Below are positions 1 through 64,000 of a stretch of 64,000 bases of DNA, one piece after another; within the stretch, counting starts at the first letter, position 1; each line of letters starts with the position of its first letter. The notes under the pieces were generated by a model. The model had not been told where the DNA came from. It ran no database searches and worked only from the letters and a program-made list of their open reading frames with translations. A program made the translations under genes and the position numbers. This DNA is from Acinetobacter pullicarnis (GTDB taxonomy: Bacteria > Pseudomonadota > Gammaproteobacteria > Pseudomonadales > Moraxellaceae), in NCBI RefSeq assembly GCF_006352475.1, contig NZ_VCMZ01000001.1:3100001-3164000 (forward strand), in the 5' to 3' direction.

Positions 1-1
1 C

Positions 2-298
2 TTTTCAGCCTTAAAAGGTGATTTTTTAAATGCTGAGGTACAGCAATATACTACCAAACAAAACTGGAAAATCATTGATGATTATTGCTGTGGTGGTTAT
101 GCCAAAACCACTGCTGAATTACGCAGCTTTATCGATGATTTTGAACAACAATATGGCATTCCGCTTGAGCCAATCTATACGGGAAAAATGCTTTACGGGC
201 TGATTGATTTGCTTAAGAAAAACTATTTTCAAGCAGGTACCCGTGTACTGGTGATTCATAGTGGCGGTTTACAGGGGAAGGGAGAAGCAAATGCTTGA
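2..298 (+). CDS. PLP-dependent 1-aminocyclopropane-1-carboxylate deaminase / D-cysteine desulfhydrase family protein (3' part only)
   Basis: Only the last 98 codons are inside the window; the reading frame is open from base 2 to a TGA at 296-298. The C-terminal part contains YTGKMLYGLIDLL followed by VLVIHSGGLQG, which is the typical end of the ACC deaminase/D-cysteine desulfhydrase branch of fold-type II PLP enzymes, where the threonine/glycine-rich end helps bind the cofactor phosphate. The catalytic lysine lies upstream and is not visible. Family assignment is good, but the substrate (D-cysteine, ACC or another amino acid) cannot be decided from this fragment. It converges with the lipoprotein gene at 376-1026. 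Confidence 0.75.
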   Translation, partial: FSALKGDFLNAEVQQYTTKQNWKIIDDYCCGGYAKTTAELRSFIDDFEQQYGIPLEPIYTGKMLYGLIDLLKKNYFQAGTRVLVIHSGGLQGKGEANA

Positions 299-375
299 CC
301 TCAAGCAACCTCTCCGTTTAAAGAAGAGCTTGCTCTGGTCGATCTAGCACACTTGATTGATTAGCTCATCAGCCA

Positions 376-1026
376 TTATTTAATTTCATCAGGATATAAC
401 CATAGATCTAAAAGCTTGTCGTTGGTATTTAACATCCGAAATTGAACAGGTTGATATTCAGCATTTGCAACCCAATAGCCTTGTAAATTTTGCGGGATTT
501 GATCGACACAATTTTGTGCTGAAAGTTTATAGCTCAACGTATTCGGTATTTTACTTTCACTCAGCTGTCCTTGAAAGCTACACCCTGTTCCCTGGGTACT
601 GACTCGACCTTGCTGATCAACATTAAAGGCAATCACTTGATCCATAAATTGAGACTTATAATGACCTGCTGCCTTTTCCAAAGCGAGTGGCTCAGCGCTC
701 ATTGCATCAGTATTTGCAAATTTAATCGTACTCGGTGCAGTCCCTGAAGTGAGCATAAGCCAGTTATCCCGACCATTTAAGTAATACAACGTTTCTGCTC
801 GCTGTTCATCATTATTGATCAGTAAAAATGCGTCATCCGCATTTTTATAATATTGCCCAACCTGAATATCGTCACCATTCTCGATAGAAAAGTTAAAAGC
901 ACCATTGAATAGCTGAGGAAGATTTGGCTGAGCTGGGACGTCTGGGCGTTGATTGTCTTTATCATTATCGCTACAACCGACCATTAATCCTAAGCAAGCA
1001 AGCGCAACATATTTGAATTGATTCAT
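376..1026 (-). CDS. Putative lipoprotein of unknown function
   Basis: 216 residues. The N-terminus is a lipoprotein signal peptide: two polar/basic residues, a hydrophobic stretch and a lipobox-like LMVGC with the acceptor Cys at residue 18, followed by a very acidic linker (SDNDKDN), so export and lipid anchoring are expected. The rest is polar with two further cysteines (near residues 149 and 173) that could form a disulfide in the periplasm. No known domain was recognised. The start codon lies 15 bases after the stop of the SurE-like gene, so the two are probably one transcript with the nucleotidase first. A function linked to that enzyme is inference only. Confidence 0.7.
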   Translation of the reverse strand: MNQFKYVALACLGLMVGCSDNDKDNQRPDVPAQPNLPQLFNGAFNFSIENGDDIQVGQYYKNADDAFLLINNDEQRAETLYYLNGRDNWLMLTSGTAPSTIKFANTDAMSAEPLALEKAAGHYKSQFMDQVIAFNVDQQGRVSTQGTGCSFQGQLSESKIPNTLSYKLSAQNCVDQIPQNLQGYWVANAEYQPVQFRMLNTNDKLLDLWLYPDEIK

Positions 1027-1041
1027 TTCGCGTAACCTATT

Positions 1042-1971
1042 TTAGTTAAATAAATGACGTAAACGAAGTTTCAACCATTCTTGAGTTGTTGGCCGAGCAT
1101 CATAAGCAACTTGCATAGCAGTGACTGAGATTTTATTTTTAGAAACGACAACCTCATCTTGTTGTTGTGCTGCAGTCGCTTGCGTAATGGGGGTATAGCC
1201 TGAGGAAAGATCTTTATCGAATTTGGCAGTATATTCATCAAAGCTACCAATTTTAGCAAAAGCAAAGTTTGTTTGAGGCGTTACATTATCTGGGAAATTG
1301 ACATTTAATACGGTACGAGATGGTAATAACTTGCCTTGGCTGGCATTCTTTTGAATCTCAGTAACTAAACGTACGGCTTGATTAGCAACAATAGTCGAGT
1401 TTGGGTTATTTAATCCTGGATTGGCAACTGTATTCATCCCCGCACTAAATGCAATCGCTGGAATACCCCGACTACCTGCATACTGAACAATACCGATCGT
1501 GCCAGAATATAGATTAAAACTACCTACATTTTGCCCCTCATTTGGTCCTGAAATAACCAGATCAGGCATTTTCCCCCATTTATTTTTTGCAACCACATCA
1601 ATGCCATACATCACAGAAACTACTGGTGTAGCGTGAATATAATTATAGTTTTCATAACCAGCTTTTTTATAAGGTCCGAATGCAGGATCCCCGACTTTCG
1701 CGACACCATTTAAACATCCACCTTCCTTATTAATTTCTTTATCATTGGTTGCCTCAAGTTTATCTTTACTATAGACAACTAAACCAGCACTGCGACCACT
1801 CTGATTGGTACATGGTACTGAAACAAGGACATTATGACCGGCATTCGTTAATGCGACTTCTAATGCCTTTAAATTACTCGTCAGGCCATCATCATTACTT
1901 AATAGAATATTTAAAGCAAAACTTGGTGTTGCACATAAAATTAAACTACATGAAAGGAGGATTCTCTTCAT
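1042..1971 (-). CDS. Exported SurE-like 5'/3'-nucleotidase (acid phosphatase family)
   Basis: 309 residues. An N-terminal signal peptide (MKRILLSCSLILCATPSFA) is followed directly by the SurE metal-binding start LNILLSNDDG, where the paired Asp residues bind the divalent metal. NQSGRSAG and the later ISGPNEGQN are the other two family signatures. Cytoplasmic SurE proteins are about 250 residues and have no signal peptide; this one is longer and predicted periplasmic, so it probably dephosphorylates extracytoplasmic nucleotides rather than acting in the classic surE-pcm stress locus. First gene of a likely two-gene unit with the lipoprotein at 376-1026. No strong Shine-Dalgarno sequence is seen before the ATG. 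Confidence 0.85.
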   Translation of the reverse strand: MKRILLSCSLILCATPSFALNILLSNDDGLTSNLKALEVALTNAGHNVLVSVPCTNQSGRSAGLVVYSKDKLEATNDKEINKEGGCLNGVAKVGDPAFGPYKKAGYENYNYIHATPVVSVMYGIDVVAKNKWGKMPDLVISGPNEGQNVGSFNLYSGTIGIVQYAGSRGIPAIAFSAGMNTVANPGLNNPNSTIVANQAVRLVTEIQKNASQGKLLPSRTVLNVNFPDNVTPQTNFAFAKIGSFDEYTAKFDKDLSSGYTPITQATAAQQQDEVVVSKNKISVTAMQVAYDARPTTQEWLKLRLRHLFN

Positions 1972-2492
1972 TGTTAACTCAAATTAAAAAATGAGGCTAG
2001 AATATGCGATATAAATATTTCAAATTAATGAATGATTTTTATGCTTTAAATACGTAATTTTATGAATAAAGCTACTAAAAACTCACTTCATTGCAAGGTC
2101 TCTTTTTTATAGCACCGATAACCCCACTCAAGCTGATTGTGTAATATTAATTTAAAATCATTATATTAACCTTAAATTAACGCATCATAAAACCAGTGGT
2201 TTTTATTTTTAAAGGTTGGGTTTACCCTATTCTTAATCGACTCATCATACGAGCAGCTTTGTATAAATGAGATTTCGCATGCGATGATTTTTACATAAAG
2301 TCACAGAAGTAGCCGTACTTTAAAGCATAAATCACAACTTCATTCAGTTTTGAAAAGCAAACCAAGCGCGCTAAGCTTGGTTTCACAAAACATTTTGACT
2401 GAATATCTTTATCCCTCACTCCCAAGATTTATCCTGAAAAATACTGAAAATTTGGCTATACTGCCCACCTTTTAGACCTTGATGAGTTTCAC
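1972..2492. other. 521-base divergent intergenic region
   Basis: AT-rich gap between the leftward SurE-like gene and the rightward flavoprotein gene, so it must hold both promoters. No convincing ORF or RNA gene is seen. A perfect 9-bp inverted repeat (AAACCAAGC, then GCTTGGTTT, 7-base loop) lies at 2359-2383; it lacks a following T-run and no gene ends just before it, so its role is unclear. A TCGCATGCGA palindrome occurs near 2276-2285. Confidence 0.5.
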
Positions 2493-3692
2493 ATGTCCCA
2501 CTTAAACTATGATGTTATTGTGCTTGGTGCAGGTGCATCTGGACTGATGCTGGCATCATTGGCCGCACAACGTGGACGCAAAGTCTTGGTCTTAGAAAAA
2601 GCCAATAAAATTGGCAAAAAAATCTTAATGTCTGGTGGCGGTAAATGTAACTTTACCAACATGGATGTCGAACCTGCGCATTTCATTTCACATAATCCAC
2701 ATTTTGTTATTTCTGCTTTATCGCGTTATAGCCAATGGGATTTTATTGGTTTGGTTTGTGATTATGGGATTAGCTATGAAGAGCGCAATCATGGTCGACT
2801 ATTTACATTAAAAGGTGCCAAAGAAATTTTGGCGATGCTACTGGATCTATGTGAAAAGACCCAACGCGTCACCATTCAGAGTAGTTGTGAAGTCACTGCG
2901 GTACAACAATTAGAAGATCAAGGTTATTCTGTCAAAACATCACTAGGTGATTTCAAGGCCGAGTCTCTCGTTGTTGCGACGGGTGGTTTGTCTATTCCAA
3001 CCTTAGGTGGCTCTGGTATTGGCTATCAACTGGCAAAACAGTTTGGGCATCATGTTCATCCGACCCGTGCTGGCTTGGTTCCTTTTACTTTCTCGGATCA
3101 ATTTAAAGAAGTGACTACACGTCTGAGTGGTAATGCCCTTGATGTGACCCTCAGTAATCCACTGAATGCATTTAATGAAGCTTTATTGTTCACGCATCGC
3201 GGGCTCAGTGGCCCAAGTGCCTTACAACTCTCGAACTATTGGATGGCGGGACAAAGTTTCAAAATTGATTTCTTGCCACATCAAGATCTCGAAGCATTTT
3301 TAATCCAGAAAAAAACCCAACAACCCAAAGTGCTGATTCGCACCCTCCTGAGTGATTTCTTCACCAAAAGTATTTTACTCGAATTGCAGCAACTTATTTG
3401 GCCCGCAGATGCAGAGACTGCAATTGCGCAAATGAGCGATGATAAGTTGATTAAAATAGCCCAGCAACTGCATGCCTTTGAAGTAAAACCTTCAGGTACC
3501 GAAGGTTATAGAACCGCTGAAGTGACCTTAGGTGGTGTGGATACGACCGAGGTTTCATCAAAGACCATGGAAAGTAAAAAACAAAAAGGCTTGTATTTTG
3601 TTGGTGAGGTTTTAGATGTCACCGGACATTTGGGGGGATACAACTTCCAATGGGCTTGGTCATCTGCTTATGCCGCTGCGCAATATGTATAA
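2493..3692 (+). CDS. NAD(P)/FAD-dependent oxidoreductase, HI0933/BaiN (YhiN) family
   Basis: 399 residues. The N-terminus has a Rossmann FAD-binding motif (VIVLGAGASGLMLASLAA, residues about 8-25), then an acidic strand end (VLVLEK) and the hallmark MSGGGKCNFTN of the HI0933 flavoprotein family. ATGGLSIPTLGGSGIGYQLA and the C-terminal GEVLDVTGHLGGYNFQWAWSSAYAA complete the family pattern. Length matches the family. It is a soluble flavoprotein; E. coli YhiN is uncharacterised and BaiN reduces bile-acid intermediates in clostridia, so the substrate here is unknown. Single gene with its own upstream region; a small membrane-protein gene converges on it. Confidence 0.85.
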   Translation: MSHLNYDVIVLGAGASGLMLASLAAQRGRKVLVLEKANKIGKKILMSGGGKCNFTNMDVEPAHFISHNPHFVISALSRYSQWDFIGLVCDYGISYEERNHGRLFTLKGAKEILAMLLDLCEKTQRVTIQSSCEVTAVQQLEDQGYSVKTSLGDFKAESLVVATGGLSIPTLGGSGIGYQLAKQFGHHVHPTRAGLVPFTFSDQFKEVTTRLSGNALDVTLSNPLNAFNEALLFTHRGLSGPSALQLSNYWMAGQSFKIDFLPHQDLEAFLIQKKTQQPKVLIRTLLSDFFTKSILLELQQLIWPADAETAIAQMSDDKLIKIAQQLHAFEVKPSGTEGYRTAEVTLGGVDTTEVSSKTMESKKQKGLYFVGEVLDVTGHLGGYNFQWAWSSAYAAAQYV

Positions 3693-3708
3693 GTACGCCT
3701 CATCAAGC

Positions 3709-3882
3709 TTATCGTTCAATATCTTGCAGCGTTGTCGTCGTACCTATTTCAGCTTGCGCATTCGTTGATGGTTGATGCTGTTTTTTTGCAAAAATGAATT
3801 TATAAGCACTGACTAAGAAGCCAACCGTGATCCCCGCAATGATCACTGGTGCTAAAAATCTATTGGGTTTCCTTGTTGGCAT
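3709..3882 (-). CDS. Small single-span membrane protein (57 aa), hypothetical
   Basis: 57 codons with a strong Shine-Dalgarno (AGGGGGA) six to seven bases before the ATG. The protein has a basic N-terminus (MPTRKPNRF), one hydrophobic segment (residues about 10-31, PVIIAGITVGFLVSAY) and a polar tail rich in Gln, Thr and Ala. This layout indicates an N-in single-pass inner-membrane protein. It follows the terminator of the MscS-type gene by about 40 bases and so is probably transcribed separately. No family was recognised. The good ribosome site and coherent topology argue it is real. Confidence 0.6.
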   Translation of the reverse strand: MPTRKPNRFLAPVIIAGITVGFLVSAYKFIFAKKQHQPSTNAQAEIGTTTTLQDIER

Positions 3883-3920
3883 ATGCTCCCCCTAATTTGT
3901 CTTGACTTAAATTCGCATAA

Positions 3921-3956
3921 AAAAAATCGACCACGCATCAGCGTGATCGATTTTTG
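3921..3956 (-). terminator. Rho-independent terminator of the MscS-family gene
   Basis: Inverted repeat AAAATCGA..ACGC / GCGT..TCGATTTT with a short loop, followed on the minus strand by a run of T. It lies directly after the stop codon of the gene at 3971. Confidence 0.75.
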
Positions 3957-3970
3957 AGTTTATTTAAAGG

Positions 3971-5569
3971 TTAATTCAGGTCATCTTTCGACGGACTTTG
4001 TGCATTGTCATCTTTAGATGTCGCTGGATCTTTCACACTCAACGTTGGTTGCACTGTCGACTGTTTCGCAGCCGCTTCATCTTTCTGTTTTTTCGCACAG
4101 TCAATGAAATCGCTCAATAGTCGCTCAGCAGGTTGACGCCCACCCAAACCGAATGCCAAGGCAAAGGCCACAGCCACTGCACCCAAGGTCAAGCCAAACG
4201 CAAGATTGACGATCGAATCTGCAATCCCCATGGCTTTAAGGCCCATTGCAATGACGAGGCCCATAATTAAAATACGGACTAAGTTGGCCAACCAGCGTGA
4301 GCTATTGTATTCGCCACGTTGTACGATATTGGCCACCACATTGGCTAACCAGAAACCGATTGCCAAGATCACCGCACCTAATAAGATATTTGATCCAAAT
4401 TGGATAAACATCGCAATCAAATCACGAACTTGATCTAGACCCAAACGATTTGCAGCTTCTGACACGGCAAACAGCATGGTGAAGAAGACGATCAGAAAAC
4501 CAACAATACCTGAAACTTTGGTTTCACCTAAGTAACGTTGTAAGTCTAACTTCGCAGGAATGTTGTCTACGCCAGTGCCAGCAACCAATTCAGCGACTAA
4601 GCGTCCGACAAAACGTGAAACCACATAAGCCACAACGAGGATTAAACCTGCCGCAATAATCTGTGGAATAGCATTCATTACTTCATACAACATCGCTGTT
4701 GCAGGATCAGAAATTGCACGTACACCCAAGGCTTCAAAGGCGACAATCAGTGCCGTAATCATGATCACGGTAAAAATAAATGAACCCAATAATTTGGTGA
4801 CATTCGACTTTTTAAAGAGACCAACTTTTTCAGCACATTGCTGAACGTTCAGACTGTTGCTCAAACCCTCAACAATACCGCGAACGATCTTCGCCAAAAC
4901 ATAACCAATAAATAGAATCACCCCAGCCATAAAGATATTTGGCACAAAGGCAACGGCATCATTCAGCATGTTCTGAATTGGAAGTAATAAACCATCTAAA
5001 CCAAGAATCGATAAAATAATCGGTAAAAACAGTAACAACACTAGCCAATAAACGATATCAGCAATATTTTCACTGATGGTACTGATACCCACTTCACTGC
5101 TCAGCTTTTCATCAAGCTGAGTCTTTGACAGGGCTTTGGTGAGTGCAGCACGAATAAAACGTGCAATGATCCAACCCACAAAACCGACAATGAGTGCTGC
5201 AATAAGATTCGGTACAAATACCAAGAATTGTGTGATCATGGCACTTAATGGGCCACTTACACCGCTAATATTCAGTACATTCAGTGCTGCAATAATCGCG
5301 AAAATTAAAATAAACCAAAATACGAATTTGGCTAAAATCGACTCATAGTTTGGGGATGACGCAGTTTCTGTCGTATGCCCTGCTGCATTTGACAGCTTAT
5401 GGTTAGTATTGAGCTTATTGAGTAATTTCTTAACACCTGCAGCAATAATTAATGCAAGCAACCATCCTAAAAGTAAAATTGCCACTGCAGCGATGATGGG
5501 CTGAAATTGATCCCAGTAATACATCATGTCAAACCGGCCTGTAATATCACGAGTCAAATCGTCACGCAT
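3971..5569 (-). CDS. Mechanosensitive ion channel family protein, CmpX-like, with five internal TM repeats
   Basis: 532 residues. A segment of about 20 residues of the form F-x-P-N/Q-I-(hydrophobic)-G-F/Y/W-(hydrophobic)-R/K/N recurs five times, near residues 22-41, 118-138, 208-228, 300-320 and 390-410, that is every 90 residues; this is the 'conserved TM helix' repeat. Near residues 453-485 comes a glycine/alanine-rich helix (GAVAVAFALAFGLGG) typical of the MscS pore helix, but the large cytoplasmic MscS vestibule domain is missing: only a short charged tail (about 50 residues) follows. Organisation matches CmpX-type proteins of Pseudomonas. A GAGGG ribosome site supports the first ATG. Inner membrane; a role in envelope tension sensing is inferred. 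Confidence 0.8.
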   Translation of the reverse strand: MRDDLTRDITGRFDMMYYWDQFQPIIAAVAILLLGWLLALIIAAGVKKLLNKLNTNHKLSNAAGHTTETASSPNYESILAKFVFWFILIFAIIAALNVLNISGVSGPLSAMITQFLVFVPNLIAALIVGFVGWIIARFIRAALTKALSKTQLDEKLSSEVGISTISENIADIVYWLVLLLFLPIILSILGLDGLLLPIQNMLNDAVAFVPNIFMAGVILFIGYVLAKIVRGIVEGLSNSLNVQQCAEKVGLFKKSNVTKLLGSFIFTVIMITALIVAFEALGVRAISDPATAMLYEVMNAIPQIIAAGLILVVAYVVSRFVGRLVAELVAGTGVDNIPAKLDLQRYLGETKVSGIVGFLIVFFTMLFAVSEAANRLGLDQVRDLIAMFIQFGSNILLGAVILAIGFWLANVVANIVQRGEYNSSRWLANLVRILIMGLVIAMGLKAMGIADSIVNLAFGLTLGAVAVAFALAFGLGGRQPAERLLSDFIDCAKKQKDEAAAKQSTVQPTLSVKDPATSKDDNAQSPSKDDLN

Positions 5570-5721
5570 GCTTATGCCCTCATGTTTTCATTGCGTTAAA
5601 GCAATGTTTTAAAAGTTTGTTAAAATGTTTTTCTAATAATCTGTTTACCACCATAATAATAGTCTTTTTTTTAATCAATGAAATACAGCATAAATACAAC
5701 AAAACATTGGCTTTTATTTGT

Positions 5722-5762
5722 AAAAAGGCCTGAGCATAAAAAGATCGCTCAAGCCTTTTTTC
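5722..5762 (-). terminator. Rho-independent terminator downstream of the 47-aa gene
   Basis: Near-perfect inverted repeat (AAAAAGGC.TGAGC, 11-base loop, GCTCA.GCCTTTTT) with T-runs on both strands. It is about 80 bases after the stop of the small gene at 5844-5987 and about 150 bases before the MscS-type gene. Confidence 0.6.
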
Positions 5763-5843
5763 AGTGATGTGACCATAACCTATGTGTCTAACACTCAGAT
5801 CAACTGAGCACATGTTTATTTTCTGAGAACGTTGAATAGCGGG

Positions 5844-5987
5844 CTAAACCGTATGAGAAATAAGAAAGCTGAGCATTGCGACCAGAAATAAGCCAACCAA
5901 TATCAACATATAAATTGGCAAACGTTGTTTTCTTTTCAATTCTTCAGCACTGGTTACATGAGATGGTTTGCTGAAATCATGTTGCAT
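5844..5987 (-). CDS. Small single-span membrane protein (47 aa), hypothetical
   Basis: 47 codons, with the good Shine-Dalgarno GGGAGGTGA just before the ATG. The N-terminal half is polar and charged (with EELKRKQR immediately before the membrane), then a hydrophobic segment (YMLILVGLFLVAMLSFLI, residues about 27-44) runs almost to the C-terminus. This predicts an N-in tail-anchored inner-membrane miniprotein. Its terminator at 5722-5762 suggests a monocistronic message. No family was recognised. Confidence 0.6.
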   Translation of the reverse strand: MQHDFSKPSHVTSAEELKRKQRLPIYMLILVGLFLVAMLSFLISHTV

Positions 5988-6153
5988 GATAGTCACCTCC
6001 CGATTAAACAATCGACGCCATTAATCTTAGCAATGCAGCCCATCCGCTGTTGTTGTCTTGTGTAAAATATTTTATTGGTTGGTAACGCTGCAATAGCGCC
6101 TCTCTGCAAGAAACTAAGCTATACTAAGCGCCCACTTTTCTGTTCTGGTTGCT

Positions 6154-6576
6154 ATGGTTTATCAACGGCAGCATGTCACGCTTGATTTAGACACTGATGT
6201 TACACATGAATGTTTTCTACATCACACGCGCGACGAGCATCTTATTGGAATTATCGAATTTCATAAGCCAAGCGAGCTATTGCAATGGGGCGATCTCGAA
6301 TATTTCCGTAGACGCAGTGATGAGTTTTCAGTCATGCCTTTCCCTGACTGCATTAATGCGCTGATTATTGATATTCGTGATGTTGTTGCTTATCTTGATC
6401 AAGAAGTCCCAATCATTCCATGGCGCCTGCTTGAAGAGGACTGTCCTGTCCGCCTGATTGTGCCCCAAGATCGCTTAGAACATTATGCTGGCCTATTTGA
6501 GCCGACATGGTTAAACAGCGATGTTGAAACAGCAATCGCAGAATTACGTGAGTTTATGGACATGTTCGTCCATTAA
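6154..6576 (+). CDS. Conserved-looking hypothetical protein (140 aa)
   Basis: 140 residues, soluble, acidic, no signal peptide. The sequence alternates short predicted strands and helices: LIGIIEFHKPSELL, CINALIIDIRDVVAYLDQE, CPVRLIVPQDRLEHYAGLF, and a final helix ETAIAELREFM. The pattern resembles a STAS/SpoIIAA-like or small alpha/beta fold, but no signature residue allows a firm assignment. It has its own promoter region and ends in a terminator whose stem includes the stop codon. Function unknown. Confidence 0.65.
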   Translation: MVYQRQHVTLDLDTDVTHECFLHHTRDEHLIGIIEFHKPSELLQWGDLEYFRRRSDEFSVMPFPDCINALIIDIRDVVAYLDQEVPIIPWRLLEEDCPVRLIVPQDRLEHYAGLFEPTWLNSDVETAIAELREFMDMFVH

Positions 6577-6599
6577 GACAATCTGCCAAGATTGTCTTA
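6574..6599. terminator. Bidirectional terminator between the 140-aa gene and fpr
   Basis: Perfect 11-bp inverted repeat TAAGACAATCT / AGATTGTCTTA with a 4-base loop. It starts at the TAA stop of the rightward gene and lies 9 bases from the stop of the leftward fpr gene, so it can serve both. Confidence 0.65.
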
Positions 6600-6607
6600 A
6601 TTTCTAC

Positions 6608-7369
6608 TTACCAATAATTTTCGACCGCAATATTTCCTTCACCACGTCTATTCATACTGAGTCCACGCGCTTTTAAAGCCTCTTTGGTGTCTTCTACCAT
6701 TTGTGGATTACCGCAGAGCATAATATGGGTGGATTCTGGATTGAACTGTAATCCAACTTTCTGTTCAAGCTGACCATTTTCAATTAAGATCGGCAAACGT
6801 TCATGTAAATCTGCTTGTGGATCACGGGTAATAATCGGCACAAACTGAAATCCGCTATGCCCTTCGGCAAAGTTATCTACAATCTGTTGGATTTGATCGA
6901 CATAGGCCAATTCAGCTGCGCTACGTACACTATAGACCAGCAGAATAGATTGATAATTTTGCCAAGTTTCAAAGTCTTGTAACATTGATAAAAATGGTGC
7001 TAAGCCAGTTCCAGTCGCCAACAACCATAAATCCTTGGGCAGTGGCTTTTGATAACGTGCTAAGGTTAGAAAACCATAGGGGATTTTTTCTAAATAAATT
7101 TCGTCATCCACTTTAAGATGTTGCAAATGAGATGTAAAAGCACCATCAGGAACGACGATAGAAAAAAACTCTAACGTTTCATCAAAAGGAGAAGACACCA
7201 CAGAATAAGCACGAACAACAAGATCATCTGCGACTTTAATTCCAATGCGCGCAAACTGACCTGCTGTAAATTTAAAATGTGCAGGGCGTGTCATCGTAAA
7301 ACTAAATAAATTATCTGTCCAACGATGTACGGACAGGACTTTTTCTAAAGTAAACTTATCGAGAGACAT
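6608..7369 (-). CDS. fpr: Ferredoxin--NADP+ reductase
   Basis: Start set at the internal ATG (protein starts MSLDKFTLEKVL, 253 aa) because it matches the usual Fpr length and leaves a normal 83-base gap to the divergent regulator; the frame is open for 26 further codons upstream. The FAD-binding motif RAYSVVSSP is near residues 53-61, the NADP-binding GTGLAPFLSML near 118-128, and the C-terminus (NIAVENYW) is of the bacterial Fpr class. The enzyme exchanges electrons between NADPH and ferredoxin or flavodoxin in the cytoplasm, feeding Fe-S and oxidative-stress repair. It is divergent from a LysR regulator, as in Pseudomonas fpr/finR. Confidence 0.9.
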   Translation of the reverse strand: MSLDKFTLEKVLSVHRWTDNLFSFTMTRPAHFKFTAGQFARIGIKVADDLVVRAYSVVSSPFDETLEFFSIVVPDGAFTSHLQHLKVDDEIYLEKIPYGFLTLARYQKPLPKDLWLLATGTGLAPFLSMLQDFETWQNYQSILLVYSVRSAAELAYVDQIQQIVDNFAEGHSGFQFVPIITRDPQADLHERLPILIENGQLEQKVGLQFNPESTHIMLCGNPQMVEDTKEALKARGLSMNRRGEGNIAVENYW

Positions 7370-7452
7370 GATTTCTACGTGGCACGAAAGACAGTGCTCA
7401 TGGTAGCATGACTGCTTAACCAATGAATATTTAAAAAATAAAGGCATATTAC

Positions 7453-8331
7453 ATGCGCATGACTTTACGCCAATTGGCTGTTTTTGTTGCAGTTGCTCAA
7501 GAGGGTACCGTTACTAAAGCCAGCGAAGCTGTGCGGCTCACACAAAGTGCTGCCAGTATGGCCTTAGCGGATCTTGAGGATGGTTTAGGTACGGTGCTTT
7601 TTGACCGTCTGGGAAAACGACTACAGTTAAATGATTTAGGGCGTTTTTTATTGCCCCAAGCTTTAGAAATTTTAGGCCGCTGCGAAGCTTTTGAACAAGC
7701 CGCCAAAGGTGAGTTACAAAGTATTGATCTTCGTATTGGTGCAACACTGACCATCAGCGATTATTTAATGCCAGATTTAATGGCCAATTTTTTACAGCAA
7801 CAACCTCAAGCTCACTTACAATTACAAGTCGGCAACACGCGACAAATGATTGAAGCGGTCAGTCAGTTTCAGCTTGATTTGGCACTGATTGAAGGCTCTT
7901 GCCATCTTCCTCAATTACAATGTATTCACTGGCGCGACGATGAAATGGCAGTCTGCTGCTCACCAGATCATCCTCTGGCGCAGCTTAATCGTGAACTCAC
8001 ACCACAAGATTTCAATCATATTGAATGGATTTTAAGAGAAGAAGGTTCAGGTACGCGTGAAGTCTTTGATCAAGCGATTTTAAAAGATATTCAAAATGCC
8101 AAGATTCGTCTGACCTTAGGTCATAATGAAGCCATTTTAAAAATTGTTGCTGGTGGCTTAGGCATGTCCTGTATTTCCAAGTTGGCGATTCAACCGTTGC
8201 TGGACAATGGCCGGTTAATTATTTTAGATACACCCTTCTGGCAACTCACCCGCCCGCTATTCATGCTGGTCCATCGTCAAAAGTATCAAGGGCCTGGCCT
8301 AAAAACCTTTATGCAGTTTTGCAACGAATAA
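7453..8331 (+). CDS. LysR-type transcriptional regulator, FinR-like
   Basis: 292 residues. The N-terminal winged helix-turn-helix is clear (MTLRQLAVFVAVAQEGTVTK, then SQSAASMALADLE and the wing VLFDRLGKR), followed by a linker helix and a LysR substrate-binding domain starting near residue 90 (DLRIGATLTISDYLMPDL). It starts 83 bases from fpr on the opposite strand, the same arrangement as Pseudomonas finR, whose product activates fpr under superoxide and sulfite stress. Assignment as the fpr regulator is inferred from this position. Confidence 0.85.
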   Translation: MRMTLRQLAVFVAVAQEGTVTKASEAVRLTQSAASMALADLEDGLGTVLFDRLGKRLQLNDLGRFLLPQALEILGRCEAFEQAAKGELQSIDLRIGATLTISDYLMPDLMANFLQQQPQAHLQLQVGNTRQMIEAVSQFQLDLALIEGSCHLPQLQCIHWRDDEMAVCCSPDHPLAQLNRELTPQDFNHIEWILREEGSGTREVFDQAILKDIQNAKIRLTLGHNEAILKIVAGGLGMSCISKLAIQPLLDNGRLIILDTPFWQLTRPLFMLVHRQKYQGPGLKTFMQFCNE

Positions 8332-8336
8332 GCCAA

Positions 8337-8378
8337 AAAAAACAGCGGGGTTCTTATCAAAGCACTGCGCTGTTTTTT
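8337..8378. terminator. Bidirectional terminator between the LysR gene and upp
   Basis: A-run, CAGCG ... CGCTG stem with a long loop, and T-run (TGTTTTTT). Placed between convergent genes, with T-runs in both orientations. Confidence 0.55.
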
Positions 8379-8407
8379 GATCGGAGCAAGCTTCAGCTTC
8401 GGTGTGA

Positions 8408-9043
8408 CTAGTCTTTTTGTACACTACCAAAGATTTTATCACCAGCATCACCAAGACCTGGCACGATATAGCCGTGTTCATTTAGGCCTTCATCAATTGA
8501 AGCAGTAAAAATCATCACATCGGGGTGAGCTTTTTCGACACGTGCAACCCCTTCTGGTGCTGCAACCAAAACCATCACTCGAATATCTTTACAACCACTG
8601 GCTTTGAGCACATCAATTGCTGCCACAAGAGATGAACCTGTTGCTAACATTGGATCGATGATCATTGCAATACGGTTTTGTACATCCGGTACCAGCTTCT
8701 TATAGTAGGTGCGTGCTTCGAGTGTCTCTTCATCACGCTCCAAACCAAGTACAGAAACTTTGGCACTTGGAATAAGGTTGAGAAAGCCTTCTAACATGCC
8801 GATACCAGCACGTAAAATCGGAACAACGGTAATTTTTTTACCTGCAATACGCTGAGTCACCACCTTACCGGCCCAGCCTGAGATTTCTTGATCACACATA
8901 GTCAAATCTTGCGTTGCTTCATAAGTCAAAAGCATGGTGACTTCTTGAGCAAGTTCGCGAAAATTTTTAGTGCTAATATCCGTGCGGCGTAATAAGCCAA
9001 GTTTATGCTGAATCAGTGGATGTCTAATTTCTTGAATGGGCAC
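8408..9043 (-). CDS. upp: Uracil phosphoribosyltransferase
   Basis: 211 residues, normal length. The PRPP-binding loop [18 protein letters not shown] lies near residues 127-144, and the uracil-binding C-terminus [16 protein letters not shown] is intact. It makes UMP from uracil and PRPP in the cytosolic pyrimidine salvage pathway. A TATAAT-like -10 (9080-9085, minus strand) is seen about 40 bases before the ATG, without a good -35. Single gene between convergent LysR and the nuo terminator. Confidence 0.95.
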
Positions 9044-9150
9044 GGGAGACTACCTAAAACATAACGATAAATTGCCGCTATTATAAATGTTTTTTATCAG
9101 TTGGAGTACAAAAAGAATATTCATGTTTTTTTAGGTTATTGATGAGACAG

Positions 9151-9180
9151 AAAAAAGCCCTCATCAATGAGGGCCTTTTT
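9151..9180 (-). terminator. Rho-independent terminator of the nuo operon
   Basis: Stem GCCCTCAT / ATGAGGGC with a 3-base-class loop, flanked by A-run and T-run; read on the minus strand it ends in TTTTTT. It lies 15 bases after the nuoN stop. Confidence 0.85.
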
Positions 9181-9195
9181 CATGCAAACATTAAA

Positions 9196-10761
9196 TTAGC
9201 TGTATTTAGCCAAGATGATTTGCAATGGGCTGAGGATTTCCAGGCCTTTCACCAACTCGATCATTGGGTTTGGATAAACCCCGAGTAAGATCACCAAGAA
9301 TGCTGCAAACAACACCATGATGCCGCCTGCTTGTTGGCCCCAGTTATGCTCTGCATCAACACTTGGTTGAACCGGTGCAGTCATATACATCACGATCATC
9401 ACGCGTAAGTAGTAATACAAACCAATACCACTGCCGACAATAACCATTGCTGCAAAGAACCAATGTTGAGTTGAAACCATGGTCATAATCAGCATGAATT
9501 TACCGATAAAACCAGCCGTCAACGGAATACCCGCCAAAGACAACATCATCACGGTTAAAGTTGCCGTTAAGATCGGACGACGCCAGAACAAACCACGATA
9601 ATCAGCCAAGCTTTCTGCTTCAGTTTGGTTGTTATATGGGCTCGACATCAAGGTCACTACCCCAAACGCACCAATCGTGGTCAGTACATAAGACAGTACA
9701 TAGACATTGATTGAAGTGAGGCTCAAGAACGAAACACTCATGAGACCAAGCAATAGATAACCAAAATGAGCAATCGAAGAGTAAGCTAAAATACGTTTTA
9801 GATTAACTTGCTTCACTGCCAAGAAGTTACCCACCAAAATTGAAAGCACAGCAATGATCACGATAATCGTGCGAATTGAGTCAATGCTCACCACACCAGA
9901 AGTGAGCAAGTAGCGAATTAAGAAGCCAATCATGGCTACTTTAGACACAGTTGCTAAGAACGTTGCAATTGGTGCTGGTGCGCCCTGATAAACATCAGGT
10001 GTCCATTTATGGAATGGCGCTAAAGACAATTTAAACGCAATCGCAGCAATCATCAGGCCTAGACCTAGAATCATCACTGGTGACTGGAATAAAGTCTCAT
10101 AAACAGGCAAATATGTTTGTAACGCCATTAACTGTTCAGGCGTTTCTTTTAACATCAGCGCAAGAGAAATATCATCTGCTTGACCTGCAAAGCTCAGTGA
10201 ACCAAGCGTTGCATAGATATACGCCATACCCATCAACAACATCGCAGAAGCAGTCGCAGAAAGGACCAAGTACTTAATGCCCGCTTCTAGTGATTTACTG
10301 CGCTGATAGGTATATGCCACAAGTCCATAAACTGGAATTGACATTAACTCAAGGCTAATAAACAGTGCCGCAAAGTTTGAGCTTACCGTCATTAACATTG
10401 CGCCCGCAGTCGAGATCAACATTAAGAGATAAAGCTCTTCACGGTTGTCTTTGTAGCGCTCGATATACGCATGAGACAAGGTGCAGCATGCCAATGCAGC
10501 GATCAAGATAATCACTTGATAGAACAAGGCAAAGCTATCAACCATGAACAAGCCCATGATTGAAATAGCAGCTGTATGACTGAGGTATACCGTATATAAA
10601 ATATAAGCAACCGCAAGGTTTAAACCCACAACCGATGTTGTCGCGATCAGATTATGATTGCGTTTAATCGCAATCAAAATCATCACCACGATGGCGGTTA
10701 ACGCCACAATCATCACTGGGGCCAATGGCATAAGTTCATTAAATGAAAGTGTGAAGTTCAT
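9196..10761 (-). CDS. nuoN: NADH-quinone oxidoreductase subunit N
   Basis: 521 residues, slightly longer than E. coli NuoN. It is built of about 14 membrane helices with the antiporter-type core: SLELMSIPVYGLVAY carries the conserved Glu of TM5, and LSLAPFHKWTPDVYQGAPAP carries the conserved Lys and the broken-helix region. It is one of the three proton-translocating membrane-arm subunits. Last gene of the operon, three bases after nuoM and followed by the operon terminator. Confidence 0.95.
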   Translation of the reverse strand: MNFTLSFNELMPLAPVMIVALTAIVVMILIAIKRNHNLIATTSVVGLNLAVAYILYTVYLSHTAAISIMGLFMVDSFALFYQVIILIAALACCTLSHAYIERYKDNREELYLLMLISTAGAMLMTVSSNFAALFISLELMSIPVYGLVAYTYQRSKSLEAGIKYLVLSATASAMLLMGMAYIYATLGSLSFAGQADDISLALMLKETPEQLMALQTYLPVYETLFQSPVMILGLGLMIAAIAFKLSLAPFHKWTPDVYQGAPAPIATFLATVSKVAMIGFLIRYLLTSGVVSIDSIRTIIVIIAVLSILVGNFLAVKQVNLKRILAYSSIAHFGYLLLGLMSVSFLSLTSINVYVLSYVLTTIGAFGVVTLMSSPYNNQTEAESLADYRGLFWRRPILTATLTVMMLSLAGIPLTAGFIGKFMLIMTMVSTQHWFFAAMVIVGSGIGLYYYLRVMIVMYMTAPVQPSVDAEHNWGQQAGGIMVLFAAFLVILLGVYPNPMIELVKGLEILSPLQIILAKYS

Positions 10762-10764
10762 GAC

Positions 10765-12375
10765 TTATTGCATCTCCACAGTTTGTTGAATGACAACCTG
10801 TTGGGTTGCTTCAACGACTTCTTGAACCGGTAAATAGCTATTGGTAATCCACGCCATGCTTGAATGAGAAATATCAAGGAAGCTTTGTGGATAGAGACCG
10901 AGCCAAAGTAAACCGACTGCACAAACCATCAATAGACTGATCTCACGCGCAGAGAGATCTTTGAGTGGGTTTGTATAATGTGCTTGCTGTTGTTCATTTG
11001 GCGTACCAAATAGCGTGCGGTGAATCAAGATCAAACCATACAGACCAGCAAAAACTAGACTGATTGCGGCAATAATCGTGAACACTGGGAATTGGTTGAA
11101 CGATCCCATCAGGATGAGGAATTCACCAATAAAGTTACCCAGACCTGGAATACCGACCAGCGCAGCAACAAAGAACATTAAGAAGAAAGATAGATAAGGA
11201 AGTTGACCGCGTATCCCACCCATTAAACGCATATCACGGGTATGTACACGTTCGTAAACCTGACCACACATAATGAACAGTGCTGCTGAAGACAGACCGT
11301 GTGCCAACATCATGATCATCAAACCTTGGAAGGTCAGAATATTACCGGCATAAAGTGCCAATAACACGAAGCCCATGTGCGAAATTGAGGTATAAGCCAA
11401 CAAACGTTTCATATCGGTCTGCTGGAAAGCACACCATGCGCCGTAGAAAATCCCGATCATACCCAAAATAATCGCGAAATCTGCAAATTGAGCAGATGCC
11501 AATGGGAAGAAAGGAATGACAAAACGCAATAAACCATAAGCCGCTGTTTTAATCAGAATACCAGCCAAGTCGACAGAACCCGCAGTGGGTGCTTGCGCAT
11601 GCGCATCTGGCAACCAACCATGTAATGGGAATACCGGTAACTTCACTGCAAAACCAATAAACAGACACAGCATGAATCCATAAGCCACGCTTGGATATTC
11701 TCTTTCAAGAATATGTGCTGCATTCATAAGATCTGCATAAGCAAAACTTAAAGGCTGTCCTACAACCATGGCATTAAATAACACCAGTCCGAGGATACCG
11801 ATCAACATGATCAGACCCGCAATTTGGGTGTAGAGGAAGAATTTGGTCGCTGCATAAACGCGTGATTTTCCTGCTGTACCTGAATGTCCCCAAAGTGCAA
11901 TCAAGAAATAGATTGGCACCAACATCATCTCCCAGAAGAAGAAGAATAAGAACATGTCGATTGCAATGAATACACCGATTACGCCACCCAAAGACCACAA
12001 TAGGTTCAGGTGGAAGAAACCAACGTTCTTTTGGATTTCACCCCAAGAACAGCCAACAGCTAATACACCCAAGAGTGCGGTTAAGCCCACCATCAGTAAC
12101 GATAAACCGTCGACTGCAAGGTGAATATTAATGCCGAGGGCACTGATCCATGGCACATAGAATTGAGCAGCCCAGGTTGGGGTTGCTTGGCCGATTTCAT
12201 AACTGAAACCACCCTGCCCCCAAAGGACGACGGTTAGGACCAAAGTCAACAACATACCGAGCAATGCAATATAGCGCGGCAAGTGTTTATCGACTTTGTC
12301 GACGACCCAACACAGAAAACCTGCAATGAACGGAACCAAGATCAACGCGGGCAAAATTAAATTATTAGTTTCCAT
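10765..12375 (-). CDS. nuoM: NADH-quinone oxidoreductase subunit M
   Basis: 536 residues, polytopic. FFFFWEMMLVPIYFLIALWG contains the essential Glu of TM5, and KLPVFPLHGWLPDAHAQAPTAGSVDLAGILIK contains the conserved Lys and HxxLPDAH motif of antiporter-like subunits. Membrane-arm proton channel. The gene starts one base after the nuoL stop, so translational coupling is likely. The C-terminus is a Gln/Val-rich polar tail of about 20 residues after the last helix. Confidence 0.95.
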   Translation of the reverse strand: METNNLILPALILVPFIAGFLCWVVDKVDKHLPRYIALLGMLLTLVLTVVLWGQGGFSYEIGQATPTWAAQFYVPWISALGINIHLAVDGLSLLMVGLTALLGVLAVGCSWGEIQKNVGFFHLNLLWSLGGVIGVFIAIDMFLFFFFWEMMLVPIYFLIALWGHSGTAGKSRVYAATKFFLYTQIAGLIMLIGILGLVLFNAMVVGQPLSFAYADLMNAAHILEREYPSVAYGFMLCLFIGFAVKLPVFPLHGWLPDAHAQAPTAGSVDLAGILIKTAAYGLLRFVIPFFPLASAQFADFAIILGMIGIFYGAWCAFQQTDMKRLLAYTSISHMGFVLLALYAGNILTFQGLMIMMLAHGLSSAALFIMCGQVYERVHTRDMRLMGGIRGQLPYLSFFLMFFVAALVGIPGLGNFIGEFLILMGSFNQFPVFTIIAAISLVFAGLYGLILIHRTLFGTPNEQQQAHYTNPLKDLSAREISLLMVCAVGLLWLGLYPQSFLDISHSSMAWITNSYLPVQEVVEATQQVVIQQTVEMQ

Positions 12376-12376
12376 T

Positions 12377-14266
12377 TTATTTCCCCACGATCTGGATCAC
12401 GATCAAGATCATTAGTAAGACAATGACACCGAGCGACATGCTTGATGCATACTCACGTAATGAACCTGTTTGACGTGAACTACTAAACTGATGACCACCT
12501 TTTACAATTGCAGGCAGTAACAGCCAGAAACCATCAATCGGATCACGACCAAAGATCTTCGCCAATAGCAAATAAGGTTTAACGAATACGATGTTATACA
12601 AAGCATCAAAACCAAATGCATTACGACAGATATTGGCAAGGCCAGCACCCAATGAGGTTTGAGCGAAAGCTTTTACAGAGTTGTAAGCAAAAGCAAATAA
12701 AACGATACCAACCACCAAGCCAACCAAAGCAATGCCCACCGCAGTATATTCAGCTGCATGTGCACCTGCTTCTAAAGTTGCAGGAATTTCAAAGGCTGGA
12801 ATATTGGCACTGGTCAATAGCTTTTTCACAGGCTCAATCAGCACGTATGCCAAGCCAGTAGAAAGTGCAGCTAATATTGCCAATGGTGCCCAATAGGTTG
12901 CGCCTTTGATCGGATGATATTCAGTTTTCGCTTCACCAAAGAACACCACCCAAATAAGACGGAAGGTATAAATTGACGTGAGGAAAGCACCAGCAACACC
13001 AGCCCAGTACAAGCAGTTATAAATTGAAACCGCTTGGCCTTTGACCCAAACTGCACCCAATATCGCATCTTTCGAGAAGAAGCCAATCGTGATAAATGGA
13101 ATTGCAGCGAGTGCGCCACCACCAATTGCGAAGCAGGCAAACAAGAATTTGTTTTTGTGGAATAGACCACCCATCTTGAAGATATTTTGTTCGTGATGGA
13201 ATGCCAAGATCACCGCACCAGAAGACAAGAATAACAATGCCTTAAAGAACGCATGCGCCAGCATATGGAATAGACCCGCTTGATACGCTTCTGCACCGAC
13301 CGCCATAAACATATAACCGAGCTGACTCATGGTTGAGTAAGCCAAAATACGTTTGATGTCGGTTTGAACCAAAGCGGCAAAACCAGCAACCAATAAAGTA
13401 ACCGCACCAGTAATTGAGATGAACATCAATACTTCAGGTGCCATTTCGAACACACTGAACATACGGCTGGTTAAGTAAATACCAGCAGTCACCATGGTTG
13501 CAGCGTGAATTAACGCTGAAACCGGTGTTGGGCCTGCCATTGCATCGGCCAACCATGTTTGTAATGGGATTTGTGCAGATTTACCTGCAGCACCCAAGAA
13601 CAACATTAAAGCAGTCCAAATGGTTAACGATGAACTCAGTGCCAAAACAGTTGGTGCATTTTCAACGATGGTCGCAATGTGTAGCGTGCCAAATTGTTGA
13701 TAGAGCAAGAACATTGCAATGAGCAAGAAGACGTCACCCACACGGGTTACCGTAAATGCTTTGATTGCAGCAAAACCGTTGGCAGGGGTTTTATAATAAA
13801 AACCAATCAGTAGATAAGAACAAAGTCCTACACCTTCCCAACCGAGGAACAATAACGCTAAGTTATCGCCCAACACCAACAGCAACATGCTCGCAACGAA
13901 CAAGTTGAAATAAGAGAAGAAACGAGCAAAGTCTTCTTCACCACGCATATACCACGCGGCAAAGATGTGGATCAGGAAGCCAACCCCAGTCACCATACCC
14001 AACATCAACAAAGACAAGCCATCAAGATGTAAGCTCATGCCCGGTGCTAAATTACCGACATCAAACCACGTCCATAAATGGACCACTTGACTGGTTGCGT
14101 TGCTGTTGACGAAATTGATGCCCGCAAATAATGCAGCAAGCGCTGATAAGCCCACTGCACCCACACCAATGATTGCTGCAACAGTTTCAGGGAGCTTGTT
14201 GCGCCCTGCTGCTAACAATACAAAACCAATGAGTGGGAATAAAATTGTTAAAGCTAATAAACTCAT
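12377..14266 (-). CDS. nuoL: NADH-quinone oxidoreductase subunit L
   Basis: 629 residues. The antiporter-like core shows [21 protein letters not shown] (conserved Glu) and [35 protein letters not shown] (conserved Lys/His region). The C-terminal 120 residues carry the long lateral helix and last TM segment ([15 protein letters not shown]). It is the distal proton pump of the membrane arm. Overlaps the nuoK stop by four bases (ATGA). Confidence 0.96.
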
Positions 14267-14571
14267 CCGCGCATCTCACTAGCAGCATCCACATCCAAAT
14301 GATGGAAGCGATGATAAAACTGAAGTACGATCGCAAGACCGATACACGCCTCTGCTGCCGCTAAAGTCAGAATTAAGATAAACATAATTTGACCGTCTGG
14401 CTGCATCCAGGCACTACCTGCCACAACAAATGCCAACGCAGCGGCATTCATCATCACTTCGAGACTCATTAACATAAATAAAAGGTTACGACGTACCATC
14501 ACACCATAAAAACCCAGTGCGAATAGCATCGTTGCAACGATCAAACCATGTTCTAAAGGAATGTTGCCCAT
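14263..14571 (-). CDS. nuoK: NADH-quinone oxidoreductase subunit K
   Basis: 102 residues with three TM helices. The conserved buried glutamates of the E-channel are present in [16 protein letters not shown] and in [13 protein letters not shown]. It overlaps nuoJ by one base and nuoL by four, which supports coupled translation in the operon. Length is as usual for the family. Confidence 0.95.
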
Positions 14572-15101
14572 TATTGTCTTTCCTCTTCTGCACTGGATTC
14601 ACGCTTGCCTAAGTGGAATGCTGCAACCAAAGCTGCAAGCAATAACATTGCTGCAACTTCAACCAATAAGATGTATTTGGTGAACAGCGCAATACCCACT
14701 TCTTTCGGGCCAATCATGCCAGTTCCCATTACAAGTCCTTGAGTACTTGGTGCACTGTAATCAGATGCGAGGATCCACACTAAAGTCAAACCCAGGAGGA
14801 AACACATCAATGCAGGATAAGCCCAGGCATCTGAACTTAACCATTTGCGTTCTTGGTCAACAGTATCCTGACCAAGATTGAGCATCATCACCACAAAAAC
14901 AAATAACACCATAATGGCGCCTGCATACACGATCACTTCAAGTGCCGCAGCAAACGGTGCGCCGATGGTAAGGAACATGCCAGCAACTGCCAATAAAGAC
15001 ACAATCAAACTGAGTAAAGCATGCACCGGGTTCGCGTTAGTCACAACGCGTAGGGTCGAAACAATGGCCACGATGGCCATTAAATAGAATGGCCAAATCA
15101 T
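14571..15101 (-). CDS. nuoJ: NADH-quinone oxidoreductase subunit J
   Basis: 176 residues with five TM helices. [22 protein letters not shown] is the conserved TM3 with its pi-bulge region. It sits between the hydrophilic and membrane arms and takes part in coupling quinone reduction to proton pumping. Four-base overlap with nuoI. The charged C-terminus ([11 protein letters not shown]) is cytoplasmic. Confidence 0.95.
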
Positions 15102-15634
15102 GGTAATAAGCTCCGTACATCTACTGGTGCACTTTCTTTCTGTGCTTGACCTTTGTCTTTGCCTTGAACCGCCATACCCGCTACACGATAGAAGTTGTAG
15201 TCTGGATATTTGCCTGGACCTGAAATCAGTAAGTTCTCTTTTTCATAGACCAAGTCCTGACGCACATATTCGCCCAATTCGAAATCTGGGGTCATTTGAA
15301 TCGCGGTGGTCGGACACGCTTCTTCACACATCCCGCAGAAAATACAGCGAGAGAAGTTGATACGGAAAAACTCCGGATACCAACGACCATCTTCTTTTTC
15401 TGCTTTCTGTAATGAGATACAGCCGACTGGACACGCAACCGCACACAGGTTACAAGCAACACAACGCTCTTCACCATCTGGGTCGCGGGTTAACACAATC
15501 CGTCCACGATAACGTGGTGGTACAGCGACTGGCACCTCAGGATATAAAATCGTGTCACGTTTACGTGTGACATGGCTAAATACCATCCACAAGCTACGAA
15601 CGATTGACCCGACTCCAGCTAGAATTTTAAACAT
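15098..15634 (-). CDS. nuoI: NADH-quinone oxidoreductase subunit I (two [4Fe-4S] clusters)
   Basis: 178 residues. Two ferredoxin-type motifs are complete: [16 protein letters not shown] near residues 58-73 and [16 protein letters not shown] near residues 97-112, binding clusters N6a and N6b that pass electrons to NuoB. The N-terminal amphipathic helix anchors it to the membrane. Normal length. Nineteen bases downstream of nuoH. Confidence 0.96.
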
Positions 15635-15652
15635 GTTGAACTCCCTGCTGTC

Positions 15653-16669
15653 CTAAGCCGCGTGATTCAAAAGAATCACAGCACCAGTTACGAGAAGGTT
15701 AACCAATGCCAGTGGCAAACAAACCTTCCAACCAAAATTCATCACTTGGTCATAACGTGGGCGCATTAACGAGCCACGTGCCAAGACAAACATCATTACA
15801 AAGAATGCTGTTTTTGCGATAAACCAAAATGCTGGCGGTATAAATGAAATTTCTAAGTTGAATGGCGCTAACCAACCACCAAAGAATAAAGTCACGATCA
15901 GTGCTGAAATTAAGATGATGTTGACGTATTCAGCAACGAAGAACATCCCCCACTTCATACCACCGTATTCCACGTGATAACCTTCAGCCAATTCTTGTTC
16001 AGCTTCGGGTTGGTCAAATGGATGACGATGCGTGACGGCAACACCAGCCACCACAAAAATCAGGAAGCCAAGGAATTGCGGAATAATAAACCAAACATCA
16101 CGTTGTGCTTCAACGATGTCACGCAGGTTAAATGAACCTGCAATCGCCACCACCCCCATGAGTGAAATCCCTAGGAAAACCTCATAAGAAATGGTTTGAG
16201 CAGCAGAACGTAAACCACCCAATAACGCATATTTGTTATTTGACGCCCAACCACCGAATAACACGGCATAAACTGCAATACCAGCCATTGCCATAAAGAA
16301 CAATAGCCCGATACTCATATCCGCCACACCCATGGTTGGGCTGATCGGAATCACCATAAAGGACAGTACTGCGGTTGCCATGGCAACCCCAGGTGCTAAA
16401 CGGAAGGTGAGTTTGTCGGCAAACTTCGGTGTCCAGTCTTCTTTGAACATGATTTTCAACATGTCGGCAACGATCTGGAACATCCCGCCTGGACCAACAC
16501 GGTTAGGACCGTAACGGTCCTGCCAGAGTGCCAATAAGCGACGTTCAATAAACGACATTAATGCCGCCATGAGCACCACCACCAACAGGATCACGATTGC
16601 CTGAATCACCGAATAGGCGACTGGCCAGTCTGATGCCCAAGTGGGTAGTGCACGAATCGATTCATTCAT
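15653..16669 (-). CDS. nuoH: NADH-quinone oxidoreductase subunit H
   Basis: 338 residues, eight TM helices. [21 protein letters not shown] (residues about 40-60) and [20 protein letters not shown] are the conserved quinone-chamber loops with their acidic residues. It binds the quinone headgroup path together with NuoB and NuoD. Starts two bases after the nuoG stop. Confidence 0.96.
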
Positions 16670-16671
16670 GA

Positions 16672-19356
16672 TTAGGCTCCTACCGCAACAGAAACAGGCT
16701 CAGCAAGCGAAATCGTCGGTGCTTGACCCACCGGATAACCGATATAACCTGTAGGTAAATAGTCAATCACACGGACTGGCAAGCAAATGCTTGATTCGCC
16801 TGCTTGTACGGTCAATGCTTGACCTTCTTGAATATTCAAGCGTGCAGCATCTTCTGCACCCACTGCAAATGCAGCTTCAGGAATACGGCTTTCCATGGCT
16901 GGTGTTTTTACCGTAAATTCGCCTGAAGCGAAAATATGGTGCATTGGCACAAGACGGAAGCTTTCTGGATTGAGTAAAACTGCTGCAGGTGCAACATAGC
17001 TACGTGCAGGACGTTTTGCCAAGCGATCAAACAGACGAATGCCTGCATCACCACCTTTTAGATGTCCACCCACTTGGTCTTGGAATTTGTTCCAAGATTG
17101 TGGAGAGTTCCAACCTGGTGCCCATGCAAATGGAACCAAAGCTGATTTGGTTTGTGATCCAACATAACCTTCCATTGAGAAAGTTAAAGCAGAGTCAACA
17201 TCCACTGGCTGCATTGGCTCATGTACAGAAATCTGTGAACGCATTGCCGTACGGCCAGAGTAACGACGTGGTTCACGCGCAACTTTCAGACCATGTACAC
17301 GGTAACCCGCATCTGGTGCAACATCTTCGATGGCTTCAAGTACAGGCACACTGCGCACGATCGATTCGATCACATCATCCAATAAAGTCCACGAAATTGC
17401 TTTGCCTTTTACACCCGTTTCAATGGCATGTAACCAGCGCCAAGATTCTTTGATGGTGTATTCAGGTTTGTAATAGCTTGGATCATAAACTTGATAATAA
17501 CGTTGCGCACGACCTTCTTGACTCACCACAGTGCCATCGCCTTCCGCGAAGCTGGCTGCAGAAAGCACGATATCGGCTTGTGCTAGCGTTGGGCTTTCTG
17601 AATGATCGAGCACGATCACATCTTTGGCTTTAGCCAAAGCACGTTCTACTTGAATGCTTGGCAGACGACGATATAAATCGTTTTCAACCACAATCAGCGT
17701 GTCATAGTCTTGTGCAAATGCTTGTTCGAGGCTTAAGCCACCGAACAACGCCAAGCCCATCGAGTTCACTTCTGGAACTGTCAGGCTTAACCCAGCATTG
17801 GCACCAAGGTTCTGTGCCACTTGTGCCGCAGCTTCCATGATCGCAGGGTCTTGTAGACTGGTTCCTGAGATGATCAATGGTTTTTTCGCCGCTTTTAAGG
17901 TTTCTGCAATTTGTGCTGCAAAAGCTTTGGCATCGTCAGCGAGACCTTGAATCGTTTCACCATTTACGGCAGCCGCAATGGCAAAGCCAAGACGCGCAAT
18001 ATCATTTGGTGAAGCAACCACTTCGCCTGTTGCAACATCGGCTAAGCGGGTTTGGGTTGCAGCCAAGATATAAATTGGTGATTTCTGATCCTGTCCAATA
18101 CGTTGTACTGGTTCAGCTAACCATTCTTGGGTACGACGATCTGCCGACATTTGTTTGGCTTTGTTTTTCGCAGCTTGACGTACAGACAATGCCATACGTG
18201 GCGCAGTTTGGGTTAAATCTTCACCCAAAATCAGCACCGCATCATAGCTTTCAATTTCACGCATGGTTGGGTTGTAAATCCCCTCGCTCTGCATGATTGA
18301 AGCCGCTAATTCAGCCAAGTTTTGCTCTTTTTGCGACATACCGGTTGAATAGTTTGCCGAGCCAACCAATTCACGCAGTGCAAAGTTACTTTCTAAGCTG
18401 GCACGTGGTGAACCAATACCCAAAACTTTTTTGCCTTGGATTTTTTCAATCACAGTATCAAGTGCACGATCTACCGATAACGTGGTGATTTCTGCGCCAT
18501 GACGTAATTGTGGCTGACGCGGACGATCTTCGCGGTTGAGATAACCGGTACCGAAACGACCTTTGTCACACAAGAAGTATTGGTTTACATCACCATTGAA
18601 ACGGTTTTCAACACGACGGATTTCACCATAACGCTCACCTGGCGAAATATTACAACCCGAAGAACAGCCTTGGCATACGCTTGGCGCATACTGCATGTCC
18701 CATTTACGGTTATAACGTGCTGAATGAGTTTTATCCGTGAAAACACCCGTTGGGCAAACTTCAGTCAAGTTACCAGAGAATTCAGACTCTAATGTGCCTG
18801 ATTCTGGACGACCGAAATACACACGTGATGCGCTGCCATAGACACCAAAGTCGGTACCACCAGCATAGTCGTTGTAATAACGAACACAGCGATAACATGC
18901 GATACAACGGTTCATCTCATGCGCAATAAACGAACCCAACTCTTGATTGTGATGGGTACGCTTAGTAAAGCGATAGCGACGACGGTCATGTTGGGTCATC
19001 ACGGTCATATCTTGTAAATGACAATGTCCGCCCTCTTCACAGACTGGACAGTCGTGAGGGTGGTTGGTCATCAAGAACTCAATGATCGATGCACGAAACT
19101 CAACCGCTTCTTTATCTTCAATTGAGATAAAGCTGTTGTCACTCGCAGGCGTCATGCAGGACATGACCAAACGGCCACGCGTATCTTCTGCATTGGCGTA
19201 TTGTGTTACCGCACATTGACGGCAAGAGCCGACTGAACCTAAAGACGGATGCCAACAAAAATAGGGGATGTCGATGCCTAGACTCAAACATGCTTGCAGC
19301 AAGTTTTCTGAGCCATTGACTTCATACGATTTTCCATCGACATGAATGGTAGCCAT
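16672..19356 (-). CDS. nuoG: NADH-quinone oxidoreductase subunit G
   Basis: 894 residues. N-terminal [2Fe-2S] ferredoxin domain ([17 protein letters not shown], residues about 34-50), His/Cys cluster motif [19 protein letters not shown] (N5), two-cluster region [13 protein letters not shown], and a further Cys motif CQGCSSGCN that binds the additional N7 cluster, as in E. coli. The rest is a molybdopterin-oxidoreductase-like domain without cofactor. Electron input arm of complex I. Eleven bases downstream of nuoF. Confidence 0.96.
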
Positions 19357-19367
19357 AGTCGAATTCC

Positions 19368-20699
19368 TTAAGCCTGTTCTACGTTGCTTGCTTGAGCAAT
19401 AGGACGATCCGTCACTTTTGCTTCAAACTCGCTGCGGAAATATTTAAGCGCGCCCATCAATGGTTCCATCGCACCTGGTGCATGTGCACAGAAAGTTTTA
19501 CCAATCCACAATTTCTTGGTCAGTTCTTGTAAGTTTTGGATATCTTCCATCTTACCTTCACCGTTCTCAATTGCGACCAGCGCTTTCACTGCCCATGGCA
19601 AGCCATCACGGCAAGGTGTACAGAAACCACAAGATTCACGTGCAAAGAATTCTTCTAAGTTACGTGTTGCTGAAACCATACATTGGGTTTCATCCACAAC
19701 CATTAATAAGCAAGTCCCTAAACGAGAACCCGCTTTCATAATTGTTTCCGAATCCATCGGTAAGTCGATATGTTCTGCAGCAAGGAAATCCGTCGATGCA
19801 CCACCTGGTAACCATGCTTTGAGGGTTAAACCATCACGCATACCACCGGCATAGTCTTCGATCACTTCACGCGCTGTGGTACCAAAAGGAAGTTCCCAAA
19901 GACCTGGGAATTTCACTTTACCTGACGCGCCATAGATTTTGGTGCCTGGATCTTTTGATTTGCCTGCAGACAAGCCGATATACCATTCTGGACCACGCAG
20001 CATAATCGCTGGTAAGTTATTGAATGTTTCGACGTTGTTAACAATCGTTGGACGGCCCCATGCCCCTGCCACTTGAGGGAAAGGTGGTTTGGTCCGTGGA
20101 TTGGCACGACGGCCTTCAAGCGAGTTAATCAATGCAGTTTCTTCACCACAGATATAACGCCCAGCACCGGTATGCACATGCAGGTCAAAGCCCCAATTGG
20201 TTTCTAGGATGTTTTCACCCAAATAACCTTTGGCACGGACTTGATCAAGTGCTTGATTGAGGTATTGCGCAGCTTCGATGTACTCACCACGAATAAAGAT
20301 ATAACCATGAGTTGCTTCAAGGGTATACGCTGCAATCAGCATCCCTTCAATCAACTGATGCGGTAAACGCTCCATGAGTAGACGGTCTTTAAACGTACCT
20401 GGCTCCATCTCATCGGCATTACAGATCAAATAACGTGGACCACCATCGGTCGGTGCCATCAATGACCATTTAATACCAGCGGGGAAACCTGCACCACCAC
20501 GACCTTTTACGGTTGCAGCTTTAATCACTTCAAGCACGTCTTTTGGCGGCATGGTAATGGCTTTTTTAAAGCCAGCATAGCCGTCTAACGCTTCAAACGC
20601 GTCAACATCACGGACATGCTCATGTTTGCTTAAACGCCAAGTAAGCGGATGCGTTTCAGGATTACCTTCACCATAAATCGGTTTTGGTTCAGTATTCAT
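19368..20699 (-). CDS. nuoF: NADH-quinone oxidoreductase subunit F (FMN/NADH-binding)
   Basis: 443 residues. [13 protein letters not shown] (residues about 68-80) is the NADH-binding glycine loop, [19 protein letters not shown] belongs to the FMN site, and [12 protein letters not shown] carries the cysteines of cluster N3. It oxidises NADH and passes electrons through FMN. Four-base overlap with nuoE. Confidence 0.97.
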
Positions 20700-21205
20700 A
20701 GATACTTCTCCAATAACTGGGCAACTGATGAGACTTCCACAAGACCGTGGGTATCTTCATCAATCATTAACGTTGGCCCTTTATCACAATTTCCGAGGCA
20801 GCAAATTGGCAGCAAAGTAAAACGACCATCTTCGGTGGTTTGACCATACTGAATACCCAACTCACGTTGGAATGCTTCTGCCAACGTCTCTGCACCCATT
20901 AAAAAGCATGCAATCGAGTCACACAGCAAAATCACGTGACGGCCGACGGGCTGGCGATAAATGCGGTTATAAAATGTCGCAACGCCTTCCAACTCAGCAG
21001 TGCTGATTTGAAGCATTTGCGCAATCGCATTGAGCTGCGCATCATCGACCCAACCATTGCGACGTTGTACATGTTTTAACGCATCAAGCGATGCTGCACG
21101 TGGATATGGGTAATGCGTAATGTGATGTTGAATTTCGTGGATTTCTTCACTGGTCAGAATCCCTTCAACATTCACGCGTGGCTTTTTATCTGTCAAAATC
21201 ATCAT
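20696..21205 (-). CDS. nuoE: NADH-quinone oxidoreductase subunit E ([2Fe-2S] N1a)
   Basis: 169 residues. The thioredoxin-like domain has [12 protein letters not shown] and [10 protein letters not shown], the four-Cys pattern for cluster N1a. The helical N-terminus ([19 protein letters not shown]) packs on NuoF. Normal length. Fourteen bases after nuoCD. Confidence 0.95.
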
Positions 21206-21219
21206 AATGAATTATCCCC

Positions 21220-23007
21220 TTAGCGATCCACGTCAGCCATAACCACATCAATGGTTGCCAAATAAATAATCAAGTCAGAAACCAGACTACCGTTGATCAC
21301 CGAAGGCATTTGCTGCAAGTGCGTGAAGGTTGGTGTACGAATACGGGTACGATAACTCATGGTCGATTTATCCGACGTCATATAGTAATTACTCGCACCT
21401 TTCACCACTTCAGCCATCACAGAACACTCACCCGCTGGCATAACAGGACCCCATGACACGCTCAAGAAGTGCGTAATCAAAGTTTCAATGTCTTGCAAGG
21501 TTTTGTCTTTTGGCGGTGGAACGGCCAAAGGATGGTCTGCTTTGTATGCACCAGACGGCATATTGTCTAAGCATTGCTTAATGATTCGAAGTGATTCGTT
21601 GATTTCATGGAAATGCACCATGACACGTGCATAAGCATCGCCTTCATACTCAAGCGGCACTTCGAAATCGTAATTTTCATAACCACTGTATGGACGATAT
21701 TTACGTACATCGAAATCAATACCCGTAGCACGTAAGCCTGTACCCGTGACACCCCATGCCAATGCAGATTTTGCATCGTATTGAGCGACTTTCTGGGTAC
21801 GACCCATAAACACCGAGTTGCGTAATGCAGCGGTATAGTATTCGTTCATGCGTTTTGGCATCCATTCGAGAATTTCACGAATGAGTTTTTGCCAATTGTT
21901 TGGAAGATCATGCGCAGTTCCACCAATACGGAACCAAGCTGGATGCATACGGAAACCAGTAATGGCTTCAATTGCATCATAAATCTTCTGACGGTCTGCA
22001 AACATATAGAATACAGGGGTCATACCACCCGCATCCTGAATCGCAGTACCAATAAACAATAAGTGGTTATTGATCCGGAACAGTTCCGACATCATCACAC
22101 GGATACATTGCGCACGGTCAGGAACAGTAATCCCGGCCAATTGCTCTACACCCAACACATAAGGCATGTTCTGTGCACAACCACCTAAGTAGTCGACGCG
22201 GTCGGTGTACGGAATAAATGAATGCCAAGTTTGACGTTCAGCCATCTTTTCCACACCGCGGTGGTGATAACCGATGTCAGGGACACAGTCTTTCACTTCT
22301 TCGCCGTCAAGCTGCAAGATGACACGGAAAGCACCATGCGCAGATGGATGGTTAGGCCCCAAGTTCAAGAACATGAAGTCTTCATCATCGTTGCCGCGTG
22401 TTAGACCCCAATCTTCGGGTACAAAACGCAAATGCTCTTGTTCAAAGTCTTGCTTGGCTTTGTCTTGCATATACGGCGTATATTCCGTTGCACGTGCAGA
22501 ATACTCTTTACGTAACGGATGGCCTTCCCAATAGGTTGGCAGCAAGATACGACGTAGCATTGGGTGACCATCAAAATGGATCCCAAACATGTCGTATGCT
22601 TCACGCTCATACCAGTTGGCATTTGGCCAAATGTCAGTTGCAGTTACAATCTTAAGATCGCTTTCACTTAATGCAACTTTAACGCGGATATCACTGTTAC
22701 GCTCAAGCGACAACAAATGATAAAACACCGTGAAGTCTGATGCAGGTAGACCATCACGATGTGTTCTTAAACGTTCATCCACAGCGGACAAGTCAAACAG
22801 CATCACATATGGACGTGATACTTTACGCAAGAACATGAGAACCTCATGTACTCGTGCGCGTTCCACCCAGACAGTTGGAAAATCTTCACACGTCGCTTGC
22901 ACGTAGAAGTTCTCACCAAACTTGGCTTGTAACTCTTCTACAATCGCAAATGCTGGGCGTGAATCAACAGGTGTTGACGCTGGCATAGCAATTTCTGATT
23001 CAGCCAT
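21220..23007 (-). CDS. nuoCD: NADH-quinone oxidoreductase subunit C/D fusion
   Basis: 595 residues: NuoC (30-kDa) domain in about residues 1-190 with [18 protein letters not shown], linked to the NuoD (49-kDa) domain beginning near [27 protein letters not shown] and TDRVDYLGG form the quinone site, including the conserved His of the 49-kDa subunit. The fusion is the usual state in E. coli and related gammaproteobacteria. An AGGAAG ribosome site precedes the ATG. 83 bases separate it from nuoB. Confidence 0.97.
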
Positions 23008-23090
23008 TGGCTTGGCTTCCTATTTAATACAAATTCTGGCTATTTCTCGTTGATTTCATTGCACACATTTGGCAATGGGCAAGCAAGAAA

Positions 23091-23768
23091 TTACTCAATC
23101 TCATCCATAGAACGTAAGTTTTTAACGGCAATACGCTCCGCATTTTTACGATCACGTTCTGGCATCATTTTTGGCTTATAAATTGGTTGCAGATCACCAC
23201 CAATCACAGCTGAAAGTGGACGACGCTCTAATTGAATCTGATCTTGTAATAACATCAGTGCTTGAAGCAAGGCTTCTGGACGAGGCGGACAACCTGGAAC
23301 ATAAATATCCACAGGAATAATTTTATCAACGCCTTGAACCACTGAATAGATGTCGTACATACCACCAGAGTTGGCACATGCACCCATCGAGATCACCCAT
23401 TTAGGCTCCAACATTTGTTCATACAAACGCTGAATAACGGGCGCCATCTTCACAAAGCAGGTTCCCGCAATGATCATCAAATCGGCCTGACGTGGTGACG
23501 CACGAATAACTTCCGCACCAAATCGAGACATATCGTGTACGCCCGTTAAGGTGGTGGCATATTCAACGTAGCAGCACGACGTACCAAAGTTAAATGGCCA
23601 AACTGAGTTTTTACGACCCCAGTTCACAGCAGTGTGCATCACATCCTCAAGACGAGTCATGAACACATTTTTGTTCACTTCTTCTTGCAGCGGATCACTT
23701 ACGACTTGGCGTTCTTGAAGCGGATATTGATCAGCATTCGGATTCGCACGGGTTAAAGTATATTTCAT
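23091..23768 (-). CDS. nuoB: NADH-quinone oxidoreductase subunit B (cluster N2)
   Basis: 225 residues. The adjacent cysteines of the N2 cluster are in [10 protein letters not shown]; the other two ligands are in [10 protein letters not shown] and [13 protein letters not shown], with [11 protein letters not shown] between. It hands electrons to quinone at the junction of the two arms. Gap of six bases after nuoA. The C-terminus is a basic tail. Confidence 0.97.
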
Positions 23769-23774
23769 CCCGAG

Positions 23775-24323
23775 TTACTCCTTATCTATAGACATAACAG
23801 GTGTTTTCGCTTTTACACGACCTGAAGATTGCGCTGGAATTTGACCAGTTGGATCGATCACCAACTCTTCGATTGAGTTGAATCGTGTAATTTCTGCGAG
23901 ATCCATATTGGGACTTCCGATTTTAGCTTTGTAGCCAGCAGCTTTACGACGATCACTCGGTGCCCAATTGAGCGCACCTGTTGAAAGCTCATAAATCAAA
24001 CCAACCAATAACACTAAAATAAATATTGCGGCGGCAATAAAGCCGACCCACCCTACTTCGCGCACTGAGTTTGCCCAGGCGTAGAGATAGAGTGCTTCTA
24101 AATCGAAAACAACGAAGAAGATCGCAACCAGATAGAATTTCGCAGACAAGCGCATACGTGCGCCACCAGCACCGACCACACCTGATTCAAACTGCTCTTG
24201 CTTTGCACGGCCCCAAGATTTACCCCCGAGGAGTAATGGGACAGTGAGCATAAAGACGCACAAAAATGTAACACCGATCACGAAGGCAATGCTTGCCCAA
24301 TCGTATGGAGTAATGGCACTCAT
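23775..24323 (-). CDS. nuoA: NADH-quinone oxidoreductase subunit A
   Basis: Start set at the ATG of MSAITPYDWAS (182 aa) because AGGAG lies at a proper distance before it; the frame is open for 12 further codons. Three TM helices with the conserved loop FESGVVGAGGARMRLSAKFYLVAIFFVVFDLEALYLY (only partly shown by the residues FES, DLEALYLY). The soluble C-terminal tail is longer than in E. coli NuoA (about 147 aa). First gene of the 13-gene operon. Confidence 0.94.
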   Translation of the reverse strand: MSAITPYDWASIAFVIGVTFLCVFMLTVPLLLGGKSWGRAKQEQFESGVVGAGGARMRLSAKFYLVAIFFVVFDLEALYLYAWANSVREVGWVGFIAAAIFILVLLVGLIYELSTGALNWAPSDRRKAAGYKAKIGSPNMDLAEITRFNSIEELVIDPTGQIPAQSSGRVKAKTPVMSIDKE

Positions 24324-24391
24324 GCGGGGATAACTCCTGGCAGGCCTAATTATTAACAAAGAATGAGTGTATTGACCTTAAAATACACCAA

Positions 24392-24410
24392 ACACAAATT
24401 TAATCTGTGT
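24392..24410. promoter_or_regulatory. Possible operator at the nuo promoter
   Basis: Imperfect palindrome with ACACA and TGTGT outer arms and an AT-rich centre, directly downstream of the possible nuo -10 and about 70-90 bases before the nuoA ATG. The protein that would bind is unknown. Confidence 0.3.
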
Positions 24411-24684
24411 AATTGTACCTGATTTATGATTTCCCTTGCTAGCTCATAACTCTAAGTCTTTAGGATGATTTTTTAAGCCATATACACAATTGACTCTTAT
24501 TAAAGCAATTTGCCTAAACATTAATCACTTCAACCAATCAAATGAACTCATAAAATTGCTTTTTTAAATATAATCTCACAACGTTGTTTTCGGCCAATCG
24601 CTGTTATTTAAACGGCTTTAACTCTTATTTTCATAGGACAACATCCTGATTATTTGATATCTCATTCCTGTTTTATTTCAGAAT

Positions 24685-24703
24685 GATAATGAGAATGCTT
24701 AAC
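24685..24703. promoter_or_regulatory. Fur-box-like sequence
   Basis: The 19 bases match 15 of 19 positions of the classical consensus GATAATGATAATCATTATC, including an exact first hexamer GATAAT. A TATAAT (24713-24718) follows nine bases later on the plus strand. It is about 360 bases from nuoA and 345 bases from the 118-aa gene, so its target is unclear. Confidence 0.4.
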
Positions 24704-25048
24704 TCATCGTGGTATAATTTGTTACATTATCACCCTACAACAAACACCTGACTGATTCGTAAAACTCAATTCTCACAATACAATAAATTATTAGAAAAAT
24801 AAGTATAGCAACGAAAAATAAATCAATGAATTATCAGTGATAATTTCAGCATCCACACCCAGATTAAATCACTCACCCCCTCACACCTTAAAACAAAGAT
24901 TTCCACATGCTAAAATTTGATCAAAGTTTTTGTTTTAACTTGCAATTTAGTTACAAGGTTTAATTATCTTTAATACAATTAAGGGCATATTTCTTTATAA
25001 GATAAACCGACATTTAAAATAAATATTCTTTGATAAAAGAGGCAGCGC

Positions 25049-25405
25049 ATGAACCTAGAATTTTCACACAAACCAAATTACTTTTTCTTTGCACAAACAT
25101 TTATCCGCCACCTTGAACAAGGGATAAAAAAGCACCCTGAAAACAATGAAACCAGCATAGAGCTTGCTTCACTTGCAGAGGTTTTCCGCCAAGATTTCGC
25201 TGCAACCACCACCAGCCTCGAACCTATTTTAAATATTTGCGATGAATATACAGTAGAAACACTTAATGGCGATCAAAGCCTTATTGCGCACTACAAAGTT
25301 AATCTCTCAGATCACACACTTCTTATTCAGTTTAACCAAGAGGCGCGTCTTGCACTACTTGATGGCAAACCGATCAATGAGCCTGATGCAACTTCTTATA
25401 AATAA
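25049..25405 (+). CDS. Hypothetical protein (118 aa)
   Basis: 118 residues, soluble and acidic, with an AGAGG ribosome site before the ATG. It has an aromatic-rich N-terminus (NYFFFAQTFIRHLEQGI), a central helix region (ELASLAEVFRQDFA) and a beta-rich second half (ETLNGDQSLIAHYKVNLSDHT, partly). No family, signal peptide or motif was recognised. A good ribosome site and an even codon pattern support a real gene. Function unknown. Confidence 0.6.
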   Translation: MNLEFSHKPNYFFFAQTFIRHLEQGIKKHPENNETSIELASLAEVFRQDFAATTTSLEPILNICDEYTVETLNGDQSLIAHYKVNLSDHTLLIQFNQEARLALLDGKPINEPDATSYK

Positions 25406-25419
25406 GTAACCCCCTACCC

Positions 25420-25552
25420 TAATACCAGTCAGTTAAGGGCTTTTGTGGTTTAAAAGCACCCTCTTCCCAACCTTCTCCCAAAGGGAGAAGGGGCTTTCAA
25501 ACATAATTAATTAATCAAAAATAGCTGTATTTATCTTAACTGATAGGCATTA
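25420..25552. repeat. MITE-like 133-bp element with 18-bp terminal inverted repeats
   Basis: The left end (25420-25437, TAATACCAGTCAGTTAAG) and the right end read in reverse complement (25535-25552, TAATGCCTATCAGTTAAG) match at 15 of 18 positions. The centre contains a perfect 9-bp hairpin, CCTTCTCCC / GGGAGAAGG with an AAA loop (25471-25491). The sequence ACCCCCTACCCT stands at both sides (25409-25420 and 25552-25563), sharing one base with each end. It has no coding capacity. It looks like a short non-autonomous or intergenic repeat element. Confidence 0.6.
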
Positions 25553-25634
25553 CCCCCTACCCTTCTTTAACAACCTACCCCTTAAAAGACAATCAAGAAG
25601 ATTAAAGAGTAGCAAAGCCATAAAACAGCCCCAC

Positions 25635-25666
25635 AAAAAAACCCGCATCATAGATGCGGGTTTTTT
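25635..25666 (-). terminator. Terminator of the str operon after tuf
   Basis: Stem ACCCGCATC / GATGCGGGT with a 3-base loop, flanked by A-run and T-run; 45 bases after the tuf stop. Confidence 0.85.
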
Positions 25667-25710
25667 CTAATTAAGTAGTAGCAAAGCCACCACTTAATTC
25701 ACCGTCGTAC

Positions 25711-26901
25711 TTATAGTGTTACTTTAGCAACAACACCAGCACCAACAGTACGACCACCTTCACGGATCGCAAAACGTAGACCTGGGTCCATTGCGATTGG
25801 GTGGATCAATTCTACTGACATTTCAACGTTGTCACCTGGCATAACCATTTCAACGCCTTCTTGCAACTGGATTGCACCAGTTACGTCAGTTGTACGGAAG
25901 TAGAACTGTGGACGGTAACCGTTAAGGAACGGTGTATGACGACCACCTTCTTCTTTAGAAAGAACGTAAACTTCTGCGTCAAATTTAGTATGCGGTTTGA
26001 TTGCACCTGGTTTAGAAAGTACTTGACCACGTTGAACGTCTTCACGCTTAGTACCACGTAGAAGAACACCACAGTTCTCGCCAGCACGACCTTCGTCAAG
26101 CAATTTACGGAACATTTCAACGCCAGTAACAGTTGTTTTCACGGTATCTTTGATACCAACGATTTCAACTTCTTCACCAACTTTAACGATACCAGCTTCA
26201 ACACGGCCTGTTACAACAGTACCACGACCAGAAATTGAGAATACGTCCTCGATTGGCATTAGGAATGCTTTATCGATAGCGCGCTCTGGCTCTGGAATAT
26301 ACGTGTCAAGTGCTTCAACAAGTTGAAGAACTGCAGGAACACCGTAAGCACTGTCATCGCCATTAAGCGCTAGAAGTGCAGAACCACGGATTACTGGAGT
26401 GTCATCACCTGGGAAGTTATAAGTAGAAAGAAGTTCACGAACTTCCATTTCTACCAATTCGATTAACTCTTCGTCATCAACGATGTCACATTTGTTCAAG
26501 AACACGATGATGTACGGAACACCAACCTGACGAGAAAGCAAGATGTGCTCACGAGTCTGTGGCATAGGGCCATCAGTAGATGAACAAACAAGGATTGCAC
26601 CGTCCATTTGAGCAGCACCAGTGATCATGTTTTTAACATAATCGGCGTGACCTGGGCAGTCGACGTGCGCGTAGTGACGAATCGGAGAATCGTATTCTAC
26701 GTGTGAAGTATTAATGGTAATACCACGTGCTTTTTCTTCTGGCGCAGAGTCAATTGCTGCATAGTCTTTAGCTTCGCCGCCAAAAGTTTTTGCACAAACA
26801 GTTGCAATTGCAGCAGTTAAAGTTGTTTTACCATGGTCAACGTGACCAATTGTGCCCACGTTTACGTGTGGTTTATTACGTTCAAACTTGGCTTTTGCCA
26901 T
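25711..26901 (-). CDS. tuf: Elongation factor Tu
   Basis: 396 residues. G-domain motifs [10 protein letters not shown] (P-loop), [15 protein letters not shown] and SALLALNG are all present, followed by the two beta-barrel domains and the C-terminal [13 protein letters not shown]. It carries aminoacyl-tRNA to the ribosome. An AAGGAAG ribosome site precedes the ATG. Last gene of the str operon, 91 bases after fusA. Bacteria of this group usually have a second tuf copy elsewhere. Confidence 0.97.
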
Positions 26902-26922
26902 GATGATCTTCCTTTATGAACT

Positions 26923-26945
26923 GCTCATGAGGATCTCTCATGAGC
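26923..26945 (-). other. Hairpin in the fusA-tuf spacer
   Basis: Perfect 9-bp inverted repeat GCTCATGAG / CTCATGAGC with a 5-base loop, ending about 20 bases before the tuf start codon. There is no T-run after it in the transcription direction, so it may be an mRNA processing or stability element rather than a terminator. Confidence 0.5.
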
Positions 26946-26992
26946 AACTAGTTTTTAACTAAAATTTAGTTTGGCTTATAGTAATCGAAAGA

Positions 26993-29128
26993 TTACTCGT
27001 CGTCACCTTTTTTACCACCAGTTTGGAACTTAGTGATAATGCCTTCTGCCACGTTACGTGGAGTTTCAGCATATTTTGCAAACTCCATTGAATACGTCGC
27101 ACGACCTTGAGACATTGAACGCATATGCGTTGCATAACCAAACATCTCAGCCAATGGCACTTCAGCACGAATAGACTTAGTACCACCAGGTAAATCATCC
27201 ATACCTTGAACCATACCGCGGCGACGGTTTAAGTCACCCATGATATCGCCCATGTAGTCTTCTGGCGTTTCAACTTCTACTTTCATGATTGGTTCAAGCA
27301 GGATAGGTTCTGCTTTCATAAAGCCATCACGGAAGGCATAAGAACCTGCCATTTTAAACGACAACTCATCAGAGTCGACGTCATGGTAAGAACCATCAAA
27401 TAATGTCGCTTTGATACCCACGATTGGATAACCAGCCAATACACCATTTTTCATACGTTCTTGAATACCTTTGTCTACAGCGCCAAAGAATTCTTTAGGA
27501 ACTACACCACCAACGACTTCTTCAACGAACTCGTAGTCTTTACCATCAGTTGTATCACGTGGCTCTAAACGAACATATACGTGACCGAACTTACCTTTAC
27601 CACCAGTTTGACGAACAAATTTACCTTCTTGTTCAACCGTTTTCTTGATGGTTTCACGGTAAGCAACCATTGGTTTACCAATGTTCGCTTCAACGCTAAA
27701 TTCGCGACGCATACGGTCAACGATGATGTCAAGGTGAAGCTCACCCATACCAGCGATAATTGTTTGGCCAGATTCTTCATCTGTAAACACGCGGAATGAT
27801 GGATCTTCTTTCGCTAGACGACCTAAAGCAACTGACATTTTTTCTTGGTCAGCTTTCGTTTTAGGTTCAACAGCCAATTGAATTACCGGCTCAGGGAATT
27901 CCATGCGCTCAAGCGTAATAATGTCGCTTTCAGCACATAAAGTATCACCAGTCGTTGTATCTTTTAAGCCTACACACGCTGCAATATCGCCTGCACGAAT
28001 TTCTTCAATGTCTTGACGATCATTTGCGTGCATTTGCACGATACGACCAACACGCTCACGCTTAGATTTCACTGGGTTATAAACAGGGCTACCTGCTTTT
28101 AACACACCTGAATAAACACGTACGAAGGTTAAGTTACCTACGAATTTGTCATTCATGATTTTGAATGCTAATGCAGAGAACGGTGCATCATCAGATGCAT
28201 CACGTGTTGCTTCAGTTTCAGCTTTGTCATCAAGAATACCTTTTACTGGCGGAATATCCGTCGGTGCAGGTAAGAACTCGATAACAGCATCCAACATACG
28301 TTGAACACCTTTATTTTTGAACGCAGAACCACACAAAGCAGGCTGAATTTCAGCAGCTAGTGTACGCGCACGAAGACCTGCAACAATTTCTTCTCTAGAA
28401 AGCTCGCCTTCTTCAAGATATTTGTCCATCAATTCTTCGGTGGCTTCAGCAGCAGCTTCAACCATGTTGGTACGCCATTCTTCTGACAACTCAACAAGGT
28501 CAGCAGGAATTTCGCCATACTCAAAGGTCATACCTTGAGTTGCGTCATTCCAGATGATTGCTTTCATTTCAATCAGATCAACAACACCAGTAAAGGTATC
28601 TTCTGCGCCAATTGGAAGCACGATCGGCACAGGACTTGCACCTAAACGTGTTTTCATTTGTTCTACAACGCGAAGGAAGTTCGCGCCTGTACGGTCCATT
28701 TTATTTACGAACGCAATACGCGGCACGCCGTACTTGTTCGCTTGACGCCATACAGTTTCAGACTGAGGTTGTACACCACCAACAGCACAATAAACCATAC
28801 ATGCACCATCAAGTACACGCATAGAACGTTCAACTTCGATGGTGAAGTCAACGTGTCCTGGGGTATCAATAACGTTGATACGGTGCTGATCGAATTGACC
28901 AGCCATACCTTTCCAGAAGCAAGTTACTGCTGCTGAGGTAATGGTAATTCCGCGTTCTTGCTCTTGTTCCATCCAGTCAGTTGTTGCTGAACCTTCATGA
29001 GTTTCACCAAGTTTGTGACTCTCACCGGTATAGAACAAAATACGTTCAGAAGTTGTTGTTTTACCTGCATCAATATGTGCAGAGATACCAATGTTACGGT
29101 AACGAGAAATTGGGGTTTGACGTGCCAT
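26993..29128 (-). CDS. fusA: Elongation factor G
   Basis: Start set at [12 protein letters not shown] (711 aa), the conserved EF-G beginning; the frame is open four codons further. G motifs [24 protein letters not shown] and [10 protein letters not shown] are intact, and domains II-V follow with HVYVRLEPR and [11 protein letters not shown]. It drives ribosomal translocation and, with RRF, recycling. Third gene of the str operon. Confidence 0.96.
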
Positions 29129-29166
29129 GATTTCTAGCATTCCTAAATTTTGTAGTTAAAACAGGA

Positions 29167-29189
29167 CGCACCAACCGACGATTGGTGCG
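29167..29189 (-). other. Hairpin in the rpsG-fusA spacer
   Basis: Perfect 8-bp inverted repeat CGCACCAA / TTGGTGCG with a 7-base loop, just before fusA. No T-run follows. In E. coli the spacer in the str mRNA is the S7 autoregulation site; a related role here is possible but unproven, since this hairpin lies in a different spacer position. Confidence 0.4.
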
Positions 29190-29312
29190 CTCGAATACTT
29201 AAGACAGGGAGCAACTTAAATTCCCGCGAACCCTCCACTTTGGTAGAGCGCGATATTAAATCTAGCTGCGGTACGCATAAGTATTCTCCTGATAAGGGAC
29301 TGTTTTAGCCGC

Positions 29313-29783
29313 TTAGAAGCGGTAGTGAGAGAAGGCTTTGTTAGCTTCAGCCATACGGTGCACATCTTCACGTTTTTTGATCGCTGAACCTTTACCTTCA
29401 GCTGCATCAAGCAACTCACCAGCAAGACGTAAAGCCATCGTTTTTTCAGAACGCTTAGCAGCAGCATCTACCAACCAACGCATTGCTAGGGCTGTACGAC
29501 GGGATGGGCGTACTTCCATAGGTACTTGATAAGTAGCACCACCAACACGGCGTGCTTTTACTTCGACCATTGGACGAACTTTTTCAAGAGTAGTCTCGAA
29601 AAATTCAACTGGATCGACTTTGTTTTTTTCTTGAACGCGGTCTAAAGCACCGTAAACGATACTTTCAGCAATTGATTTTTTACCATCTTGCATAACGTGG
29701 TTCATGAACTTAGCGATTGTTTGGCTGCCGAATTTCGGATCCGGAAGGATTTCACGGGCAGCGACTACGCGACGTCTTGGCAT
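29313..29783 (-). CDS. rpsG: 30S ribosomal protein S7
   Basis: Start set at [12 protein letters not shown] (156 aa), the normal S7 start and length; the frame is open 17 codons upstream. [28 protein letters not shown] and [24 protein letters not shown] are S7 signatures that bind the 3' major domain of 16S rRNA. Second gene of the str operon, about 195 bases after rpsL. Confidence 0.97.
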
Positions 29784-29978
29784 CTTAATACACCTACAAA
29801 TATGACACTTCAGGGTTATCCAGCAGTAGTACAAAGTGCCCTGTACTCTTCGCTGGCCTTACTACACGTCGCTTGAACTTTTCAAAACCTAAAGTTAAAA
29901 CCTTAAATCTTATAAAGAATTCTTTACAAATTAAACAAGCGAGACGATAAAGGATTGCAGTTCTAAGCGCTAAGAATT

Positions 29979-30353
29979 TTATTTCTTAGGACGTTTAGCA
30001 CCGTATTTAGAACGTGACTGGTTACGATCTTTAACGCCAGCACAGTCTAAAGAACCACGAACGGTATGGTAACGTACACCCGGTAAGTCTTTAACACGAC
30101 CACCACGGATAAGAACAACACTGTGCTCTTGTAGGTTATGACCTTCACCACCGATATAGCTTGATACTTCAAAACCTGAAGTTAAGCGAACACGGCAAAC
30201 CTTACGCATTGCTGAGTTAGGTTTTTTAGGTGTAGTTGTATAAACACGTGTACACACACCACGACGTTGTGGACAAGCCTTCAACGCAGGAACTTTTGAT
30301 TTTTCAACCAAAGTTGTACGACCCTTGCGGATCAATTGATTCGTTGTTGCCAT
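29979..30353 (-). CDS. rpsL: 30S ribosomal protein S12
   Basis: 124 residues, complete. [18 protein letters not shown] and [17 protein letters not shown] are present with Lys at both positions where streptomycin-resistance changes occur (the Lys of PKKPNSA and the Lys of RVKDLPG), so the wild-type sensitive residues are seen. First gene of the str operon, with a clear promoter at 30413-30441. Confidence 0.98.
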
Positions 30354-30412
30354 ATGGCAAATCTCCCGTTATAAAAAAACCACCAAAAAGACCACTTTCT
30401 GGGGGCACGCAA

Positions 30413-30441
30413 TTGTAAGCCAAGAAGTAAAAATGGTCAAC
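30413..30441 (-). promoter_or_regulatory. Sigma-70 promoter of the str operon
   Basis: On the minus strand TTGACC (30436-30441), a 17-base spacer and TACAAT (30413-30418). It is 60 bases upstream of the rpsL ATG and is the best promoter match seen in the left half of the window. Confidence 0.75.
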
Positions 30442-30626
30442 ATTGCCAAGCAAATACCGTATCAACCTTTTGTATCTAGAAAATTTTAAGGGTTAAACGT
30501 GAATGTTTTATTTCTTTTAACAATATGTATCACTTTATTTCACTCAACAATAGCTGTGATATTTCTGCTTTGCGCATTGGGGCTTTAAACTCCCCCGCTT
30601 AACTTATTCATCTCAAATAGATCACA

Positions 30627-30673
30627 ATGCATTAGGCAGCCTGAGTGTCACACTCAACGGCTGCCTAATGCAT
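30627..30673 (-). terminator. Long hairpin after the EcsC-family gene
   Basis: Two-part stem: ATGCATTAGGCAGC pairs with GCTGCCTAATGCAT, with an inner TGAGTG / CACTCA stem. It begins 30 bases after the stop of the gene at 30704. No T-run follows, so it may be a Rho-assisted terminator or an mRNA-stabilising structure. Confidence 0.45.
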
Positions 30674-30703
30674 AGCACACTTTATTAAATAAACGATTGA
30701 TGA

Positions 30704-31795
30704 TTAGTTTGGCGCTTCCACCTCATCCGCTGGCAAATTGAGTGACAGTTGCACTTGCTTCAAGTCAGACATTGCTTGCTGATAAGCGGACAAAAGATCA
30801 AGATCCGTTTCAGGATGCTCAAGGAGATACAGCCGCGCATGATGAAAAATATGTTGTGCATGAGATCCAGCATCTTCGACCAGCTGCATGCTGTAACGCG
30901 CCCCCACCCCTAAATTTGCTATCGGTGCAAGTTTTGCTACAAAACTGGTTTGCGGAACATGTTGCATCCAAGCCCACTTAAATTCCCCTTGCGCATCAAC
31001 CAAATATTTTTTTAAATACTCGACATCATTAGATGAACCAACCAAACGCTGTAACTGCTGTAAATTATGCTCTTTAAGTACCTGCGCCATATTGCGAATG
31101 GTCGCCAATACCGTTTGTTTTTCTGCAACTGATCCAAGATCAATTTGTTTAAACACATATTCCACAATGGGATGATCTTCTGCGTTTAATTCAAAACCAT
31201 AGGCATGCCCAGTCTGATAAATCCCGCGCAACGCCAAAGCAATCGAAAATGGAATATCAACCGCTGCACCCAATATCCCTGTAACACCACTGGCTGCACC
31301 TTGCATCGCAGCCAAAATTTTATTTTGATTACATAGCGCAACACTAATCCGTGCTGAACGCGCAGGATCTTTACTCAGTTCGATCAAGTCTTTGGCGCCA
31401 ACTTCATTTAACAAGGCCTCACTCGAACTGAGTTTTGAAACCGTATTGTTTAAACGCTCAAAAAAATAGTCAGCAACTTTGTCATTAAACCCTGGTGAAA
31501 TAAATGAAGTAACGTGATTTATTTTTTGATAATGACGCCCCAATAACTGGCTTGAAATACGCGGAAAATGCTCACGCATCAATTGTTGTGGTGCCGCATA
31601 ATGATTTTTCTTTCGCTCACCACGCTGAGTCGCCTGCCCCTCAATCACCCGAGCCTCATCTGGTACTTCGGTTAATTTCACAGTTGTATCTGGTGCGACA
31701 TGCTGAATCATCCCTAAGCCTGTTGATCCGACTTTTTTTGCAAGTTGTAGGGTTGCTGCGATCAAACTACTCGGCTGATGATTTGAATTCGTCAT
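30704..31795 (-). CDS. EcsC family protein
   Basis: 363 residues. The central part contains AAMQGAASGVTGILGAAVDIPFSIALALRGIYQTGHAYGF (about residues 160-200; hydrophobic, glycine-rich), followed by a stretch with acidic residues (NAEDHPIVEYVF), which is characteristic of the EcsC family. EcsC of Bacillus is encoded with an ABC transporter, but many proteobacterial members stand alone and have no known role. Here no transporter is near. Probably membrane-associated. Monocistronic. Confidence 0.75.
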   Translation of the reverse strand: MTNSNHQPSSLIAATLQLAKKVGSTGLGMIQHVAPDTTVKLTEVPDEARVIEGQATQRGERKKNHYAAPQQLMREHFPRISSQLLGRHYQKINHVTSFISPGFNDKVADYFFERLNNTVSKLSSSEALLNEVGAKDLIELSKDPARSARISVALCNQNKILAAMQGAASGVTGILGAAVDIPFSIALALRGIYQTGHAYGFELNAEDHPIVEYVFKQIDLGSVAEKQTVLATIRNMAQVLKEHNLQQLQRLVGSSNDVEYLKKYLVDAQGEFKWAWMQHVPQTSFVAKLAPIANLGVGARYSMQLVEDAGSHAQHIFHHARLYLLEHPETDLDLLSAYQQAMSDLKQVQLSLNLPADEVEAPN

Positions 31796-32131
31796 ATAAG
31801 CTACTCCGCAATATTTATATTTTTTCTAGATTGAAGCTGCATGTTTTAAATACATGCGCAAATAAAAGTAAATTTCATCTTTTAAACTGTACTGAATCAG
31901 AGAAAAAGTCAATCTAAGATCTATGACTTTAGCGGTTTCATTTTAGTAATGTAAATATGGAGCACCTGTAGTGACATCAAAGAAATGACCATTATCGAGC
32001 AACCTCAGGCTCTAGACCAACCAGCATATTGCATACGATTGAGTTCATCTTGCGCCTAAATACCCCACTCAACCCATGCCGCAATACAATTTGGAACGGT
32101 GCAAGCTCTCCAAGCTTTAATTCAAAATATT
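31796..32131. other. 336-base intergenic region without a recognised gene
   Basis: Holds the promoter of the EcsC-family gene. On the minus strand around 31998-32120 one frame reads a short protein-like stretch with two stops; it could be a decayed gene but nothing in it was recognised. Confidence 0.3.
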
Positions 32132-32611
32132 TTATTGAACTGGTCTTTTTTCCACAAAGGTCTGTTTGACCCGTTCCGATTTAAGCATATATGGAATCCA
32201 CAGTACTGCCATGAGCAAGCTAAAGCCAAAACCAATCAACAGCTCTGGATAAGCGATGGCTGTATGTGGTACTAAAAAATATTGCACCAAAGCTTTTAAT
32301 GGATCAAGCAGCACCGCAAGTGAAAGCGTCAAAACCAAATACTTAGGAAACTTATAATTAAAGGTGGAAAATAAAATGATTAAATATAAAAACCACGATA
32401 ATGCAGCTGCATAAAATACAAGGCTAGATACAACTAAAAAATGCCTAGTAACACCCTCGACCGAAGTAAATATTATAGGAAGCTCATCTAGGATCAGCTC
32501 ACTGACAAACCCGATTAACTTAAACACCAACTTATAAGCCGAAAAACTCAGCATAATCGCGACCAAAACCAACCAGCCATCTAAACCTTTTAAATCATTA
32601 TTCTCACGCAT
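32132..32611 (-). CDS. DUF2569-type membrane protein
   Basis: Start set at the ATG giving MRENNDLKGLDGWL (159 aa), since the upstream in-frame start is TTG and a purine-rich GAGAAGAAG lies at the right distance. LKGLDGWLVLVAIMLS is the typical beginning of the DUF2569 family. Four TM helices are predicted (about residues 11-35, 55-80, 90-108, 120-140). Function of the family is unknown. It is convergent to nothing and lies between acnD and the EcsC-family gene on the same strand. Confidence 0.65.
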   Translation of the reverse strand: MRENNDLKGLDGWLVLVAIMLSFSAYKLVFKLIGFVSELILDELPIIFTSVEGVTRHFLVVSSLVFYAAALSWFLYLIILFSTFNYKFPKYLVLTLSLAVLLDPLKALVQYFLVPHTAIAYPELLIGFGFSLLMAVLWIPYMLKSERVKQTFVEKRPVQ

Positions 32612-32676
32612 CAAAACGCTTCTTCTCAAAGATTGTTATTGCGCCATCTTACTCGATTCATTCAACATCAATAAAA

Positions 32677-32702
32677 AAACGCCAATCACTCGATTGGCGT
32701 TT
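32677..32702 (-). terminator. Rho-independent terminator of acnD
   Basis: Perfect 11-bp stem AAACGCCAATC / GATTGGCGTTT with a 4-base loop; read on the minus strand it is followed by a T-run. It separates acnD from the DUF2569 gene. Confidence 0.8.
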
Positions 32703-32733
32703 CCTGTCTTAAAGTTAAGATTTTAGCTCTAAC

Positions 32734-35340
32734 TTAAGCCACTTGGCCTTCTAAAAAGTCTTGTGCAAAGCGTTGTAACACACCACCCGCCTCATAAACA
32801 TGCACTTCTTCTTCAGTGTCTAAACGACACGTCACTGCAACTTCAATGATTTCATTCTGACCTTTTGCAGTTGAGCGCTCAATCACCAAGGTCAAATCCG
32901 AACGTGGTGCAATATTGCCAATCACGCTATAGAGTTCAGTCCCATCAAGTTTTAAGGTATGACGGTCAACGCCGGCTTTAAACTCAAGTGGCAATACGCC
33001 CATACCGACTAAGTTGGTGCGGTGAATACGCTCAAAACCTTCAGCGACAATCGCTTCTACACCCGCCAAACGCACACCTTTAGCAGCCCAGTCACGGCTT
33101 GAACCTTGACCATAGTCCGCACCCGCAATGATGATCAGTGGCTGCTTGCGATTCATATAAATTTCAATCGCTTCCCACATACGCATCACTTCGCCTTCTG
33201 GCTCTACACGCGCTTTTGAACCTTGCTTCACGCTGCCGTCTGAGCGACGTACCATTTCATTGAACAGTTTCGGATTGGCCAAAGTTGCACGCTGTGCAGT
33301 CAAATGGTCACCACGGTGAGTTGCATAGGAGTTAAAGTCTTCTTCTGGCACACCCATTTTCGCCAAATACTCACCTGAAGCACTGTCTAATACAATGGCA
33401 TTCGATGGTGATAAATGGTCCGTAGTAATGTTATCTGGCAGAATTGCAAGCGGACGCATATTGGTCAAAGTACGTGGTGCAGCCAACGCGCCTTCCCAGT
33501 ATGGCGGACGACGAATATAAGTACTTTGCGGACGCCAATCGTACAATGGACTCGCAGATTTCTCTGCAACACCCAAGTCAAACATTGGAATATATACTTT
33601 GCGGAATTGTTCAGGTTTTACCGAAGTTTTTACCAAAGCATCAATTTCTTCATCTGATGGCCAGATGTCTTTTAAGTAAATTGGATTGCCATTTTGGTCG
33701 TTACCCAGTGGATCGTTTTCGATATCTAAACGAATGGTCCCTGCAATTGCATAGGCCACCACCAATGGCGGTGAAGCCAAGAATGCTTGTTTTGCATAAG
33801 GATGGATACGACCATCAAAGTTACGGTTACCCGAAAGTACTGCAGTGGCATACAAGTCGCGGTCAATAATTTCTTGTTGAATGACAGGATCTAATGCACC
33901 AGACATGCCGTTACAAGTGGTACACGCATAGGCCACAATACCAAAACCAAGTTGTTCTAAGTCTTTTAGTACACCCGCTTCTTCGAGATACAATGCCGCT
34001 GCTTTAGAACCCGGTGCAAAAGAAGATTTCACCCAAGGCTTACGCAGCAAACCCAACTCATTGGCTTTACGTGCCAATAAGCCCGCAGCCACAGTATTAC
34101 GTGGGTTTGAGGTATTGGTACATGAAGTAATTGCAGCAATAATAATCGCGCCATCTGGCATCAAACCATCGGTACGGTTTTCAACAATACCCGCAATGCC
34201 TTTTTCTTTGAGATCGGATGTGGCAACCCGTGCATGCGGATTTGATGGACCCGCAATGGTACGAGTGACTTTAGACAAATCGAAACGGAGTACGCGTGGA
34301 TAAACCGCTTGGGTCATATCGCTTGACCACAGCCCAATTTCTTTGGCGTAGGTTTCAACCAATTGAACTTGCTCAGCCTCACGACCGGTCAAGGTTAAAT
34401 AATCAATAGTGTTTTGATCGATATAGAACATTGCCGCAGTTGCGCCATATTCAGGCGTCATATTGGAAATCGTGGCACGGTCGCCAACCGACATGCTGTC
34501 TGCGCCTTCACCGAAAAATTCGAGGTATGCACCCACCACGCGCTCTTTACGCAAGAATGCAGTCAACTCCAACACGATATCGGTTGCAGTAATGCCCGCT
34601 TGACGTTGACCAACCAACTCAACCCCAATGATGTCTGGAAGGCGCATCCAAGAGGCACGGCCAAGCATCACGTTCTCAGCTTCCAAACCACCCACGCCAA
34701 TGGAAATCACCCCAAGTGAATCGGTATGTGGTGTATGTGAATCGGTACCAACACAGGTATCTGGGTAAGCCACGCCATCGCGGTTTTGTACCACAGGTGA
34801 CATTTTTTCTAAGTTAATTTGATGCATGATGCCGTTCCCAGCAGGAATCACATCAACATTTTCAAATGCCGTTTTGGTCCATTCAATAAAATGGAAACGG
34901 TCTTCGTTACGACGGTCTTCCACAGCACGGTTTTTCGCAAATGCATCTGGATCAAAACCACCAAACTCCACTGCCAAAGAGTGATCGACGATCAACTGTG
35001 TCGGGACGACTGGGTTTACTTTTGAAGGATCACCACCTTGGTCCGCAATCGCATCACGTAAACCTGCCAAATCCACCAATGCGGTTTGACCGAGAATATC
35101 GTGACACACCACACGTGCAGGATACCAAGGAAAATCATGTTCTTGTTTAGATTGAATTAACTGGGTTAAGGATTGTTCTAATATTGCAGGATCACAACGA
35201 CGTACCAATTGTTCTGCAAGGACTTTAGAGGTATACGGAAGTTTTTGATATGCGCCTGGCTGGATATCTTCAACGGCTTGACGCACGTCAAAATATTCGA
35301 GCTGGGTAGATTGCAATGGTTTACGATAATTCTGATTCAT
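32734..35340 (-). CDS. acnD: Fe/S-dependent 2-methylisocitrate dehydratase AcnD (aconitase family)
   Basis: 868 residues, the AcnD length rather than the about 890-920 of AcnA. The N-terminus (YFDVRQAVEDIQPGAYQKLPYTSKVLAEQLVRR) is AcnD-like. The [4Fe-4S] ligands are present in AITSCTNTSNP and AYACTTCNGMSG, and the substrate loop GADYGQGSSRDWAAKG is intact. In the 2-methylcitrate cycle AcnD dehydrates 2-methylcitrate, normally encoded with prpC, prpB and prpF. No such gene is next to it here, so it may be an orphan or act as an extra aconitase. Own terminator. Confidence 0.8.
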   Translation of the reverse strand: MNQNYRKPLQSTQLEYFDVRQAVEDIQPGAYQKLPYTSKVLAEQLVRRCDPAILEQSLTQLIQSKQEHDFPWYPARVVCHDILGQTALVDLAGLRDAIADQGGDPSKVNPVVPTQLIVDHSLAVEFGGFDPDAFAKNRAVEDRRNEDRFHFIEWTKTAFENVDVIPAGNGIMHQINLEKMSPVVQNRDGVAYPDTCVGTDSHTPHTDSLGVISIGVGGLEAENVMLGRASWMRLPDIIGVELVGQRQAGITATDIVLELTAFLRKERVVGAYLEFFGEGADSMSVGDRATISNMTPEYGATAAMFYIDQNTIDYLTLTGREAEQVQLVETYAKEIGLWSSDMTQAVYPRVLRFDLSKVTRTIAGPSNPHARVATSDLKEKGIAGIVENRTDGLMPDGAIIIAAITSCTNTSNPRNTVAAGLLARKANELGLLRKPWVKSSFAPGSKAAALYLEEAGVLKDLEQLGFGIVAYACTTCNGMSGALDPVIQQEIIDRDLYATAVLSGNRNFDGRIHPYAKQAFLASPPLVVAYAIAGTIRLDIENDPLGNDQNGNPIYLKDIWPSDEEIDALVKTSVKPEQFRKVYIPMFDLGVAEKSASPLYDWRPQSTYIRRPPYWEGALAAPRTLTNMRPLAILPDNITTDHLSPSNAIVLDSASGEYLAKMGVPEEDFNSYATHRGDHLTAQRATLANPKLFNEMVRRSDGSVKQGSKARVEPEGEVMRMWEAIEIYMNRKQPLIIIAGADYGQGSSRDWAAKGVRLAGVEAIVAEGFERIHRTNLVGMGVLPLEFKAGVDRHTLKLDGTELYSVIGNIAPRSDLTLVIERSTAKGQNEIIEVAVTCRLDTEEEVHVYEAGGVLQRFAQDFLEGQVA

Positions 35341-35618
35341 AGCCTACTTGCCCCTGGAGTCTTTTTTAACCACTTCATGTGGATGTCATTAGAATGGATC
35401 TGCTGGCATTGTACGCTGCGAAAAACCCATTTCCCAAATCCTTTATTTTTCATATAGTTACATATCAAAACAGGGGTTTTAGAAACAATTAGTTACATAA
35501 CTCTTTGAATTTCTGTTCTTTCGGTGGTTTTTTTTGAAAAATAGTAGAAAATTAAACTCATTCTTTAGTCTTAGATTCGGCTTACTCGGTTCGTTTTACG
35601 AGACACAGCCTTAGCGAT

Positions 35619-35654
35619 TTCTTTTGTGAATTCTTTTGCGAGTTCCTTTGCGAG
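35619..35654 (+). repeat. Three 12-bp tandem repeats before ygfZ
   Basis: TTCTTTTGTGAA, TTCTTTTGCGAG and TTCCTTTGCGAG stand head to tail and end six bases before the ygfZ ATG; a related unit (TTCGTTTTACGAG) occurs near 35590. They cover the ribosome-binding region. Confidence 0.7.
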
Positions 35655-35659
35655 TAATT

Positions 35660-36382
35660 ATGACCAGTTTAGCGTTCACCTCTTTCAGCTTAAACGGTGC
35701 TGAAGCCCAAAAATTCCTACAAGGTCAAGTGACCATCAACGTCGAAAACCTCGATTTAAATATTACACGCTACACTGGTATTTGCAGCCTAAAAGGTCGT
35801 CTACAGTTTGGCTTGTGGTTAACAAAAATCACAGCAGAATCATTCGAGATTGTGGCCACCGCTGACCAAGCCGATGCTTTGGCGACACATATCAAAAAAT
35901 ATGGTGCTTTTTCAAAAATGAAACTAGAAGCAGGTACCACTGTTTTCCCTCGTATCAATGGGATACATACCGATTTTGCTGCAAGTGAAAGCGATATTGA
36001 TGCTTGGCAATTACAGGCGATTGAAACGGGGCAAGCATGGATCACTGCTGAATCGGCTGAGGTCTTTCAACCACAAGAGTTACGCTTACATCAACGTGAA
36101 GGCGTGCACTACGATAAAGGCTGTTATTTAGGTCAGGAAGTTGTTGCAAGACTTTGGTTCAAAGCCAAACCCAAACAATGGCTACACTTGGTGCTTGGTG
36201 GCGGTGAAGTCCCTGCGCCAACCACCAAATTAGGCAACTCTATTCAAGTGGTAAATAGTATTGCCAGCGAAGGTGGTTTTAAAGCCTTAGTCGTGGCAAA
36301 ACCTGAAGCGTTGGCTGAGTTTAGTTTAACGGTTCTAGACTTACCCGCAGCCTTAAATGGTGATGTCGCACGACCACAGTAA
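35660..36382 (+). CDS. ygfZ: tRNA-modifying/folate-binding protein YgfZ (GcvT-like)
   Basis: Start set at the only ATG in the region (MTSLAFTSFSL, 240 aa); the frame is open eight codons further with a TTG. KGCYLGQEVVARLWFKAKPKQWLHLV contains the YgfZ hallmark K-G-C-Y-x-G-Q-E with its reactive Cys. The N-terminal GcvT-like folate fold (FLQGQVTINVENLD) is present. YgfZ supports repair and function of some Fe-S proteins such as MiaB. It is divergent from acnD, an Fe-S enzyme. Terminator at 36445. Confidence 0.85.
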   Translation: MTSLAFTSFSLNGAEAQKFLQGQVTINVENLDLNITRYTGICSLKGRLQFGLWLTKITAESFEIVATADQADALATHIKKYGAFSKMKLEAGTTVFPRINGIHTDFAASESDIDAWQLQAIETGQAWITAESAEVFQPQELRLHQREGVHYDKGCYLGQEVVARLWFKAKPKQWLHLVLGGGEVPAPTTKLGNSIQVVNSIASEGGFKALVVAKPEALAEFSLTVLDLPAALNGDVARPQ

Positions 36383-36444
36383 ATACAATGGTGTAATATA
36401 AGTTTTAAGTAAAAAATTCTATATACATCATTACTTAGAACCAT

Positions 36445-36478
36445 AAAAGACCGCTCTAATACTTAGAGCGGTCTTTTT
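36445..36478 (+). terminator. Rho-independent terminator of ygfZ
   Basis: Stem AAAAGACCGCTCTAA / TTAGAGCGGTCTTTT with a 3-base loop and a T-run, 62 bases after the ygfZ stop. Confidence 0.85.
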
Positions 36479-36594
36479 AATTTTAAATTACTTAGAATGC
36501 AGTTGATTTGTATTTTAACTTTTCCTTGCCTATACTCTGCCCATCATGTGTTATCGCGGCTGCTGAACCCCGATCAACACTTGAGTTTTAGCAA

Positions 36595-36843
36595 ATGGAA
36601 ACAATCGATTATTTTATTCAACAACGTGGTCGAGCATGGCGACGTAAACAAAAATATTTATATCGTGGTCGCAATTGCGGCCACACACTCGATATATACA
36701 AGCCTGAAAAGAAATGGAAAAACCTCTATTCACGCTCGCTTAAACTTGCGCGGGCACGACAACTGAAAATTGAATACCCGCGCATTCCAAATCATCTTCG
36801 GAAATATCAGGCTGCTTACGATTATTGGACCTTATTAATTTGA
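36595..36843 (+). CDS. Small basic protein (82 aa), hypothetical
   Basis: 82 residues, very rich in Arg, Lys, Tyr and Trp (for example QQRGRAWRRKQKYLYRGRN), predicted pI above 10, no signal peptide. Such composition is common in nucleic-acid-binding proteins, but no family was recognised. Its TGA overlaps the TTG start of the phosphatase gene (TTGA), which makes translational coupling likely and supports this frame over the alternative one at 36497. Function unknown. Confidence 0.55.
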   Translation: METIDYFIQQRGRAWRRKQKYLYRGRNCGHTLDIYKPEKKWKNLYSRSLKLARARQLKIEYPRIPNHLRKYQAAYDYWTLLI

Positions 36844-37160
36844 ATTTCTTATTTATCTGTAGTCGCAATCAATGGCGCAGTCCTACGGCAGAACGTACTT
36901 TTGCCGTAGGCTACGGCATTAACACTCGTTCTGCAGGTACCAGTAAACATGCAAAACACAGCTTATCTGCGCAAGACTTGGCTTGGGCAGATACTATTTT
37001 TGTGATGGAAGAAAAGCATCAACGCTGGATTAGAGAGAAATTTTCGAGACAACTTGGCAAACGAAAAATAATCGTTTTAGACATCCCAGATGAATATCAG
37101 TATATGGACCCAGAACTGGTCGAAATACTGCTCCAAAGCATGCAGCCTTATTTAGAATAA
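36840..37160 (+). CDS. Low-molecular-weight protein tyrosine phosphatase family protein
   Basis: 106 residues from the TTG that overlaps the preceding stop by four bases; this gives the typical beginning MNFLFICSRNQWRSPTAE, where C-S-R-N-Q-W-R-S-P-T is the P-loop with catalytic Cys and Arg. DIPDEYQYMDPELVEIL gives the DIPD aspartate expected as general acid in this subfamily. The protein is shorter than canonical LMW-PTPs (about 150 aa) and belongs to the small CSRNQWRSPTAE group. Real substrate unknown. A hairpin without T-run (37161-37190) follows. Confidence 0.75.
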   Translation: MNFLFICSRNQWRSPTAERTFAVGYGINTRSAGTSKHAKHSLSAQDLAWADTIFVMEEKHQRWIREKFSRQLGKRKIIVLDIPDEYQYMDPELVEILLQSMQPYLE

Positions 37161-37190
37161 TGCTGCTGAAGAATTAACCTTCCAGCAGCA
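37161..37190 (+). other. Hairpin after the phosphatase gene
   Basis: TGCTGCTG / CAGCAGCA stem with an inner AAG / CTT, starting at the stop codon. No T-run, so termination is uncertain. Confidence 0.4.
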
Positions 37191-37327
37191 AAGCGGTGCG
37201 GCTTCTGCTGGATACCAAGCCCCTCTCATTCAAAATAAACCACGAAAATATAAATACTTTCCGAATAACTCACTTTCGCATTACCATTGTTTCTCCACAC
37301 AATAGTCAAAAGTACATTGCCAGCCCC

Positions 37328-38869
37328 ATGAAACTCACTACTTGGCTTAAATTATTTGTCATTTGTCTCACGCTGTTGAGTCTGATCATCTGCATCAGCT
37401 TTTTTATCGGCATGAACAAAGATCCAAACAATGCAATTGACCGCCCAGAAAACAACACCCAAGGGACTTTAGGTACGATTTACAAGCAATATCAAGGTCA
37501 AATCTATGCCAGTGTGCCCAGCAATGGGGTGTATAAAGTGGATCAAGCTGATGCACAGAGCTTTAGATCTATTGCAGATGGTTTCCAAAACCGCCAGTTT
37601 GCAGTCGATAATAAACAGGTCTATTGTGGCAATCTCATTTTACCCAAACTTGATCCCGCACAAACCGTTTCACTGGGCAATGGCTATATTAGTGATGGAA
37701 AACATACTTTTTATTGTGCCAATATGAGTGAACCCAATCAGACACTAGGCAAAGGAACTCAACTGTATCAACAGCTTTTATATGCATGGGATCTTGCGGC
37801 TAAACCACAAACCTATATTTATCCTTCTTTTGAATTAGCGCCCAGTGCCCAGCCCTATCGCAGTATGCTGGAACGTGTCATTGCCAGTAATGGACAACAG
37901 ACCTACTTTGCAGGGCAGTTAATGCCTCAAGCAAATCCAAATACCCTACGCGCTTTACCTAAACGTTATAACGATGGTGATGTTCGGGATAGTTATGTTT
38001 ACTTTGCCGATGGCCAACATGTCTATTACCAACAGCATTTATTAGATTTACCAGATCAAAGCGATTTATATAGCATCACAGTCGATAATATTTCACAGCA
38101 GAATTACTTAATCGCACCCAAACAAGGGCTGGCCTATGTTGATCATCTGGCTTTCGATCCCCAACATGGGCCCTATCGATTAATTTCCACTCATGGTGCG
38201 CATGTTTTACATGGCTTATTTATCAGCCAAGCTGGGGTTTATTATTATGATACGCAAACGCAACGTATTCAGCGGGCGGGTGATAATCCCTTTGCCATTG
38301 GTCAATGGAATGAAATTGCCCCACTGATCTTTAGCAATGGTCAAGAGACTTTATATGTAGAAAGTTCGGAGCGTTGGGGCAGTAACAAAAATCCGGGCCT
38401 ACAGTCGAGATCGACGCATATCTATCAATTGGATGAATCAAGCACAGGCCACTGGCAGAAAATCGCCACAGTGGATCATCGCTTTGGTGAGGTCTGGAAA
38501 AAAGGTGAAGTATTTTATTATTTTGATCAGCTCGGCCCAACCCAACTGATTCGGCAAACCCTCTATCGTATTGCAGATCCAACATTGGTTCAGCAATTAA
38601 TCAGCTCAGAATATCATCCAAATGATATTCGTAAATTGATCAAATCAGAACAACTCGCCCCCGTTAAAAAACAAAAAATTCTCACAGCAACCTCTACTTA
38701 TGCTGATGCTTCAATTGTGATTAAGGCTACGCTGATTATTTTTGCGGTGCTGTTACTGCTGTTTAAATTGCTACATAAATTTAAACTGCTTCCCCAAACG
38801 GCGACAGATAGCAAACCAGCAAAGTTTAGAAATCCGCTCAGAGCATCCAAGCAAAGGAATAAACCTTAA
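37328..38869 (+). CDS. DKNYY family protein, membrane-anchored
   Basis: Start set at MKLTTWLKLFVICLTLL (513 aa), which directly begins an N-terminal TM segment; the frame is open 44 codons further to a GTG. The long extracytoplasmic part has repeated short motifs such as ASNGQQTYFAGQL, FADGQHVYYQQHLL and AVDNKQVYCGNL, the 'D-x-N/Q-x-V-Y-Y' pattern of DKNYY proteins. A second hydrophobic segment (VIKATLIIFAVLLLLFKLL, near the C-terminus) and a basic tail follow, so both ends are inside and the repeats are in the periplasm. No Shine-Dalgarno is obvious. Function unknown. Confidence 0.7.
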   Translation: MKLTTWLKLFVICLTLLSLIICISFFIGMNKDPNNAIDRPENNTQGTLGTIYKQYQGQIYASVPSNGVYKVDQADAQSFRSIADGFQNRQFAVDNKQVYCGNLILPKLDPAQTVSLGNGYISDGKHTFYCANMSEPNQTLGKGTQLYQQLLYAWDLAAKPQTYIYPSFELAPSAQPYRSMLERVIASNGQQTYFAGQLMPQANPNTLRALPKRYNDGDVRDSYVYFADGQHVYYQQHLLDLPDQSDLYSITVDNISQQNYLIAPKQGLAYVDHLAFDPQHGPYRLISTHGAHVLHGLFISQAGVYYYDTQTQRIQRAGDNPFAIGQWNEIAPLIFSNGQETLYVESSERWGSNKNPGLQSRSTHIYQLDESSTGHWQKIATVDHRFGEVWKKGEVFYYFDQLGPTQLIRQTLYRIADPTLVQQLISSEYHPNDIRKLIKSEQLAPVKKQKILTATSTYADASIVIKATLIIFAVLLLLFKLLHKFKLLPQTATDSKPAKFRNPLRASKQRNKP

Positions 38870-38977
38870 TACAATAAAATCTAGTAAGCCAATGATATCT
38901 ATCTATTAGTGGCTACATTTTAACGCTACTATTTTTACACCAAATTCGGCAATATAACGCCATGACTTAATAAGAGT

Positions 38978-39694
38978 ATGAACATGAAAACCTGGCTTAG
39001 CTTACTTTCTTTTGGCTTACTGAGTATGAGCATGGCACATGCAGATATTCAAAAACTCCAACAAAATCTTAAAACCAACTTTCCGGATATGCCTGCAAAG
39101 TCAGTGAATAGCACCCCAGTAAAAGACATTTATGAAGTGTTTATGGGTGGCCGGATTGTTTATACCAATGACGAAGGTCGCTATTTCTTTGTAGGCAGTT
39201 TAATCGACCTGCCTGCACAAAAAAATCTAACCGAAGAACGCACACAAGTTTTGAGTGCAATCGATGTGAAGCAGTTACCACTCAAACAAGCAATTAAGCA
39301 GGTCAAAGGCAAAGGTGAGCGTGTCATTTATTTGTTTAGTGATCCAGACTGCCCGTATTGCCATAAGCTTGAAGCTGAATTGGCAAAAATCGACAATCTC
39401 ACGATTTATTTATTTATGTTCCCACTCACCAGCTTACATCCAGAAGCCGAACGTATTTCACGTCAGGTTTGGTGCTCGAAAAAACCGTATCAAACATGGA
39501 CAGATTATACTTTAAATAAAAAACAACCGACGGGTAAAGATAGCTGTACCAACCCAATTCAGGACAATATTGCACTTGCAGAGAAACTAGAGATTACCGG
39601 AACACCAACCCTGTTCTTACAAGATGGTAGCCGTATTCCCGGTGGTATGAGCGCGGAAGATCTTGAAAAACGTCTCGCAGAAATCAAAAAATAA
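38978..39694 (+). CDS. dsbC: Thiol:disulfide interchange protein DsbC
   Basis: 238 residues. A cleavable signal peptide (ending AHA near residue 22) is followed by an N-terminal DsbC dimerisation domain (VKDIYEVFMGGRIVYTNDEGRY, only partly typical) and a thioredoxin fold with the active site CPYC at residues 125-128 in LFSDPDCPYCHKLE. The cis-Pro loop TGTPTLFLQDG is present. It isomerises wrong disulfides in the periplasm. Length and order fit DsbC rather than DsbG. Own terminator. Confidence 0.88.
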   Translation: MNMKTWLSLLSFGLLSMSMAHADIQKLQQNLKTNFPDMPAKSVNSTPVKDIYEVFMGGRIVYTNDEGRYFFVGSLIDLPAQKNLTEERTQVLSAIDVKQLPLKQAIKQVKGKGERVIYLFSDPDCPYCHKLEAELAKIDNLTIYLFMFPLTSLHPEAERISRQVWCSKKPYQTWTDYTLNKKQPTGKDSCTNPIQDNIALAEKLEITGTPTLFLQDGSRIPGGMSAEDLEKRLAEIKK

Positions 39695-39746
39695 ATTGAG
39701 TCGCAATAACCCTATTGCCGATGCGCAGTAGCGAATATAAGAGAGC

Positions 39747-39779
39747 AAAAAAGGGGGCATTCATCTGCTCCCTTTTTTT
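39747..39779 (+). terminator. Rho-independent terminator of dsbC
   Basis: AAAAAAGGG.GCA / TGC.CCCTTTTTT stem with a 6-base loop and a long T-run. Confidence 0.8.
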
Positions 39780-39950
39780 AATCTTATTGTTGTCATACAC
39801 ATCGGTTCTTTAGACTTCTGACTCAAGCACTGCCACAAAAAATTAGCATACAAATACTCAAAATTAGCCTGCACAGAATGCTAAACAATTCATCGTCATG
39901 AAATCTTCAAATCTTATAGTTTGCGTTCAAAAAGATAAGGTTATTTCTCT

Positions 39951-41102
39951 ATGTTTTGCATGACAAAAAAGATGCGCACACTGCTACTCAGCGTGGGCTT
40001 GGTCGCAACAAGTTTAGGTCTGGTCGCTTGCAATAAAGATGATGATGAAAGCCCAACCTCAGCACAAAGTATTTCATCGCTTCGTCTGATTGGTGACTAC
40101 AACATTCTCAGTAAAACCATGTATAACGGTGTCGAATTTGGTGGAATATCGGGGCTAGATTTAGATACTGACGGCAAATACTGGGCCATTTCAGATGATC
40201 GTGGTGGAGAACGCGGTGCACCCCGTTTTTATCAACTGGCAATTGACCTAGATCAAGAGAAGATCAAAAAAGTCAGCATTCAAAATATGATCTATTTAAG
40301 AGATCAAAATAATATCTTGCTTCCATCTGACAAACGCACCGTCGATCCTGAATCAATCCGGGCTGCAGCCAACGGCAATTTATATATCTCAAGCGAAGGA
40401 AATTTTGCGGCAGGAAATGCTCTGAGCCAGCCGTTTGTTCGGGAATATCGCAAGGATGGTCATTTTGTGAAAGCTTTTGAAATACCAAAGGCTTTTGAAT
40501 ACGTCGACAACAAAACCACAGGTGGTCGTAGCAATAAGTTATTTGAAGCACTCACAGTGACAGCAAAAGGAAAAATCTTTACGGCAAATGAAGATGCGCT
40601 TATCCAAGATGGTCCACTCAGCTCATTAACCGCAGGCAGCGTAGTCCGTGTTATTCAGTTAGATCAAAACACCAATAAGCCACTGGCACAATATGCCTAT
40701 CCAATTGAAAAAATTGCCAAAGCTGGCATTGCTGGCGGCTACCCTGAAGACAATGGCCTCTCAGAAATGCTCGCGATTTCAGAAAATGAGTTTATTGCAG
40801 TGGAGCGGGCTTTTGCTGATGGCGTAGGCAATACCATTCGCTTATATCGCACTACAATTGAAGATAAGACCACGGATGTCCAAAAAATGGATCGCTTGGT
40901 CAATGCCAAATATACCCCTATGAAAAAGCAGCTATTACTTGAATTACCACTGACTTATCAAAATATTAAACTGGACAATATCGAAGGGATCAGTTGGGGG
41001 CCAAAGCTCAAAAATGGCAACCGAAGTTTGATTTTAGTGGCAGACAATAACTTCTCAGAACAGCAAATCACGCAATTTATTGCCTTCGAAGTTCTGCCAT
41101 AA
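39951..41102 (+). CDS. Esterase-like phytase family lipoprotein
   Basis: 383 residues. The signal peptide ends with the lipobox LVAC (Cys at residue 27) and an acidic linker NKDDDESP, so outer-membrane or periplasmic lipid anchoring is expected. FGGISGLDLDTDGKYWAISDDRG and the C-terminal DNIEGISWGP belong to the 'esterase-like activity of phytase' beta-propeller family. The substrate is unknown. First ATG chosen because AAGG lies nearer to it than to the later ATG codons. Monocistronic; a hairpin terminator follows, shared with the convergent gene. Confidence 0.78.
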   Translation: MFCMTKKMRTLLLSVGLVATSLGLVACNKDDDESPTSAQSISSLRLIGDYNILSKTMYNGVEFGGISGLDLDTDGKYWAISDDRGGERGAPRFYQLAIDLDQEKIKKVSIQNMIYLRDQNNILLPSDKRTVDPESIRAAANGNLYISSEGNFAAGNALSQPFVREYRKDGHFVKAFEIPKAFEYVDNKTTGGRSNKLFEALTVTAKGKIFTANEDALIQDGPLSSLTAGSVVRVIQLDQNTNKPLAQYAYPIEKIAKAGIAGGYPEDNGLSEMLAISENEFIAVERAFADGVGNTIRLYRTTIEDKTTDVQKMDRLVNAKYTPMKKQLLLELPLTYQNIKLDNIEGISWGPKLKNGNRSLILVADNNFSEQQITQFIAFEVLP

Positions 41103-41164
41103 TTGTCTTGTAAGATTTAGATTTCAAGCTTTAGGTTTTTAAGAGATGCATTTTTAGTGCATTC

Positions 41165-41220
41165 AATACGCAAGAGCTGATGGGTATTCAACGCACTCAT
41201 CCACGGTACTTGCGTATTTT
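41165..41220. terminator. Bidirectional terminator between convergent genes
   Basis: AATACGCAAG / CTTGCGTATT outer stem with an inner GATGGGT / ACTCATC stem, T-run on the plus strand. Confidence 0.55.
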
Positions 41221-41226
41221 TATGTC

Positions 41227-42339
41227 TTAATTTTCAGCAAATGGCTGAAATAACGCTTTTACATCATGTGGCTGGCAACGTAAATATTGCGGTGCAATTG
41301 CAATTTTAGTCTTCAAGGCTGCAGCGGCATGCCAAGGCCAACGAGGGTTGTACTGAAGTGCACGTGCGATAGCGATGGCATCGGCTTGGCCCTGTTGCAA
41401 TACCGCTTCTGCCTGTTCCGCTTCGGTAATCAGCCCGACTGCAATCACCGGAATATCCACATGTGGCTTAATCGCTGCTGCAAATGGGACTTGATAATTC
41501 GGTCCAATCTCAATCTGTTGCTGCTCATCCAAGCCACCTGAAGAGACATGGATATAAGCCGCACCCAATTGCGCCAGCTGCTTCGATACTTCAATTGATT
41601 CTTCAACTGTCCAGCCACCGACTTTCCAGTCTTGTGCAGAAATACGGACGCCAACTGGAAATCCTGCAGGCAGATTTTTTTGCACAGCACGAAAAACATC
41701 CAAGATCAGACGCATTCGATTTTCTAAGCAACCACCATATTGATCCTGCCGCTGATTCGACAAGGGTGATAAGAACTGATGCAGTAAATATCCATGAGCA
41801 CCATGCAGCTCAATCAATGCAAAACCAGCTGCAACCGCACGTACAGCGGCTTGAGCGAAATCTTCAATCACCGATTGGATCTCTGCAATACTCAAAGCAT
41901 GTGGTGCTGCATCACCCGCATGAAAAGGCAATGCACTGGCGGACTCAACTTGCCAACCATGCGGCTCAGTTGCTGCAATTTGCTGTCGCCCTAACCACGG
42001 TTTTTCACTTGATGCTTTGCGCCCCGCATGTGCCAATTGCACTGCAAAAGGCATTGGAGAAAGCGTTTTAATTTGGGTGAGCAAGGCTTTAATCTGATCA
42101 CGTTGAGTATCGTTCCAAAGGCCAAGATCAGCATAACTAATCCGCCCCTCTGGACTGACTGCGGTCGCCTCAACAATGCATAAGCCCGCACCAGAAAGCG
42201 CATAGCTTGCCCATTGCTGGCTGTGCCAAAAACTCAATTCACCTTGCTGGTTGGCTGAGTATTGGCACATGGGTGCAATCACGATTTTATTCTGTAGTGC
42301 TAAATCACCAAAATGAATCTGCTCAAACAATAATGCCAT
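41227..42339 (-). CDS. NADH:flavin oxidoreductase / Old Yellow Enzyme family (XenA/YqjM-like)
   Basis: Start set at MALLFEQIHFGDLALQNKIV (370 aa) because a GAGGGA ribosome site precedes it; the frame is open 17 codons further. The FMN barrel begins with VIAPMCQYSA, the Cys of which regulates flavin potential in the YqjM/XenA class. ELHGAHGYLLHQFLSPLSNQR contains the active-site His pair, and GGLDEQQQIEIGPNYQVPFA and IAVGLITEAEQAEAVLQQGQAD complete the barrel. It reduces alkenes activated by carbonyl or nitro groups using NAD(P)H. Physiological substrate unknown. Confidence 0.85.
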   Translation of the reverse strand: MALLFEQIHFGDLALQNKIVIAPMCQYSANQQGELSFWHSQQWASYALSGAGLCIVEATAVSPEGRISYADLGLWNDTQRDQIKALLTQIKTLSPMPFAVQLAHAGRKASSEKPWLGRQQIAATEPHGWQVESASALPFHAGDAAPHALSIAEIQSVIEDFAQAAVRAVAAGFALIELHGAHGYLLHQFLSPLSNQRQDQYGGCLENRMRLILDVFRAVQKNLPAGFPVGVRISAQDWKVGGWTVEESIEVSKQLAQLGAAYIHVSSGGLDEQQQIEIGPNYQVPFAAAIKPHVDIPVIAVGLITEAEQAEAVLQQGQADAIAIARALQYNPRWPWHAAAALKTKIAIAPQYLRCQPHDVKALFQPFAEN

Positions 42340-42428
42340 CCGTCTTCCCTCTTCTCGTCTGTATGCACATCCATCTATTTTAGCGATCAAGCACCTTAAA
42401 CTGATCCTAATCGAGCTTAAAAATGCGT

Positions 42429-43727
42429 TTAGAAAATCACTTTTGAGCTAAATCCTAAGACCAAGGCATCATCAACTTGACTGGTTGCACCAGGATGGAC
42501 GACATATTGAAGTACTGGGCGCAACATTAACCATTGTGTTGGAAAATAAGAATAATTCAACTCAATATTATATTCCGCACTTTGATCAAGTTGGGTTTTC
42601 CCTGTGCCCTGACGTACACTGTTCACATAATCACGATAGCGATTATTAACCCCAACACGGTTGACGGCAAGGCCAACAATATCGTTTGGCTGCCCATCAA
42701 ACCAACCGATGTACTTTAAACCAAACTGTTGAGAGTCACTGACTTGCGTCGTGGTACGGTCATGAAAAGTAAAGTTACCAAAACTATGTAAGCCTTGACG
42801 TCCTGCACCCGTTGAAGTCAATTGCTGCTCAAAGGTCAGCCAGCCACCAACGGTATGGTCTTCCCCAACGGTTTTGGGAGCAAAACCCACATCATATTGA
42901 TTTTCTGGCTTATCGGCCGTGTTATAGATCATTCCTGCGCGATAGCTGCCTGCTAAGTCAAACAAACCTTGCTTTGGCGACCATACCACTTCAACAGGGA
43001 AGGTGACTCCATCTGCATGCTTGGTATCAAAGTTCCAACCATGCTTTTCCAAAGCATTTTCAGGGTTATATTCATATACCCCAACTTGTGCAAAAAGCTC
43101 AGGTTGTATCTGATATTTAACCCGTGCGCCCCATTGGGAAACGGGTGTGTTCATCCAAATTTTGCCTTGCCATTTCCCCATTTGCGCTGCGCAAAATGCG
43201 GTACTTTGAAAGTCACAAGCCATCACATTAAAATCGGTGCCTATGCCCATACGACCCGCTTTAATGCTAACACCTTGTTGTTCAAACTTTTTCTCAATCG
43301 ACAACTCACTTAAACGACTGTCAACATTACCACGCCCCCAATTGGCTTGAGCATTGGCAAACTGAGGAGCCATTGGATCCTGCACAGCATCTAAGGTGGT
43401 ACTTTGCCCTTGACGTGCGGTAATGAGCGCACGAATCGTGGTGCCATTCCAACCTGCCAGTTGATTCATATCAAAGGTTGAACCCAACCAAAATTGGCTG
43501 GCATAGGTTGGAGCACGATGTGCGTCAAAACCACCATCCGCTAAATAGGCGATATCTAACGCAGCATTGGCGTCAAATTTAATGCCCTTTTCAGCCAATT
43601 CAGTCCGCTTACCATCCCAATCCCCAAACAAGTAAGTGCCTTTAGGGTCAAATGCATCTTGTGCATAGACATTGCCCTGTACCGCACTGATCAGCATGAT
43701 GCTGCTTGAAAGTATTATTTTTTTCAT
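42429..43727 (-). CDS. Carbohydrate-selective porin, OprB family
   Basis: 432 residues. A signal peptide (ending VYAQ near residue 23) precedes a strand-rich outer-membrane protein with the OprB start YLFGDWDGKRTELAEKGI, the loop QFWLGSTFDMNQLAGWNGT, and a C-terminal Phe (LGFSSKVIF) as required for BAM insertion. OprB porins in Pseudomonas take up glucose and other sugars; Acinetobacter members are poorly assigned. AGGA before the ATG. The upstream control region has several palindromes (see the separate entry). Confidence 0.85.
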   Translation of the reverse strand: MKKIILSSSIMLISAVQGNVYAQDAFDPKGTYLFGDWDGKRTELAEKGIKFDANAALDIAYLADGGFDAHRAPTYASQFWLGSTFDMNQLAGWNGTTIRALITARQGQSTTLDAVQDPMAPQFANAQANWGRGNVDSRLSELSIEKKFEQQGVSIKAGRMGIGTDFNVMACDFQSTAFCAAQMGKWQGKIWMNTPVSQWGARVKYQIQPELFAQVGVYEYNPENALEKHGWNFDTKHADGVTFPVEVVWSPKQGLFDLAGSYRAGMIYNTADKPENQYDVGFAPKTVGEDHTVGGWLTFEQQLTSTGAGRQGLHSFGNFTFHDRTTTQVSDSQQFGLKYIGWFDGQPNDIVGLAVNRVGVNNRYRDYVNSVRQGTGKTQLDQSAEYNIELNYSYFPTQWLMLRPVLQYVVHPGATSQVDDALVLGFSSKVIF

Positions 43728-43751
43728 AACAATCCTAGTTAAAAGCGTGCA

Positions 43752-43858
43752 TTACACATTCATTGTGTAAAATTCAAAGGGTTCCTGTTTTGATTTCAAA
43801 CATATGCTTTTGAATCAAAGCATTACATAGTAATACAAAAAATGAATATTGGTTCATT
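43752..43858 (-). promoter_or_regulatory. Palindrome cluster upstream of the OprB-type porin gene
   Basis: Four inverted repeats in 107 bases: TTACACA / TGTGTAA (43752-43770), ATGCTTT / AAAGCAT (43804-43823), ATTAC / GTAAT (43822-43834) and AATGAA / TTCATT (43841-43858). Position before the porin start fits operator sites, but the regulators are unknown. Confidence 0.4.
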
Positions 43859-44008
43859 TTTATTCATAATTTTTTCACTCTGATTTTAAGTTAAAGAACC
43901 AAAGTAAGCGTATCTGCCGTGATGTGCTTTATTCACATGGTAAACTCACCTAGAATAGCGCGAGAATTCTCTTTTAATTTTTCCTTTCACCGCGTGTTTG
44001 AGTGATCT

Positions 44009-44863
44009 ATGCCTGAATTACCTGAAGTTGAAACCACCAAAACCAGTTTACTGCCACTCATTCAGCAAGAAGTTCGTGCTGTTGAGGTGCGTGAATCACG
44101 TTTACGCTGGCCGATTCCCGCAGATATACAAAAACTACAGGGTCAGAAACTCCTTCAACTCAGCCGTCGTTCAAAGTATATTTTGGCTGAGTTTGAACAG
44201 GACAGTATGCTTTGGCACTTAGGAATGTCGGGGAGTTTTCGTCTATGCGAGCCATCTAGTGAACTTCGTAAACACGACCATCTCCGCATTGGTTTTGACG
44301 ATATTGAATTGCGCTATCACGATCCAAGACGCTTTGGCTGCATCCTTTGGCTAACAGCGGAAAGCCGCATCAAATTGCTTGATACGCTCGGCCCTGAACC
44401 TTTGAGCGATGAGTTTAATGCTCACTATTTGGCAGAAAAGCTCAAATCGAAACAGGTCGGGATTAAGGTCGCCATTATGGACAATCATGTGGTGGTCGGG
44501 GTTGGCAACATCTATGCAACAGAATGCCTCTTCCAACTTGGCATACACCCTGCACAGCCTGCATCTAGTTTAACGCTAAAGCAAATTGAACAACTTGTTA
44601 TTGAGATTAAACGTATTTTACAGCAAGCCATTTTATTGGGTGGTACAACCCTAAAAGACTATAGCAATGCCATGGGTGAAAATGGCTACTTCCAACAAAC
44701 CCTATTGGCCTATGGTCGCGCAGGTGAAATGTGTATTAACTGCGAAACAACCTTGCTGAATATGAAGCTGGGTCAACGTGCAAGTGTTTACTGCCCACAA
44801 TGCCAAGCCTTAAAGAAAACTGCGGTAACCACTTCGACTAAAATCAAAGGATCATCTCAATGA
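44009..44863 (+). CDS. mutM: Formamidopyrimidine-DNA glycosylase
   Basis: 284 residues. The N-terminal catalytic MPELPEVETTKTSL has the Pro2/Glu3 pair needed for glycosylase/lyase chemistry. The H2TH region (GVGNIYATECLFQLGIHPAQ) and the C-terminal zinc finger (CINCETTLL ... YCPQCQ, four Cys) are intact. It removes 8-oxoguanine and FaPy lesions from DNA. About ten residues longer than the E. coli protein at the C-terminus. Its stop overlaps the ppiC-like start by four bases (ATGA). Confidence 0.95.
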   Translation: MPELPEVETTKTSLLPLIQQEVRAVEVRESRLRWPIPADIQKLQGQKLLQLSRRSKYILAEFEQDSMLWHLGMSGSFRLCEPSSELRKHDHLRIGFDDIELRYHDPRRFGCILWLTAESRIKLLDTLGPEPLSDEFNAHYLAEKLKSKQVGIKVAIMDNHVVVGVGNIYATECLFQLGIHPAQPASSLTLKQIEQLVIEIKRILQQAILLGGTTLKDYSNAMGENGYFQQTLLAYGRAGEMCINCETTLLNMKLGQRASVYCPQCQALKKTAVTTSTKIKGSSQ

Positions 44864-45144
44864 AAACTGCAATCGTCAGACATATATTAGTCAAAGACAA
44901 AGACTTGGCTGAACAGCTCAAACAAAAAATAAAATCAGGGTCGGACTTTGCTCAAATTGCCAAAGCTCACTCTACCTGTAACTCCGCACAAAGAGGTGGG
45001 GAACTCGGAGAAGTTAAAAAAGGCCAATTGGTGCCGGTGATTGATCGCTTGGTCTTTAGTGGTGCAGAACGTGTATTACACGGCCCTATTAAAAGTCAGT
45101 TTGGTTTTCATTTATTGGAAATTAAATTTCGTATGGAATTTTAA
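44860..45144 (+). CDS. ppiC: Parvulin-type peptidyl-prolyl isomerase
   Basis: 94 residues, a stand-alone rotamase domain without signal peptide. KTAIVRHILVKDKDLAEQL, KSGSDFAQIAKAHSTC, GGELGEVKKGQLVP and GPIKSQFGFHLLEI match PpiC of E. coli in order and length. Cytoplasmic. Translationally coupled to mutM. Ends in a terminator shared with mscL. Confidence 0.88.
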   Translation: MKTAIVRHILVKDKDLAEQLKQKIKSGSDFAQIAKAHSTCNSAQRGGELGEVKKGQLVPVIDRLVFSGAERVLHGPIKSQFGFHLLEIKFRMEF

Positions 45145-45180
45145 ATCAATAAAGTAAAACCCCAATAGAAACACAGATTG

Positions 45181-45209
45181 AAAAAACGCTGCCCTCGGCA
45201 ACGTTTTTT
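45181..45209. terminator. Bidirectional terminator between ppiC and mscL
   Basis: AAAAAACG.TGCC / GGCA.CGTTTTTT stem with a 3-base loop; A- and T-runs on each side. Confidence 0.8.
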
Positions 45210-45221
45210 CAATACAAATAC

Positions 45222-45662
45222 TTATGCTTGTGGACGTTTTTTCAATTCGTCACGAATCTCGCGCAGTAAGGCAATATCTTCTGGTGTTGCTGCTGGTGCT
45301 GCCGGCGCCTCTTCTTGTTTACGACGCATACGGTTAATCATTTTCACCATCAAGAACACCACCCAAGCCAAAATAATAAAATTCAGCAAGATAGTGAGAA
45401 AGTTACCGTAGGTTAAAACGTTTACACCGGCTTTGGTCAATAGATCAAGGGATTGTAGATTATCCGGATTTTCTCCCAATACGATAAACTTCTGTGAGAA
45501 ATCAACGCCACCACCAGTAATCACTGAAATCAACGGCATGATGATATCTTTTACCAATGAATCTACAATTTTACCAAAAGCGCCACCAATGATTACCCCC
45601 ACGGCCAAATCAATCATATTGCCTTTTACTGCAAACTCTTTAAATTCTTGAATAATACTCAT
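45222..45662 (-). CDS. mscL: Large-conductance mechanosensitive channel MscL
   Basis: 146 residues. [33 protein letters not shown] is the N-terminal amphipathic helix and TM1 pore helix. The periplasmic loop follows, then TM2 ([22 protein letters not shown]) and a charged C-terminal bundle with an alanine/proline-rich linker. It opens at high membrane tension during hypo-osmotic shock. Normal length. Single gene. Confidence 0.95.
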
Positions 45663-45786
45663 ATAAAGTCTCCAAACTCATCATGTCTATTTATAGGATG
45701 TAATTTACTTTAGTTGTTACCTATACAATCCCTGCTAATTTACTCGGTTTTTGTTTTTTTCCAATATTCTTTTGAATTTTTAATAC

Positions 45787-45823
45787 AAAAAAACCGCAAT
45801 CTCAGCAGAAATTGCGGTTTTTT
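45787..45823 (-). terminator. Rho-independent terminator of typA
   Basis: AAAACCGCAAT / ATTGCGGTTTT stem with an A-run and T-run; read on the minus strand it ends in a T-run. About 30 bases after the typA stop. Confidence 0.8.
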
Positions 45824-45849
45824 AACCAATTGATTTAGAATTAAATCAA

Positions 45850-47706
45850 TTACATGCCACGTGCAGCACGTTTACGGTCATTTTCAGTTAAGAATTTTTT
45901 ACGAATACGAACTGATTTAGGTGTAACTTCAACAAGCTCATCATCTTCAATAAACTCAAGCGCTTGCTCAAGTGTAAATTTGATTGCTGGTGTTAAAGTT
46001 AATGCCTCATCCGTACCAGAAGCACGCATGTTAGTTAACTGTTTCGCTTTAGTCGGGTTAACTGACATGTCGTCTGAACGAGAGTTCATACCAACGATCA
46101 TACCTTCATACACTTCAAGCTGTGGTTCTGCAAATAGACGACCACGGTCTTGTAAAGTGAATAGAGCAAATGCCAAGCAAGTTCCGTTAACCATAGAAAC
46201 CAACACACCGTTCTGGCGTTTCGCTACAGCACCTTGTTTAGCAGGGCCATAATGCGAGAAGCTTGAAGTCATGATCCCAGTACCTGAAGTCATGGTCAAG
46301 AATTCTGAACGGAAGCCGATTAAGCCACGTGAAGGAACAGTTGCTTCAATACGGATACGGCCTTTGCCGTCAACTTCCATATTGGTCATTTCGCCTTTAC
46401 GCGTACCCATTTGCTCCATAACCGAACCTTGATGTTGTTCTTCAACATCAAAAGTAACGTTTTCATATGGCTCTTCAGTTTTACCATCAACTTCTTTCAT
46501 GATCACTTGCGGACGAGATACACCCATCTCAAAGCCTTCACGGCGCATGTTTTCAATCAATACAGATAGATGTAATTCACCACGACCTGATACTTTGAAA
46601 CGGTCTGGGCTGTCAGTATCTTCAACACGTAATGCAACGTTATGAATTAACTCACGATCTAAACGCTCACGAATATTACGTGAAGTTACGAACTTACCTT
46701 CGCGGCCTGCGAATGGTGAGTTATTCACTTGGAACGTCATCGATACTGTTGGTTCATCTACAGACAATGGTGGTAAAGCTTCAACATTTTTCGGATCACA
46801 AATCGTGTCAGAAATGTTTAATGCATCCATACCTGTAATACATACGATATCACCAGCGCCAGCAGTATCAACATCGATACGCTCAAGACCGTGATAACCC
46901 ATGATTTTTAAGATACGACCGTTACGGGTTTTACCTTCTTTATCAATTACAGTTACCGGTGTATTGGTTTTTACCGAACCACGTTGGATACGGCCAATCC
47001 CAATTACGCCAACGAAGCTGTTGTAATCAAGTGATGAAATTTGCATTTGGAATGGACCATCTGCATCAACTGCAGGTGGCTCAACGATATCAACAATCGT
47101 TTGATACAACGGTGTCATATCGGTCGCAAGTTCTTCTGGTGAAGGACCCGCAATCCCTTTTAAGCCTGAAGCATAAACAACTGGGAAGTCCAACTGTTCA
47201 TCAGTTGCACCTAAGCTATCGAACAAGTCAAATACTTGGTCAATAACCCAATCTGGACGAGCGCTTGGCTTATCAACTTTGTTGATAATTACGATTGGTT
47301 TTAAACCGCGAGCAAATGCTTTCTGTGTCACAAAACGTGTTTGTGGCATTGGGCCTTCTTGCGAGTCAACCAATAACAATACACAGTCAACCATCGACAT
47401 AACACGTTCCACTTCACCACCGAAGTCGGCGTGTCCTGGGGTGTCGACGATGTTAATACGGTATTCCGTATTGGTACGCTCATCTAACCAAGTGATGGCA
47501 GTATTTTTAGCCAAAATGGTAATACCACGTTCGCTCTCAATTGCACCTGAGTCCATAACGCGTTCAATTTCGCCTGCGCGATCACCGAGTGCACCAGATT
47601 GTTGTAGCAATTTATCGACAAGCGTCGTTTTACCATGGTCGACGTGCGCAATGATTGCAATATTACGCAAGTTCTTGATATTGTTCGTAGAATTTGAATC
47701 GGTCAT
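45850..47706 (-). CDS. typA: Ribosome-associated GTPase TypA/BipA
   Basis: Start set at MTDSNSTNNIKNLRN (618 aa); the frame is open 15 codons upstream with no supporting ribosome site. G motifs [31 protein letters not shown] and INKVDKPSARP are present, followed by the EF-G-like domains and the BipA-specific C-terminus (RKKFLTENDRKRAARGM). It assists 50S assembly and is needed at low temperature or stress. A promoter is seen at 47786-47814. Confidence 0.96.
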   Translation of the reverse strand: MTDSNSTNNIKNLRNIAIIAHVDHGKTTLVDKLLQQSGALGDRAGEIERVMDSGAIESERGITILAKNTAITWLDERTNTEYRINIVDTPGHADFGGEVERVMSMVDCVLLLVDSQEGPMPQTRFVTQKAFARGLKPIVIINKVDKPSARPDWVIDQVFDLFDSLGATDEQLDFPVVYASGLKGIAGPSPEELATDMTPLYQTIVDIVEPPAVDADGPFQMQISSLDYNSFVGVIGIGRIQRGSVKTNTPVTVIDKEGKTRNGRILKIMGYHGLERIDVDTAGAGDIVCITGMDALNISDTICDPKNVEALPPLSVDEPTVSMTFQVNNSPFAGREGKFVTSRNIRERLDRELIHNVALRVEDTDSPDRFKVSGRGELHLSVLIENMRREGFEMGVSRPQVIMKEVDGKTEEPYENVTFDVEEQHQGSVMEQMGTRKGEMTNMEVDGKGRIRIEATVPSRGLIGFRSEFLTMTSGTGIMTSSFSHYGPAKQGAVAKRQNGVLVSMVNGTCLAFALFTLQDRGRLFAEPQLEVYEGMIVGMNSRSDDMSVNPTKAKQLTNMRASGTDEALTLTPAIKFTLEQALEFIEDDELVEVTPKSVRIRKKFLTENDRKRAARGM

Positions 47707-47785
47707 AGAAATCTCAGCCAAATATTTACACAATTGAAAGGAAATCCTCAATTGTGCATTGGCGCATACAATTAAGTTGTGGCAG

Positions 47786-47814
47786 ATTATACAGACTAGC
47801 GAAAATTCAATAAA
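47786..47814 (-). promoter_or_regulatory. Sigma-70 promoter of typA
   Basis: Minus-strand TTTATT, 17-base spacer ending TG-containing CTAGTCTG, then a perfect TATAAT (47786-47791). It lies 80 bases before the typA ATG. Confidence 0.6.
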
Positions 47815-48280
47815 CTTTTTTTACAAAGCAATTTCATTGTCATACTTTCACAAAAAAAGAAGTCTTTGAACTTGATGAATTAGATTTAATCTTCGCAAAG
47901 GCTAAACAGCAGCTTACGCGCTTTGCTATATCGCCATTGGAGCAGTGATTGGATATGCCAAAAAATATCCTTACATCGTCACTTAAGCTCAAACAGCCTG
48001 TGTCTGGGGGTGGAAATTATAGCACAAATGGTCGCGCTATGACTAAAAAAAGCACCAGTCAAGCAGATAAAAGATCGTTTTTTTTAAAATCTAAGCGCAT
48101 GATCACGCTAAATCGCAGTGAATTTCCCTAAAACTAGCTGATCTCAACCCACGCTCTCTGTAACACTTCGGTCTGCTCAGCCGTATCCGCAGCCCACTCA
48201 AGATGCTGAGGCCTATGTTGGATAACACTAAAACTCAGCATTTAAATCGAGTACCAAAATTAAATATTGTGTTTAAACCA
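47815..48280. other. Intergenic region with possible gene remnants
   Basis: About 470 bases between typA and astE with no convincing gene. On the plus strand near 47915-47985 one frame codes a hydrophobic stretch (YALCYIAIGAVIGYAKKYP) without a start codon, and another nearby frame reads FELDELDLIFAKAKQQ. On the minus strand 48134-48241 is a 35-codon ORF with natural-looking composition but no ribosome site. These may be fragments of decayed genes. Confidence 0.3.
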
Positions 48281-49336
48281 CTAAATCTCTTCCAAAACCA
48301 AACCAGCTCGTAAACCTAATTTTACTTTTGCATTTGGAAATAGAATAAATACTTGTGGTTGACTCACGATATAGCGCTGCCCTTCTACGGTATGTTGTTC
48401 AAAACCATGACGTTCATGGGGATGTAATACAATCTGTGCTTGCAAATGAGCATCATGCTCAGAAATCGCCTGTGTGGCAATAATTTGATCTTGTTCAAAT
48501 ACAGAAAAATTTGCGGCATCATCTGCTAGGTTTAATTGAAAATTTTCCGCCTGCTTAATAATAGAGTCGATCACTTTAAATTGACGAATACGAATCTTGT
48601 CTCGCTCAGGCAATGCCTGCTCACTCACCACCGCTCTTAATACCTGATCAATGTGACTAAATTGAGTTAAGTCATTTTGTCCAAAGGCTTTGGCCTGTCC
48701 AAGCTCCAACGTTACACTCGCCACTTGAAAGTTAAAACTACTAAAATGGGTAAAAGTTCTGCCCGCTGCATTGTGATAGACAATCGCATCTAAGGCTGCT
48801 GCTTCTAAGCACTGCAACACATATTGATCATAAGCATGGGTTTGATAAGGAAAGAGCGCAAATGTCGGTAACAATGAAGCGCGAATTGCAGTGTGTAAAT
48901 CGAAATGGTAAGGTTTTGCATGTCGTGGACTTTTAATGAAAAAATCAGTCAACAATTGTTCTAATAACGCGGCACGACGTGTTTCCACTGCTGGCTCAAG
49001 TTGCTGATAGGCACCGCAAAACATTCGGTTCATATCATTTTCAAGATAACGAGTACCAGCACGAATCGCAGCTGGATTACCCAATATGCAAAGCAATCGA
49101 ACCGCCAAACGAAGCCGTCCATGCAATAGGTCTTGGCAAAGCTGTGACAATATTTCAATGGGCGCAGTTTCATTGCCATGCACCCCTGCTGAAATAACGA
49201 CACTTTTTTCATAATGCTGCTTGGGGGTCAATTCCAACACCCCCTCAGCAAGCCACGTCCAACTTAAATCCTCTGTTTGTCCCTGCTGCGTTAAACACAC
49301 CTGTTGTTTTAACAGCAAATCTAAAAAATCAATCAT
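48281..49336 (-). CDS. astE: Succinylglutamate desuccinylase
   Basis: 351 residues, somewhat longer than the E. coli protein (322). Zn-peptidase-like fold: [14 protein letters not shown] gives the first His/Glu ligands, NDMNRMF the substrate Arg region, and [16 protein letters not shown] (partly shown) the last His ligand. It hydrolyses N-succinylglutamate to glutamate and succinate, the last step of the ast pathway. Last gene of the operon, 40 bases after astB. Confidence 0.93.
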
Positions 49337-49376
49337 GGCCTTTACATACTCCTTGACTATTTTTAACGACTTTTAA

Positions 49377-50717
49377 CTACCGTTGAAAGTCGTAAACTGA
49401 GCCTAAACCAAGAATTTGGGTTAACTCATCCAAAGCCTGACGACTTTGTTGCAATAACACAGGATCGGCTAAGTCCGTTTGACTCAAACGATCTCGATAA
49501 TGCTGATCCACCCACAGATTGAGTCGATCAAATAACACATCATTCATTAATACTTTGGGATTAATCGCATCTAATTCCGCCTGATTAACCGCAACCCGCA
49601 ATCTTAAACAAGCAGGCCCACCGCCATTGCGCATACTCTCACGTAAATCAAACACTTTAATGGCATCTATTGGCGTTCCCATTCGAATCATTTCATTCAG
49701 ATAACCCCAAACCGCTGGGTTCTGACGGGATTCTTCAGGCACAACAATGCTCATCCCACCATCTGCACGAGTCAAAATCTGACTGTTAAATAAATACGTA
49801 GCCACTGCATCGGCAACAGACACCTGTGCTGCAGGTACTTCAATGGCAACCAACTCATGTCCCAAATGCGCCATTTTGCTCCTGATCTCAGCCAAAGCCT
49901 GACGTTGATTTAAAAAAGCATGTTGATGATGAAACAGTACTTGCTGATTACTGACTGCAATCACATCATTGTGAAATACCCCTTGGTCAATCACATCGGG
50001 ATGTTGCTGTACAAAAACAGTTTTGTTGGGATCCAATTGATGTAAACGCGCAACAGCTTCACTCGCCTCGCGTGATTGACGTGCGGGATAGTGCTTCGGA
50101 CCAGGTTGGCCACCTAAGTATTGCTGCCCATAAACAAAGACTTGCACACTAGCGCTGTCATAATCCCCGCCTAAGCGGTTGTGATTGGCAGCCCCCTCAT
50201 CCCCCAATAAGCTGACGCCAGGCAAGGCCGCGTGGTGTACAAAGTGGCGTTCATCGGCAAACATTGCCGCCAGAATTTGACTGGTCGTCGGATGTTCAAT
50301 AGAACGGTGAAACTTATTATTAAGATTTGCAGCCGTAAAATGTACGCGACCATCCGCACTGTCTGCTGAAGGAGAAACCGTGGCTGCATTTGCCGTCCAC
50401 ATACTTGAGGCAGAGCTCAGCGCAGACAGTAATTCGGGTGCACGATTCAGCGCAGTCTCAATCACCTGATGATCTGTTCCAGCAAAACCCAATGCTCTTA
50501 AACTCGCGATATGCGGTCGTTCTTGTGGTGCAAAAACCCCTTGTTTTAAGCCCAAGTCTGCCAAGGCTTTCATTTTAAGTAAGCCTTGTTTGGCAGCCAG
50601 TTTGGGATTGGACAATTGCTTACTGTGTTTGGTCGAGGCTTCATTACCAAAAGACAGCCCTGCATAATGATGGGTTGGCCCAACTAAACCATCAAAATTA
50701 ACTTCATAACCTGACAT
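49377..50717 (-). CDS. astB: N-succinylarginine dihydrolase
   Basis: Start set at [20 protein letters not shown] (446 aa) because GGAG is eight bases before that ATG; the frame is open four codons further. The N-terminal signature [14 protein letters not shown] and the C-terminal [15 protein letters not shown], with the catalytic Cys, are intact. It converts N-succinylarginine to N-succinylornithine, CO2 and ammonia. Third enzyme-coding position in the physical order C-A-D-B-E is astD, which precedes it by about 20 bases. Confidence 0.95.
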
Positions 50718-50738
50718 TTTGTTCTCCATAACAGCCGA

Positions 50739-52208
50739 CTACAGCACAATGCCGGGGGATCGTTTTTCAGCCAAATTGAGTTGCTCACGTTCGAGTGATG
50801 CCATTGGCCATGCACAATAATCGGCCGCATAAAATGCACTGGCACGATGATTCCCTGAAGCCCCCACCCCACCAAAAGGTGCAGCACTTGATGCCCCAGT
50901 CAATGGTTTATTCCAATTTACAATCCCAGCACGCGCTTCAAGCAAAAGCCGCTCAAACAACGCACGATCTGTTGAAACCAAGCCAAGTGCCAAGCCAAAG
51001 CGGGTCGCATTGGCCAAACGCAGTGCCTCATCAAAATCGTCATAACGATAAATCATCGTGAGCGGTCCAAAATACTCTTCGTCTGGCACATCAGTGACAT
51101 CCGTCAGCTCTAAAATACCTGGTCGTAACAAACTACTGTTATCGCGTAAGGCTTTAAGCTCCAATAAGACATTTGCTCCCAGCTCAATCAAACGCTGCTG
51201 CGCAGCAAGCATTTGATTGGCTGCATGCACTGAAATCACGCCACCTATAAACGGCTGTGGTTCTGCATCCCATTCCCCAATCAACAACTGCTGCGTGGCT
51301 TGTAGCAATCGCTGAACAAAGGCATCTCCTGCAGCTCCTCGCTTAATAATTAAACGACGCGCACAGGTGCAACGCTGACCAGCTGAAATAAAGGCCGACT
51401 GTAGGGTTAGATTCACCACCGCATCGAGATCCGTAATTTCATCAATAATTAAGGCATTATTACCGCCCATTTCCAGAGCCAAAATCTTCTCAGGATGACC
51501 TGCCAATTGACGATGCAATACCCCACCAGTTTCGGCACTCCCTGTAAATAGAACGCCATCAATCTGCGCAGTCTGTATCAGGGCTTCGCCTGTTTGCCGT
51601 CCACCTTGTAGTAAATTCAGCACCCCCGCAGGCAAACCTGCTTGATGCCACAGCTTCACCGTTTCCTCTGCCGTCCATGGTGTCAGTTCACTCGGTTTAA
51701 ACAGCACACTATTACCTGCAATCAGTGCAGGTACAATATGCCCATTGGGCAAATGTCCCGGAAAATTATAGGGACCAAAGACCGCCAACACGCCATGTGG
51801 CCGATGTCTTAACGTAGCTACACCATCAGCGAAAGCCGTTGTGGTTTCGCCTGTACGCTGCTGATATGCACCTATTGAAATTGCCACTTTTCCAATCATG
51901 GCTTGCACTTCGGTTAAGGTTTCCCAAAGCGGCTTACTGGTTTCTTGGCTAATCACTTGCGCCAAATGGGTTTTATGCTGTTCCAATAACGAAGCAAAAG
52001 CTTCAACCACGGCAATGCGCTCAGCCAAAGGTCGACGCGCCCAAAGTACAAAGGCTTGACGTGCAGCCAGCCCCGCCTGCTCAACATCGTGACTATCCGC
52101 GGCATGACCACGCCAAATTGGCTGCTGATTGACTGGATTTGACTTGATCCATTGATCCCCTCGCCCCTGAACCCAAGTGCCATCAATATATAAATATCCT
52201 TGTGACAT
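50739..52208 (-). CDS. astD: N-succinylglutamate 5-semialdehyde dehydrogenase
   Basis: 489 residues, aldehyde dehydrogenase superfamily. [20 protein letters not shown] is the AstD-type cofactor region, [14 protein letters not shown] the NAD loop, [10 protein letters not shown] the general-base Glu, and [15 protein letters not shown] contains the catalytic Cys. It oxidises succinylglutamate semialdehyde with NAD. Six bases separate it from astA, so co-translation is likely. Confidence 0.95.
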
Positions 52209-52214
52209 GCTGCC

Positions 52215-53330
52215 TTACTCCGTACTATTTAATGGCAAAATACGAACTTTACTGCCCGCATTGACCTGAAGTTGCTGTGCTTGTTCAAGCGTTAACTCGA
52301 TGCTGTTTGCGTCAACGTGATGATTGATCAGAATGACGCGGAACTGTTCATAATCCTCATTTGCCACCAAACAACTTTCTGGCAGTCGTCCTATCGAAGC
52401 TGGGCTTTTTTCAGTGAGTTTGTCCAGATTGGTATTGTCCTGAACTCTGCATGGTTGATTAACAGATTCTTGATCGATATCTTCTTGACCCAAAATACGC
52501 ACTCGACAAATTCGGCTTTCTTTCACCGCACGCAGGTTTTTCACCTCGGCTTCAAGCGTTGGCCCGCCATCAAAGATATCGACATATCCCTGATACTGTA
52601 GCCCTTCATTTTCAAGCACATGAAATGCAGGCTTGGTCTGTGGATGAACTTGACCCACCACTTGCTGCGCACGTTCAGGCAATAAATCGATATACACAGG
52701 AAAACGCGGCATCAACTCTGCAATAAAGACTTTCTGGCCGATACCACTTAAATAGTCGGCTGTGGAAAAATCCATATCAAAGAAGTAATGCCCCAGAGCA
52801 TCCCAAAAGGGTGAGCGTCCATCTTCATCGGAAAAACCACGCATTTCTGCAATAATCTTGGCTTCAAAATGCTCTTGAAAAGCAGCAATAAATAAAAACC
52901 GAACTTTGGATAAAAACTTACCGTTTTGATTTTCACGAAAATCAGGGTCTAGAAATAACGTACACAGTTCACTACAGCCAGTATGGTCATTGCTCAAAAA
53001 TAGAGTATTCAGTGTTTTATAAACGGTTAAGGCTTGCGAAGCATGTACTTGCCGCCCCACATGATAATTATAAAAAGGCTCACTCAGCCCAACCGCTACT
53101 TCTAAACCACTCATCCCGACCACACGGTTATGTTCGGTATCTTCCAATACAAATAAATAACCACGCTCGCCCTTACTCAATCGACCTGCAAGGGTGTTCT
53201 GTGTTCGTGCAATTCGGGCAGCGAGAATTTCTTTATTTTGCGGCAGTGAAGTCATCCCAACTCCTGACTTCGCTGCCAAGATATAGATGTCGTCAATGTC
53301 TCGATGTTCTGCATGTCGAATGATCATCAT
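52215..53330 (-). CDS. astA: Arginine N-succinyltransferase
   Basis: 371 residues, about 25 more than the E. coli enzyme; the extra part is in a variable region near residues 285-320 ([19 protein letters not shown]). [29 protein letters not shown] and [20 protein letters not shown] are AstA signatures. It transfers succinyl from succinyl-CoA to arginine, the first committed step. Eleven bases after astC. Confidence 0.92.
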
Positions 53331-53340
53331 GATGAGCGAC

Positions 53341-54558
53341 CTATGCCTGTGCTAAGAAGTGCGCACAAGCACGACTAAAGCGTTGCAAACCTTCTTCAAT
53401 ATCATGCTCGGGAATAATCAGCGATGGGGTAAAACGCAGTACATTCGGTCCAGCGATCAGCACCAAGACACCGGCTTCAGCAGCAAGTTCAGCCAGTGCT
53501 TTAGCCCGACCTGCATATGCTGGCTTTAATACAATCCCCAAAAGTAAACCTTGGCCACGAATATGATCAAATATAGGATAGCTCGCATTGATCTGCTTTA
53601 AGCGCTCGACAAAATAGTGATAGCGCAGTGTCACGCCAGCTAAAACTTTCTCGTCATTAATAAAATCGAAAACTGCTGCAGCGACGGCACTGGCTAAGGG
53701 ATTGCCCCCATATGTTGTTCCATGATCACCCACACAAAAGTGCGCAGCAAAACGATCCGTGGTGAGCATTGCACCGACTGGAAAACCAGCCCCCAAGGCT
53801 TTGGCTGTGGTCAAAATATCTGGTGTAACGCCCGTATTCATATAGGCATAAAGTGCGCCTGTACGCCCTATACCCGTTTGTATTTCATCAAAAATCAGCA
53901 CTGCCCCAGTTTCATCACAACGTTGACGTAAGGCTTGAAGAAACGCTGGGTTAGCAGGAATCACCCCACCCTCGCCTTGAATCGGCTCCACAATCACCGC
54001 ACAGGTATGTTCATCAATCGCAGCCTGTGCCGCTTCAATATTATTGAACGCAAGATGTTCAATGCCCTGTGGCAACGGTGCAAAGTCTTGCGAGTATTTC
54101 GGTTGTCCGCCTGCCGCCACCGTGAATAAGGTTCGACCATGAAATGCATTTTTAAAGGCGATAATTTTATTTTTTTGTCCACTGGGATGGCTGAGCCCCA
54201 CTTTACGTGCCAACTTGAGTGCAGCTTCATTGGCCTCTGCACCAGAATTACAGAAAAATGCTTTATCTGCAAAGGTATGTTGTATAAGGCGTTTCGCTAA
54301 ATTGAGGACAGGCTCATTGGTATAACCATTCCCCAGATGCCAGAGCTTTTGTGCTTGCTCAGTCAGGGCTGTCACAGCCACTGGATGCGCATGCCCCAGT
54401 GCATTAACAGCAATCCCCCCTGCAAAATCGATATATTCTTTTTCCGCTTGATCCCAAAGCCGCGAACCTTCACCACGAACCAAAATAAAATTTGCAGGTG
54501 CGTAAACAGGGATCATCCAATCATTAAAGTTTTGACGTGTTGGTATTTGCTGATGCAT
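53341..54558 (-). CDS. astC: Succinylornithine transaminase (class III PLP aminotransferase)
   Basis: Start set at [15 protein letters not shown] (405 aa), where AGGA is suitably placed. [18 protein letters not shown] binds the PLP phosphate, [14 protein letters not shown] binds the ring, and [16 protein letters not shown] has the Schiff-base Lys. It transfers the delta amino group of succinylornithine to 2-oxoglutarate; enzymes of this group often also act as acetylornithine aminotransferase. First gene of the ast operon, divergent from an Lrp-type regulator. Confidence 0.93.
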
Positions 54559-54958
54559 TGTGATCCTCACTGAATGCTGACGTTATTTTGTCAATCTATT
54601 TGAATTCGTCATCGGTATCGTTTTGTTCTTTGGTGTATCCACTTTTTAAAATTTTTGCAGCAATAAAGTGTTCAATCTGCAACAAAAAAACAGTGCCTCT
54701 AAACAAGTCGCCATCGGGATAACGATATAAAAGCAAATAGATCGCTTGCTAAAAGGTCCATCGCTTGGATGAAATCAACCTATTTTGTATCGCACAGCCC
54801 CAACCAATCCTCATGTAATCCTGTGCAAGCATTTACAAGGTTTGAGTTGCAGCGGCAACATCGAGTGTTAAGTATGGGTGAACAATTCGATCCAAAAAAG
54901 TTGGTAATTTGCCTAAAATGCCCTATATTTTTTCAATTTGATTAAAGAAGAAATCAAA
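54559..54958. promoter_or_regulatory. Divergent astC / Lrp-type regulator control region
   Basis: 400 bases that must contain the ast operon promoter and the regulator promoter. A sigma-54 -24/-12 pair, which drives ast in E. coli, was looked for on the minus strand and not found in correct spacing. No ORF is convincing. Confidence 0.5.
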
Positions 54959-55381
54959 ATGAATAACACGGACAGTCAAATCCTCGGATTACTGCGTGAC
55001 AATGCAAGGCTCTCAATTACCGCACTGGCAACCACCTTGCGGATTTCTAGAGCCACCGTGCAAAAAAGAATGGAATATATGGAGGCCAACGGCATCATCA
55101 CCGGCTACACCATCAAGGTGAAACCCGACTTTGAAAAGGACATGATTCGTGCGTGGATGCACATTCGCGTCGAAGGCAATAAGGCAGCTGCGGTGATTAA
55201 AGCATTGCGCTTAGAACCGGCTGTAGAAAAACTCCACACCACCAATGGCAAATGGGATCTTTTGGTTGAACTCAAATCAGAAAGCTTAGATTTTTTTGAT
55301 AAAATACTAGAGCGTATTCGCAGTATTCAGGGGATCCATAGCACTGAAACCAGCATTTTATTATCGACCCATAAGGTCTAA
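54959..55381 (+). CDS. Lrp/AsnC family transcriptional regulator
   Basis: Start set at ATG of MNNTDSQILGLLRDNARLS (140 aa); the longer frame begins with TTG. The N-terminal winged helix-turn-helix (ITALATTLRISRATVQKRMEYMEANGII) is followed by a RAM effector domain (residues about 65-135). Such proteins bind amino acids and form octamers. It is divergent from astC, so control of arginine catabolism is the likely role, possibly with arginine or a related amino acid as signal; this is inferred from position. Confidence 0.85.
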   Translation: MNNTDSQILGLLRDNARLSITALATTLRISRATVQKRMEYMEANGIITGYTIKVKPDFEKDMIRAWMHIRVEGNKAAAVIKALRLEPAVEKLHTTNGKWDLLVELKSESLDFFDKILERIRSIQGIHSTETSILLSTHKV

Positions 55382-55573
55382 TCCGAGTCATCCTGCGCCA
55401 CGCCATAACCACCCCTAAGGAGGTATTCAGCATAACGTTCAAGCGCCAGCATGGAGATAACATTAATCAAAATAACAATAAATAAAAAAGGGAATATAAG
55501 CCTAAACCTATATTCCCCAATGACTTGTTTTTACGCTCAATCAATCAAGATCAAGTGCTCATCCCACCTGAAT

Positions 55574-56992
55574 TTAAATGCGATCCAATGTCGGCTTGTG
55601 ATAACTAAATTGAACCTGTTTTTCAATCGCTAATGCAATATCAAATACTTTCTGCTCTTGGAACGCGGGGCCAATAATTTGTAAGCCCACAGGTTGACCC
55701 TCCACCAAACCACATGGTATCGACAATGCAGGCAAGCCCGTCAAATTACTCGGTCCAGTGAAACGAATAATATGATTGAGCAAATCCACTTCTTCACCAT
55801 TCAACTTCGCTACTGAACTTCCAATATCAGGTGGTAAGACTGGCAAGGTGGGTGTAATCAGCACATCAATTTCATTAAACAACGCGCTAAACTGCAATTT
55901 AAGCTCGCGTCTTAATTGTTGCGCTTGTAAATACTCAACGGCCGTTGGCAACTCACCCAACTCAAACAATAGGCGAATATCATCGCCAAAATCGTCTGCA
56001 CGTACCAACATGTCTTCATGATGAATGGTTGACGCTTCAGATAAACTGGTAATCAACTCCACATACTCAGCATGTTGCAATGCAGGAATCGAAACTGGCT
56101 GAATAATCGCGCCTGCTTGCTCGAGTTGTGCAATTTGTGCTCTGACCAGCTTTTCAATTGGAGCATCAACTTGGTTAAAGAAGTATTCTTCATTAATACC
56201 AATGACTTTGCCTTTGACATCACTGTTCAATAATGCAACATAATCTGGAATTTCAACCTGCTTAGACGTTGGATCTCGTGCATCAAAACCAGCAATCACC
56301 TGCAACATCGCTGCGGCATCTTGCACTGTTTTTGCCATTGGGCCAATGTGATCAAGACTCCATGCCAATGGAAAACAACCATATTTTGCTACCAGACCAT
56401 GTGTTGGTTTTAAACCAACCAAACCACATGCTGAAGATGGGATCCGAATTGAACCCGCGGTATCTGTCCCCAAAGTAATGGTCGACATGCCTGCGGCAAC
56501 AGATGCCCCAGATCCACCACTCGAGCCACCGGGAATCTTCTCTAAATTCCAAGGATTATGACAAGCGCCAAAGTGTGGGCTATTGTTGGTAATCCCCCAC
56601 GCGTACTCATGCATGTTCAATTTACCAATGATAATCGCACCTGCCGCCTTTAATTTTTCAATCACGCTCGCATCATCAACCGATACAAACTTTGAATGAA
56701 TTTTTGAGGCCATGCTGGTGACTTCACCCCCCAGATAAATATTGTCTTTAATACCCATCGGAATACCATGAAAAGTGCCCTTATAATTTCCTTGAGCAAT
56801 TTCTTCATCGGCCTTGGCTGCTTCAGCTAAAGCACGTTCATCTCGAAAAGAAATATAGGCATTAATTTCTGGGTTATATTGATGCGCATGCTGCAAGAGC
56901 ATCGTGGTTAAATCAACTGAACTTAATTGACGATTTTTAATTAATTTAGCAAGCTCGGTCACTGGTAAAGTTAAGAGTTCCTTATTCAACAT
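55574..56992 (-). CDS. Amidase signature family protein
   Basis: 472 residues from ATG (a GTG lies two codons earlier). The Ser-Ser-Lys triad region is complete: GIPMGIKDN with Lys, GGSSGGSGASVAAG with Ser, and GTDTAGSIRIPSSACGLVGLKPT with the nucleophile Ser. Family members hydrolyse amides or act in ring-degradation pathways (for example AtzF/AtzE types) and in GatA; lone position and missing gatB/C argue against GatA. The start overlaps the end of a 60-aa ORF by 11 bases, suggesting a coupled pair. Substrate unknown. Confidence 0.85.
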   Translation of the reverse strand: MLNKELLTLPVTELAKLIKNRQLSSVDLTTMLLQHAHQYNPEINAYISFRDERALAEAAKADEEIAQGNYKGTFHGIPMGIKDNIYLGGEVTSMASKIHSKFVSVDDASVIEKLKAAGAIIIGKLNMHEYAWGITNNSPHFGACHNPWNLEKIPGGSSGGSGASVAAGMSTITLGTDTAGSIRIPSSACGLVGLKPTHGLVAKYGCFPLAWSLDHIGPMAKTVQDAAAMLQVIAGFDARDPTSKQVEIPDYVALLNSDVKGKVIGINEEYFFNQVDAPIEKLVRAQIAQLEQAGAIIQPVSIPALQHAEYVELITSLSEASTIHHEDMLVRADDFGDDIRLLFELGELPTAVEYLQAQQLRRELKLQFSALFNEIDVLITPTLPVLPPDIGSSVAKLNGEEVDLLNHIIRFTGPSNLTGLPALSIPCGLVEGQPVGLQIIGPAFQEQKVFDIALAIEKQVQFSYHKPTLDRI

Positions 56993-57164
56993 GATCACCC
57001 CCTGCTGTATTGACCAAACTCATATCATAGTCATTTCTTGCTGTACTTTTCACATTATTTTTCAACGCTTGAATTCCCTCCCAACGCTGCTCTAATTCCA
57101 CTTGTGTCTTTGAATTAACTGAAATCGATTGACGTTCCAATAATACTGTTGCACTCAACTCCAT
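56982..57164 (-). CDS. Small protein (60 aa) coupled to the amidase gene
   Basis: 60 residues with an AAGGAG ribosome site 11 bases before the ATG. The sequence is polar with a helical middle (QVELEQRWEGIQALKNNV). Its stop overlaps the amidase start, so it is in the same message. Position and size resemble AtzG-like (DUF4089) partners of amidases, but the residue pattern gives only weak support. Function unknown. Confidence 0.55.
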   Translation of the reverse strand: MELSATVLLERQSISVNSKTQVELEQRWEGIQALKNNVKSTARNDYDMSLVNTAGGDHVE

Positions 57165-57635
57165 GGCTTTCTCTGCTCCTTTGAAAAATGCTTAGGTTGC
57201 CAATATGTAATTTATATTAAGTCTTAATTACAGTGGTTTTCATCCATTCAATCTGAAACACCAACAACTTTCGCAAGCTGCAACATTGACTTTAGAGCAA
57301 TTTAAAAAAATCAGAATTAGGCTTAGGTCTGGTTGTAAAATAACATGAATTCTATAGAATAAAATAACCCTTGCCAGTGCTTATCAAAGTTTACTATTAA
57401 CGTAAAATAGCAACTGAATCACCTTCTATGTCACATCAATCTATAAATAAATTGACTTCAATTTTATTTGTACTTCAAAATGCCCAGATCAACGTTCCAT
57501 TTCAAACAAAATAAAAATATTTATACTTTAAAAGTCTGAATACAGCATGGTAAAACTGCAATCTACGCTTTTTTGTTTCCAATATGTATACAGTCGATTA
57601 GAATAGCGCCATCTTGCTCATATGCCCTCCCACTT
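57165..57635. other. 471-base divergent intergenic region
   Basis: AT-rich region between the amidase operon and the permease gene; both promoters must be here. No RNA gene, ORF or clear palindrome stands out. Confidence 0.4.
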
Positions 57636-59015
57636 ATGTCTCAATACGACCCCTCATCACCACAAAAGCCTGAAATTGACCTCGTTTACGGTCTAAATGA
57701 CCAACCAAAACCTTGGATCGCTTTTTTCGCTGCATTACAACATTTACTGGCGATTATTGTACCGATCGTGACCCCTGGCCTGCTGATTTGCTTGGCGCTG
57801 GGCGTATCTCGCGAAGATACCAACATGATCCTGTCGATGTCGTTGGTCATCTCTGGTATTGCAACTTTTTTACAATGTAAAAAAGTCGGTCCATTTGGTG
57901 CAGGTCTTTTAATTGTACAAGGCACCAGCTTCAACTTTATTGGTCCAATTATTGGGATCGGAAGCGCCATGGTCGCCTCAGGAACGCCAGTAAACCAAGT
58001 GATGGCTGCAATTTTTGGCGTGGTGATTGCTGGTTCATTTATTGAGATGGGTGTTTCCCGTATTTTGCCATGGGTGAAAATGCTGATCACTCCGCTGGTC
58101 ACTGGAATCGTGGTACTGCTGATTGGACTAACCTTAATTAAGGAAGGTTTGATTAGCATGGGCGGCGGCTATCAAGCGATGCAGTCCAATACCTTTGCCA
58201 GTCCAGAGAACCTGATGATGTCCTGTACGGTATTGGCGATCATTATTTTACTCAATCGCGTTCGCATTGTTTGGGTGAAAAGTTCAGCCATTTTGATCGC
58301 CTTAGTTATCGGCTATGCAATTGCGGGCTTGATGGGCTATCTGGATTTTTCTGGTTTAAAAGATGCACCAATTATGCAGATTCCAACCCCAATGCATTTT
58401 GGACTCAGCTTTGACTGGGGGCTGTTTATTCCAATGGCATTCATTTACTTAGTGACTTCACTTGAAGCCATTGGGGATGTTACCGCAACCTCTAAAATTT
58501 CAAATCAACCCGTTGATGGTCCGATTTGGATGCAACGCATTAAAGGCGGTGTGTTAGTCAATGGTGCTAACTCATTGTTGGCAGGAATTTTCAACACCTT
58601 TCCAAGCTCAGTATTCGCACAAAATAATGGTGTTATTCAACTCACTGGTGTTGCCAGCCGTTACGTTGGCATCTGGATTGCAATCCTATTGGTCTTGCTC
58701 GGTTTATTCCCAATGGTTGCAGGAGTAATTCAAGCAGTTCCCCAAGCGGTATTGGGCGGTGCAGTCATGGTCATGTTTGGTGCCGTTGCAGCATCTGGTA
58801 TTAATATTCTTTCTGGTGTGCACTTAGACCGTCGTGCCCTATTGATCATTGCCATTTCATTGGCATTGGGTTTGGGTGTTGCACAAGTTCCACAAATTTT
58901 AGAACATCTTCCAGAGCTTATTCGCAATATCTTTAGTTCAGGTGTGGCGACTGGCGGGATTACTGCTTTGATTTTAAATGTCGTGCTTCCTGCTCAAAAA
59001 AGCACGGATGCCTAA
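57636..59015 (+). CDS. Nucleobase:cation symporter-2 family permease (uracil/xanthine type)
   Basis: Start set at MSQYDPSSPQKPEIDLVYGL (459 aa); the longer frame lacks a ribosome site. NCS2 fold with about 14 TM segments: QHLLAIIVPIVTPGLLICLALG in TM1, GPFGAGLLIVQGTSFNFIGP as the QGTSF loop, and ATSKISNQPVDGP, close to the family signature near TM8. The final part is typical of XanP/UacT-like members. Imports a purine or uracil with protons; exact substrate not decided. Confidence 0.82.
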   Translation: MSQYDPSSPQKPEIDLVYGLNDQPKPWIAFFAALQHLLAIIVPIVTPGLLICLALGVSREDTNMILSMSLVISGIATFLQCKKVGPFGAGLLIVQGTSFNFIGPIIGIGSAMVASGTPVNQVMAAIFGVVIAGSFIEMGVSRILPWVKMLITPLVTGIVVLLIGLTLIKEGLISMGGGYQAMQSNTFASPENLMMSCTVLAIIILLNRVRIVWVKSSAILIALVIGYAIAGLMGYLDFSGLKDAPIMQIPTPMHFGLSFDWGLFIPMAFIYLVTSLEAIGDVTATSKISNQPVDGPIWMQRIKGGVLVNGANSLLAGIFNTFPSSVFAQNNGVIQLTGVASRYVGIWIAILLVLLGLFPMVAGVIQAVPQAVLGGAVMVMFGAVAASGINILSGVHLDRRALLIIAISLALGLGVAQVPQILEHLPELIRNIFSSGVATGGITALILNVVLPAQKSTDA

Positions 59016-59085
59016 CACAGCACTGTCCTTAAATATCCACATTAAATGCATATAAATGCCTAAATTAGATGACGAAATAAGACTT

Positions 59086-60102
59086 ATGGATCCCAGAAGT
59101 GAAGTTGTAATTCGACAACAATATGCCCTCAAAGGCCGTATCCTCTTGATTAATGCACCAGCAGACGCTTTGGTGAATACATTAAAGCAAGCCGACATTG
59201 AAGCGACGCATTGGACTTGGAATTATCAAGATTATCAGGCGCACCTAAATGCGCAGTATACTTCGACATTCTCGATTGAATTTCCCAAACAAGACGTTGA
59301 CCAAGTAATCATTTACGTACCTAAATCAAAGGCTTTGCTAGATTATATTCTGCATCAAGTGGTTTGCCATCTCCAAGTGGGACAACAAATCTTCTTGGTT
59401 GGTGAGAAAAAAGGGGGGGTGGAACGTGCTGGCAAACAATTACAGCCTTTTGGCAAAACCATAAAGTTAGATAGTGCACGACATTGCCAATTTTGGCAGT
59501 TGACCCTGCAACATACTGAGAAATTAAAACCTCTCAGCGCATGGGTTAAAAATTACTCGATTAAAATACAAGACTTTAGCCTAGAAATATGTGCCTTACC
59601 TGGGGTTTTTAGCCAAGATCATCTCGATATCGGTACCGCTGTGCTTTTGCCGTACCTGACTCAAGTAAAATCAGGTAAACTCGCCGACTTTGGTTGTGGG
59701 GCCGGTGTCATTAGCTGTTGTCTGGCAAAAATGAATGAAAAAAATGTTATTCATGCTTTAGACGTTGATGCCTTTGCATTAAAGTCGACCGAATTAACCT
59801 TTGAGAAAAATGGAATTGAAGCGCATCAATTGCAATTGCATGCCGTTACGGGAATTCAAGATGCCCCGCAGCAGCTTGATGCCTTAATTAGCAATCCACC
59901 GTTTCATCAGGGAATTCATACCAATTACGATGCCAGCGAAACACTTTGCCGACAAGCCAAAATACATTTGAAACGCAAGGGTCAATTCTGGATTGTCGCC
60001 AATCGCTTTTTAAATTATGCAGACTTAATTGAACAGCAATTTGGCGAAACAACAATCAAAGCAGACCAAAACGGCTTTAAGGTGATATATGCCAGTGCAT
60101 AG
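59086..60102 (+). CDS. rsmC: 16S rRNA (guanine-1207-N2)-methyltransferase RsmC-like
   Basis: Start set at the second ATG ([20 protein letters not shown], 338 aa), which is the conserved beginning; the first in-frame ATG is ten codons earlier at 59056 and cannot be excluded, because neither has a clear ribosome site. N-terminal non-catalytic domain, then the SAM-binding motif [16 protein letters not shown] and the catalytic SNPPFHQG (N-P-P-F), as in RsmC/RsmG-type N2-guanine methyltransferases. Methylates 16S rRNA in assembled 30S. Seventy bases after the permease. Confidence 0.82.
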
Positions 60103-60138
60103 TGAAACTTCAAAGGGAATGAGAATGAGGGAACGACA

Positions 60139-61605
60139 ATGAGCGGAACAGACCAACAACTTCAGCGCAAGCTGGGGGCTCGACATTTAAACATGATCGC
60201 CATTGGTGGTTCCATTGGTACTGGTTTATTCCTTGCATCAGGTTCTACCATTGCTCAAGCAGGACCAGGTGGTGCGCTATTGGCTTATGTGCTCATCGGG
60301 ATCATGATTTACTTCCTCATGACCAGCCTCGGCGAACTCGCCACCCACAATCCAACCTCAGGCGCATTTTTTACCTACGGAACTAAATATGTTGAAGAAG
60401 GCTTTGGCTTCGCACTAGGTTGGAACTATTGGTATAACTGGGCAATTACGGTTGCTTTTGAATTGGTTGCCGTACAATTCATCATGAAATTCTGGTTCCC
60501 TGATATTCCTGGCTTTTACTGGAGTGCCATCTTCCTAGCCATCATCTTTGGGATTAATGCCTTAACTGTAAAGGGCTTTGGTGAGACTGAGTTCTTATTC
60601 TCCCTAATCAAAGTGGTTGCGATCTTGGTCTTCATTGTGATTGGCCTATATATGATCGGCACCATTATGCTTGATCCAAATCAAAGCGTACTCAGCAACT
60701 GGACCGTGGGCGATGCACCCTTTGTAGGCGGCCTACAGGCGATGATTGGGGTTGCCATGATTGCCGGATTCTCGTTCCAAGGAACAGAAATGGTTGGTGT
60801 TGCTGCGGGTGAATCTAAAGATCCGAAAAAAACCATTCCACTGGCAATTAAACAAATTTTCTGGCGCATCTTGCTGTTTTATGTGTTGTGTATTTTCATT
60901 ATCGGCACCTTAGTTGCGTATAACGATCCAAACCTACAATTGGCAAGTGAAGGCGACGGTAACATCACCCTATCTCCGTTTACCCTGTTGTATAACAAAG
61001 CTGGTTTTGCCTTTGCAGCCAGTCTAATGAATGCGGTGATTTTATCTGCAATTCTATCTGCGGGTAACTCGGGTATGTACTCGTCAACGCGGATGTTATT
61101 TGATATGGCACGCCAAGGCCGTGCACCAAAATGGTTTGCCAAACTAGATCTACGTGGTGTGCCAATGAACGCACTCTATGCCACTACAGCGGTTGCTGCA
61201 CTTTGTTTTTTAACCACTTTTATTGGCGAACAAGAAGTGTTCTCGTGGTTACTCAACATGTCTGGGATGTGTGGTTTTATCGTTTGGCTTGGGATTGCGA
61301 TTTCACATTATCGTTTCCGTAAAGGCTATATTGCACAAGGTAATAAACTGTCTGATTTGGCCTATAAAGCCAAGTTCTTCCCCTTTGCCCCTTGGTTTGC
61401 ATTTATTCTGTGTTCGATCATTATTTTGGGCCAGAACTACGAAGCATTGATTGGCGGGAAAATTAATTGGATCGGTTTATTGTCGACTTACATTTCTATT
61501 CCATTATTCCTAGCCATTTGGCTCGGCTATAAATGGAAGCACAAAACCAAATTGGTTCCATACAAGGATATGGATGTGCAACCGATGAATCCAGACACTC
61601 AATAA
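60139..61605 (+). CDS. lysP: Amino acid permease, LysP-like (lysine-specific APC family)
   Basis: 488 residues with 12 TM segments. The amino acid permease signature is in GARHLNMIAIGGSIGTGLFLASG (TM1) and STRMLFDMARQGRAPKWFAK after TM8, and LGWNYWYNWAITVAFELVA resembles LysP. It probably imports lysine with protons; other basic amino acids are possible. A purine-rich stretch (GAATGAGGGAAC) lies before the ATG. Terminator at 61645-61673. Confidence 0.83.
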   Translation: MSGTDQQLQRKLGARHLNMIAIGGSIGTGLFLASGSTIAQAGPGGALLAYVLIGIMIYFLMTSLGELATHNPTSGAFFTYGTKYVEEGFGFALGWNYWYNWAITVAFELVAVQFIMKFWFPDIPGFYWSAIFLAIIFGINALTVKGFGETEFLFSLIKVVAILVFIVIGLYMIGTIMLDPNQSVLSNWTVGDAPFVGGLQAMIGVAMIAGFSFQGTEMVGVAAGESKDPKKTIPLAIKQIFWRILLFYVLCIFIIGTLVAYNDPNLQLASEGDGNITLSPFTLLYNKAGFAFAASLMNAVILSAILSAGNSGMYSSTRMLFDMARQGRAPKWFAKLDLRGVPMNALYATTAVAALCFLTTFIGEQEVFSWLLNMSGMCGFIVWLGIAISHYRFRKGYIAQGNKLSDLAYKAKFFPFAPWFAFILCSIIILGQNYEALIGGKINWIGLLSTYISIPLFLAIWLGYKWKHKTKLVPYKDMDVQPMNPDTQ

Positions 61606-61644
61606 GTCGTTAAGTACTGTTTTAAATCAACGTACTTAAACCAA

Positions 61645-61673
61645 TTAAACCCCTCCACGACAGAGGGGTTTAA
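61645..61673 (+). terminator. Rho-independent terminator of lysP
   Basis: Perfect 11-bp stem TTAAACCCCTC / GAGGGGTTTAA with a 7-base loop, followed by TGTTTTT. It separates lysP from the rtcB leader. Confidence 0.8.
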
Positions 61674-61739
61674 TGTTTTTAAACACAGATAAAACTGACA
61701 TGTGATACAACTCAATTTTATCTCATAAAAAATTAATGC

Positions 61740-61767
61740 TTGATTAATAATATTTCCGCTCTATAAT
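61740..61767 (+). promoter_or_regulatory. Sigma-70 promoter of the rtcB leader
   Basis: TTGATT (61740-61745), 16-base spacer, perfect TATAAT (61762-61767). Start near 61774 would give a leader of about 270 bases before rtcB. Confidence 0.7.
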
Positions 61768-61825
61768 TTGCTCCAATTCACTGAACCCAGTGCAATACAC
61801 CAGATTTAAATTTTAGGAGGACGTC

Positions 61826-61855
61826 ATGCTGTTATTGGAAATCAACAAATATTAA
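61826..61855 (+). CDS. Leader peptide MLLLEINKY of the rtcB transcript
   Basis: Nine codons plus TAA. The Shine-Dalgarno AGGAGG (61815-61820) is perfect and five bases before the ATG, which is far stronger than before most genes here. The peptide has three consecutive leucines written with three different codons (CTG, TTA, TTG), then Glu, Ile, Asn, Lys, Tyr. The TAA is the first three bases of the 5' arm of a downstream hairpin, so the ribosome position can control RNA folding. Confidence 0.6.
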   Translation: MLLLEINKY

Positions 61856-61942
61856 ATTAAGCAGACGTGAACTTACGGACACTCGCTTAATTTAAAGTGT
61901 CCGAATGCCTCAGATTAAACCTAGCATTCGCTAGGTTTTTTT
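61853..61942 (+). promoter_or_regulatory. Candidate transcription attenuator upstream of rtcB
   Basis: Four alternative stems are seen. Stem A: TAAATTAAGC (61853-61862) with GCTTAATTTA (61885-61894), perfect 10 bp. Stem B: CGGACACT (61876-61883) with AGTGTCCG (61896-61903), perfect 8 bp and incompatible with A. Antiterminator: CGAATGC (61902-61908) with GCATTCG (61924-61930), perfect 7 bp and incompatible with B at two bases. Terminator: AAACCTAGC (61917-61925) with GCTAGGTTT (61930-61938), then a T-run to 61942. This is the four-part order of leader-peptide attenuators. Confidence 0.6.
61917..61942 (+). terminator. Rho-independent (attenuator) terminator in the rtcB leader
   Basis: Perfect 9-bp stem with a 4-base loop ATTC and seven T. 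It is 100 bases upstream of rtcB and downstream of the leader ORF. Confidence 0.75.
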
Positions 61943-62042
61943 ATGTCTCAATTTTGATGACAGCGCAAAAGATCAATTCGGGCACCCCCAAAAACCTGCG
62001 GAGTTAACGCAGCATTAAAGAAAACTTGCTTAGAGAAAAATA

Positions 62043-63248
62043 ATGGGCATACAAATGATTTTGAACGCCAAAGCTGAATATGGCGTTCCAGTAAAAATAT
62101 ATACGCGCGACATAGATGAAGAAAGCTTAACCCAACTACGAAAAATGGCACAATTACAGTTTATTCACTCACATATTGCGGTTATGCCTGATGTACATTT
62201 GGGCAAAGGTGCGACAGTTGGCAGTGTGATTCCAACCAAAAATGCAATTATTCCTGCAGCAGTTGGCGTCGATATTGGTTGTGGTATGAATGCATTACGC
62301 TTGAGCTTAAAGGCAGCACAACTGCCTGACAATCTCAGTAAGCTACGCAATGCGATTGAGCGTAAAGTTCCAGTTGGCTTTGAAGCACATAAGCAGATCA
62401 AAGCCAAGGCGTCCACCCTGTCGCCACTAGAACAACGCTTAAAACAAATTACCATCAAGCATCCTGGTTTAACCCGTCGGCTAAAACATTTTGATTCCAC
62501 TTGGCAAAAACAATTGGGCACGCTCGGTGGGGGGAACCACTTTATTGAACTGTGTTTGGATGAAAATCAAGATGTTTGGGTGATGTTGCACTCGGGAAGC
62601 CGTGGTCTAGGAAATGTCATTGGCAGCTATTTTATTGAACGTGCCAAAAAAGAAGCACAACATCGCTTTGGACATGTCCCAGACAAAGACTTGTCGTACT
62701 TTGCAGAAGGTTCGGCTAACTTTGATGACTATGTTGAAGCGGTAGAATGGGCCCAAGAATACGCTTATGAAAATCGACGTGAAATGATGCGCCTGATTTT
62801 AGAAGCCATTCGCCCACTCCTGCCCAGCTTTCAAATGACCAAGGAAGCGATTAACTGTCATCACAACTATGTACAAAAAGAATTGCACTTTGGTGAAGAG
62901 GTCTTTGTGACACGCAAAGGTGCAATTCGTGCGGGCTTAGATGAATATGGCATCATCCCAGGTTCAATGGGTGCACAATCCTTTATTGTGAAAGGCAAAG
63001 GCAATCCCGATTCATTTTGCTCTTGTTCACATGGTGCAGGTCGTAAAATGAGCCGTAGTAAAGCCAAACGTTTATTTAGCCAACAAGACTTAATTGAACA
63101 AACCCAAGGGGTTGAATGTCGCAAAGACAAGGCTGTGGTTGATGAAATTCCGAGTGCTTATAAGAATATTCATGAGGTAATGGCCAATCAAGCAGACTTA
63201 ATCGACGTAGTACATACCTTAAAACAAGTGCTGTGTATTAAAGGCTAA
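62043..63248 (+). CDS. rtcB: RNA-splicing ligase RtcB
   Basis: 401 residues. PDVHLGKGATVGSVIPT, VGVDIGCGMNALRL (Asp and Cys metal ligands), LGGGNHFIELC, MLHSGSRGLGN and CSHGAGRKMSRSKAK (with the guanylylated His) are all intact. RtcB joins RNA 3'-phosphate or 2',3'-cyclic-phosphate ends to 5'-OH ends with GTP and manganese, so it can reseal tRNAs or rRNA cut by toxin nucleases. The usual E. coli partner rtcA and sigma-54 activator rtcR are not next to it. The leader before it looks like an attenuator. GAGA precedes the ATG; an ATG four codons later is also possible. Confidence 0.92.
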   Translation: MGIQMILNAKAEYGVPVKIYTRDIDEESLTQLRKMAQLQFIHSHIAVMPDVHLGKGATVGSVIPTKNAIIPAAVGVDIGCGMNALRLSLKAAQLPDNLSKLRNAIERKVPVGFEAHKQIKAKASTLSPLEQRLKQITIKHPGLTRRLKHFDSTWQKQLGTLGGGNHFIELCLDENQDVWVMLHSGSRGLGNVIGSYFIERAKKEAQHRFGHVPDKDLSYFAEGSANFDDYVEAVEWAQEYAYENRREMMRLILEAIRPLLPSFQMTKEAINCHHNYVQKELHFGEEVFVTRKGAIRAGLDEYGIIPGSMGAQSFIVKGKGNPDSFCSCSHGAGRKMSRSKAKRLFSQQDLIEQTQGVECRKDKAVVDEIPSAYKNIHEVMANQADLIDVVHTLKQVLCIKG

Positions 63249-63302
63249 ACTTTGGGGTTTTCGCCTTTGAGCTATAAATTGATGCGGAGAGTTAAAAGTA
63301 AA

Positions 63303-63328
63303 ACAAAGGCAGCTTCGGCTGCCTTTGT
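63303..63328 (+). terminator. Terminator of rtcB
   Basis: Perfect 11-bp stem ACAAAGGCAGC / GCTGCCTTTGT with a UUCG tetraloop, about 55 bases after the rtcB stop; only a weak T-run follows. Confidence 0.65.
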
Positions 63329-63458
63329 AATCACTCAGACTTCAGATCTTGTAATACGCTCGCCTAAGTATCTGAGCCAAAATTAATAGGCTGAAAATAC
63401 TGCGGTTACAAGCAAGTAACTTCATATCACTTTATGATGCTCTTATTATTTTCAGCAC

Positions 63459-63491
63459 AAAAAAAAGCGACTCTGACGAGTCGCTTTTTTT
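63459..63491 (-). terminator. Rho-independent terminator of ompA
   Basis: AAAAAAAGCGACTC / GAGTCGCTTTTTTT with a 4-base loop, directly after the ompA stop on the minus strand. Confidence 0.88.
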
Positions 63492-63508
63492 ATAGGTAAA
63501 TGCTCAAA

Positions 63509-64000
63509 TTAACGCGGTTGAGCAAGTACAGTACGGCTACCAGAAATCGTCGCGAATACACGACGGTTCATAGCACGACCTTCTTTAGTGTTGTTGTCAG
63601 CAATCGGTTGATCCCAAGCAAAGCCTTGAGTAGACAAACGAGAAGCATCGATGTTGTATTCATTTACAAGTGCAGATTTAACAGAGTTAGCACGAGCCAA
63701 AGATAAACGTTGGTTTAACTGAAGTGGACCAGTGTTATCTGTGTGACCGTCAATGCGAGCAGTCGCATTCGGGTAATCGTTAAGTTGCTCAGCAACTTTA
63801 GCGATTTCTGGCTTGTATTGATCTTTGATGTTTGATTTGTTGGTATCAAAGAACACACGAAGTTCCATGTTCAATGCTTCAGTCAATTCTACTGGCGCTG
63901 GTTGAACAACAGGAGCGATTGGAGCAACTGGCTCAACAACTACTACTGGAGCAACAGGTTTCAAGTGACCACCAAGAACAACGTTAAGACCAGCAAGTGC
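63509..64000 (-). CDS. ompA: OmpA-family outer membrane protein (C-terminal part; 5' end outside the window)
   Basis: 164 codons are inside the window and the frame is open to the right edge, so the N-terminal beta-barrel lies beyond it. A Pro/Val-rich linker ([14 protein letters not shown]) joins to a peptidoglycan-binding OmpA_C domain: [41 protein letters not shown] and the C-terminal [10 protein letters not shown]. The Asp/Arg pair that holds diaminopimelate is in the DGHTDN and LSLARA parts. The tail SRTVLAQPR is as in Acinetobacter OmpA. Confidence 0.92.

Follow-up and report, generated by a model that had tools for sequence, protein, structure and literature searches.

A leader with a short open reading frame and competing helices upstream of rtcB in Acinetobacter: a probable ribosome-sensing attenuator homologous to AbsR28

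How is the RNA ligase gene rtcB of Acinetobacter pullicarnis held off, and what releases it? The question is raised by the sequence that precedes rtcB in a stretch of 64,000 nucleotides, the whole of which is termed here the window. E. coli rtcBA has the activator protein RtcR and a sigma-54 promoter; the window has a sigma-70-type promoter and what is probably an RNA switch, and both arrangements would keep rtcB off until stress. Leader-peptide attenuation as such is old, and in trp-type attenuators the position of the ribosome sets a logic of 1:2, 2:3 and 3:4 pairing. The original prediction was of an attenuator before rtcB with competing helices A and B, an antiterminator and a terminator, responding to a ribosome held at Leu or Glu codons. 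Our analysis points to a ribosome-sensing transcription attenuator that holds rtcB off during normal translation, with a probability of about 0.8. Layout, conservation, covariation and spacing were observed here, and induction of rtcB by tetracycline-class drugs has been published by others; on this evidence the competing helices stand, and the sensing of Leu or Glu is given up.

A rereading of the window placed the promoter, the AGGAGG, the MLLLEINKY open reading frame (ORF), A, B, the antiterminator and the terminator exactly where they had been predicted, and added one helix, 1:2. The features are as follows.

61740..61767, plus strand: sigma-70-type promoter, TTGATT (61740-61745), spacer of 16, TATAAT (61762-61767); 10 of 12 consensus bases
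61802..61952, plus strand: match to RF02606 (AbsR28), model positions 1-180; 48.6 bits
61815..61820, plus strand: Shine-Dalgarno sequence AGGAGG of the leader ORF; read from the sequence
61826..61855, plus strand: leader ORF MLLLEINKY, nine codons, stop TAA; all 78 Acinetobacter genomes with a close rtcB have an ORF with Shine-Dalgarno sequence here
61821..61830, plus strand: segment 1 (right 3′ of the Shine-Dalgarno sequence, start codon, codon 2), partner of segment 2; swap test 0/5000, two-sided changes in 3 of 10 pairs
61860..61868, plus strand: segment 2, the 3′ arm of helix 1:2; swap test and two-sided changes
61853..61862, plus strand: 5′ arm of helix A, containing the leader stop codon and overlapping segment 2; swap test and alignment
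61885..61894, plus strand: 3′ arm of helix A, which is the loop of hairpin B; swap test and alignment
61876..61883, plus strand: 5′ arm of helix B (segment 3); swap test and alignment
61896..61903, plus strand: 3′ arm of helix B (segment 4); swap test and alignment
61902..61908, plus strand: 5′ arm of the antiterminator, CGAATGC; 98.8% of cells paired in 24 leaders, covaries in other genera
61924..61930, plus strand: 3′ arm of the antiterminator, GCATTCG, in the terminator loop and inner stem (segment 5); evidence as for the 5′ arm
61917..61943, plus strand: intrinsic terminator with U-tract (stem 61917-61938, then T); terminator scan and alignment
62043..63248, plus strand: rtcB, RNA ligase; PF01139, E 8.5e-129

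Helix 1:2 pairs 61821-61825 and 61827-61830 with 61860-61868, and thus joins the region of the start codon, just after the Shine-Dalgarno sequence, to a segment 3′ of the leader stop. Terminator-like sites number six in 61400-62400 (0.9 expected). The window promoter by itself shows no excess over chance (one site vs 3.5 expected in shuffles); among the 76 related leaders with enough upstream sequence, a promoter with at least 10 of 12 consensus bases is present in 55, vs 46 of 1580 mononucleotide shuffles. Formation of A and B together as a single pseudoknot is disfavoured by the single-nucleotide connector in the window and, by eye, by the layout in G215, a leader of another Moraxellaceae genus.

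Several neighbouring features were also seen. Upstream, window positions 59056-61605 encode a methyltransferase with MTS and MTS_N domains and an amino acid permease, the latter with its own terminator at 61644-61674; an OmpA-family protein is encoded on the opposite strand at 63509-64000. Positions 61801-61948 give a weak full-length match to the Staphylococcus sRNA sau-41 (24.8 bits, cut-off 80). This sRNA too carries an AGGAGG and a 3′ hairpin, and the resemblance is likely due to chance.

For comparison, 175 genomes of the genus were searched. RtcB was found at E <= 1e-30 in 80, and a close orthologue (82-100% identity) in 78; G020 and G157 were set aside, the sole copy there being 61-62% identical. 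The rtcB of G119 is in two pieces, and the RtcB match of G033 begins at residue 12. A Shine-Dalgarno sequence and short ORF precede the close rtcB in all 78 genomes, which bears out the expected conservation of the leader ORF in relatives. With one leader from another genus (L019) the set comprises 79, of which 78 were tallied for ORF length: 67 have nine codons, six have 10, two have seven, and there are single ORFs of eight, 11 (L019) and 17 (G148) codons. The leader outside this tally, that of G047, was located by hand and has an ORF of eight codons. When sequence 3′ of codon 2 was shuffled, an ORF of 7-12 codons was expected in 5.2 of 21 representatives (G148, with its 17 codons, being left out); it is present in all 21.

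The helices were assessed by a swap test, in which native partners are compared with partners exchanged among 22 representatives less than 85% alike, over 5000 permutations and with relatedness ignored. For 1:2, A and B native pairing was better in all permutations (0/5000 as good). For the antiterminator it was no better than the swaps among these representatives (5000/5000 as good), because the antiterminator is nearly invariant. An alignment of 24 leaders gives a similar picture. Helices 1:2 and B with the terminator have 92.7% of cells paired vs 86.2% in shuffled alignments (0/500), 47 two-sided cells vs 15.6 (0/500) and eight pairs with two-sided changes vs 5.0 (2/500); extra pair types are not above shuffles (269/500), and pairing falls to 26-35% when the partner is slid. 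Helix A has 70.3% of cells paired vs 58.7% (0/500) and 31 two-sided cells vs 12.9 (0/500), with neither pairs with two-sided changes (252/500) nor pair types (82/500) raised over shuffles. The antiterminator, 98.8% paired, has only G-U changes, i.e. no covariation in Acinetobacter. The predicted compensatory changes are therefore found in A and B, and also in 1:2; those of the antiterminator come only from other genera. Mutually exclusive helices that end in a terminator or an antiterminator, as in an attenuator, are what the leader contains.

The influence of a ribosome was modelled by imposing its footprint on the leader folded as far as the terminator loop. For the window, the model predicts 12.7-14.0 pairs in helix A with the P site on codons 1-5, 0.1-0.0 pairs from codon 6 on, and 2.9 with no ribosome. 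Averaged over the 79 leaders, A falls from 5.05 pairs at codon 1 to 2.54 at codon 5 and to 0.00 at the stop; without a ribosome it has 0.04. In the same folds B drops from 0.82 to 0.42, and the antiterminator barely shifts (none 0.77, codon 1 0.81, stop 0.64). With other segment borders, 20 Acinetobacter leaders have 7.0 antiterminator pairs with the ribosome at the start, 6.2 with none and 6.0 at the last codon (up in 11, down in one); the corresponding values for 22 leaders of other genera are 8.6, 5.4 and 2.7 (up in 15, down in one). A measure of 2:3 pairing switches in Acinetobacter (8.5 at the start vs 1.9 and 1.8). This crude measure shows no switch in the other genera (start 5.7, none 6.0, last codon 7.1), where the fixed borders may mix 2:3 with 3:4. 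Ribosome position in the model has a clear effect on A and B and a weak one on the antiterminator in Acinetobacter, so that the antiterminator step inside this genus is weakly supported. The worst fit to the model is G006, a leader of the A. baumannii type in which helix A is never predicted; in L042 all ribosome states give the same result. Full-length folds of four leaders have the terminator every time, and the choice between on and off must therefore be made during transcription.

The switch may work as follows. Most transcripts from a constitutive-type promoter would stop at the terminator, and the short RNA so formed would, in A. baumannii, be the one published as AbsR28. With no ribosome, 1:2, 3:4 (helix B) and the terminator would form and rtcB would be off; because helix 1:2 exists, an untranslated leader is likewise predicted to terminate. 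A ribosome that reaches the stop would cover segment 2, and 3:4 and the terminator would again form. A ribosome arrested within roughly the first five codons would cover segment 1 and leave segment 2 free, so that 2:3 (helix A) forms; 3:4 would then be blocked, the antiterminator 4:5 would form, and rtcB would be transcribed. The signal would be early stalled translation in general, as with tetracycline-class drugs, and no single amino acid; perhaps damaged tRNA or ribosomes also serve. We infer the order of folding and the natural signal, and that the drugs act by way of the leader.

The two genes that tigecycline induces most in A. baumannii, 252-fold, are rtcB and its downstream neighbour; that study considers either a link to a toxin-antitoxin system or blockage of tRNA, and refers to an earlier data set pointing the same way (PMC7652931). 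Minocycline at half the MIC raises rtcB 2.6-fold (PMC9741440). Two other reports are outside the attenuator explanation: a trmB study lists an RtcB family protein at 0.40 (PMC10653896), and rtcB_2 of Acinetobacter sp. Tol 5 is raised by severe desiccation (PMC13130816). This raises the question of whether the attenuator is real and the drug induction nonetheless indirect, through mRNA stability, another regulator or toxin activation. The toxin-antitoxin link discussed for tigecycline (PMC7652931) speaks for such a route, as does the fact that we infer the tie of leader to induction. We consider it unlikely, since the gene after rtcB rises alongside, as read-through would give, and a second study with the same drug class finds rtcB increased.

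The gene after rtcB in the A. baumannii type (L082) starts within a few bases of its 3′ end and encodes a small basic protein; this is the position given for AB57_3343, the gene induced together with rtcB by tigecycline. The protein has 53-56 amino acids and the consensus RNxVALSPLLHKGGxHExEKPxAxHRR (L082:2906-3061, L167, L168, L169, L171, L172, L201). It has no match in Pfam, NCBIfam or PDB and none in the window at E <0.05, and its homologues are without name or hypothetical.

How closely is the leader bound to rtcB? In the A. baumannii group rtcB starts 32-33 nt after the end of the U-tract (over 78 leaders the median is 43 nt and the largest distance 277), which leaves hardly any space for a separate rtcB promoter. 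The distance from terminator to rtcB in the window is about 100 nt; there the argument is weaker, and a second promoter fits by space. A covariance model built from 24 leaders, R1, matches 89 of the 175 genomes, at a single place each. Eighty-four matches score >60 bits, and 77 of these lie, as judged by eye, directly 5′ of a close rtcB; the 78th such genome, G148, scores 38.9. The remaining seven strong matches are at sites where rtcB is missing or in scraps (G007, G030, G038, G084, G100, G153 and G157), and these operon remnants account for every leader among the 97 genomes without a close rtcB. The gene for the small basic protein follows the leader in six of the seven (directly in G084, G100 and G153), and in G157 rtcB is reduced to its last 16 codons. 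The leader is thus not kept independently of the neighbouring gene, as a trans-acting sRNA would be.

Two further observations on these genomes may be added. In G007, G030, G038 and G157, where rtcB has gone or decayed, the leader stays, with the small gene in three of the four. A second RtcB, 56-62% identical, is common in Acinetobacter and is without such a leader (L173-L177); the RtcB of the window is up to 92% identical to that of Acinetobacter relatives.

The Rfam family RF02606, AbsR28, aligns full length to the window leader with 48.6 bits (E 1.4e-9 for the whole genome of 4.1 Mb in three contigs, at a single place). The gathering cut-off of 50 is missed by 1.4 bits here and is passed in 72 of the 175 genomes. 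Helices 1:2, 3:4 and the terminator are present in the Rfam structure also. On the evidence of these alignments the leader is a homologue of AbsR28, an RNA at the same place 5′ of rtcB, yet published as a trans-acting sRNA. AbsR28 was described in A. baumannii as an RNA of about 180 nt, transcribed from the interval between A1S_2838 and A1S_2839, with similar levels across the growth phases examined (PMC3976366), which is the expectation for a constitutive terminated leader; it has also been observed in AB5075 (PMC5320573) and ATCC 17978 (PMC5538643). The published probe (PMC3976366) agrees by eye with the G006 leader, where rtcB begins 17 nt after the end of the RF02606 match; G006 would then be of the A. 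baumannii type and A1S_2839 would be rtcB. In A. baylyi, five of six MGD6 clones evolved in LB had base changes at the AbsR28 homologue or close to it (PMC11426457), and if the leader is an attenuator these may alter rtcB expression. The literature searched, mostly papers open without subscription, contained no paper with AbsR28 and rtcB together, and neither rtcB nor a leader ORF was found as a term in the AbsR28 papers searched.

Is AbsR28 instead a stand-alone trans-acting sRNA with its own terminator, acting on tssM with Mn2+ and Hfq, with rtcB controlled separately? It is reported to be an Mn2+-dependent sRNA that represses type VI secretion via tssM: type VI secretion genes respond to both its deletion and its over-expression, Mn2+ is bound with a KD of about 6 uM, and A1S_2839 reportedly shows no polar effect when absR28 is deleted (PMC11796373). 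A link between Hfq, AbsR28 and tssM is cited as well (PMC12455925). The attenuator predicts a rise of A1S_2839 if the deletion comprises leader and terminator, and a fall if the promoter is removed too. We hold a purely separate sRNA to be improbable. It needs neither a translated ORF nor helices that compete with the terminator, it does not sit well with the 32-33 nt that separate U-tract and rtcB in the A. baumannii group, and wherever a close rtcB is present the RNA precedes it (78 of 78 genomes), with just seven of the 97 others having the RNA, at operon remnants. Mn2+ binding and the effects on tssM are not accounted for by an attenuator; the terminated leader may act in trans too, and the two roles could exist side by side.

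A Mn2+-responsive riboswitch for rtcB is very improbable. AbsR28 is reported to bind Mn2+ and to change structure (PMC11796373), but no known Mn2+ riboswitch family in Rfam matched 61700-62042 up to E 10. The riboswitch would leave the conserved ORF and its pairing unexplained, and the drug induction has no obvious link to Mn2+. The rtcB product itself needs Mn2+.

If the leader is a ribosome-sensing attenuator, what does its ORF encode? The 79 leaders specify 54 distinct peptides, in which Met is the sole residue common to all, and ORF pairs only 1-2 nt apart show 36 nonsynonymous vs 16 synonymous changes. Since the peptides vary and the ORF length is kept, selection would be on translation and there would be no amino-acid code; as far as sequence comparison can tell, the leader is kept for an ORF of given length, and the peptide is free. 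The peptides have no conserved run of regulatory codons of the kind that marks an amino-acid-specific attenuator. A classical attenuator reading charged tRNA-Leu or tRNA-Glu, suggested by the three Leu codons of the window ORF and by Leu in 49 of the 54 Acinetobacter peptides, can be dismissed as most improbable, given these substitutions, the five peptides without Leu and the absence of Leu from some peptides of other genera (e.g. MVKDGIFA, MTHSASQDFKQR and MVQRNEVVVTG); with it falls the proposed sensing of Leu or Glu.

The layout is also found outside Acinetobacter. Among 20 upstream regions of other Moraxellaceae, inspected by eye, eight have it with other sequences (G215, G197, G183, G199, G185, G234, G227 and G186), 11 do not, and G178 is ambiguous; Psychrobacter loci L020-L024 are without it. 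A wider set of 99 loci was reduced to 95 by dropping those with <200 nt upstream (L037, L049, L178 and L218). An ORF of 7-14 codons with a Shine-Dalgarno sequence, followed by a terminator, occurs at 20 of 43 loci whose RtcB is at least 61% identical to that of the window, and at none of the 52 loci below 61%, a boundary that was picked after the table had been seen. A terminator alone is present at 32 of 43 vs seven of 52. The high bin includes one Acinetobacter (L025), so that the count outside the genus is 19 of 42; the low bin includes L063, with a faulty upstream slice, and five second Acinetobacter RtcB copies (L173-L177). Records of Thiotrichaceae, Kangiellaceae and Hahella are among the named carriers.

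Swap tests with 22 leaders of other genera and the window, again ignoring relatedness and without L044 (a near-duplicate of L039), gave 0/5000 for 1:2, 2:3 and 4:5. Here the antiterminator arms differ on both sides, e.g. GTCAG/CTGAC (L221, L027) and GCCAG/CTGGC (L223); G215 and G185 have CGAATGC/GCATTCG. In L221, L219, L027 and L039 the antiterminator extends through the 3′ arm of B into the terminator loop. Taken locus by locus, 1:2 reaches p <= 0.01 in shuffles at just six of 17 distant loci, and in L026 and L028 its pairing is no better than swaps. R1, run over 390 genomes of the order, gave a match at E <= 0.01 in 10, including the window genome and G084; the other eight (L202-L209) are terminator-like and have no RtcB match. 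The silence of R1 says little, because it found none of the divergent leaders seen otherwise. From these comparisons, an attenuator layout without an amino-acid code seems to recur with different sequences in several genera.

In the original prediction a ribosome-sensing attenuator on rtcB was not recognised as a described system. This must be qualified, as there is a precedent, and as the RNA is homologous to AbsR28; rtcB itself as the target is new. In P. aeruginosa, PA5471.1 precedes PA5471 (armZ) and acts by leader-peptide transcription attenuation, with induction by ribosome-targeting drugs and stalling near codon 3, and armZ itself is reported to encode an RtcB-like RNA ligase (PMC12057347, PMC13041342). 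A leader peptide, attenuation and induction by ribosome-targeting drugs are common to that system and to our reading of the window. However, ArmZ is an anti-repressor of MexZ, and the Gln3 and Phe4 codons matter in PA5471.1. The window RtcB scores 187 bits against NF007153 (cut-off 407) and by that model is not of the armZ/PRK09588 type. A search of the literature for leader-peptide attenuation or ribosome stalling at rtcB, in which few subscription papers were covered, found only a review on PA5471.1-armZ.

As in trp-type attenuators, the window leader would use the 1:2, 2:3 and 3:4 logic with the ribosome position deciding. Two things set it apart. There is no amino-acid code, and a relay step is added: the terminator is a hairpin separate from 3:4, which would instead govern the terminator's competitor, the antiterminator 4:5. 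The new elements are a target that is itself a clade of the repair ligase, a code-free leader, the relay by which 3:4 would control the antiterminator, the occurrence in several genera and the connection with AbsR28.

A broader scheme can be put forward tentatively, with odds somewhat below even. Broken tRNAs or damaged ribosomes would delay translation of the first codons in a codon-neutral leader, and the relay of helices would release rtcB; this would apply to one rtcB clade in several proteobacterial families, with AbsR28 as the terminated product in A. baumannii. If true, RNA repair would be coupled to a sensor of its own substrates, and RtcB would gain a direct input, the state of translation. 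There would also be a simple cause for the 252-fold induction by tigecycline, left open by its authors (PMC7652931). A published sRNA tied to type VI secretion would be, at least also, an mRNA leader, and the absR28 phenotypes would thus need to be checked for effects on rtcB.
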